DNA of 64,000 bases from Scatophagus argus (lineage: Eukaryota > Chordata > Actinopteri > Scatophagidae), in NCBI RefSeq assembly GCF_020382885.2, contig NC_058506.1, positions 21,735,318 through 21,799,317 on the forward strand, written 5' to 3'. A program made the translations under genes and the position numbers. Shown here in pieces: positions 1-64,000 of this stretch. Position 1 is the stretch's first letter; each line of letters begins with the position of its first letter. The notes under the pieces were generated by a model, which saw only the letters and a program-made list of their open reading frames with translations, was not told the origin of the DNA and made no database searches.

Positions 1-1896
1 GTATTTATGGCCAGTGTATTTTATTGATGACCTGTAAATAAACTGCTTAATTAAAAGATCAAATTCTGTTTTCTTTGGTTCTTCTCTGATGTGAGGACAG
101 CTAATCATTCACTTTGAAATTCACTTTTTAACTGAAGTTAAAATTTCTTTCCCTTTCAGTTTCTTTGTGGCAGTTTTCATCCGTAAAATTCAAATCAGAA
201 AGTTAAATGACGCGTATGTTTGACATCAAGATTACATGCGTACCAAAATATTGTTGAAAAGTGTTAAATTGTATTGAATGTAAAAAAAAAGTCAGAGATA
301 CACAAAACATAAACACATTCAAGGAGGGAGATAAAACATTCAAATTTGTAAAATCTTAACTAGAAACTAAAATGAATGTAAAAAACTTGGTAGTGAAGGT
401 GAGGACATACTGTATGTTGGCTTGTAGTACTGGGTAACATACTTCACTGGAATTCCATTAATGGGTATTGAAAATAACAGCTGCTGATACAATATTAATA
501 CAGAAACAAATAGTACTGTAAGTTGCTGGATAAGAAATAATAAATCAGGCTGCATTTGTGATTGTAGCTTGAGGTTGAATAAATTCACTATTTGCTGATT
601 CGCTGGTAAACAGCAGGAATCAATATTTTAATATGAAGAAACCCCCAAAATGTGTTATGGAGACTCCTGTTTAACACAAATCCTTAAACGTTTGGTATTT
701 CCTCCAGCGCCACTGAGGCTGGCTGGCTTCTAACAATGCAAAATGGAACAGTTTTTAATTAAATGAGGACCTCTGGTGGTGGTAGAAGGTGGAAGTGAAG
801 CAAAAGGTTTAGAGCATAAGAAGTCACAACGAGGTGGTGATGGAAAATAAATAAAAACCAAAAGTTTCAGCTGGGAACCGCTGGACTAAACCACCAGACT
901 GTAAATAATTAAGTTAAAAGTGGCTTCACTTGGACAAGATGCATCCGTATTGAAATGAAATAATTCATTATATAATATACAGTACTAATCACCGCCATTT
1001 CTCTGTGGAGGGTGTGCTTTTTACATAAGACGGTGTAAGTGCATTTTGCTGATAAACATTTATGATCTTTTACTTCAGTATATTTAATTACACTACACTC
1101 ATGTACTGTACTTAAGTAAAATTTTGAGATATTTGTTCTTGGAATATTTCCATTTTCTGACACTTTATACTTTCACACCTCATTTTGGATGCAAATATTG
1201 TACTTAGTTACGAGTAGTCAGTGTGACTACTTGTATAGATACATTTACATATGATTAACATGCCCTTTTATAATATCTATATAAAGAATTTTAGTCTAGT
1301 ACTACTCAAACTGGATGACCCTCACTTGTATGAAAGTATTTCAACAATATTTACTTTTACTGAAGTATAAATTTTGGGCACTCCACAACAGAATGGCCCT
1401 TTCCAGAATTAATTATATTTTCATATTTGATTATACTTACTGATGCATTCATGTGTACATTTCTTGCGCCTGGTAAATGAGGGGGAAATTAATGCTTAAT
1501 AATTTTGTGCAACTGTTTGGTGGCTTCTGAATTTCGCTTCGGGAATCATCAAAGCTTTACCTTTTTGTAACATAGAACAATATTCATAAATTATTTATTA
1601 ATTGCAGTTTGTATAAATTCTGTGAATCCGCACGACTGAGTCCACATAGTCCGCAAATGTAATGGAGTAAAAACACAACATTTGCCGCTGAGTTAAAACA
1701 TAAAGTAAATGGAAATGCTCAGGTACAATATAAGTATCTAAACACTGTACACGAGTACAGTACGTGAGTAGAAATTGTTATTTTTCTCCGCCGCTACTGG
1801 AAACTTCTAATTGATTAAAAGAGGCGATGTGAGAATAAAGAACCATAACTTCCTCTTATTCACTTCCGCATGCCGAAGAAGACGGTTTCATATTAA
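1..1896. other. Upstream intergenic DNA, no gene recognised
   Basis: AT-rich sequence with no open frame that resembles a known protein and no convincing exon. An AATAAA at about 37-42 could be the poly(A) signal of a gene ending just inside the left edge on the plus strand, but there is no coding sequence here to test that. The rest appears to be upstream flank of the alpha-tubulin gene. Confidence 0.5.
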
Positions 1897-1975
1897 CCAA
1901 TAGAAATCTTTACATGTGACCACGGAAACCAATCGGATTCAGCAGAAGCTTCCCGCCTGAAAGAGAGTATAAAAA
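1897..1975 (+). promoter_or_regulatory. Alpha-tubulin core promoter: two CCAAT boxes and a TATA box
   Basis: CCAAT boxes lie at 1897-1901 and 1929-1933, and a TATA box (TATAAAAA) at 1968-1975. The TATA box sits about 130 bp before the start codon, which leaves room for a short 5' UTR. The order and spacing are typical of a strong RNA polymerase II promoter. The transcription start is inferred at about 2000, not seen. Confidence 0.7.
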
Positions 1976-2098
1976 GCCCCACCCTCCAAAACTCATCAGT
2001 CGCTTCTTACCTCGTACTCATAAAGGACGGTCTGTGAGAGCCAGTTTCATCTCTTCCACTTCATCAGAATTCATACAGACTTCACATCTTCAGGAAAC

Positions 2099-3929
<1,831 letters not shown>

Positions 3930-4007
3930 AATGAACGTAAAGGTCTTAAACAGGAAATAACTACAATGTGCTCTAAAGAGAGATGATTATCAGTTTGTCT
4001 CTTTCTA

Positions 4008-4013
4008 AATAAA
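4008..4013 (+). terminator. Poly(A) signal of the alpha-tubulin gene
   Basis: AATAAA lies 79 bp after the stop codon and is followed by a TG/T-rich stretch that could be the downstream element. A second AATAAA at about 4079-4084 could be an alternative signal. Confidence 0.7.
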
Positions 4014-4562
4014 ATTCCTGTGGTCCAGTTTTTGTCTGTGATTAATTCAACCTATATGTAAACTGTGTGCAACGTCCTAATAAATGTCGAAATTATAAGT
4101 TTTAGTTATTCCATTTAATTAAATTGTTTGACTTGCTTAATGAATTATAACTTAAAGCATTTAAATATTTCCTTTCTGGGTCCACAACTGCAGTCCGATG
4201 AGTTTTATATTATTATTTAGGATTCCTGATTTATGCAGGAAAATTGATTAATGTAGGTTCAAGTTAATGTGGTGTTTTCATTATCAGTCTTGTTGTAATG
4301 AACGTATGAATATACGTATTGCATACGTCTGATAATCCATCATGATATGTAAAATTAAATTAAAAATGTAGTTCATACCACATACGACACGTAGTACCAC
4401 TGATGACCAGTGGGGTCGCTGTGACTTTCGCCTGCCCTTTTAACTCCACCGTCTTCTTTGACTTTGAAACATGGCCGCTTTAATGGAGGCAGCGTAGCAT
4501 TCAACTGCAGAGCTTTGTTATTTATTTATCCAAAGAGTTGTGGCGCATAGGTTTGACCGGAC
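4014..4562. other. Intergenic region and presumed smim8 promoter
   Basis: About 550 bp between the tubulin poly(A) site and the smim8 start codon. The first part is AT-rich and featureless. The last 150 bp are less AT-rich and presumably hold the smim8 promoter and 5' UTR. No TATA box or other recognised element was seen. Confidence 0.4.
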
Positions 4563-4993
4563 ATGTCGGATAAAGAGGTGGAGAAAGGGAAGGAGAGTCC
4601 CCGGGAAAAAGGATACAGGACCCCCGGGCTGAGGGGCGCACAGACCACCACTCTGTTCCGGGCAGTCAACCCTGAACTCTTCATAAAACCTGTAAGATAC
4701 AGCGACGTTTAAAGTTGTTTCTGCTCGAAATTAGCTCAGCACTTTGTACGTAGTAGACATAACGTTGATTCTGGAGCGTGCTCAAAGAAAAAGCTTAAGT
4801 CAGGGTCCACTTATCTGATTCTGATTTCTGGCAGAATAAACCGGTCATGGCCTTCGGACTGGTGACGATCACCTTGTGTGTGGGCTACCTGGGCTACCTG
4901 CACGCCATGAAAGAAAACGACCAGCAGCTTTATGAGGCCATCGACAGTGAAGGAGAGAGATACATGAGGAGGAAGACTTCCAAATGGGACTGA
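4563..4993 (+). CDS. smim8: Small integral membrane protein 8
   Basis: A 95-residue protein from two exons, 4563-4691 and 4835-4993, joined in phase 0 at ...LFIKP|NKPVMAF. The sequence closely matches remembered vertebrate SMIM8 (C6orf162): the segments [29 protein letters not shown] and the C-terminal [10 protein letters not shown] are nearly the same as in human. One hydrophobic stretch (about residues 47-65, [19 protein letters not shown]) forms the single membrane span. The molecular role of SMIM8 is poorly known, so none is assigned. The length agrees with the family. The ATG is the first in frame and precedes the conserved core by about 20 divergent residues, as expected for this family. 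Confidence 0.95.
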
Positions 4994-5019
4994 TGACACT
5001 GCCGCCCTAAAACACTCGG

Positions 5020-5020
<1 letters not shown>

Positions 5021-5059
<39 letters not shown>
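5021..5059 (+). repeat. (TG)n microsatellite in the smim8 3' UTR
   Basis: About 19 uninterrupted TG units begin some 27 bp after the smim8 stop codon, so they should be transcribed as a (UG)n tract in the mRNA. Confidence 0.9.
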
Positions 5060-5060
<1 letters not shown>

Positions 5061-5247
5061 CATGCACTGTAAGGACAGAGGGAATTAAAACCTGACTGGA
5101 TTCAAAGTTTCCTCTAAATGCTTCCATTTAACTGTGTTTTAAGCGCGCCTGCTAAGCTTTGTCCAATCTGTAAATACAACAAGTGTGTAAAACTGTCCAT
5201 ATTATAAACAGATGTGATGTTCAGTGTGATGAGCATTGTGCTTTTTG

Positions 5248-5253
5248 AATAAA
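5248..5253 (+). terminator. smim8: Poly(A) signal of smim8
   Basis: AATAAA lies about 255 bp downstream of the smim8 stop codon. Confidence 0.7.
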
Positions 5254-5712
5254 AGTTGTAATTATTTCCAGCCCTCATATGATTCTTAGTAAAACTCCAC
5301 CCATTTTCCCATTATGGAATCAAAGCTCCAATAAGACATAAAAGAACAAAGTAAAAAATAAGACGTTTCTGGAAAGTAAAATTTAATCAAGTAAAAACTA
5401 ATAGAATGAAAATGAATTTGCATAAAACTAAAAAAAGATGAAGTACCACTTGATATCAATGTGTTCTTATGTCAAATTACAAATTAGTTTCTGAAGTCAT
5501 AAATATGATTGACATCTTCGTAACAATTATTATTGGCGTACATTTGGCCCCAAAGTCTGACAGACTGATGGGAAGAAGAGCAAAATAATGGTTTGATAGT
5601 GTTTAAGTGACTTCCTGCCTTAATTAAACCTGACAGACTTCAGCTCCTCGTGGCGGATTTTTCACACGGGAAGCTGAAAGTGAAAGCTTCATCACACGCA
5701 GACATTTTATGT
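5254..5712. other. Tail-to-tail spacer between smim8 and ddx51
   Basis: About 460 bp of AT-rich sequence between the smim8 poly(A) signal and the ddx51 poly(A) signal on the other strand. No gene or repeat was recognised. Confidence 0.5.
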
Positions 5713-5718
5713 TTTATT
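5713..5718 (-). terminator. ddx51: Poly(A) signal of ddx51
   Basis: TTTATT on the plus strand reads AATAAA on the minus strand, about 100 bp beyond the ddx51 stop codon. Confidence 0.65.
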
Positions 5719-5814
5719 TAACAACATAAATAACTCAAATACAGCTGGAAAAATGTGATGTGACCTTCGTACAGTACAAGAGTCAGCTCAGAGGAGAATG
5801 TCGCTGTTGCTCCA

Positions 5815-8800
5815 TCATTTGGCTTTCTCATCCTGTAGAGAAAAATAAACAGCAGTGTGTTTCATGCAGTGTTCGATTTTTTCCCACTAGTCAGGTGGTA
5901 GTTGGCTTGTTGTAACTTGAAATTTTTGGGTGCATTTTGAAAGTCGAAGCATAAAAAAATGACCCAAAGTGGAGTTAGTTTACGTGACACTGACAAATCC
6001 CTTGCTATCTGCTCAGCTAATGATTAAAGAAAAGTTGGCTCCCTACAGCCATAATTATGCACAAAAACCTTTTAAACTGAAAATATACAGTCTGTTTCCA
6101 CAGTTTATTTATGTGTATTTGAGTACCTTGATTACGTTTGCCAGCTCCTGCAGGGTTTGTTCATATCGGGCCTCCATTCCCTTCAGGTTCTCGGGTTTGA
6201 CGATCTGCTTCTGAATCCCGGGGCTTCCTGCTTCCACCACCATCTGGAGGAAGTTCTTTTCCTGAACGTGAAAAATGAAAACTTTTTCATTCACTTACTG
6301 TTTAAGCTAATCATATATCTCTCTAGTTATGTATACATGTAGAAGAGTTTCACCTGCACTCCTAGCAGAAAGGTGAAGGCCAGACCTGCTTTTCCTGCTC
6401 TTGCTGTTCTTCCAATCCTGAACAAAGAGAGGACAGTCTGAGTCAGAACACAACAGGATGGAGCTGCGCTGTGGAGGATTACCTACAGCCCTGCCTTTAA
6501 ACAAAAACATCCCTTGCAGCTGTGCATGTGATGGACAGCTCACCTGTGAATGTACGCCCTGATGTACTGTGGTGCATCATAATTCACAACACATTTGACC
6601 CCGTTGATGTCGATGCCTCTGGCAGCAGCGTCCGTGCTGATCAACCTTCAGGGTGACATGACAGTTCAGTTCATGGCTCATTAAGGCTCACAGCGAAGGC
6701 ACTTATGAATGGCTTGGTAAATAAATATACAGGAATAAACACACATTAAAAGGCTGCTGGAGACACACACACACACACACATACACACACACACTGTGTA
6801 CTGGCCTCATTAGGTCTATGATCTTAATGACTACTGTGATCCCTGAATATGGATATACTGTGTGACTTTTTTAACAGACCAACCCATTGTCTAAAGTTAT
6901 GTCCATATATATTTGGACAATGACACATCTTTTAGTTATGTAGCTCTATTATAGCATTTTATCCAAATGATATTCAAGTTACTTTATATAATGAATATGG
7001 GCTTAAAGTGCAGACTCTCAGCTTTAATCACACACACACACACACTCACAGTTGGATCTTTCCTTGTTCAAATTCCTTCAGTGTCTTCTTTCTCTCCCCA
7101 GGAGACAGTCGCGAGGAGAACTCAGCAGCCTGAAGTCCACCAAAGAGCTGCACCAGGAGGTAAAGTCTGAGCAGGAACAAAATGGTAAAGCCACACTTGA
7201 AGAGTCTACATCACATAACAGTTGAAAATATGTCCAGGAAATGGCTTTAATGTGTATTTCTCCAACCTGTGTGCAGTCTCTCTGGAGTTGGTGAAACAGA
7301 GGATGGGGCTGAGCTTCATGCGCAGGATGAAGTGGAGGATGAGGAGGGGCTTTTTGCTTAATGTACAAGGCACATAATACTCCTAAAAACATAAAAGGCG
7401 CAGTCATTATCAGAAGTCTTTAACAGTTCCTAATCACCACGGTTTCTGCACTTCCACATGTGCCTGCGCTCCTTCCTGAAGGTCAAAGGTCACCTCTTAC
7501 CGTCAGACCTTGGGGGAAGTCGTAGCGATCTTGTTTCTGGGCGAGAGCTGCTGGTGTGCTGCTGCTGCTGGCGTTGACGTGACTGTGGATGGAGCTGAAG
7601 AGTCGGGGCTGGTGGAGGCCCAGCTGCTGCAGCTTTTCTGGGTTCTGTGTGAGTGTGGCAGAAAACAGCAGCTTCTGCAGCGGCATCTGAGGTGGAGACA
7701 AACTGAGAGGAGAAACTGATTTGAAATTGAAAGCACTGCAGTTTGAAAGTTCTGTCTGTCTGTTCTGTATTCTACAGCTGCACGGCACCACAAGTCAAAC
7801 AGCTGGCCTGCCTTTGCCCAACGTTAACAAAATGCACCAACCAACGCCTCTAAATCTGCTGCACACCTTTCATTTCCTTTGTTTAATCTCTGCACAAACA
7901 GAATCTAATTGAAATGATGTTGTGTAAGACCAGTCCAGGGTGAACCCCGCCTCTCGCCCGTAGTCTGCTGGGATAGGCTCCAGCTCCCCCCCGACCCTGA
8001 CGGACAGGCGGTATAGAAAATGGATGGATGATATTGTGTACGCTTACAGGGAGGAAGAGAGTTAGTGTGAAGTACTTTTGAACTTTGAATGTGCAGCTTA
8101 GAGCATCTCACTCTCACAATGCAGATGATCCCAGTATTCCTTTAATGGAAATGTATTATTTTTAGACACAAGTCATATTTGGTTGTATTCTGTTAAAATA
8201 AAACTCAAATGAAGAAAAACCTTTGCCTTTGTGGCTTCAGGTGTCAACACAGACTCACCTGGCTGCTGTGACACATGCTGGCTCCGTCCGCCTGAAGATG
8301 GACTCAGGCTCTAGTCCACTTCCTGCTCTGTACACTGCATTCACCACCTCACTGAGCCAAGACTGGTGCATGCTGTCAATCATCCTGTCAGCCTCGTCAA
8401 TAATCTGAAAGACACAATGAAAGCATCCATTTCAAAAAATCTGAAAACATACTGGTTTGAGTTCCCAACTTGTATGTACTCACAAGAAACCTGAGCTGCT
8501 TCAGACAAAAGCCTGAATTCTTGTTGATGTGATCGACCAGTCGACCTGGAGTAGCCACAACAATGTCGGCTAAACTGCGTCTCAAGCCCCCTCTGGACCA
8601 AAAACAAAAAAAAGACAACAAAAATCTGAGCTTTTGTCAAGTATTGTACAAATACCAAGTCCTGATCTGACGTTCATATGTTCCTCCTAAACGCAACCTC
8701 CACCCAGCAGCAGCACTTGTAAACAAGGCTGTCTGACTTCTGAAGTAATCAAAACCACAATCACCGTGTAACAAACAGCTCAATTCATAAGCAAGTGGAA

Positions 8801-11736
8801 GACTGCGCTCAGTAAAGACATAAAAAAGGAAGCTAAATTCAACATTTACTGCCAGTTTTCACAGTGACCTGGAGAGAAAATGCTCTAGTAACAAATTAAA
8901 GTTCTTTTCTCATTTCAAATAAAATAAGAACAGGTGGACAAATCGTACATCATTCTGCATTTTAACACTGAAGCCAACGTTTGATGACGAGACGTCCATT
9001 CAAACATCCAGACCCTGAAATGCCTTCATAAAATAAAGTGACACACACAAGAGGTTCTGAAAGCCAAAGCCCTCGTGTCTCCTGAACACCTGCTGAAGCT
9101 GGAGTCACCTGTGTTCTGAGAGTGAAGCCTTCTCTGCAGCAAAGGTCTTCTGACCAGCCAGCATCACCACTTTCAGAGTGGTTCCCTCTGCATATGATGT
9201 GAACACTTTGTAAACCTGCACAGGAGAACATAACAGCTGAGCCTGTTATCAATCCATGCAGGAAACATGACCAGATTATGTCATCCAGGTTTTGTTTTTG
9301 AAGATTACGACCTGCTGGGCGAGCTCTTTGGTGGGCAACACAGCCAAAGCCCGGACTTCACACACCACCCGCTCCATCAGCACCTGGTGGGAGAGAACGT
9401 TTTTGTTTCATCTGAGAGTCTTTCTGCGTGTTCCTTCAAACACACACACAGTAGAGCCCGTACATGTCGTACGCATTTCAAAACTGACGGTGGGCAGCTC
9501 ACCTGTATGACAGGTAGGACGAATGCAAGGGTCTTGCCGCTCCCTGTTGGTGCAGACACACAAATATCTCTGGGTTTGTAGCCGCCTCGTCCAATCAGCA
9601 GCCCCTGCTGTGCGCTCTCCAAGATGGCCGGGATGACCTCCTTTTGTACTGCGAAAAGGTCAGAGTATTGGTGTAAACCTTTGTTTCTCAAGTGCCTGCA
9701 CCTACACACACAACACACACTGTTTGCCACACAGGAGACACCATCTCTTGCGTGCACCATATCCGTTAATACGACTTATCTTCACAAAGTCATAAAACAC
9801 TAATGTGACTTAGTTTGACTTGAGTTTGTGACATTTATGAACTAACAGCAATATTAAGTGAAAACATGCATTTCTCAATCACTTAGCGTTAAATACACAA
9901 AGAACTACAGGCTGTGGTTACCTGGAAAAAGGTGCTGAATTCCATTATTTTGTAGTTTTTTTACAAGATGAGCAGAAAGTCCTGGGATGTCAGAAATGGG
10001 GACCAGGTTGCTTTTAATGTCTCTGTGTATCACATCAGGCTGAGCGAGCCACTGAGGCAGGACTCTGTGAACCTGAGGAAGGAAGAGTTCACACACTGAG
10101 GATTAATATTAGTGGTACTGAAGACCCTGACGCTTCAGCACCGTGAACGCATCACTGCACCTTTTGGACGGGTTTGTTCTCAAATCCACCCAGAACTGTG
10201 AATCCAGTTGGAGTAGAAGTCTTTGCTGTGGTTTGTTTTGGTGTGTCATTTTCTGTCTCTGCTTCCTCTTCTTGTTCTTCTCCTCCTCCTGAGTCCTTCT
10301 GTTCATCTCTTCCAGTCACACAAGTGTCTGCAAGACCTTTAACACCACAGAAAACCTGTCACGGACATCACACATCTCCACCCAAGTAAAGAAAGCTCGG
10401 AAACAACTGTACTTTTTAAGGAAATCTAAGAAGCCGAGATTCCCAAGTTGTTAGCTTTTACAGGGAAGCAACAGAAAGCATCCTGACTGCAAACTTGTGT
10501 GGTTCATGCATAAATCTGGACAGAACAACCACATACCTGACTGATCTGTTTTCTTCTTCTTCTGTTTCTCAGTTGTTTCCTTCTCCTTTTTCTCTTTGAT
10601 GGGCTCGTCACGAGTATCAGAGCCTGAGACAAACAAAGGCTCCACTTCAGATTTCCTCTTTTTGTGGTGTTGAGGTTCTTGACTGCTGTCCTTGTCAGCT
10701 TTTCTTTTCTTTTTGACATCACGCTGTTCTGTCTGTTGATCAGCTGGGTGTTGTCTCTGTTCTGCCAAACTCTGTTTTTGCTTCTCTTTTGCTTTCTGCT
10801 GCAGTTTAGCCAGCAGCGCCTGAGACCGGGACTCCTTTGAGATGCTCCCATCTCCCTCCTCACCAAGATATCTGCAAGCAACATAACAGATATACAAATT
10901 CTTCAGTCCACTTCTTCCATACAGCCACATTACAACAGCTTTCGGTCACTTTGGTAGCTTATGACCTCATAAACATATGGCTTTGTGTTCACAATTATGT
11001 TCAGGTTGGAGAAGCGGCTTGTGATTGGAGGGTCACCGGTTCGATTCCCCCACCGGATGGGCAGGAAAAATTTGGGTGTGGAGGAGTGATTAATGCGAAA
11101 AATGCTCCCCCCTCCATTAGCTGGCTGATGTGCCCTTGAGCAAGGCACTTAACCCCCCAATATGCTCCCCGGGCGCTTGACGCTGCCCACTGCTCCTGTG
11201 TGTGTTTCACTGCATGTAATTTGCCAAGTGTTGCATGTGTGTGTTCAACTAAGGATGGGTCAAATGCAGAAGACGAATTCAGTGTGTGTGTGTGTAAAAA
11301 TATATATACTGTCAATAAAGCTGATTCTTCTTCTTCTTAGAATTTTCTGACTTGCTCCAAGTATTTTCCATTGCAGACTCATTTCTCTGTAAAGTTTCAA
11401 ATTCCCAAAATTGATGATCTTATCAGACACTTGTGAATAACGCTGATATAAATAGCCTCTTAGTTGGAAGGTATCTTTCATCCTGTATGAAGTTTGTTAA
11501 GGGATGGTTTTATCATTGCCTGCCGTGCTAGACAGCTGCCCAATGTTACTGAGACAGACAAGATCGGAATCACCACTTTTAAAAGAGAAAAGCTTTTTGA
11601 TTCAATGTTTAGATCAATAAAAGACCACTTCACTAAATAACAATAAATATAATATGACATAACTTAAAAAAAGCGAGACCAGTGATGCAAGGTAGTACAG
11701 AAAATGAGCCTACCTGTTCACAAGAAACAAAGACAT
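5815..11736 (-). CDS. ddx51: ATP-dependent RNA helicase DDX51
   Basis: DEAD-box helicase family (yeast Dbp6 relative) acting in the nucleolus on 60S ribosomal subunit assembly. Sixteen exons, in transcript order: 11714-11736, 10537-10871, 10161-10327, 9922-10072, 9503-9648, 9312-9383, about 9109-9215, 8484-8592, 8259-8404, 7501-7702, 7267-7382, 7050-7166, 6544-6645, 6354-6417, 6127-6261, 5815-5832. All phases agree and give 669 residues (human about 666). The order is a lysine/glutamate-rich N-terminal region (residues 9-160), LGGF core start, Q-motif region FPVQ, motif I APTGSGKT (about 258), Ia PTKELAQQ, Ib [14 protein letters not shown] (about 373), [24 protein letters not shown] and [12 protein letters not shown] (about 597). 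All catalytic motifs are intact. Exon 1 encodes only MSLFLVN plus two bases, and the last exon only DEKAK. The GRGGYKPRD and DDX51-type C-terminal region separate it from other DEAD-box genes. Confidence 0.96.
6761..6794 (+). repeat. (AC)n microsatellite in a ddx51 intron
   Basis: About 17 AC units with one AT interruption, in the intron between the exons at 6544-6645 and 7050-7166. Confidence 0.85.
7925..8030 (+). repeat. LINE-type 3' tail fragment in a ddx51 intron
   Basis: About 105 bp resembling the common fish repeat tail: a segment beginning CCAGGGTGAACCCCGCCTC, then GGATAGGCTCCAGCTCCC, then GGTATAGAAAATGGATGGATG. I know this tail from L2/Maui-like LINEs of fish and elements that borrow their 3' ends. 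No reverse transcriptase frame is present, so this is a short truncated copy. The family name is from memory and not checked. Confidence 0.6.
11004..11339 (+). repeat. tRNA-derived SINE copy 1, 5'-truncated, in ddx51 intron 1
   Basis: The sequence aligns by eye with the fuller copy at 60891-61200 over nearly its whole length. Shared landmarks are GGAGAAGCGGCTTGTGATTGG, the box-B-like GGTTCGATTCCCC, the segment TGTGCCCTTGAGCAAGGCAC, and GCTCCCCGGGCGCTTGA. The copy ends in CAATAAAG followed by TTC repeats, a tail type seen in fish SINEs. It lacks the first ~20 bases, including box A, so it looks 5'-truncated. It lies antisense to ddx51. Confidence 0.8.
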
Positions 11737-12302
11737 TTCAACAGCAGGTTTTTGTTTACTTCTCAGCTATCCCGCATCAGAAAGATGTTAACACCGATCC
11801 CGTCCAGATTCCTAAACAGCACGGTGTCTTAAAGCACTTTAAAGCCTCGACTTCTACTGAACTACAGTAATCACCACTTTCTCATGTGTTTTCCATACCG
11901 TATGAGTCGCGGGTTGATGGCGTCACCAGCCGCATTTTCCGTCACTGGTCGGACGCATCCACATTAAACTTAATTATTTTCACTGCTTGAAAACAACTAA
12001 TTTTACATTTGGGCCATTTTTGGTATATAAATCGATAATATATGTGATAGGACGGATCGCAAAAAGCGCAATCGCAAATAAAACTAATCCGACCCCATTT
12101 TTACCGTCTCCTCAGATGGATCCGCCCACCCGATGACGTTCACCAATCAGAACAAAGTGCAACAAATTTTAAACATATGAAGTGAGACACTTGGAATCCG
12201 CTCGGCGCAGTCGCTCAGGCGTTTTTATCGTTGTCTTTTATGAAAAAATGTATTAGTTCGCGTGCTGATTTTGTGTTTGTCGGGTGACTTTCAAAAATAA
12301 AA
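11737..12302. promoter_or_regulatory. Bidirectional promoter of ddx51 and cenpe
   Basis: Only 566 bp separate the two divergent start codons. A CCAAT box (12143-12147) and a CRE-like TGACGT (12134-12139) lie on the cenpe side, about 160 bp before its ATG. TTTTAAA near 12168-12174 could act as a CHR-like cell-cycle element, which would fit G2/M expression of cenpe, but one short match is weak evidence. No TATA box is seen. Confidence 0.6.
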
Positions 12303-15300
12303 ATGACAGAAGAGTCGGCTGTTAAAGTGTGTGTTCGAGTCCGTCCTCTTATTGCGAGGTAAGTTTTGAGACAACAGCCAATAACGAAGGTACAAGTTAG
12401 GAGTTACCCTAACGTTAGCGTTGATGCTAATGCCCTCACTAAAAGTAATGTTAGTCATTTGTCTTTAGCTAAACTTTAGTGCTGAAAGCCATCATTTCAA
12501 CAAGTGGGAGCTGAATATGTAGCGTAAACGAAGTGTTTTACCATTCAATTAAACACTACATACCTTCATTTCCCTAACCAGCCAAACGTTAGGGGCCATT
12601 GGCGCTAACTGCTCTGCTTTGACGGACAGCTACAGAAACAAAAAAACACTAATGCTGACGTTATACTGTTTTAATGACTGTTTTATTGTGTTGAATCTCT
12701 CCCCAGACTGGCAGTTACGAGTGTCTTACTCACATCTTGTAATACGGTGTGACCTAACTCTTTTCACAAAGCATTGGAAAATCAAATCCCTGATCTCAGA
12801 CATTGTTGGCTATCGTTGTATAAAAAGTAGGGATTTGGCACTGTGAACGACAGGGATGTTCGATTTCTTCCCCAAGTATTAAATGTTCTGCTGACGCTTC
12901 CAAGCCTTCGTTTGCACAACCCCATCAGGGATGTTCAGCCACAGATGAATGATCACAGAGCAACACTAAACTGTGTCTCTTGGAGATGCTGGTCAGAGTC
13001 TGTGACGTCTCCTCATCTCTCATATCTTGAGTGTGTGTCCTTGTTACAGGGAAGAAAGTGCTGCAGCGGAGAATACAGAGCCTGTCCAGCTGTTTTGGAA
13101 AGCTGATAAGAGATCGATACATCTGATCGATGATGGGACTTCCACCAAGAACTTCAGTTTCGGTATGTTTTGCAGCATGTAGAGGTTTAAGAAGTGCGTT
13201 TATTGGATTTTGTGGTTCCACTGAGTTACTCCTACTCACGTTGCTCCTGTGTTGCTCACAGACCGAGTGTTCACTGCTGAGGAAACGACCAGTCAGCTGT
13301 ATCAGGACATTGCAAAGCCTCTGGTTGTGTCCTCTGTTGAAGGATACAATGGTATGTACCGGAAAGCCAGTGCAGTCAGACTGTCTCGTCTTGTTCCATA
13401 CATATACTCCAGCTGCGTGGTGCTTATTTTGTCTTTGTGTCTATTCTGTGTTTGATCCACAGGAACCATTTTTGCTTACGGGCAGACTTCTTCTGGAAAG
13501 ACGTTCACCATGATGGGGGGTGATCACATTCCTGGAGTGATACCACTGGCTGTGGAAGATGTTTTCCAAACAATTAAAAATGTAAGAGTTGTATCACATG
13601 CTTGAAACATGTCACAGCTTGTTGTGTAATTACTGTTTGTTCTAACCACTAAGTTCTCTTCTGCCCAAAGTGTCCAAAGAAGGAGTTTCTTCTCAGGGTT
13701 TCTTACATGGAAATCTACAACGAAACTGTGACCGATCTGCTCGTCGACAGCTGGAAGAGAAAACCCCTGGAAGTTCGAGAGACAATCAATGTAAGGAGTC
13801 TCTTTACAAGTTTGGGGTGCAGCCTTCTAACTAAAACATTCAATTAATATACTTAATATTAATATGCAGAGAGCACATTAACCAATCAACAGCTAAGGAC
13901 CATTTTCAGTTTTAGACCTTTTATCTTTGTGTGTGTGTGTCCCAGTTTATGGAAGGGAAATACCAAATCACACGAGAACCTGTTTTAAGAGATGATTTAT
14001 AGTATTACACTGAGCCTAAGCTTTATTGTAACATATATCAGTAGTTCTAGGAGCATTAAGTGCCAGAAACCCTGGAAAAGATGCACTTTACAATTTTATT
14101 TTGATTGCGTCTTGACAATTATTGGTCTTGACAATTATTGTGCAGAAAAACATCTATGTGGCTGACCTGACCGAGGAACTGGTAACATCTCCTGCACAAG
14201 CTCTGGCCTGGATTCGGAAAGGAGAAAGTAAGATGTGAAGTTGTCTCTGAACATGAGAATCTAAACTTTCTGCATGCAGCGCGCATTGCAGACTGTGAGT
14301 AACAACCAATACGTGTTCTGCACAATCTGCCTCTGCAGAGAACCGCCACTATGGAAAGACCAAAATGAACCAGCGGAGCAGCCGCTCGCACACCATTTTC
14401 CGAATGGTAAGCAACACCACAACATACAGGAACACGTGGGATTCTGGAGGAAATGAGGATTTCTCATGATTTAGTTTTCTGTAGATCCTGGAAAGCAGAG
14501 AAAGGAGCGACCCAGCATCAGGTGAAAACGCTGATGGAGCCATTATTGTGTCTCACCTGGTATGTTAGCTCCTGTTATGTTGGCTTTTTTTTTTTGTTTG
14601 TTAAAATCTGAACTGCTTTCTGTTGTTTGTGTTGTAATAGTTATTTCCTCACTAACAATTTTGCTTCACGTTCTAGAATTTAGTTGATCTCGCTGGATCT
14701 GAGAGAGCAAGTCAAACAGGGGCTGAAGGTAAGATGGACTTCCAGAAGGTCACCGGCTGAAGCTGCATGAAACGCACACTAGGCCTGATGTTATGTTTAC
14801 TTGGTACATTACATTATATTATATTATATTATACTGAGTTTACTGCGCAGTAATTGATCTGTTTTGATATCCCAGGCACACGATTCAAAGAAGGCTGCAA
14901 TATCAATCGTAGCCTGTTCACACTCGGCCAAGTGATCAAGAAACTGACTGATGAAGGCCAGAAGTGAGTAAACACAAAATATCCTCCTTTTAACAAGAGG
15001 GTTTGTTGAAAATTTGGAAAATACTCCATTTTAACTGTTATGCTTTCAAAGTTAGGAATATGCTTCAGTTTGACTTTAATCCTTTTTCAACAGTCTGCAG
15101 TTGATGTGAAGGAATTCAGTAAAATTTCGATCTCTAGTTTCCACGTTTAGAAAATGTTGAGATTTAAAAAAAAAAAAAAAAAAAAAAAGAGTTATTAAGA
15201 AGCTCGAAAACCTTTGCATGTGTCACTTTAAATATCTTTCCTCTCCTCAGGGGTTTCACCAACTACAGAGACAGTAAGCTCACTCGCATCCTGCAGAACT

Positions 15301-15750
15301 CCTTGGGTGGCAACGCTAAAACAGTAATCATCTGCACCATCACTCCTGTCACTCTAGATGAGACCCTCAGCACTCTGCAGGTTGGTGAAACGTGCAGATT
15401 CCTGTCCTGCACATTGATATTTCAACATCCCATTGTCATACTGGAATAATAAATGGTCTGTTACATTTGGAATGGTTTATTCGTGTATATTTTTATGTGA
15501 GATGACGCACTACGGCTTTGCAGTTGGATCAAACATACCAGGAAATGCAGTTATCTGAGAGTTTTAGATATGAACTGCTAGAGCAGGAAATGAAAGTTTC
15601 ATAAGATGTTTCCTTTTACATATACATTAGTTTGCCAGTACTGCAAAGAAAATGAAGAACGACCCTCACGTGACAGAGGTGTCTGACGACGGGGCTCTGC
15701 TCAAAAGGTATCGAAATGAAATCGTAGACCTCAAGCGACGGCTTCACGAG
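12303..15750 (+). other. cenpe: cenpe motor-domain exons 1-12
   Basis: These twelve exons encode the kinesin head. Motifs in order: VRVRPL near the N-terminus, P-loop GQTSSGKT, the family-typical [14 protein letters not shown], switch [10 protein letters not shown], switch [18 protein letters not shown], the [16 protein letters not shown] helix, the [17 protein letters not shown] stretch and FASTAK. The remembered human CENP-E head matches nearly residue for residue in these stretches. No catalytic motif is altered, so an active ATPase motor is expected. Confidence 0.95.
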
Positions 15751-18700
15751 GCAAGTTCCACCACCTTTTTCCTCTCGCTCTTCAGTCATGTTCCATTGGG
15801 CCTCTCGCTGTGAGGAGCCTGACAGCAACACTTTCTAGGTGCTAACGTGCGGATGACTTCCCTACAGGTTTCTTCAGTCACGCAGACCACAGCGACGGAG
15901 AAGGAGGTTCTTTCCCAGCTGCTTCAAGAAAAAGATCAGCTCCAGCGAGAACAGGAGGACAGGATCAGAAACCTGACCAAACTGCTCGTCACCAGCTCCA
16001 ACCCGGTTCCTGTTCAAAAGGTAAACTCAAAACGAAGCTGTAGTTAAGAGCTCGGCGTTCTGTGCATTATCGTAGTCATAATGCCTCACATCTTGTTTTT
16101 AAGATGCCCAAACGTAGGGTTACGTGGGGAGGAAAGATGCTCAGACTCGCCCGTCCGTCTGCCTGTGGTGGTGGTTCATCTGACCTCAGCTTTGCAGAAC
16201 CTTTGACTCGAAAGAGGAAGGCAGACCGCTCCTGTCTGATGGAGCTCGGTGAAGGTAGGGACAGCCACATAAAATAACATTAAAAAAAAAAAAAAAAAGT
16301 ATATGCCCACTGCAATTGATTGTATATTTTAACAGATGATGAGGACTTTGACTCTCACTGGGAGATTCCTGATGAGCCATCGGATGAAATGGACATGAGC
16401 CAGAGCTCCGTGACTGTTCGAAGCTTTGAAGACAGGTGAATGTCTTTCTGCTCACAGTTAGAGCAGATAGCTGTTTACACAGCAGTGGGCGAAATAGACA
16501 AAGTCTTATATCGCGATATTTCATTTTATTTTATGTTGAAAACTGTTCATACGAGAAGCAGGGCACATCATCACATTTCTGCTGTTGGTTCTGTGACATT
16601 TCACTGAACTGGACGCAAGCTCAAGGCTCTTGTATGTGCAACAATACTCTGGTCTTTGAGCGATTTTAGGTAGTTAGTCATGTTAATATTTTCTCTTTTT
16701 TTCCAGTCCCAAAGACTATCTGTATCCAGATCGGATGCGTGAGCTTTCAGGGAAAGTTTCCACTCTTGAGCTGCAGCTGGAAATGGAGAGTAAACAGAAA
16801 GAGGAGGCCATGACAAAAGTGGAAACATTAGATGGCAGAATGGCAGAGCTGGAAGTGCAGCTGCAAATGGAGGCCCAGCAGAAACAGGAGGCCTTGGAGA
16901 AAATACAGACGGCAGAGCAGAAGGCAGCTGAGCTGCAGCTGCAGCTGCAAACAGAAGCCCAGCAGAAACAGGAGGCCACAGAAAAGGGGGACATGCTGGA
17001 GATCCGAATTGCAGACCTGGAGAGACAGCTGGAGGAGCAGGGCCACACTCAGAACAAAGCCGATGAACAGGTGTGTGTGAGTGTGCGCACCTTTTGCATA
17101 CTGTTCATCATTTTCCCACTGACTCGGTTGTGTTTGCTGGTTTGGTACTAAACCAAATACCTTGTTTTCCAGATGAGAAGAGAGTTTGCAGAGACCATCC
17201 AGCTGTGTGAAACTCTGGCTGCAGAGAAGGTAGCTATTGATGGAAAGCCTGGGCTGTGACTGACTCGTCTCAAAACTCAGTACTTTGTTCTCCATGTAGA
17301 GAAAATCTCGCAGGTTTTCTGTCTTGTGCCTCCTGGACAAGAAATTAAATGAGTTAATACACAGCAACAAAAGCTTGATGGCCTGTCATCACTGATGATT
17401 TGTTTATTTGTATTGAATTATTTCTACAGAGTCAGGATCTCTGAATGAAGGAAACTGTTTCGTTAAGAAAAAGATATGCATTTATTCAAGCTACCGGTGA
17501 TTTGAAAAACTTAAGCTGATGAAACTCTGGCTACAGGACATGGTGGTTGGCGAGCGAGACTACCTGAAGCAGGAGCTGGGCATGTTCATCGAGCAGATCT
17601 CAAGTCTGGAGAAAGAGAACGCTGCTCTGTCGCAGGAGCTGGACGAGAAGAGGGAGACGGACGAGTTCAAGTCTCTGGAGGAGGAGTTCAGGAAGGAGCA
17701 CGAGGTAAAATGGCCTCCATTCACACTCCACATATAGTCCTTGGTTGTTTTTTTGTTTTTTTTCAAACCGCATTCATTTTTCTCACAGAACGAGTTGCAA
17801 AATGAAATATCAAGCCTGAAGAAGGCTGTCGAGTCCTCTGAGCTCCAGCACCTGGAGCTTCAGGTAAGATGCCACACCTGAGTCCCTCCTCAGGTCTATT
17901 CAATGTCAACGTCTGTCTTAAGTGTGGTTACATCTGTTTTGTGTGACATACTCACACACTTTAAAGTACCACAGTGCTTACTGCTGAGTTTTAAGCTTTA
18001 AGCCACAATTCTGTAAATCGTTTGTTTTATTACAAGCCAGACTGAAATTGTTCTGAAACAGTTTTGTCAAATATTTTTTGTTTTGTTGTTTTATCAAGAA
18101 CAAACTAGAAACCCTGTCTGAGGAGCTGAAGAAGAAAAGTGATTTTGCAGAGGAGCTTCAGAATATGGTATGTGTGTGTGTGAGTGAGAGTGATACCGTA
18201 TATGGTGAAACACAATATGTTTGAATTCATGCTTGAGGCGTCCTCTGCCATTAATCAGGCTAATCCTGTCCTGTCGTCTCCTTGCAGAGCGGTAAGGACT
18301 TGGTGCAAGAGGTGGCGAAGCTTCGTCGCTCTCTGGATGATGCTGAGGGGCTCAGCAGAGACACCAAGAAGGACTGGGCTGTGCTGCGCAGTCAGAACAT
18401 CACGCTGGAAGAGAAAGTCGTGAGTGCGATCAACACCCACAAACAAAGTGCTTCTTCCAGCGTCTGACACTGTAACGATGCAGGGATACTTTAGTGTGGT
18501 CGCTGAATTAAAATAACACTTTAGCTTTTGAATTCCTCTATGGTTTCAACACAAGGACTAGTGGCATTAAGGCAAATATCAGTGTGTTTGGTTTTTTTTT
18601 TTTTTAATTTAGTGTTTCTTGTGATGGTCTCCTCTCCAGGTGACTCTGACTGCCAGCCATGAGAAGATGGACGCTGAGGTGAACAGCCTGCGTTTTCAGC

Positions 18701-21700
18701 TCGAGACGGAGAAGTCGCGCTATAAAAAGATGCAGAGCGATCTGCAAAAGGAGCTGAACGTTGTGTTCGATGAGAACACCAAGCTCACAACTCTGCTGGA
18801 TGGGAAAGTCCCAAAAAGTAGGTTTGTTGACTCTATTGTGGGTGCATACATTATGTTCATCCTGTGAAGTCAGGTGTGAGCTGTAATGTGTTCCCTGTCT
18901 GTAGACCTGATAGACGGCGTGGAGCTCGAGAGAACAGTGGCTAACCTGAACAAGGAGCTGACGGCATCTCGTGAAGCAGAAGGAGCCCTCAGAGCCCAGC
19001 TGGAGGAACTGGCTTCATTCCAGGCTCTTCCAGAAAAGGTGGACGACTTGATGAAGCAGGTCAGGCCTCCGAACATCCTGGGAGGACAGGGTCTGACTGA
19101 GTACGCAGACGTAATCCCATGATTCCACTGTGTGTCGTCTCAGGTGTGCGAGCTGACGGAGGAGCTGAGTGCAGTGCAGACTCACCGCGACAGCCTGCTC
19201 TCAGTCCAAGCTCAGTGTCAGGAGGAGGCTCAGCAGCTCAGAGACTCTCTGCAGGCGGCCCAGGACCACAATCTGAAAGTCCAAGCAGACCTCAGTGCCG
19301 CTGAGCTGAGGGAGGCGCAGCTGAACCAGCAGTGTGCTGATGTAACGCAGCAGCTGGATTCGGTTCGCTCAGACCTGCAGCTCTCCGATGCTGAGAAGAG
19401 TCAGCTCATGGCTACCAATGAGGAGACAGGCCTGAAGGTAAACTGTGGAATATAAATACGACGTGTCAAACAAAAACAAGTTATTTCAATACAAACTTCA
19501 TCCACATTTACAGAAATACTAGATGAGACTTGTTACTAGCAGATATGCAATATTTAAAGACTGGGATGGAGAGCAGGGCCAAAAATCTTAACCAGGACCT
19601 CCCTACAACGAAGTCACGGTGATGATTTCCTTTCAGCTGGAGGAGAGTGAACGACACAGATCATCACTGGAGGAAAAAGTGAAGGAGATGCTGCAGCTGA
19701 TGAGGGATTTGGAGGAGAAGCTTGCTGACAGTGAAACCTCCAGAGCTACAGAGGAGGAGATCAGCAAAGAACTTCAAGAACAAGTACGACACTGATGACC
19801 CTTTTACTGACTTGAACACTCAGACGTGACATTCGGCGTCAAGGCAGAAATCTTTGTTCTGCATAGCACTTGTATTTGAGTGATACCAAAAATGTACCCG
19901 TGTTATTTTATTTGTGTGATTGCAGCTCAATCAGCTGACTGAAGAGCTCGTGTGTGTGCGCGCTCAGAAAGAGCAGGAAGCTGACGCTCAGAGCTCTGCA
20001 GAGGAGATGGAGAAGCTGCTCTCCACAGTTTCGGCTATCACTGCAGAGAGAGACCAGCTCAGGATGGACCTGCAGGAAAATGTGCAGATGGTGAGCTGGA
20101 TTTTCTAGCCAAACCAGCTGATTAGTGTGTCTGTTCAGAACTACTTGAGTTCATGTGTTGTGTTTTTAAATTCACACAATGTTCCCTCGTGTTTAGGCTG
20201 CAGAGACACAAGCTCTTCTACAGTCTCTTCAGGATGACCTCCAACAGCAGAGGCAGAAGAACTCGGAGCTGCTGAAACTCCACGAGCAGAAGGACTCTGA
20301 TGTGAGTTAATGTTAGCGAAGCAGCTTTTTTTAAACTGATCCCTCACACCTGACTGATGTTTGTAAATCTTTACGACAGCTGCAGAGCCAGACGCAGGAG
20401 CTTCAGTGTGCGCGACAGGAGAAGGAGGCTCTCCAGATGGCCGATGTTCAGAGCTCTGCAGAGGAGATGGAGAAGCTGCTCTCTGCTGTGGCCTCTCTCA
20501 CTGCAGAGAGAGACCAGCTCAAGATGGATCTGCACGAAAATGTGGAGATGGTGAGTTACTGTGTGAGAATGCATTCATTTCCATCAGCTGTGTTTGGGCT
20601 TCTGCTTTTTGTTTTTGGCTCTGCAAGTTAAAATCTATTTTTTTTTTCTTCCACCAATCAGATGATTGAGAATCAGGAGGAACTGAGGACGACCCTGGAC
20701 AAGAATCGTGAACAGAAGGAGCGAATCAAACAGCTGGAGGCTGCACAAACATCCAAAGCGGATTGTCCTCCCAGTGAGACGAGTCCACAGCCAGAGGAGC
20801 TGCAAACGCATGTGAGAAATTCCTCATTAGACATTTAACACAAATCTCAAATGATAATACCATATTTACTGTGTGCCAACTTCAGGTCAGATTTCTTTTC
20901 CCATCCACTGCTTAGGCCTCAAAATGGCTTCTTCCTCATAAAAATGGAGGCCAAGGATCATGTGTATCATTGGATCCACCGCAAAGTCCCAAACTAGAGT
21001 GGAGGGAAGAACGTGATTTCTCAGAAAAAGGTTCAATAAAAACTGACGTTCATAACGTGAAATTGTAGGATTGTTGCGTGTTTCTCTGCTGAGAATATCA
21101 TGAAAAGAAAAATTGAGGATGAGGATAATGAGGATAAAGACTTCCAAAACAAACACCTCCTCCCAGTTCATAACTTCATACTCACTGCTACAGACACACT
21201 TCGGTCAGTGACAATAAAACAGCCCAAGTACAGAAAGATTAAACGTATCCCGACTAAATAAATCCTAACTTGAAGGGTTTTCTACATTTTTATTCACCAG
21301 ATGAAGTCTCTGTCCGAGGAGCTCGAGAGAGTGCGAGCAGAGCGAGACGGCCTGCTGTCCGACAGGAAGGCCGACGCTCAGACACACGGCGAGCAGGTGG
21401 AGAAGCTGCTGTCCAGGGTGACGTCACTCGGCGAGGAGAGAGACGAGCTGCTGGAGACGCTGGAGGCGCTGAGGCAGGAGAAGCAGCAGCTCCGAGCCGA
21501 GCTGGAGGACAGGATGGAGATGGTACCTTAACACGGTTTCTCCTAAAGTGCTGTTTATGTTTGACTGATTATTTCATATCTGCTTGAGTCCAGAACTGCC
21601 TGGAAAGAGAAAGAAAAAGTGATTTGTTTTCTGTCGCAGGTTGCACAAGCCCATGTTGGGTTTAACCAGCCAGAGGTGCTGCATTCAGAGCTTCAAGCAC

Positions 21701-24700
21701 ATGATGCAACTGTCCAACTTCAGCAAGAGGTAACAGCAGTTAACGTCTTATTGCCAAAAAAATCCCATGAAAAGACCAAAATCAACAATAAATGTACCCT
21801 GACAAATACTGTGTGTTTGTAAAGCCTGATATACACACTACATCACCAAATGAGGGATATTAACAATGAAAATATTCCCCACAAATGCACTTTTTCCTCC
21901 TGTTGAGTAGCTTTAAAAACCACCACAACCACATGTTTTAGAGTAGTTGAGTAGTTCTTTATAGTTGTCAGCCGAGGACACATCAAATCAGAGGTTGTAA
22001 AATAAGACGAAGTGTTAATGAGATGAACTCACCCGTTGTTGGTTTTGGTCTCTTTATTGGATTCGTTGACATGATGACAAACATGGAATAACGCCAGTCT
22101 AATCCTTATCCAATTCTGTTTTAATTTAGCATATATTATATAATCTGTCCATTTTCCTCCACAGATAGAGCAACTACAGGCCAGCCTCCAGGCTGTCAGT
22201 GAGCAGAAGAGCAAGCTGGAAGATGATCTGCAACATAATATGGAGATGGTGAGTTGCTGTTTTTGGGCAGACTCCAAGATTTTGGGGTTCAAGTGTGATC
22301 AAGCTACCAGCGATGTTCAGTCCCAGATTTCTTTATACTTTATTTCTTTTATATGCACGAATGGATGACATTTCCAACTTTTTCTCCCCTAATAGGCTAC
22401 AGAGACTCAAAACCTTCTACACTCACTTGAGCAGCAGCTCCAAGACCAGAATCAAAGAAACATTGACCTGGAAAGACTGAGTGCAGAGAGGCAAGCTCAG
22501 CTGGAACAACAGGTGTGTTCCTTCAACATATTTCACTAAAGCTGTGTGCTTCCAAGTATTTTTCTGCAGGATGTCTTTAGCCTCTTTGATATTCTTTTGA
22601 ACTGTAAAGTGTTCTCTTCTTTTAGATTGCAGAGACTCAGTGTCTTCTGCATTCTCTTCAAGAGGAGCTCCAAGAGCAGAAGCAAAGGAGTTCAGACCAT
22701 ATGAAACTCTGCGAGCAGAAGGAATCTGACTTAGAGCAACAGGTGAGTTGAAGTACTGATGAAGGATTTTTTTTTAAACAGATCTTTCATTGTCAGAGTG
22801 CTGACTGTTAGCTGTAAACCCTCACGTTCAAACAGAAGAAGACTTTAACCGAGCAGCTTGAGAGTGTGCGAGCAGAGAGGGATGCCCTGCTGTGTGAGGA
22901 GGCCAGCGGTCAGACCTCCACAGAGGAGGTGGAGAAGCTGCTGTCCAGGGTGACGTCTCTCAGCGAGGAGAGAGACGAGCTGCTGGAGACGCTGGAGGCG
23001 CTGAGGCAGGAGAAGCAGCAGCTCCGAGCCGAGCTGGAGGACAGGATGGAGACACTACAGGCTGAGGTTTGTGTCCCATAGCTTCACTTCTATCAAATAG
23101 CATCAACTGTAGGACTGCACACATTTTTGTAGACACAATAGCAGTTGTGAATGGGCCATTTGGCTTACTGTCTGAAGTGCAGCTGTAGTTGAAAAGGTTT
23201 TGAATTAACCTTGTAACTGCTCCTGACCTCTCAGATGTGGACTCTCACTGAGAAACTCCAGAGTGCTGAAGCAGAGAGAGACAAACTGCTGTGTGAGAAG
23301 GAAGCCAGCGGTCAGACCTCCACGGAGGAGGCGGAGAAGCTGCTGTCCAGGGTGACGTCTCTCAGCGAGGAGAGAGACGAGCTGCAGGAGGCGCTGGAGG
23401 CGCTGAGGCAGGAGAAGCAGCAGCTCAGAGCCCAGCTGGAGGACAGGATGGAGATGGTAAAAACTGGGGCTGAATGCTATAAATTGAGATTCTGGTGCAT
23501 CCGGTGAATTCTCACTAAAATCTGATGATCTGCCAAACCCTGGGATGTTTAGCATGTGTGTCTGTGTACACCTTTGTGTTCACGTCTCCAATCATATGAA
23601 AAGGTCAATGAACCAGATTGGCATCCCCAACCGGAGCAAGCAGGACTGACAGTGTTCAATAGGATGAGTGCAGAAGAGTCAACAACAGTCCAACAAACTC
23701 ATTATATTCAAATTTGAAAGGATCAAATTTCAAAATATTCGAATGAGCAGTGTTAAATGATTTATGATCCATGAGAGAACCTTCAAACCTGACCAAATGG
23801 AGGTCATATTGTTCTCCATGTGTTTCAGGCGCAGTGTGAGTTACAGCAGCAGCTCAGCTCTGAGCCGCAGTCGCTGAAAGAAGAACAAGAGGCTCAACGA
23901 CTTCTGCAGGTTCGATCTCATCGCTCGCTTGTTCTCATCGTTACACCAGCAACACTTTCACATTCTGGCTTTAGTTTTCATTTTGTCCCCAAACAAAGAA
24001 CATGAAACCACTTGCTCCATTCTGCACTGAGCTACTGTGTTAACTTTGGAGCTTAGTGCTCATGCATTCAGCCTCGTGAGAAAATCGGACCAATACTGAA
24101 AATTATCCCTGTGTGGTGCTTTAGATCCAACAGCTGGAGGAGCATCTGGAGAAATCAAAAGAGGAGTTGAACCAGTTGAAGTCTGACCTTCAAGAAAATG
24201 TAGAACTGGTGAGTTCCCATTTTCCTCTTTATTCCAATTACTACACATTAGAGCTTTTAATCAGAAATCAAAGAAAAAGGTCAGTCAAGTTCTTCCACTG
24301 CAAAAGGAGACACACCATCTCTTTATGGAGCTGTTTGTGGCTTTGGAACGGAAAAGATCTCCACTTGTAGTGTCACGTGACGATCGTAATATCTTTCAGA
24401 TGATTGAGAACCAAGAGGAGCTGCGTGTGTCTCAGGAGAACATCAGAGTTCTGCAAGATGAGATCACCACGCTGAGGAGCCAAAAGGCAGAGCTGGAGGG
24501 CAGGCTGAGCAGAGGGGGTGATGCAGAGACTACCATCCAGACACAGGAGCTCCAAAACCAGGCAGGACTGCGTCTCAAGAGTGAACCTGCTAACGCTGCC
24601 AGTCATATCTTGAGCAGATAAACTAATTTTATGCACATTTTTAGATTCCTTGTTAACTATCTGAAGTTGCGATGAATTCTTGGCCAGATTTTTGAAAACC

Positions 24701-27700
24701 TTTTTCAGCAAGCTTATTCAAATAGAGATGTTATAGTCACATCGTGTCCAATATTTGACGTAACATTAACATCTCTGTTCTCTGACAGATTCAGACGCTG
24801 ACCGAGGAGTTCGAGAGAGTGCGAGCAGAGCGAGACGGTCTGATGTCCGACAGGAAGGCCGACGCTCAGACACACGGCGAGCAGGTGGAGAAACTGCTGT
24901 CCAGGGTGACGTCTCTCGGCCAGGAGAGAGACGAGCTGCTGGAGACGCTGGAGGCGCTGAGGCAGGAGAAGCAGCAGCTCAGAGCCGAGCTGGAGGACAG
25001 GATGGAGACACTACAGGCTGAGGTTTGTAAACGTTTATCCTGCCTACTTCTGTGTACAGATGTGTTGTTATCTGGCATCTTCACCAGCTATGTTTTAGGT
25101 CATTTGCCAGTTTGTCCACGTGTTTATCACATTTCTTCAAGAACAAAATCACCGAGGACACATCAAAATAAAAAGATGTTTATTTTGGCTCTAAGCTGTG
25201 ATGGTGCACCGTGGCTTTAGCCCTTCAGTGTACTGATCATTTCCTGTTTCATTTGAACGACTGGCCTGTCTGTTCTTGAACAGATCGCACAGCTGAGTGT
25301 GTCTCTGCAGACTGTGAGCGAGCAGAAGAGGCAGCTGGAAGAGGATCTGCAGCAGAACATGAACGAGGTGAGGCAGCTCGTCATCACATGAGCCAACTTA
25401 GCTGCTGTCACACATCATAGATGACAGCAGGCTTGTGCCGAGCTTGAAAATTTTCCTCAATATTATTTAATTAATCTCCACTTTTGGATAATTTAATTTC
25501 CTATACATTTCCAGTTTTGTGCTCCTACTGACATGTTTGTATTTTGACTGACAAAAGGCCTCCACAACACAAGAGCTTCTAAAGTCGGTCCAAGAGGAAC
25601 TGCGTGAACTGAAGCAGATGCACTCTGATCTGGAGAAGCTGAGTCGGGAGAAGGAGCGTTCTTTAGATCAGCAGGTTTGTGTCTGACCACCTCCCTTTGT
25701 CATCTGCTTTCATGAAACACTTCTCTTCACAGCAGGATTATCCCTCCAACTGTTCCCTTCTTTCCAGATAAGGACTTTGACTGAGAAACTGGAGAACGTT
25801 GAAGCCGAGAGACAAAGACTGCTGTGTGAGAAGGAGGCCAGCGGTCAGACCTCCACAGAGGAGGTGGAGAAGCTGCTGTCCAGGGTGACGTCTCTCAGCG
25901 AGGAGAGAGACGAGCTGCTGGAGACGCTGGAGGCGCTGAGGCAGGAGAAGCAGCAGCTCAGAGCCCAGCTGGAGGACAGGATGGAGACACTACAGGCTGA
26001 GGTTTGTGTCCCATAGCTTCACTTCTATCAAATAGCATCAACTGTAGGACTGCACACATTTTTGTAGACACAATAGCAGTTGTGAATGGGCCATTTGGCT
26101 TACTGTCTGAAGTGCAGCTGTAGTTGAAGAGGTTTTGAATTAACCTTGTAACTGCTCCCGACCTCTCAGATGTGGACTCTCACTGAGAAACTCCAGAGTG
26201 CTGAAGCAGAAAGAGACAAACTGCTGTGTGAGAAGGAGGCCAGCGGTCAGACCTCCACGGAGGAGGCGGAGAAGCTGCTGTCCAGGGTGACGTCTCTCGG
26301 CCAGGAGAGAGACGAGCTGCAGGAGGCGCTGGAGGCGCTGAGGCAGGAGAAGCAGCAGCTCAGAGCGCAGCTGGAGGACAGGATGGAGATGGTACATTTG
26401 TGCAATTATAAAGTCACTGGCCACCCAACAACGGCAACTAAGATACGCCTTCAAGCAGACCAAAGGACTTCTGTGTTGTCAGTAAATTTATGTTCTCTTC
26501 CATCTGTAGATCTCAGCCATCCAGCAAAAGGCGAGCGAGCAGGAGAAGCTGAATGTGCAGCAGCAGGCTGAGAGAGAAGAGCAAGAGACCAAGCTGCAAC
26601 AGGAAGTAGGTCCAATTCATTTAAGATGAAAGATTTATGCCACAGGTCACAGCTGTCTGGTAAACACCAGAGTTACAGCTAGAAGCCACATGGCACAAAG
26701 ACTGGAAACGGGGGACGGTTAGCCTGACTCTGAGCAAAGTGGAAAGAATCTACCAAACAGCGCCTCTAAATCTCGCTAATTAACATCAGAAAAACCAGTG
26801 TGAAAATGACACGTCGAGGCTTTAAGGTGGGTTGGGTTCAGACCATCTCTTGGCTGGGTCTAATAACCTCCTGGAGTGTGTTCTGGTTGTCTGAGTGCAG
26901 GTGTAAAATTACTGTTACCAACAACATTTTAGGTGCATTTCACTTTCAGTTTTACCTCCACATAATGTCGGTCAGATAATAAACTGTCAGCATGTCCCCA
27001 AACTCCAGGAGTTACTTTTGTACGTACAGTGTTATCATAACTGATAGAAATGGTAGATAAAGCCAAAAATAAAAATAAGGTCCTAGTTGTAGTAACTCAG
27101 AATCCAGTGGTGTTTTTGCGCCTCTTTTAACATCCTGTCAGCTGTGCTTGCCTGATCTGAAACTTATCGTCTCTGTTACTGTCAGATGCAGCAGCTCGAA
27201 CAGCAGCTTCAAACGTACAGAGAGAAGCAAACTCGTGCTGAGGCTGAAGCCGAAACCTCACAGCAGGTTTGTCAACGCTAGTCGGTTTTCCTGGTCTTTT
27301 GTTTCAGTTCCTCAGATCCTCAATGGATTTCTCATGTGTCATGCTGTTTTGAAGTGGAACCAGCAGCATGACAGTGTGTAGCATCTCCAAAATCAAAAAT
27401 TCTCTATTTAAATTGATTTTCTTTTCTTTCAGTTGCTCAGTGATGCCAACACATCCATTTCAGCACTGCGAGAGCAGCTCAGCAGTTTGAGTCAAAGCAC
27501 CAGTGGAGTCAAAGGGGTGGCGTCGTCACGGCTGCAGGACTCAACTGGGCAGCTTCAGGTAAAAATTATTAATCAACAGCTGATCGGCAAAGACACTCCA
27601 ACATGCAGTAAGAGCTCAGTATGACTCCCTGAATTCTTATAATTGCAGGAGGGCCTCAGAAAATTCCAGCAGTTTGTAGACACTTGTTCCAAGTACAAGT

Positions 27701-30700
27701 CATCAGTTCTGGACAAGGCCCTAAAGGGGGAGAAGCACACGTATCTGACCTCTCTGCCTAAAGCCACCATGAACGCCTACAGCTCTGTCTGTCAGCTGGG
27801 ACTGCAGACTGTTCAGAGTCTGGGCAACATCGTGGTGAGTGTCAGTGTTCACTTCGCTTGAAACTTCATGAAGGTCTCACGCTTTTGATCAGGCGGTAAC
27901 CTGAACACTCCTGCCCTCTGCTTCCCCAGGAGCACCTACAGGTGCAAGCACAGGTCTACAGGAATCTGTTTGGGGAGCTGGTGAAGAAAGACTTGGCTGT
28001 TTTTGAGGAGAGGCGTCTGCAGGACGTCCTGCTGTGCAGAGCTCAGGCATCCAGCTACTCTGTGAAAGATGAGGACTTCCAAACCCTGTGGGAACACAGA
28101 CTGACTGAACTGCTGGACAAGAGGCAGCTCTACCTGCAGGTGGGCTTAGAGAGTCAAAGTGTCTAACATCACAGGGGAAGGTGGGGAATTAAATCATGGA
28201 ATTACGTCTGGTACTTTAAGGCTCAGTTCACATTCATTCAGCTAAAACTGCACTTTTAATGTTGTCAGTTTGACAAAATAAAAACAAATATGGGCTAAAA
28301 AGGCAAAGGTTAAATCATGAGCTTTTTCGCTGTCCTGATTGCTGATTTAGTTTTTTCTGTTATTAAACTGCTTCCCATAGGCCTATATGTTGGTGTGAGC
28401 ATGATGATAGTGCCTTTCACAACGATTAACGACAATAACAATAATGTAGAAGGACAAGCAGCTTTTCCAGCTGAAAAATCTTAGAAATGCACTTCTGAAC
28501 AAATTTAACTTCTGAAACAGAAGGCAGCTGCTTTTTTTTTTTTTTTTTTTTTCCCCCCCAAATATTACTGACATACACACTACAGACAGGATTAAAATCA
28601 CCAGCCACCCACCTCCCCTACAGACATGAAGTCAGTCCAAATGGGGCTTAACAACTTGGGTTTGAGGTTATTTGACACTTCAGTTGTGTTTCTCCAACCT
28701 GTGACTCAGCTATACTGCATGTGAGTCCTGTTCTTTCCATTTCCTCCAACATACTGACAATTTATCCTGATGCCGTTTGGTTTTGTAGAAAATGGTCAGC
28801 ATCTCGGAGAAGCTCTGGGCCAACATGGCTCATTTCCCCAGCGAGCTGTCGGCCGAGGTCGGAGAGAGGGAGAAGTTCAAGGAGCAGCTGCAGGCTGCGT
28901 TCACCACCCAGCCCATCAATTTCACGAGGCTGGACGGCATCCTGAGCCGCGAGCTGGAGCGCAGATCCGCAGTGATACGCAGCTGGAAGACGACTCTGCA
29001 GGTAGTCTTTGACATTCACTTTGTGTGTGGCGTCGCACGTTTTTGATCCCGTCTGTTGATCAGCAGCATGTCTCAAAACAAAAGCTGTGCATTGCAGTGA
29101 TATTTTCTTATCTGTCCAACGTCGTATTGTCCATCCAACTCCTGCAGGGCAACACCGATGACCACAATGGTCTGTGTCAAGAGCTGAAGCTGCTGGAGGC
29201 TCAGGCTGATTCTCAGCTCAGAGAGGAGAGAAGCAAGAGTTCCACCCTGCTGCGAGGGCTGGAGGGAGCTCCCGTGAAGAAAGAGCTCTCGCTGCTGAAG
29301 GACAACCAGCAGCTTGTTCTCAAGCTCCAGCAGAGTGAAGAACAAGTCAGAGTATGTCTGCCATATCCGTTTCACATGTGCTCACGACTGGTACCATCAA
29401 GTAATTTCATTCAGAGTGTAAAGAGTAGGGTTTTCCTCACTAGCTTCTGGGCCAAAGGATCCACCACCTGTTGAACGTCCAAAGCCCTAATTGGATGAGA
29501 AGCTACAGATTAAACTTATTTACTGTTTATCTCAATTTAAGTGCCTTCTCTCATATCCTCTCACGTATTCTACACTCAGTGGATTATAAAGAATGACTTG
29601 CTGATTTGAGTGCTAGATAACAAATAAGCCCACTGCAGTCAAGCCAACACGTACCAAAGCCTGATGTCCTCCTCCTCTCAGCCACAGAGCTCCGTTGTTG
29701 AAACAATTAAACGCATCAGTGAGCCACGTTGTTGCTGCCAGTGTCCTGAAACCGGTCTGATGGCACATGTTGACTGATACCTCTCTGTTTGTCAGGCTCT
29801 GCGTGCACAAAACGGGCAGCTGGAGGAGGCTCAGATCAAAGCCAACAGCAGGGTGTCCAACCAGAAGCAGGCCACCCAGCTCCTGCAGACCGAGCTGCAG
29901 GACAGCCGAGCGCAGGTCCAGGAGAGAGAAGATACGATCCAAACCCTCAGGAGCAAACTGCGAGAGTCTGAGGTTAGTTTAAAGATCTCATTCCCAGGCC
30001 CAGACTAACATTAGAGCAGTCTTATTGTACAAGCACTTTAAATTTCGATTCTATTACCGTACATACACTGAGTGCCTTTTTTAAAATAATATTTGTCGTT
30101 TTCTGGCTTAGAAAAATGCGTCACCCAGCACTGTTGAGCTGGAAAAACTCCGGACTAAACTGTTCAAAGTGGAGGTGGAGTTGAGCTCAGCATCTGATAA
30201 ACACCAACAGGAGTAAGAGCCCTTCAGACGCACTCTGACTCTTGTTTTGTTCTGTTATTGGATTTAATCTTTACTGTATTCACCCCATGAGTGACTATTC
30301 TGACCAGACTTTTGTCCTCCTCAGGATCCAGAGGATGACCACACTGCTGAACGAAAAGGAGGAGTCGCTAAGGAAGCTGAAGGAGACCTTGAGGAAGTCG
30401 CAGCAGCACGGCGAGGAGTCATGTAAGTCAGCAGCGCTCGTCAGGTGGCAACACGGAGCTCCGTGTAGAAGCTCAATCACAACCTAAAAATGAAAGATCT
30501 GTGTAAGATATGAATAAATCCAGTCCCTGCAGGTTTTTTGGTGTATATTGGTAGCCTCATAGCCTTTAACAGCAGCGTTAGACTGATGGACATACGTTCA
30601 TGTTGCAGCCGTAAATAGAACTCCAAATGGATGCTGTTGTTGGCAGCAGTCGAGCCTTAAATCTTATTTTAACCCTGATGTGGTCATGTTGAATTCAGTC

Positions 30701-32051
30701 CTGCAGGGTGAGGACCTTCATGCCAGACTGACCAACCCCAGAGGTTTACTGATCAAGAGCAGCGTTGTGCTGGAGAAGACCAAACTGGAGGAGGAAGTCC
30801 AACAGCTTCAGATGAAAATAATCGAGTTGGAAAGGTAAGACGAGCCTGCGTGAAGGCTGAACTGCATCAGAGCATCTTTTAGTCCCACTCTGACGTCTGT
30901 CCTCCTGTCACGTCAGCTTGGTGTCCAGTCAGCAGGCCGAGATCAGCAAGTGGAAGAACAGAGCCATCAAGCTGAAGGTGAAGAACAAGGCCGAGGTGGA
31001 CAAGCCTTCGTCGCCCTGCACTCCGACCAAAAGGGGCCTTCCCATGACCTCAGACTCCTCCAACTTCCTTAACTCACCCAAGAAGTTCGTGGTTACACCC
31101 AAGAAGGCCCTGGGCTCCCCCAGAAAGCTGCAGGACTCTCCAAAGGTCTCGTTGCTCGACTCCCCAAAAAGCAGATTCTTTGATATGGGTGGAACCTCAG
31201 AGATGCTGTCCAGAACCTGTCCCAAGCAGTTCTTTGATAACTCCAGTCTCGGAACCATTCCAGGTAAGCTACAGCTAAAGTCACCCACTCTGTACTGTTG
31301 TCTGTGCGGTTCTCTTAACATCATAAAGACCTGAGCTGTTTGTTTTGCCAGAGGTGTCCCATGTTCCTGATACACCAGATGCAGAGAAGGGTAACTGTTG
31401 TCACCGTGTGTTTGGGTCATCACTAACGGGAGCTCGAGGTGTTGGGACTTGATCAGTTTTCCACTGAGCCTGAGGCTCCTCTACTTCATGTGATGGAACT
31501 TACGTTAACCAGTCATTATATTTTAAAAAAGAAAACTGGCAAAAAACAAAACTAATGTACCACATGATGTTATACAAAAACGGGAAAAGTTAGGACTGAT
31601 ATCAAACAGTCGAAATATTAAGACATAATTACAAGAGAAAGTCTAACGTGTTAACAACGGGGTCTGAAGTCATAAACTTTGACATATTATGAGATTCTGA
31701 CTTATTTTTTTAGTCAAACTGTTTGACCGACTATTTCAACGTTTGAGTTCCCCACATCCCAAACATTTAAGACATCTTAATAACTTAAGTGTGATTAATT
31801 TACACTGATGGGTGATTGATTGCTACCTCTGCTGTTTGTTATTGGCACCAGCTAATCACATGTTCAGCGGGGCAGGTTTAACAATTAGCTGAACATCACA
31901 AGACCAGTCAGTCCGTTTTAATACGTGACGAGTTCCGTCTTAACTTTGTCTAAACGCCTCGTGTGTTGCAGATGCAGCAGTGGGTGCGGACAGAAAGGAC
32001 GAGTGGTGGCCTCAGTCTCCAAAGCAAGACGAGATGTGTAAAACCCAGTGA
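12303..32051 (+). CDS. cenpe: Centromere-associated protein E (kinesin-7)
   Basis: Plus-end-directed kinetochore motor that brings chromosomes to the metaphase plate. My chain has 58 coding exons (8,142 nt, 2,713 residues; human about 2,701), all phases consistent. First exons: 12303-12358, 13050-13162, 13262-13351, 13463-13581, 13671-13790, 14146-14227, 14339-14406, 14485-14559, 14677-14728, 14876-14963, 15251-15380, 15631-15750, 15868-16020, 16104-16254, 16336-16435, 16707-17070. The motor (residues 1-340) has the P-loop GQTSSGKT (93-100), [15 protein letters not shown] and the FASTAK end of the head. It is followed by a neck with KRRVTW, a very long coiled coil, and a basic tail. The last four residues CKTQ match the farnesylated CaaX end of human CENP-E. 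Two introns use GC donors (after 15750 and after 24561). Stalk modules and tail are annotated separately. Confidence 0.96.
15165..15188 (+). repeat. Poly(A) tract in cenpe intron 10
   Basis: More than 20 consecutive A bases upstream of exon 11. It could be a retroposon tail, but no body was recognised beside it. Confidence 0.8.
15751..15867 (+). other. cenpe: GC-AG intron 12 of cenpe
   Basis: The exon ends ...CACGAG and the intron begins GCAAGT, the classic consensus of GC-AG introns. The acceptor is CCTACAG at 15861-15867. The frame RLHE|VSSVTQ agrees with the human order (LEE|VSLETR). No usable GT donor keeps this frame. Confidence 0.8.
16759..17010 (+). repeat. cenpe: Three tandem 84-bp coding repeats in cenpe exon 16
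   Basis: Three head-to-tail units at 16759-16842, 16843-16926 and 16927-17010, each encoding 28 residues (four heptads). Units two and three share [13 protein letters not shown] and long identical DNA runs, and a partial fourth unit follows ([10 protein letters not shown]). This is coding minisatellite growth of a coiled coil. The 28-residue period equals the size of the separate 84-nt exons further along the stalk. Confidence 0.88.
17173..20550 (+). other. cenpe: cenpe stalk exons 17-28
   Basis: Coiled-coil exons: 17173-17229, 17537-17704, 17789-17863, 18099-18167, 18288-18419, 18640-18817, 18905-19059, 19144-19437, 19637-19783, 19926-20090, 20197-20301, 20380-20550. Stretches such as [32 protein letters not shown] and [12 protein letters not shown] line up with the early stalk of human CENP-E. 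From exon 26 on, the exons begin to look like one another ([11 protein letters not shown]...TAERDQL occurs in exons 26 and 28), which marks the start of the modular region. Confidence 0.85.
20662..23456 (+). repeat. cenpe: cenpe stalk module block, copy 1 (exons 29-36)
   Basis: Exons 20662-20811 (D, begins MIENQEEL), 21301-21522 (C, 74 aa), 21640-21729 (30 aa), 22165-22248 (A, 28 aa), 22396-22512 and 22626-22742 (B, 39 aa each), 22836-23066 (C, 77 aa), 23235-23456 (C, 74 aa). C modules share [15 protein letters not shown] and [12 protein letters not shown]. Every exon is a multiple of three in length and in phase 0-0, so modules can be gained or lost without shifting the frame. The same order recurs at 24400-26391. 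Confidence 0.9.
23829..24208 (+). other. cenpe: cenpe exons 37-38 between the two module blocks
   Basis: Exons 23829-23909 (27 residues, [20 protein letters not shown]...) and 24125-24208 (28-residue type A module ending [10 protein letters not shown]). The second resembles the end of exon 28 ([10 protein letters not shown]), which precedes copy 1, so the duplicated unit may include this segment. Confidence 0.8.
24400..26391 (+). repeat. cenpe: cenpe stalk module block, copy 2 (exons 39-44)
   Basis: Exons 24400-24561 (D, MIENQEEL), 24789-25022 (C, 78 aa), 25284-25367 (A, 28 aa), 25558-25674 (B, 39 aa), 25768-26001 (C, 78 aa), 26170-26391 (C, 74 aa). The D-C-A-B-C-C order repeats copy 1 minus one 30-residue exon and one B exon. 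The first C exon belongs to the [12 protein letters not shown] subtype in both copies, and the last two to the ASGQTSTEE subtype in both copies. This supports duplication of the block as a unit rather than independent exon copying. Confidence 0.9.
24562..24788 (+). other. cenpe: Probable GC-AG intron 39 of cenpe
   Basis: Exon 39 must end near ...ELQNQ because the frame runs into a stop at about 24619-24621 if read through, and exon 40 needs phase 0. The only fitting donor is CCAG|GCAGGA at 24561/24562; the nearby GT at 24517 gives the wrong phase. The acceptor CTGACAG ends at 24788. GCAGGA is a weaker GC donor than the one after exon 12. Confidence 0.6.
26510..30834 (+). other. cenpe: cenpe exons 45-55, distal stalk
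   Basis: Exons 26510-26605, 27186-27266, 27433-27558, 27649-27834, 27930-28139, 28789-29001, 29148-29351, 29796-29972, 30112-30212, 30325-30422 and 30699-30834. Exons 48-50 are less repetitive and correspond in position to the distal stalk and kinetochore-binding part of CENP-E. Exon 54 ([19 protein letters not shown]) matches the human LLRENLRRSQQ region. The intron at 28140-28788 carries a 20-odd-base T tract. Confidence 0.85.
30917..32051 (+). other. cenpe: cenpe tail exons 56-58 with SP/TP-basic motifs and CaaX end
   Basis: Exons 30917-31263, 31352-31390 and 31972-32051. The tail carries a run of proline-directed basic sites (NSPKK, TPKK, GSPRK, DSPK, DSPKS). It also has two elements shared with human [13 protein letters not shown] (human SPKSCFFD) and FFDNSSLG (human YFDNSSLG). 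It ends CKTQ, a farnesylation signal in human. In the family this tail binds microtubules and folds back on the motor to inhibit it until phosphorylated; here that role is inferred from homology. Confidence 0.9.
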
Positions 32052-32110
32052 AACGTCCCACACGTGCAATATCTTTAACCGTCTTTGTCTTTTTAGTGTT
32101 TTATAGTTTA

Positions 32111-32116
32111 AATAAA
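32111..32116 (+). terminator. cenpe: Poly(A) signal of cenpe
   Basis: AATAAA lies 60 bp after the cenpe stop codon and is followed by a T/C-rich stretch. Confidence 0.75.
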
Positions 32117-33469
32117 GCTTCTCTTCTCTCTTATTTCAGTCCAGTGACTTTATTTGATGCGCCAGTTAGAATCTATGAATTCTGTATCTTAGTTTTTGAT
32201 ACAAGGACTGACAAGCGATTTTAAAAAATGCACATAATAATTAGTTTTGTGTTGCTGCGCTGAATTACAGACTTGTGACTCTGAGTTTCTGAACCCTGTC
32301 TAAGCAGAACGCTGGAGGAAAACGTCCGGACACAACAGAACTTATAACGCGGGAGTCATTTTCAAATATTTGTGCTGCTCTTCTGCTTTCTGCTACTCAG
32401 AATCATCTTTACAAACATTTGCGGTCATTTGTTTTATTTTGATCACGATATGTGCAACTTGACAACATATGAACACATTGTGGTACACGATGTACACAGA
32501 TACAGTACAACTACTATCAGCCCGTGGGAAGGAAGGTGTCCTGCAGTCAGCTGCCAGGCTGAGGCTTTTGTTTTGTCTTGTTTTGTTTGAGTCCCTTAAT
32601 GTCAAGAACGTTTAGCAAGTTACATTCAACAGCAAGGTCCAAATGCTGGTTTTAAAACAGCAGAGCAGGTTCATTCGTGGTAAATATTCATATTTGAAAA
32701 ATAAAATTAAAAAAAAAACACTTCATTCACCAAATAAGTCCCAACATAACAGCCACTGACTTCATGGAAATTTGCTGAACTGATTAAACAGCATCAGTTC
32801 TTTTTTTAACCACTTGGGGGCAGCACAGTCAGCTAGAAACACAATCCTGGCATATAATTTATTATTTTATAGCATATGATTAATTTGGAGTTCTCATTCT
32901 GGACTCAATTCATCTGCAGCTTTTTACTACAGCTGAGAAGCCAAACAGGACTAAAACCCTATCCGTAACAAATGACGCTAAGAACCGAAATAAAACCACA
33001 GCTGAGAGCGATCAAACAACCAGCGTCCAATTACAGCATTACTATAATTATTCAGACGTAAAAACAGTTGTTATGGTGTGGCCACATAATAACAAAACAT
33101 CATCGTGTTTTATGTGCTGCATCTTTAAAGATGCAAAAGTAATTCCGTGTCACACGGCGACAATCCAACGCTTTCCATTTCCGCCTACGCTGCGTTTCCC
33201 AACAGCAGCAACTTTCAAGTGAAAGGCCGATTTACATGCATCCACTTTTTATGTAAAAATAAAATAAATAAAATAAAAATAAAAAAAAGAGTTGCTCTGT
33301 CCTGATCTGACAGAGCAACACAAAAGTCAATGTTCTCAAAAAATGATGAAGGAGGTACAAACCTCACACCTACCAACATTTGGTAAATTCTTATCGGTTG
33401 TTTCCCAGTACAAACGAAGAAGCCTGAGAATTTGTGTTAAAACGTGTGTGGGCTCACAGCTTGTGCTCC
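32117..33469. other. Convergent spacer between cenpe and lrwd1, with lrwd1 3' UTR
   Basis: No coding sequence was recognised. The right part should be the lrwd1 3' UTR. On the minus strand an AATAAA at 32858-32863 is a candidate lrwd1 poly(A) signal (about 610 bp after the stop), with another candidate near 32434. An A/T-rich low-complexity patch lies at about 33249-33290. Confidence 0.5.
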
Positions 33470-36400
33470 TCAGGAGGACTCGTCTCTCTTCCACACTATC
33501 ACCATATTCTTGTCACTGAGGGCCACCAGGAAGTGGAGCTCTGGGTCCATCGCCACACTGTTGATGCAGGGGCCCTCTACCTCGCCGAAGCCCTTCCTAA
33601 CCGGAGCCGGCCACTCCAACACCTGCCAAAACAAAGAACAACTTTCAGCGCGGTTTTTATTGGACGGCTCTACACCTGGATGCAGTCAGGTGAAACCGCT
33701 GTGAGGCCGTCGCTCTGACTGCGAGTCGTTCTCTCGTTTCTAAGCTACGCGTCTTATGTTAATGCTGTTGCTTCCTTGTCGGCCATTAAACAAATAAATT
33801 CCCTGACGCGTGCTGACGGACCACCTCAACCTCCCCATGCAGGACACACAATCAGTGGGGATGACTGGGCTTCATTTGGGCCCAATCGCTGGACAGTTTT
33901 GATTTACTGACTGCAATGGAGGACAGAAGTTTTTCTGTTTGCTGTCGTTTTCTCTTTCCCAGTAATTATGGCCGACGTGGAGGTTTGTTAACAAGCTGTC
34001 CGTTGACAGGAAAGTTCAAACCTTCATGTTCTGCTAAACTGTTTTGGCAGAGTCGTAAAGTTACAGCACGCCGACAGATGGATTGATGGATACCTCAGTG
34101 GGCTGTATGGGCTTCCCAGCCTGGAAGCCGTTTTTCTGCAGGTTGGTGACGTGATATGTCCATAGTCTGCCTTTGTCATCACCACACACTATGTAGGCTT
34201 GGCCTAAAGGGAATGAACACACACAACACCACAGTGAGGCTTAAAGTGAAACTCACTAAAGCTAAGAAAATAAACTCAAATGCAGCTTGAAGAGCATTAG
34301 AGAAGAAGAGAAGAGTGAGACGTGACTTGGGCTTACCTGGACAGGTGTTCAGGGACAGGTAGGGAATATCAGTGTTGGCCCACTGCAGCTCAGCCAGAAC
34401 CACAGCACTCACTGCCCGGTTCTTCTTGTCAGGCCTCTGAGCTCTGGTCCTGCTCCAGCTCCACAGGTAGATGGAACCATGCATGACGTTCTTGGATGCT
34501 TGAGGATCATAAAGACCCATAAGTTCAAAACAAGAGGAAAAGCAGAAGCAAACTGAGGCAACACGAAGGACATGAGATATTGGACTAAAATGGCATATTA
34601 AATAAGACTACAGTATTCTGTGGCACAATTATAAGACTTTGACTTACCCACTATGTCATCTGTAAGAAAACTCAGGCCATCGATGGTGTGGTAGTCGTGT
34701 TCTTCGTCTTCCTTCTTATATATGGGGAAAGTTATCTCCATTTCCTTAGACCTGCTGAGGGAAAAAACACACACGATGGTCCACGTGTACGATTTTACAC
34801 TCACTGGCTTCTCGTTCGTCAGAAAATCTGCACACGGACAAACAGACGCTTTATGGGCATTGGAACACAAACACACGCACGCACAGTCGATCTCTTTTAC
34901 CTCTTGGTGGCGCTGCTGGTGCCGAGCTGCGTGCTGTAGCAGTGCAGGCCGTCCTCGCAGGCGGTCAGCAGGTGTGAGCTGGGGGAGGCGAGCGGGAGGC
35001 AGATGTGCAGGGGGGTGGCACTGATCTCCAACATCAGCAGCTGACTGGAGGGACAAACAAGGTAGGAATGTGGTCAGGACCACAGTCTGAACCTCTGACA
35101 GCACAGCTGAGATTTGTTTACACAAAATTTCTGGGGAAATTCACCTGAAAGGGACCTGAAGACGCTTTCTATTGGTCCCTTCAGAGCACAAGTTTAACGT
35201 AGGCATAATCCACAGAAGTATTTCTCGTACTCGAGTAATACTGATGTGTAGTGAGGTATGAAGGCAGAAATACTCACACGACTTTGAAGTTGTACTGGCT
35301 GTCCACCCCACCGATGTCCCACATCACTATCTTATTATCATATGATCCCGCTGCAAGGAGAAGAAGCAAACTGAAGTGATGTTTTAAAAATCAAACAGAA
35401 CACATTGAATTTCTACTGGAGAAATCACCCTCGCAAACACTGCTGACAGAGATATATATGATAATACACGGCACAGTAAAATGTGTACGTTTATAAATTA
35501 ACTGCTTTACCTTCAACTACATTTAGCTTTATCTGAGTTAAACCAGGACGTTTGTTTGTGAACTGCACTGGATGTTGACCACAACTCGTAATGCTGGCGG
35601 TTTATTTGGCAGAAGAAAAGACGACTCACTGAACAGGAAGTTTCCCTGGTGGTGGTTGAAGCGGAGGACCGACAGCGACTTGCGGCTGGCTCTGAACTCC
35701 CCGTAGGCCACGTTGTTCCTGGGGTGGATCAGTTTGACCAGCCCTCTCTTCCCCCCAGCTGCCAGGATACTGCAGTGCTGAGCTGAGGCTTTTCCTCCCC
35801 TGGACATCAACACTGTGGACCAGGCCAGCGAGAAGAACTCCTGTTGTGAAGGAACAACAGATACGACAACTTCAAACTCCTCAAGCTTTTATTATGACAC
35901 GAACAATTAACTGTGTCTGTGCATGAGTCTTCCTCTGCATTAAGTCGTCTAGGTCGCACGGCCGCATGTTTATCACATCCGCCAAATAAAATCAACACTG
36001 GAAAATACAACATGAATCTGAAAACATGCAGAAGTCTGCCCTTCAGATCAATGTTTACACACAAACCTCGCCAGGCACTTTGTACTTCTTCATCACCATC
36101 CCGGTTTCACAGTCGATCACGCAGAGAGAGTCTCCACCACAGGTAGCAACCAAACGGCTTCCTCCACCAGCGCCTGCTCGCACAGGGAAACAGATGAACA
36201 CGGCGATGAGGAGGCTTTTAAAATCTATTTACACGTTCAAAACCTTTCATTTAGATCATTTCAAAGGCCCTGGTGAATAAGAGGGAGCTGCTTTCTAAAT
36301 GTACTGAGTGGTACCGTTTGAATCCGGAAGCGGCTGGAAAGCGCAGGCCCACAGCTGGGTGGAGAAGTCCTCCGAGCTGTCCTGTTTACTGTGGCACTGG

Positions 36401-38890
36401 AGGACGTGGAGAGGCTTCAGACAAACCGGCTGCTGGAGAGGAGAAGAGACTTGACATTACAGAAAATGTCAGGGAATCAAGTCAACACAAACCGATCCAA
36501 CAGCGTTTCAGATATCTCAGTCTGGACCCAAACTAACTGACCGACCAACATGCGTCCCCAACGTGGGTACTTTTTCAAGAGTTAGTTTTGGATCCTTTAT
36601 TTTAAAAAAACTTTGGGAATCATCCTCACAGGACCAGGAATATTCACAGTAAGAGTCATAAGAATCTGACCAACAGCTGTTGAGATCCAGATTTAACGCC
36701 ATGCAGAGACTGTGGAGACTTTCCAGACTCCACGGAGCCTTTTGAAAACTGTTACTTAAGTTCTTGGAGTTCCAAAAACAGATCACGTGCCTGAGTGGTC
36801 CAACAGTCCGAGTGGCGTCATGGATAACGCAGGGAGGAGGACTGAATGTCTCCGTTCATCTTACCTGTGCTGTGCTGCTGCTCTTCCTTCTGGTTAGCTG
36901 CTCGGCGTCTCTCGGCGGCTCGGTTTTGCCGACACCTTCGTTCTCTTTCATCCGAGCTCCGTCCTCTTTGGTTTGTCGCACATTCGAGCGCCTCTTGGGC
37001 GTCTCTGCCTTCATCTGTCCCCTGGTGGGGGTGGAGGGTGGCTGACCTGTCTTGCGGGGGCTCATCCTGACGGTGTTGGACTGGGGTAGCGTCTGAGGTC
37101 TGAGCCGTAGGCTGTTTTTGCGGGGACTGTCTTCGACTGGAGAGGCTGGAAGATCTGAGCGCAGTTTCTTGCGAGGCGTCAGGTTTATGCTTTCTGAAGC
37201 GGTTTGTTTCCTCTTGGTGGGCGTTGAGGTGCCCTGAAAACACAAACAAATGACATGAGCTTCAAAGCAACTCAAGGACAAATCTTTACACAACATCATG
37301 AAACTCCTTTGTGATCCACCAAACCAAACCACCAACAACTACTGCAATTTAAACATAAAAGATCTAACTGTGACCCAACAGTGTGGAGGAAGCTGCTGCT
37401 GTCACATTTCTTTCTGAAGTGGTTTCAACACTCAGCCAAGTGTGGTTCCAGCAGCATGTGAAAGAAGGTCATCCTTACATAGTTCTCTTCAATGTCGGTG
37501 GACTCTTTGCTTTCTGTTTCTTCCTTTGGTTGTGTCAAAGAGCACAAATATTCCTTAGCCAGGATCTCCACCTGAGAACCAATGGAGACAAAGAGACGCT
37601 TACTGAAACTGACAGGACGGAAAGAAACAGGAAGAAGGGGGCAGAATTTCTCCAACAATCAACAACAACTCACCCTCCATTTAGTGAAGTCGCTGACCGA
37701 ACTGGGTCCAAATTTAACCTGCTGACGGGCAGCGTTGACGAAGTTTGTCTCCAAAGCGGACATTTTCTCTGCCGTGATGGGATCTGGGAGATGGAAGCTC
37801 TTCTGCCAAACTGCAATTATCTAAAACAGCCAAAGACGGTTGGTGCACTGACAACGGACTGAAGTTTGCAGAAGAAATATTCCACTGTCAAACACTACAG
37901 AGACAGTGTAAACATCACTGTGAGCCAAAGGCGGTCTCGTACCCTGGTCCTCAGGTTGTTACTGTAGACGTAGCGCATGCGGTTGGCAGTAGTACTGACA
38001 TCTTTTCCGTTATAAATCCTCAAGTTGGGCAACAGCACCATCAGCTTGTAATTATCACTCACCTGAGGAAGAAAAGTAAAATTAACAATCAAGTCTAAGT
38101 CTAAGGTCGTTTTATTATGAAAGGACTCCGGCATCGCACCCAAACAGGTGTGAACACAGGGATGTTCTTTGTGTCATCAGTCATGTTAAATTAAAATAAC
38201 AACCAGCTCTTTACATATAATGCAGAATTAAGCAAGGCTGCGGAAGATACTGTGAACTTTTAGCAAATACAGCTAGCCATGTCCTCACAGTGATGTACAG
38301 GTTGTCCTCCATCTTGAGCTCTTCCAGGCTGCGCAGAGACTCCAAAGTGGTGACATCCTCCATCTGGTTGTCACTGAGGTCCAGGTAGCGGAGAGCAGGC
38401 AGCTCCAGGTTCTTGGGCAGCTCCTGCAGTCTGTTCCCAGACAGATCCCACCTCTCCAGGGACTGGAGACGAGACAGCAGCCTGACTGGCAGGTCCTGGA
38501 CCTTCAGCCCCAGTTTAGACAGACTAAACAGCAGAAAGCTTCAAGTCAGTGTTTCTACAAAGTAGGAAATTAAACTAAATGTGTAGTTACTTAATGACCT
38601 CTGATCTGGCTTAATCAAACTACATTCACAATAATAACACAAAAATGAATCCATGAATGCACTCCGGTTTTTCTTCCTTTTTTAAAAGACTTGAGAGACG
38701 TCTTTACAGAACTCCAGTTTCAGACAATGTCCTACAGTGAGACAGAAACTGCAAAGCTAACTGCAAAGTGTCATGAGCTGTGACTGTAAAAAGATTAAAA
38801 TTTTGCTTACTCCAGTATCTTGATTTGCTCCAGTTTGCTGGTTTTTGGAGAACTTTTCTCCAGTAAAAGTTTCTCGGTTATTTTCTCCAT
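33470..38890 (-). CDS. lrwd1: Leucine-rich repeat and WD repeat-containing protein 1 (ORCA)
   Basis: LRWD1/ORCA stabilises the origin recognition complex on chromatin and associates with heterochromatin. Fifteen coding exons, in transcript order: 38811-38890, 38289-38523, 37943-38062, 37674-37802, 37479-37571, 36865-37233, 36315-36432, 36067-36173, 35630-35840, 35278-35350, 34901-35044, 34648-34751, 34337-34498, 34094-34203, 33470-33622. Phases agree and give 735 residues (human about 647). Residues 27-145 hold leucine-rich repeats (WDLSGNRLQELPKNLELPAL). A basic linker (about 220-345, mostly one 369-nt exon) is rich in (S/T)PRK/TPKR motifs. The rest is WD40 repeats (LWACAFQP, CGGDSLCVIDCETG, GSYDNKIVMWDI, CGDDKGRLWTY, ending SDKNMVIVWKR), which line up with human LRWD1. 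The longer linker largely explains the extra length. The ATG lies 7 bases inside the second exon; exon 1 is untranslated. Confidence 0.94.
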
Positions 38891-40149
38891 TGATGATCTG
38901 CAGAAAGAACCACAATTATTAAATTAAAATTAAAAATTAAATTAACACAAGTGAAAGCATCAAAAGCACTCTAACCACACCCAGCGTCTACGGTGGGGGG
39001 TGCCCAGAGGTGTGATCTGCAGCACCTGTAATACAAAGGTGTGCCGACCACACCCCGAGAGCTCCTTTACACCTCTGCAGCAAGGTGAGAAATCAAATCA
39101 CTGCAAGTCAGCAAAAAAGTGATTCAGTAAGCTGTAATAAACGATTTTATGAGCATGAACCCCTTTAACGTTTTATATCTCACGCTCTACCTGCACACAC
39201 CTGAGAAACGTGTTCCGCCAAGAGGCAGCGACGCACAGACAAATGAAACAAAACACCAGAAAAAGGCAGCGAAGAAGAAGAAGAAGGTGATTTCTAGCTC
39301 ACAAACATGAATGTAAACAATGCGGGTTTCACAATATTTTTTCAGACAAATTTGCTTTGCAGGCATTTTATAAAAATTAAAATGTATTCAACGAGTTAAA
39401 CCCCAAAATATTTATTTAAGAGGTCCCCATCGACACCAACTCAATGCGTTTGAAACTGGAAGTACTGGAAGTAATTTTAATAAACCTTATTAATTACACA
39501 CTAGTGGACATCATTACAGTATCTGTGTTAGAGACGGTGGTGGTGCTGATGTTTAGACGTGGTCTCTTTGTTTCAGGTTTGTTTTCTTGGTCTTTGGACG
39601 GACCCCCCTGGGGCACAAACGCCCCTGGCTGGGACACTACCAGAGGACGCATGTCGGCATTGTGCATCTTCGCTTGGTCTTCTTTTCTTAATTATAAGTA
39701 CACACACTGGAGACAGTAAGGGTTGGTTTAGCTTTTCATGGTCCGTTACGTGGTGTAAGTGAGAGTCTCTGTTTTGCTGTTGGACTTTTTGCTGAGGATG
39801 GTCAGAGACAACAGGAAAACAACACACGCACGTTTCTGCAAGTTTTTACTCCTACAACAATACCAGCTCTTCGGACACACTGACGTGCTTCATATATATA
39901 TGCCTTTTATCGTGATATATTGGGTGAAGAAATGTTGCGTGAACAATAAGAACAACAACAACAAAAGGTTAGCTGACCACGCTGGAAGCAGTTTCTTCGT
40001 GTCTCTTTGGTTCGAAGTTAACAACATAAACAATAAACAGTTTGTTCTTGAGTTTTAATGCACATCCGATCGTTTATCTTCCATTTTCCAGTATCTTCCA
40101 AAAACTAGAATGAATTAATCGTTTAATATTTGAAGAAAAAGTTACTTAC

Positions 40150-40200
40150 CTCTTCTGCAACTTGGTAAACTCACGACTCTGAAGAAACTGAGCTTTCCCG
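40150..40200 (-). other. lrwd1: Untranslated first exon of lrwd1 (3' boundary seen)
   Basis: On the minus strand a strong donor (CAGAAGAG|GTAAGT) ends an exon at 40150. The acceptor TTTCTGCAG just before the ATG-bearing exon at about 38897 receives it. The upstream limit near 40200 is a guess at the transcription start. Confidence 0.55.
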
Positions 40201-40523
40201 GGGAAACAACTACGTACATCCGGTGGGCGTGGTTTAAAACGACCTAATGTCGACAATTTAACCCTGAGCTAAGCCTGCAAGGCAAAACATTTTTTGCATT
40301 GTAATCCCTCAACCTTTTTCTCTATTCAAAATTTGCTTAAGTAAAAGTATAAAGATAGCACAATTTTAGTTTTCTTGTACAAAAATAGTTAGACGTTCTT
40401 CTCTAAAACCTAAATAAAATGCATACCGTATGTGGTGAACAGGACCAAACGTTTAGGTAGGTGGCGCTAATTATCTAGTTTAACAAGGTAGCCACCTACA
40501 ATACAAGAAGAAGATGCAGAACG
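40201..40523. promoter_or_regulatory. Bidirectional promoter of lrwd1 and alkbh4
   Basis: About 320 bp separate the presumed lrwd1 first exon from the alkbh4 start codon. The head-to-head arrangement matches human 7q22.1, where ALKBH4 and LRWD1 are neighbours. No TATA box was seen. The shared promoter is inferred from spacing and gene order. Confidence 0.6.
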
Positions 40524-40543
40524 ATGGCTCCTGGCGGCACTGA
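40514..40543 (+). promoter_or_regulatory. Overlapping upstream reading frame at the alkbh4 start
   Basis: An ATG 10 bases before the alkbh4 start opens a nine-codon frame in another phase that ends 20 bases inside the alkbh4 coding sequence. It has A at -3 but C at +4, so partial leaky scanning to the better alkbh4 ATG is expected. It matters only if transcription starts upstream of 40514. Confidence 0.5.
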
Positions 40544-42701
40544 CGGCTTAACTTCCTGTGCTTGTAAAGGCATTCGGCGGTGTCTCGTATGTGAGAAGGT
40601 TAAAGGAAAAGGACCGCTGGAGGCGAATGGCCTAAAAGTAAATATTTCTCCATCTTAATTTGTTTTTTGTTAGCAAGAAACGGACGTAGCTAGCTGTTGC
40701 TAGCTCGGCTCGCAAACGACTACGGCTACCCCCACAGGACATTAATCCCTCAGTCAGAAAGTTACTGAACTGACGTGTGCGCTGTCATTTTCCCGTCGTA
40801 ACACGATACCTTACTGCAGTATTTTTTATTTCAATATAATGACTTTTCTCGTTAATTACTAGCTTTGCTCGTTTAAACGACTGCCATTGTTATGTCATTC
40901 CTATAGGGAGACATTGCAGCCTCAAGTTAAAGTATCCGTGTGTGCTTGGGAGGCGCACATGAAACACTGAACGTGTTCAGAGCACACGGTCCACAGGGCG
41001 GTGATGTGATGTGTCCACCCTCATAGTTTTGTATATAGATTAGAAGGGGTGTTTATGTGTTTGTCATTCTGTAAACCTTCCTCTGCTGGACTGTTTCATA
41101 GTGCACCTGCTGGGCTGGAAGTGACTAATGTTTTTACATTGATTTCATCCTGTAAAGTCGAGGTTCATCACCAGAAATGACCATATCATGAATGTTGTGT
41201 CTTATCAATGTACAGTGGACCTAAAATTAACATTTTGTTTTTGTCTGTGAAGATTGTGCATCATTTCCTCTACGATCCTGAGACAAAGCTTGCTGTTTGT
41301 AAAGATGGCACAGCTGCCTCCTTTCCCTTTCCCGGTATCTTCCTGTGGGAGAACTTCATATCTGAGGAGGAGGAGAAGAACCTGATAAGCACCATGGACC
41401 AGGATGTGTGGAATGAGTCCCAGTCTGGTCGAAGGAAACAGGTTAAGAGGAAGTCGTACTGTGTTGTTGTTCCAGGATCTGTTATAAGAGAACATTAGAC
41501 AACAGGGGCTCAGGACAAAGGTCGCGTAGTAATGTGTTGATTACATACAGGTTTACAAACTTGTCGTGCTGGCCCATAATCCGTCACGCCCATAATCTAA
41601 CCTGTAAGTTTATTTTGCACCCAAGTCACTACTCACCAGAGAAGTGCAAATGTGATTCCTGTAGAACTTGTTGAAGTAGACTGCCAGTTAAACACGCTGT
41701 GGTCCGCTTCATTAGGTTAAACTGTGTTTGCCAATATTAAGATCTGTTTTCTTACTCCAGAAACTGCACTCACAGACCTGACAAAGTGTCACATGTGCCT
41801 TGACTTATCTGCTCCTGGACATCACGTGAACCAGGATGCCTTGTTGACACTGGCAGAGTACGCATGATGTCTCTGCTGTGTATTCTAACAGAGATGGATT
41901 AGATAATTGTTGGTATGCGGTTAATCCTTATTGTTTAGGGTCATCATAACTTTGGGTTGTTTGATTTGATCAGCATTACTCCCTGCACGCCCAGAGACAA
42001 ATACATAGAAGAATTGTGACTGTGTAACTTGTTGACTCACTCACAAATCTCACTCTGTTTTCAAATAAACAGTTAGTGGAAATAAAGCAATCCACAGTTC
42101 TTTATATCTGTCCCATGACTGTTTATGATTATTATTATTATTATTAAATAAATATTATTTTTTTCTCATATTGTTGCAGGACTTTGGCCCAAAAGTTAAC
42201 TTCAAGAAAAGGAAAGTACGTGTCAGTGGCTTCAGTGGACTCCCTTCTTTGAGTCAAAAACTAGTTCTCCGAATGCAGCAAGAGCCAAGTCTTGCAGGCT
42301 TTCAACCAGTGGAGCAGTGCAACCTGGATTACCATCCTCAGCGAGGCTCCGCCATCGATCCACACCTTGATGACTCCTGGCTGTGGGGGGAACGGCTGGT
42401 CACCATCAACATGTTATCAAGCACCACGCTCACTATGTCCCTTGAACAGGGCCTGCCAGAGCTGGGACCAGCAGAGGAAGTCCACGTAGCTGTGCATCTT
42501 CCTCACAGATCTTTAGTCGTGCTGTATGGTGAGGCACGGCATAGATGGAAACACGCCATTCGCAGGGAGGATGTTCAGGAGCGCAGAGTTTGCAGCACTT
42601 ACAGAGAGCTGTCGGCAGAGTTCCTACCCGGAGGGCAGCAGGCACAGCTGGGAGCTCAGCTGTTGGACATTGCTTTGAGCTTCCAGGGAACTCCATTATA
42701 A
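40524..42701 (+). CDS. alkbh4: Alpha-ketoglutarate-dependent dioxygenase alkB homolog 4
   Basis: Fe(II)/2-oxoglutarate dioxygenase; human ALKBH4 demethylates actin Lys84 and affects actomyosin in cytokinesis, and DNA 6mA activity has been proposed. Three exons, 40524-40637, 41253-41441 and 42180-42701, give 274 residues (human 302). Iron ligands are visible as H163-x-D165 in IDPHLDDSW and H226 in RWKHAI. The 2-oxoglutarate-binding arginine is R236/237 in RRVCSTYRE. The N-terminal cysteine cluster CACKGIRRCLVCE matches human CGCKGIRTCLICE. SQSGRRKQDFGPKVNFKK and ELSAEF...ALSFQG.P also match human. It is shorter than human mainly between residues about 190 and 205, where the human protein has a longer loop. 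The ATG has A at -3 and G at +4, a good context; a short upstream frame overlaps it. Confidence 0.95.
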
Positions 42702-42927
42702 GCTAATGAGATGATGCAGATGGAGGCTGGACTCTCAGAGGCAGGGATCCAGACTTCGTGGACTTGGCTTGAGCTTTTAAAATGTTTAAGGCTGAGAAGA
42801 AGTAGTTCATACTGCTCAACAGAGGGATGTTGCCTTTTAAAAATATCAACCTTGATACCCTTTTTTGACATATTTTATCTTGAATTGCACTGAAAATAAA
42901 ATGTAAAAAACACCTGCAATATATTTT

Positions 42928-42933
42928 AATAAA
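42928..42933 (+). terminator. alkbh4: Poly(A) signal of alkbh4
   Basis: AATAAA about 227 bp after the alkbh4 stop; another AATAAA precedes it at about 42895. Confidence 0.65.
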
Positions 42934-44087
42934 AAAGAAAAACATTTTCTTTGATATACAGTTTGACTCTTTTATGTAAAAGTTGCATCCATGTTTCTCT
43001 GCACTTAATCTTTAGCTGACTTGTCACACATTTTATCCCAACAAACACCCACGTGTCCACACTCGGCTGCTTCTTTTGGCTGTTCAGCTGTAAGTGACTG
43101 CTTTTCAGCTCATCTTATGGAGTTTTAAATCTCCGACTGGCTGCCACTTCTTTTCACGCTGCTCACAGAGAACCACATTCATATCTACTGGCAGTCTATT
43201 ATTGCCAGTTTACAAAACATACAAAAAATGTGTGAATCGAAGATGAACCAGCTGGCTCCAAGATTTTGTTTCATTAATGCCTTGCAAGCTGAACAAAGCG
43301 AAGCCCCTTCTTTATTATATTTGCACTTCATATTTGCACTCTCTGTTTGCACTAACTTTGCACTGCAGCTTCTTCACAGTCATCTCCCTCTGAATAAACA
43401 ATAAGTTCTATTTAGTTCATCTTGGGAAAATGGGAACAGTTTTTAATGAAAAAAAAATACTTTCATTGAAATTAGTTTGGGGTTTTTTGTTTGTTTGTTT
43501 GTTTGTTTTATCACAGAGTCTACACAGACCTATTTGACTTAACATATTTTACCACATTTCTACTGAAGTTTTCCGTATTATTATTGAGAATGCTTTTATT
43601 TTGAAGGTCGCAGCCGGACATCCTTGTTTACTCCAACTGCCAGCGGCTTGTCGTTGGCTGGAACCATGGCTGGAACTGCTGCACAACCTGTTTGTTGATC
43701 GCTCAGTGTGGCTTATTAACACTCCGAGTTTATTATAAGCCGGCTTGATTTCTCGGGCGGGGTTAGCCTGCCGTCGCCAGGAAGACTTAGCTGGCTGTCT
43801 GACAGCAGGGACAGCAGCATGACGAGTGTGTCCTCGGCTTGAATTTGGCGACGGAATTAAACTGAGAGGCTTTTCAGATGTAGCTTGTTAGCTAGCTGCG
43901 TCGCGTACAGTGCACACACAGCTTTTTTTGTTCTGCTCTTCAACAGGCTCTGCGTGACAAATTAGCATCAGCTTTCAGTGCAGACAGGGCGCAAAACAGC
44001 GGCTGTTTTGTTGAACAAACGTGTCAAGAGTTATCCCCGGTTGTCAACCTTAGCCCCGGGGCTAACCCCCGGTTGCCGACCGAATTA
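42934..44087 (+). promoter_or_regulatory. cbl: cbl upstream region and 5' UTR
   Basis: The first 600 bp are AT-rich and without a recognised gene. From about 43600 the sequence becomes GC-rich, with a GC box GGGCGGGG at 43755-43762 and no TATA box. A short upstream frame (ATG at 43819, seven codons) would be in the 5' UTR if transcription starts before it. The start site itself is not seen. Confidence 0.5.
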
Positions 44088-53588
<9,501 letters not shown>

Positions 53589-54340
53589 TCGCACCCCGGT
53601 CTCGGCCATCCTCCCCGTCTCGTCCCCCGTCTCCACTCTGTGCCATTGCCATGGATAGCATTTACCGAGCACTTTCCTGCAGGGCCACAAGTACTCGGCA
53701 AGAGGCTTCCCTTCAAGGAGTCATGCTGCGTTCACGTCATATCAGGAGGTGCGGACAAACGAGATGACGGCTGTCATCATCTGCGAGTTCTAGTCTATGA
53801 AATATCACCCAAAGTCATCTGTAACAAACTGCAACAGGTTTAACTTGCTTTTCCAAGTTGACTTTTAGTTTGAAGGTATATTATGATCTTGGACTAATGC
53901 TGCAAACAATGCAACGTTTTTGAAAATGCCTCAAAATCAGGGGGAGCTTGAGTCTCCTTTCAGACAGCAGTTCAAAACTTTTGGTCCAGTTTGGTTTTGG
54001 GAGCAGCGCAGGAGCGGTCCGATAGGACCTGAACGCAGCATACGTGGAGAACGGAAGCCTTTTCAATGTGAGCTCTCTGTAGCCAAGCTTTGACCCTGTT
54101 GTACGTGGCTGAGGTGCACTCGTGCTGTCAGCCTCAGTACTTTGTTTCTCTCATTAAGCTAAGTGTTTAAGCTGCAGTGACTGTGATCAGTGGAGGGACC
54201 CTGCCGGTCGGCGTTGTTCGACTCAGTGTCCCGCTGCTGGCAGCCGTTCAGTTTGGTGCTTTTACGAGCTTCTCGGCAAATTGTGGCGTACAAATATGTA
54301 GCGACGCGAGTTCGGTCGGAAAATTAGTGATTAACTGTGT

Positions 54341-54380
<40 letters not shown>

Positions 54381-56780
54381 CGTGTGTGTGCGTGCGCTCA
54401 TGCTGATGAATGTGAATGTTCAGTCGCGGTGCAGCATCGCAGGGCTTCATGTCGTAAACGTCACTGTGGCTCGCTCGATGGTATTTGACTCCATGTTTCC
54501 TCTCAGATCGCGGTTTACTGACGGTTCTATAACGAAATATTAAGTTTAATGTCGAAGTACTCTCATAAGGTGTTGTGCTGTGTGTAGAACTAACAATGGC
54601 TGAACTTTCAGAAGTTTTATTTTTGTCTTTTAATTCCATGATGACCTGACACTGAAGGCTGGTTTATTCGCTCCGAAGCTTCTCGAAACTCTCGTAGTTT
54701 CTTACTAAGAAGGGAAAGCATCACATTTGTTCTCAGATTCAGGAGGTTCTGAGGAATCACATTGAAGGGATTTACTCTGAGCTCTAAAGCAAAAAGCTGA
54801 AGGTTGTCACATGGACTCAGGTACTCAGTAACAAGTCAGGGTTGAATATAATGAATGAAAAGATGCCGAACGCCACGTGATGATGTGACATCGGAAACAT
54901 TTTGGACGAGCACAAACTCACAGCTTTTCTTTCTTATTGTCGCACGTTTCAGATTTGCACTCAGCAGTTAAAAATTTGCTGTGTGATGAACGTTGAAAAT
55001 GCCAGCCCACCAGCTGGAACACAACCTTCTGAGCGAGGTGTTGGACGTGAAATGGTTAACCGAGCAGTGGAGGTTCTGTGAACGTACCCCAACAGCCCAG
55101 CCAGTCAGCACCCATAGTGTTCAAAATGTGTGTGTGAACTGTAGTCAGTTTACGTTCACACACTGCAGCTTACTTTTATCTCAACTGCATGTTCATTACT
55201 TAAGCTGTTTGAACATATCCACTGCTTTAGCTTGTTTTTTCCTTTCATATTCTCATTTCTCTGATTATTTTAACTTTCCATTTCGAGCATTTGTGCTCCA
55301 CTTTTGTCCCCATTTGATAGCTAACTTATTTGTGTTTATCCATTATGTTAACAGTGTTAACTCCAACTCGTTTTCTCCACTTTAAAAGCAGCCCAGAAGA
55401 TTGCTGACTGTCTGCTGAGTTCTTATGATCAACAGTCTTCCCATAAATCATTTTATGACCTGAAAACTCAAATGTGAAGACTGTGAGTCGTGCTGTGACA
55501 ATTAGAAGGCCTGTCCCGGACTGAGTCAAGTTTTCCAGTCCTCGACACAAAGTCATCAGCTGGACCACAAAATTTTCAAATCAACACAGAAAATTGAAAC
55601 GACTGCATAGTCCTCTGACGTCGTGGATTTCACTCAGGTTCTCACATTTCTTTCCAGTGGACCAATGAAGATGTCATTCCCTTAATGTTACGGCTGCTCT
55701 GCCTGTCAGTCACATGTTGGTGTCTGTGTATTAACAGAATGACAGCATCACGAGCTCATTTTGAGCGAGGATTAAAAGATGTCTGACTCATCAGAGCTTA
55801 GTCCAGGACTACGTCCGTGCAGAATACAAAATACTTTATGAGAGAAGCTCCGTCTGCTGTGTTCCACATTAACGTGCACCGTCATGAACGCAGCCAGAAA
55901 CAAGACGCGAGCTGAGCATCTCACTTTCACTTTCACGCATCACCTGGTAAACATCTCAAGTTTCCCCTTTAAGGGTGCAGTTTCCCTTTTCCTTTCCAAA
56001 ACAGGTTCTCAGTTGTCACGTTTGAGTTCAGCAGTGACATGTTGTAAATGTGCCTTCTGTCCATCTCAGCCTGCACACGGCAGCAGACAGACCGAAACGC
56101 TTCCTCCACCTTAGCTGCTGAAGTGAAATCTGCACGGCTTCCTGTAGTTTGAGCCCTTTTCTGACAGTGTTTGTCTCAGACGTTCACTTTCATGCATGAT
56201 GTGCAGCTGTTTCACAGGAACGAAATGGGTCTCAAATTCTTTCAAATTTAGTGAACGCATTGTGTAACTTAAGCATTTCTGCCCTGCAGTTTGTCGTAAC
56301 CTACTGGCTGACACACCTATAAGTCCTGACATATTTCTCTGTCTTATGTGAAAGCACATTTGCTGATCCCCTAGTTGATAATGCCATATTTGTTAGGCTG
56401 CGATAACCTTTCTATTTGATATATTTTTCTTCTAAAATGGGTTTGAAATGTGTCGACGTGTGCAGAACCCAGTCAGGACTCTTCAGAGTCCCGTCAAAAG
56501 CTCCTGCACACTCATTTAAAACCGTGAAATAAGCAAAAACTCAGATGGACAGACCATGTCCCCCCGCTGACAGGACTGAGGTCGGTCAGTCTGCCGAGGA
56601 TCCGCAGAAATCTTGTAGCTTTAATTGCCCGGGAACCAAAAGCGTTCGTAAGCGTCGCGCTGCGTTGTGTTGCGTCCCTCGGCTTTGTGCTCTCTCACTC
56701 TGACGGGGGGTCAACTCTGAGTGTGTGAGGAAACACTCGAGGCTGACGGTCATGTTGAATCACTGCCAGAGGCTCCCCTG

Positions 56781-56824
<44 letters not shown>

Positions 56825-57060
56825 CCCTCACGGTCACTGGTAAACTCAGCGGGTGTGTTGGTTCACATCCACAGGTTTAGGTTCACTGGCCTTTTCAACG
56901 AAAACTTGCCTACTAAAAAGTTGTCATTGCTTTGTTGTTGCTTGTGTAAATATGATTTTATTTATTGTCTTTTTAATATCCTCAGCATTCATTTTGTTGC
57001 CATGTTTTCATGCCTAAGCCATTAAGATTTTTAATTAAACAGTATTTTCTTTAACATCTG
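53589..57060 (+). other. cbl: Long cbl 3' UTR (inferred) with late poly(A) signal and Pumilio-type site
   Basis: About 3.5 kb follow the cbl stop without a recognised gene. Near the far end lie TGTAAATA (56945-56952, a Pumilio-type element) in an ATTTA-rich stretch and an ATTAAA signal at 57034-57039. Vertebrate CBL mRNAs have very long 3' UTRs, so this whole stretch is probably UTR, though an earlier end cannot be excluded. It contains a (TG)n tract at about 54337-54396 and a (TC)n(CA)n tract at 56781-56822. Confidence 0.55.
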
Positions 57061-57986
57061 ATCTGTGTGGTTTGTCTGTGGTAACCACAAGCTGCTGTAC
57101 GTTAAATGAAGTTCATGTAACTTATGCTCTTAGTTGGCTCACAACAAAACAATTCTTGCCATTTTGCCAGCATTTTGTATGCAAAAGTCTCATTTAAACT
57201 ATTTTAGTATTTAAGCTTCAGTTAATTTAGTTACTAGCGTAAAAGTAACCAAATTCTAGGCTGTTCAAAATGTAGTTTTGCTGCATTTTACACATAAAGT
57301 AAAACATACGAGCTTCATCAGTGTGCGATAAAAAGTGTACAATTAGCAGCAGTTAGCATTTTCTCTGCTGACGTGCTGCCCCCTGTTGGTTTGGAGTGTG
57401 AATGCAGCAGAACATATCGCACCCTCAAAGTAGGAAAATAAAATAAGAGATTTGAGGACTTCAGCGCCCCCTCTGGCCATATCAAAATGGACAGCGTCAC
57501 ACCAGGCACCAGTATACTGTATGAGAATGATAAATATGCTGTTGTCACTGTGGCTTGTTTATCTCAGGGATAAACTTGTTGTCACCACCTGAGTTGTGGG
57601 CTTTACACTAAACAACAACACAACAGCTGATTGGTGTTGCAGCGAGACGTGCAGCCGCCCCGTCAGCTGCCTGAATTCATTGCAGATGTGGGCTGTTTGC
57701 TGTCCTTCCTCCTCGCAGACTCCGGCCAGAAACCTGAGCTACTGTTGGAGTCATTTAGAGCTCGTGCTGACAGCGGTTTGGAGGCGAAGCTCCTTCCTGT
57801 CTCCACGCTGTGGGACTGAGCAGCGCTAACAGAAGGCCCACCGAACACTCGGTGCTGCTGTGGTTCACACTGAGCCCTCGAGCAGAAGTAAAGACCAGCA
57901 GTGATCGCATTCCAGCACTGAGTGTTCCTTCGTACTTCTGCAAGAATAATGACGGGAACAAAAAGTCTCTCTTTAAATGAAACGTT
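57061..57986. other. Convergent spacer between cbl and mcam
   Basis: About 925 bp between the last cbl poly(A) candidate and the mcam poly(A) signal. No gene was recognised. One small plus-strand frame after an acceptor-like sequence is discussed in findings (57640-57819). Confidence 0.5.
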
Positions 57987-57992
57987 TTTATT
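57987..57992 (-). terminator. mcam: Poly(A) signal of mcam
   Basis: TTTATT on the plus strand is AATAAA on the minus strand. It fits an mcam 3' UTR of about 2.6 kb. Confidence 0.55.
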
Positions 57993-59133
57993 TGGCATTA
58001 TTTTCCTGCAAAAAATATAAAAAAAACGCAAGCATCAAAGAATCACATGTACAGAACTTAATTTACACACAATTAGAAAAGAACATAATTGCAATGTTTG
58101 CTTTCAAACTCGTTTTCCCGCCGGTGAAGAATCAAGAACAACATGTTTAAAGTCGTGCTGCACGTTTGCGGGTCAAAGCAGACTGCGCAGTCGCAAAGCA
58201 GACAGCGCAGTCGCTTGGTGTTGTGGCTTCGTGCAGCTTTTCTAACGACAGCAGGACGACGTCAGAACCTGACGTTTGTACGACTTAAAACTCAGTGGGG
58301 AAAAACAAAAACGCCGCTATGTTGCAAGTCATCTGGGCAGCAACGAAATGTACAGTTTCACAATAACCTCAGCACATCATATTCACAAAAGGGGCCCTCG
58401 AAGGAGCGAACCAGAGAAGCTGCATGTCTTCCCTTAATGCAGAGCAGGGCTGAAATCATCCTGGAATAACACTGACTCTGACCACGGATGTGCAGGACCG
58501 TCAGCAGTGCGGGATGTGTTACCTGTGGCGAACACGCTAAACATGCACAAACGCTGGAACACCCCTTCAAGGCCCGACCAGCTCTCAGGAGAAACAAAGA
58601 AAACACACACAGCAAACCGAAGAAAGATAAAAAAAAACCAAAAAACAAATTCAGTGTATGATGCATCCTCAAAACAGGCACAGCAGACGGCTAAACTCTG
58701 ACCTTATCGCCTTCAGTAACAGTCCAAGGCCACCACGAGCAGGTCTGTACACTACATGTATTTACAAAGAGCACGAGGGCCTGACAGCAGTGTGTGTGAC
58801 CGATCAGCAGTGTTCGCATCACCCCGAGCTTCAGTGTCTCCCGGTGTGGATTCATCACTTTTCTGCTAAATTAAAACCCATGTGGACGGATCGACGTGCA
58901 CACGACCCAGACGAAATGAAAATATGAGTGCCAAAACATCTTAAATAACAAAATATATATAATATATACACTTTCATAAAGAGAAAGAAAACAAACAAAA
59001 GGTGCACGTGAAACGACATCGTACACACACTGAACCACTGCCGAGAGCTGAACGCAGCACAAAACAAACGGAGAAACTGAACGTCAACGGAGCAAACATT
59101 CAGTCAAAACAAAACACACATCTGTACATAGAT

Positions 59134-59170
<37 letters not shown>

Positions 59171-59273
59171 AATCTACTGAATGATGAGCATGATGGGGGG
59201 GAGTCCAGATTGTGATGTCGTGTTAACTCTGCAGGTCTCAGATCAGTGGATGCGTCTATGGGCTCCTCTGCTC

Positions 59274-59328
<55 letters not shown>

Positions 59329-60599
59329 CACACGCACACACTGTCTGCTGGCTTCATGTGTTCCGCCTCCTCCCGCTGGACGTCTCTGCTGGGACTTTAC
59401 TGGAGGGACAGAGGAAGAGGAGGACGTCAGTGTAAACACCAGCTTCACATGGACAAACTGCCATCATGAGCGACTCGTCATGTCCAACTGTGAGCTGCAC
59501 TTAAAGGGAAATTCCACTTTATTCCCACAGCTGTGGCCATCATTTCTATTGGGAATAAAAACATTGCAGTTCAGCTGATTGCTGGGATCAGGAAACGCAG
59601 ACAGTGAAGTGATTACTCGGACTGTAACGGACTGATGTGCGGCTTCGTGTTTTACTGTGAAGAACTGCATTCATCCTGAGCCACGCGACAGCAGCCAGTC
59701 AGAGCAGCCAGCTGTCGCGGTTTTGGCCTCAGAGTTTGGCTTATTTCCACATTTCAGCACGCGAAACGGCTCCATTAACATTTCAGAGCGTAAAACACAC
59801 AGTTTGTGTTGCTGTAGTTCACACACACACACAAAACCACAGAACAAACTGAACGTGTGTCGAGTTCTGTTCCTGCTGCGATGCTCCGTTTCCTGTCCAT
59901 TACAAACTGAAATGTCGGCGACAGGGCAGCCTGCGCGCCAACGCTGACCCTCACAAACTGATTAAGTGTCCCCTGAATGCGACAGGAAGTGCTTGCATCA
60001 TATCTGAATTAGTCCATCTCAGTGCGCTCACTTTAATGAAGTACTCTGCTGCTACGACAAACTTTTCCCCGTTTTGTGTTGAACGTCGTCTGCATGTGAT
60101 GTTGGGATACACAACAGCCACATGGTGTTTACTTTCATGCCTCTGTGACATTAACTCTGCTCGCTCGCTCGCCGCTGATAGCAGCTATTTCAGCTATTCC
60201 CAGCCACGCAAGCGGCATTAAAGCATGAGATACGGCTGAAAAACATGGGAGCTTCCCTTTAAAATGACAAACACGTTCTGTATTTGACCTCAGCTCCTGT
60301 CTGTTTGTATCAGACATCCTCACATCATCAGAATTTGTTTTCTGCACGCTGGCAGCTGGTGCGCGTTGATTTCTAACTTTTAAATAATTGATGCAAAAGC
60401 TGCGGTTATTAACCCAAAACACATCACATATCGAACCTTCAAACAGCTTCTGCGGGGATGTTGCTCGTGTAAAGTGAGCCGATTCTGCATCCCCTCACAG
60501 AAAAACCTTTCTGAGGGTTTTTCTCCAGCTTCTCCCTCAAGACAAACGCCACGTTTTGGCTCCCCGTGGTGGCTCTTAAGGCTTCGGGTCTGTTCTCAC
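57993..60599 (-). other. mcam: mcam 3' UTR and possible terminal exon (inferred)
   Basis: Between the last recognised mcam exon and the poly(A) signal. The human protein ends with a short separate segment (GEKYIDLRH) after the position where the exon at 60600-60717 stops, but I could not find a matching terminal exon. If intron sequence is retained, the frame continues VRTDPKP and stops at 60576-60578. The region holds a (TG)n tract at 59137-59167 and a (CA)n tract at 59277-59341. Confidence 0.45.
59137..59341. repeat. Facing (TG)n and (CA)n microsatellites in the mcam 3' region
   Basis: (TG)n at 59137-59167 and (CA)n with two CG interruptions at 59277-59341, about 110 bp apart. In an mcam transcript (minus strand) they would read as a UG tract followed by a CA tract. 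Confidence 0.9.
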
Positions 60600-62876
60600 C
60601 TGCTCATTAGGGCCTTTTTTGTCTCCATTGACGGCCTTTAGGAGCACAGCCTCCTCATTCTTCGCGTTGGTCTTCATCTCCACGACGATATCGTCTTTGG
60701 TGGTTTTCTCTTTGGTGCTGCAGGCAGAAACAAAAGCCGACTGCATTGGGACTGAGTATCCTTCAAATCCTATTCCTCTTAAATGTGTGTTTTATTTTTT
60801 TAAAAAAAAAGCTGAGCACTTTTCTAATTCCACTGTAGCTTTGGGCCAAATGTGTCAGGGACTATTTTCAACAGCGTATTAATACAGATTGGGGCAGCCG
60901 TGGCCTAGAGGTCGGAGAAGCGGCTTGTGATTGGAAGGTCGCTGGTTCAATTCCCCCACCGGACGGGCAGGAAACATTTGAGTGTGGTGGAGTGATAATG
61001 TCCCCACCCCCCATTAGCCGGCTGATGTGCCCTTGAGCAAGGCACTTAACCCCCAATATGCTCCCCGGGCGCTTGATGCTGCCCACTGCTCCTGTGTGTG
61101 TTTCACTGCATGTTGCAGGTGTGTGTGTTTCAATCAGTGATGGGTCAAATGCAGAAAAGTAATTTCCCAGCTCGGGATTAATAAAGTAACTTAAATTAAA
61201 ATTTGGTGTTCAGGTGAGTAGGTGCCGCATCAGGATGACATTTTAATAGTTTTTGGACGACAATGAGCTCAGAGGCACATACAGTGGTATGCAAAAGCTT
61301 GGGCCCCCTTAGGGTCTCCTCAGGGCATCACTTTGTCACTTGCTGAGCTTTTGAAGCAGCAACTTCATTTCAACATGTTATACCTTATGGGAAGAAACAT
61401 TTCAGTAGTGAAATAATCTCTATTGGCCCAACAGAAACATTTTTAAGTGCATTTAAACAAAAACAGGCGCATGCATAAATTTGGGCACCCCAAAGAAATA
61501 ATCCCATTAATATTTAGTAGAGCCTCCTTTTGCTGCAATAACAGCCTGTAGACGCCCCCATATCCACAGACCAGTCCCTGAAGACTGGCAGGTGGTATTT
61601 TGGCCCATACAAAACACCTCCAGTTCAGTCTGGTTTCAGCCTGCTTCAAATCAATCCATACATTTTCAGTGATGTTGGGCTCTGGGGACTGGGAACATCC
61701 TACTTGTGCTTCTGCATGAATCCCTTGGTGGATTCTGAACAGTGCTTAGGATCATTGTCCTGCTAAAAAATACAACCCCGGCATAGTCTGCTGATACTGA
61801 GAGGAATCCATGTGGCCCTCAACTTCAACAAGGTTTCCAGTACCTGTGCTAGCCACACAGCCCCATAACATGATGGACCCTCCACCAAATTTCACAGCAG
61901 GCAATAAGTTCTTCTCAAGGAATCCAGTGTGTGTTTTTAGCTTTTCCTGGTGCAAAGGTGAACAACTACACCATCAGCAGCCAGATGTTCTTGTAGTTCT
62001 CTGGAGGTGGTCTGTGGCTTGTCTGTGGCCATGCTAACTGTTCTTCCTCTGTGCCTTTCCTGTATTTTTTTCAGCCTAACACATCTCTCCTTCACAGTGA
62101 CTGCTCCTGTGGCCTTCCCTTTCTGTACCACCTTTCTGACAGTGGAGACACAGTGCAAACCTTCCACATAATTTCTCCTAACTCATAATAAAGAATGATC
62201 TTAGTTTTAGGTCAGTGGAGAGTTGTTTAGAGGCCCCCATGTTCCCCCATCATTTCTAAGAAAGAAACCAGGACAAGCACAGCCAGCAGTTAAATAGCCG
62301 CTGTCATGATTGATTCCACCTGTCTCTGCAACTGAAGCTCCAACGAGCTAATCAAGGCAACCTGTCATCTCTAAATCCTACAGGTCTTGAAATGAATGTG
62401 ATTAAAAGGGTGCCCAAACTTTTAGACATTACATTTTTTCACATTTTATTTTATTATAATAAAACTATGTAATGCTACTCTAAGAATGTCAGTCTGGACA
62501 CCCTCAAATGTCTTCATCTCTGGAGGAAAACAAACCTTGCTGCTGTGATCTTCTCTTGTAAAGGCAGAGCAAATGATCGTGAAGTCTCAGAGGGGTGCAC
62601 AAAGTTTTGCATACCGCTGTAGGTTTAGGACCTATCGGGTTCTGGATTTGGTCTGGTGTTTGCTGACAGAAAGAAGAACGTCCTCAGACTGTCCCCTAAA
62701 TCACGTTTCTGTGTTGTCAAGCAGACTTAGGAGACGCAGCACTCACATGTCCTGTTTCCCTGAGCGTCCACACGGGATCTTCCCCTTCTTGTGCAGGAAG
62801 TAAAGAACGCTGCCGAGGATGGCGAGCAGCAACAGGCTCAGTATGATCACCACGATGATGACGCCGCTGCCCTCGG
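60600..62876 (-). CDS. mcam: Melanoma cell adhesion molecule (CD146), C-terminal exons, partial
   Basis: MCAM is an immunoglobulin-superfamily adhesion receptor of endothelium. Two minus-strand exons are visible. Exon 62747-62876 encodes the membrane span (GVIIVVIILSLLLLAILGSV) and juxtamembrane YFLHKKGKIPCGRSGKQD, very close to human (LYFLYKKGKLPCRRSGKQE). Exon 60600-60717 encodes the cytoplasmic tail (DDIVVEMKTNAKNEEAVLL...NGDKKGPNEQ), aligning with human SELVVEVKSDKLPEEMGLL...GDKRAPGDQ. They join in phase at KQD-I-TKEK. The Ig-domain exons lie beyond the right edge. The convergent cbl-mcam arrangement is the same as on human 11q23.3. The intron between the two exons holds a SINE and a Tc1-like element. 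Which teleost paralogue (mcama or mcamb) this is cannot be told. Confidence 0.88.
60891..61200 (+). repeat. tRNA-derived SINE copy 2, near full length, in an mcam intron
   Basis: Begins GGGGCAGCCGTGGCCTAGAGG (box-A-like), followed by box-B-like GGTTCAATTCCC, the shared body TGTGCCCTTGAGCAAGGCAC, and ends GGGATTAATAAAGTAACTT. It matches the copy at 11004-11339 closely but has the 5' head that the other lacks. It lies antisense to mcam. No clear target-site duplication was identified. Confidence 0.85.
61282..62619 (-). mobile_element. Tc1/mariner DNA transposon, internally deleted and decayed
   Basis: A 1,338-bp element with terminal inverted repeats: CAGTGGTATGCAAAAG at the left, and CAGCGGTATGCAAAAC read from the right end. 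It is flanked on both sides by TA, the Tc1/mariner target duplication. Transposase remnants read on the minus strand: an N-terminal part with GKATGAVTVKERC and KPQTTSRELQEHL (about 62167-61940), then KFGGGSIMLWGCVAS (about 61880), then a QQDNDPKH-type remnant near 61755. The stretch normally between the HTH domain and KFGGGS (roughly 80-90 residues) is missing, and the frame is interrupted, so it is not autonomous. It sits in the mcam intron about 80 bp from the SINE. Confidence 0.88.
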
Positions 62877-64000
62877 CTGCACAGACACACAGACAGAGAC
62901 GGACGGAGACAGAGACGAAGACAGAGAGACCACTCAGTCAGGCAGTGAGTCTTACCACACAGGACAGCGTGACAACAGTGTGAGCAAAGCCTTGACTTGA
63001 CCGTTCAACAGCCGAACCTTCTGCCGACCATTTGATTAACTGTTGCTCGATAAAGTCTGTGCTGTGTTGAAAGACGTGGGACGTTTAGGAGCTTCCTGTT
63101 AGACCTGAGGATGAGCAAACACCTGCTCTGGACCAGTGAACGCGTCGCGTGCTGAACTGAACTGTCATCTTTCAGTCGCATTTAAACAAACTCAGATTAC
63201 ACTTTTTATCCCGAACGAAAAGAATGAACATTTTCATCAGGTTTAGTGAAATGTTTTCATCATATTTTTAATGGCAGCTGTCTCACTTTGAGCTACAGTT
63301 TAACACTTCATATCATGTGGTCACAAAGACCTTCGTGTTGCCAACACTTCAGCTCTAAAATGGCGGAGAAGACGCAGCATGTGACACGTGACAGATACTT
63401 TTCCCACATGCTTCACGCTTACCAGGTCTGCCTGGGACAGAATCATCCCTCTTGCACGACATAAAAGTGGTGCGATTTTCTGGATTTTATTTGCTTCTGC
63501 TGCTCTGAATTTTCCAAATCAACGGGACCGAGACGGCGTCACTCGCTTTACGGTTCTGAGAGTCATAAAACAGTGATGCCATCCACTCCTGAAGGAGATC
63601 TGCACTGCTTAAGCCAACGTATGAGCTTCTATTGTGAGATCACGAGGGGTTAAATCAGCCTCTAACAGCCTCAGCAAACAGCCAGGAGAGCAGCCCAGCG
63701 TTTAACTTGTGCGAGCGACGAGATATTTTTGAAACGCTCTTTATTTCCCCGTTGCATTTCCCCTCAGGCTCGTGAAGGTTTTAATGGTACGAAGTGACTG
63801 CTCAGATAAAGTCAGAAAGTTTCCCCCCTCGTTATTCTTCACCGCAGCTTCACCTGGCGTTTAAACATCCACTATAAAACACAAGACCGTCTGGAAAAGT
63901 CAGTAAAAGCTGGACACTGTGTTCTCATGTGTTTGTTTAAAAAAATTTGGGCACAAACAAGTAATGTTTTCAGTAGCGCAGAGTGTTGGTGTGCGTTTTG
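62877..64000. other. mcam: mcam intron at the window edge
   Basis: Minus-strand intron upstream of the transmembrane exon. I found no Ig-domain exon or recognised repeat in these 1.1 kb; the next mcam exon should lie beyond the window. Confidence 0.5.

Follow-up and report, generated by a model that had tools for sequence, protein, structure and literature searches.

A near-identical exon-intron-exon tract inside an older duplication within a fish cenpe gene, read as probable ectopic gene conversion

How two introns lying 2.9 kb apart in one gene came to be almost identical, within an exon array whose duplicated blocks are otherwise old and strongly diverged, is the question raised by this locus of Scatophagus argus. 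The window referred to here is the whole stretch of 64,000 nucleotides that was analysed; it contains no N and lies within a 23.3-Mb contig of a 570.7-Mb assembly in 48 contigs. The gene had been named cenpe in the original prediction, and the motor pieces bear this out. For a 55-aa motor piece the top two PDB sequences are both CENP-E (1t5c, 3.7e-20; 6m4i, 2.1e-19), followed by KIF7 (9.3e-12), and two motor pieces match the kinesin family PF00225, the second slightly below the curated cut-off. The rod exons are predicted to be part of the same gene as the CENP-E motor, an assignment that rests on strand and continuity.

The rod region of cenpe appears to be organized as an array of homologous coiled-coil exons. 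Self-comparison of the window identified six of these, designated M1-M6, which are all in one reading frame from their first base, together with two older relatives near 20007 and 20467. The six exons are as follows.

21301-21522, + strand: exon M1, homologous module, differing from M4 at 12 of 223 positions
22836-23066, + strand: exon M2, 77 codons; near-identical to M5 from 22897 on, whereas the 61 nt at its start are old and diverged
23235-23456, + strand: exon M3, 74 codons
24789-25022, + strand: exon M4, a mosaic, mostly M1-like with an M2/M5-like 3′ tail that extends 6 bases into the intron
25768-26001, + strand: exon M5, 78 codons
26170-26391, + strand: exon M6, 74 codons

These modules belong to a wider nested array in the cenpe rod (19926-26391) with at least four repeating exon types, including type c at about 20658 and at 24396, type e at 22165 and about 25286, type f/g at 22397, 22626 and 25558, and eight copies of the M type. 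M2 lacks one codon, at 22896, that is present in the other five M exons, and judged from the sequence this should put the heptads of the coiled coil out of register by one residue. Another coiled-coil exon of cenpe contains three copies spaced by 84 nt (28 aa) at 16759-16977, with identities of 71% and 86% between two of them and the reference copy (51 nt compared). Outside the M array, a direct repeat (11003-11279 and 60909-61164) is 84% identical over 277 columns with its copies 50 kb apart, and is perhaps an interspersed element.

The similarity that motivates the present analysis connects the segment running from M2 through M3 with that running from M5 through M6.

22897-23459, + strand: proposed conversion tract, copy 1
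25832-26394, + strand: proposed conversion tract, copy 2, by alignment to copy 1
23067-23234, + strand: 168-bp intron, copy 1, with two full matches within the window and two full-length matches found genome-wide
26002-26169, + strand: 168-bp intron, copy 2

Base-by-base alignment of the introns is gap-free with 166 of 168 positions identical, the only differences being at 23194 (A/G) and 23224 (T/C), in agreement with the two originally read from the sequence. The flanking exons had likewise been described as almost identical, and this holds: M2 and M5 differ at 2 of 170 positions from 22897 onward, and M3 and M6 at 5. The complete tract is 563 bp long and contains these 9 substitutions (1.6%). 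Its left edge falls abruptly within exon M2/M5, where a 3-bp indel separates the near-identical part from the diverged first 61 nt (41 of 61 identical, 67%), and its right edge lies at 23459/26394, 3 bases into the intron following M3/M6, beyond which a search for further match between the two copies found none of note. The comparison of 22836-23459 with 25768-26394 in sliding windows, which the original prediction had proposed, places both edges sharply, with divergence in 60-column windows of 0.3-0.6 outside the tract collapsing to 0-0.03 inside it. Putatively neutral sites, both synonymous and intronic, share in the identity within the tract, as is expected of ectopic gene conversion.

Upstream of the tract the two copies continue in the same order but with a very different degree of resemblance.

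22626-22742, + strand: exon g of block 1, old colinear flank, 117 nt, phase 0
22743-22835, + strand: intron g-M2, 93 bp, equal in length to its block-2 counterpart and diverged from it
25558-25674, + strand: exon g′ of block 2, 117 nt, its 5′ boundary picked by length among four in-frame AG candidates
25675-25767, + strand: intron g′-M5, 93 bp

Exons g and g′ are identical at 69 of 116 aligned positions (59%), and the introns that follow, each exactly 93 bp, at 53 of 85. The score of this intron pair (-15) is above the mean of 200 shuffles (-25; maximum -8) and within their range. From exon g through M2 to M3 the offset between the blocks stays nearly fixed, at 2932-2935 bp. The near-identical tract therefore sits within an older and diverged duplication, and since exon g and the 93-bp introns have diverged so far, a single recent duplication is insufficient to account for it. 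Among other features of these blocks, the donor sites after g′ (25675-25683) and M5 (26002-26010) have nine intron bases in common (GTTTGTGTC), the first six of which are also present at the M4 donor. The segments 20192-20519 and 22621-22981 represent an older duplication, 66% identical over 361 aligned columns, in which some similarity persists across an intron.

A search of the genome with window positions 23000-23300 found matches at at least seven places, all of them in the cenpe M array and at least two extending over the full query. A multicopy or mobile intron was considered and is not supported, full-length matches being found at two places, with these counts as lower bounds. Searches of bacterial and archaeal genomes and of viral contigs for related loci found no relative. 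Among the seven pieces of the window a direct repeat with a length of 150 nt or more and an identity of at least 90% occurs only in 20001-30000, where there are two such pairs, one joining M2-M3 to M5-M6 and the other M1 to M4. As controls, 20 stretches of 10 kb were sampled at 1-Mb intervals along the same contig, without matching for gene content; none contains a non-overlapping direct repeat at these thresholds.

Several lines of evidence from the exons themselves bear on the origin of the tract. Synonymous divergence between M2 and M5 is high over the first 26 codons, with dS 0.93 (9.2 of 17.2 synonymous sites), and falls to 0.03 over the remaining 48 (1 of 34). The longest run shared by this pair spans 19 of 61 polymorphic columns (permutation p 0.0002, Bonferroni-corrected 0.003), where 5000 shuffles in a custom script set 0.0002 as the floor and 15 pairs were compared. 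Low p values were also obtained for M5-M6 (0.0004) and M2-M6 (0.003); M1-M4 (0.034) fails the correction for 15 pairs, and the remaining 11 pairs give p values of 0.06 or more. Shared polymorphic sites of M2-M5 are thus clustered beyond the permutation expectation, with the caveat that exon parts differ in general: dS is low in the 3′ part of all 15 M pairs (0.03-0.16) and is higher in the 5′ part of 14 of them (0.14-1.26), the exception being M1-M4 with 0.11 in both. Because of this general difference the permutation test is not clean by itself, and it is the noncoding intron, free of the bias between exon parts, that carries the argument for conversion. Codon preference was also considered as the basis of the exon identity and was rejected, since the mean synonymous match in the 3′ parts is 0.94 against 0.47 expected; for the 3′ part of M2-M5, 45 of 46 comparable positions have the same synonymous codon, against an expected fraction of 0.45. 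This control has its limits, as the expectations derive from 685 codons in 12 roughly bounded other exon pieces of cenpe. The M 5′ parts also exceed expectation (0.69 versus 0.45), as homologous exons should.

Taken together, the abrupt edges of the tract and the diverged colinear exon and intron upstream support the preference of the original prediction for gene conversion acting on an older duplication. We consider it probable, at roughly 0.83, that intragenic ectopic gene conversion partly overwrote an older block duplication, a figure that covers both plain replacement and the variant in which a cassette was copied. The latter supposes that one block once had a single M exon that became two by copying of M2(3′)-intron-M3 or M5(3′)-intron-M6. 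In its favour, the two ends of the tract fall in or at homologous exons. In addition, the 5′ part of M5 and the final 31 bp of the intron before it resemble their counterparts at M3/M6 (104 nt at 76-77%), as a single ancestral exon would predict. However, this variant requires a template switch between two different exons and in one genome has the same appearance as plain replacement, and we regard it as the rather unlikely form of the event. A recent tandem (segmental) duplication of about 2.9 kb with subsequent deletions or insertions would explain the near-constant offset across exon g, M2 and M3, but it predicts near-identity of exon g, the 93-bp intron and the intron after M3. The unit and its flanks are not equally alike, the flanks being strongly diverged, and we reject this history as improbable.

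An error of assembly, by chimera or by the joining of haplotypes in tandem, would also yield two similar copies, and a collapsed or chimeric assembly had been named at the outset as the main alternative. That position is weakened by the different flanks of the copies, the high contiguity of the assembly and the two genomic places of the intron. The 9 differences between the copies are scattered, and both copies have open frames and GT-AG ends; with the contiguity and the N-free window described above, these features make an artefact very unlikely. Lastly, purifying selection could in principle have preserved the intron in both copies if it held a hidden RNA or regulatory element, yet neighboring synonymous sites are equally identical. 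No Rfam family reaches the gathering threshold across 19500-29000, and folding of the intron RNA is ordinary (z -1.05), so that the intron shows no sign of constraint; a structured RNA in it was rejected on these grounds, and we give selection on the intron hardly any weight.

The layout and divergence of the blocks show that an old duplication created the colinear blocks g-M2-M3 and g′-M5-M6, the exons and introns of which then diverged strongly. Later one of the blocks presumably suffered a DNA break that was repaired with the other, non-allelic block as template. The copied segment, up to about 560 bp long, would have comprised the 168-bp intron in its entirety, flanked by the 3′ part of M2/M5 and by M3/M6, the latter either complete or only in its first part. 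All six M exons have similar GC-rich 3′ parts, which most likely provided the homology for strand invasion and resolution, and this would explain why both edges of the tract are in or at exons. Copying of this kind would be tolerated because the M exons start and end on codon boundaries and the frame is kept. As to which block was donor and which acceptor, arguments from the pattern of M modules point both ways. Divergence of the tract is K = 0.0162 (0.0074-0.0308), and that of the intron 0.0120. Using mutation rates of 2.0e-9 per base and generation given for Atlantic herring (PMC5524536, in part) and 4.83e-9 for nine-spined stickleback (PMC10503787, in part), K/2u worked by hand for the tract is about 0.8-7.7 million generations. 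The proposed conversion would accordingly have happened some 1-8 million generations ago, to be taken as a scale and not as a date.

The history of the array is likely to be more complex than two blocks and one exchange. The two blocks do not have one uniform age, a point that speaks against the explanation above: matched pieces of exon pair c (76% of 45 nt) and exon pair e (79% of 68 nt) are less diverged than g and g′ (59%). The 5′ part of M5 differs from M3/M6 at 14 of 78 positions and from its positional partner M2 at 23 of 78, and the resemblance of M1 to M4 (94.6%) is confined to the exon, their flanking 168-bp stretches being within the shuffled range; the block history is thus overprinted. 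The tail of M4 (24996-25028) is identical to M2 at 33 of 33 positions, and this mosaic pattern suggests earlier conversions among other M exons. The M exons have a GC3 of 0.88-0.94 in their 3′ parts compared with 0.54-0.77 in their 5′ parts, and over 18 aligned codons counted by eye, 12 end in G or C in each older relative versus 15 or 16 in M1-M6. From these sequences it looks like conversion among the M exons was repeated and perhaps GC-biased, and protein selection and codon preference may contribute. We tentatively raise the broader possibility, on balance doubtful, that the CENP-E rod is in concerted evolution, with repeated and possibly GC-biased conversion across at least six exons maintaining a uniform GC-rich coiled-coil segment.

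The process proposed here is well known, and the locus is a clean case of it rather than a new one. Ectopic gene conversion between duplicated sequences (compare PMC3966223) similarly leaves near-identical, abrupt-edged tracts in older diverged duplications, extending to noncoding and synonymous sites; here the copies are instead parts of a single gene, each an exon-intron-exon piece, separated by 2.9 kb and seen in one genome. Relevant comparisons include the intragenic segmental duplications of nebulin and titin (PMC9109913 and PMC9142044, both in part), long structural protein genes that also have repeated exon blocks. There, however, whole blocks vary in copy number, whereas in cenpe near-identity is limited to part of an old block. 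Tandem duplicated exons have been examined for conversion in Dscam as well, and the authors (PMC3236188) report that they found no evidence of it between exons duplicated within arrays 4 and 6, unlike cenpe, where such evidence is present. In dmrt1 of Solea senegalensis exons are likewise duplicated within a fish gene; that duplication exceeds 10 kb, and a SINE was proposed as its cause (PMC7605655). Adaptive sites are reported for mammalian CENP-E in a paper whose main text does not contain the phrase gene conversion (PMC11230421). Targeted literature searches found no paper linking evolution of the CENP-E coiled-coil repeats to gene conversion, none on gene conversion among nebulin triplicate exons or introns, and none on GC-biased conversion or concerted evolution of paralogous coiled-coil exons in intragenic repeats.

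The intron within the tract exposes the conversion without the interference of selection on the protein, which commonly confuses claims of this kind. In this lineage conversion can also distort phylogenies of cenpe exons and dN/dS tests of the gene. The results suggest that the rod of this kinetochore motor is a recombining exon array, and if concerted evolution of the rod proved true, modules could be added or swapped, allowing quick change in the sequence or length of the kinetochore-motor rod.
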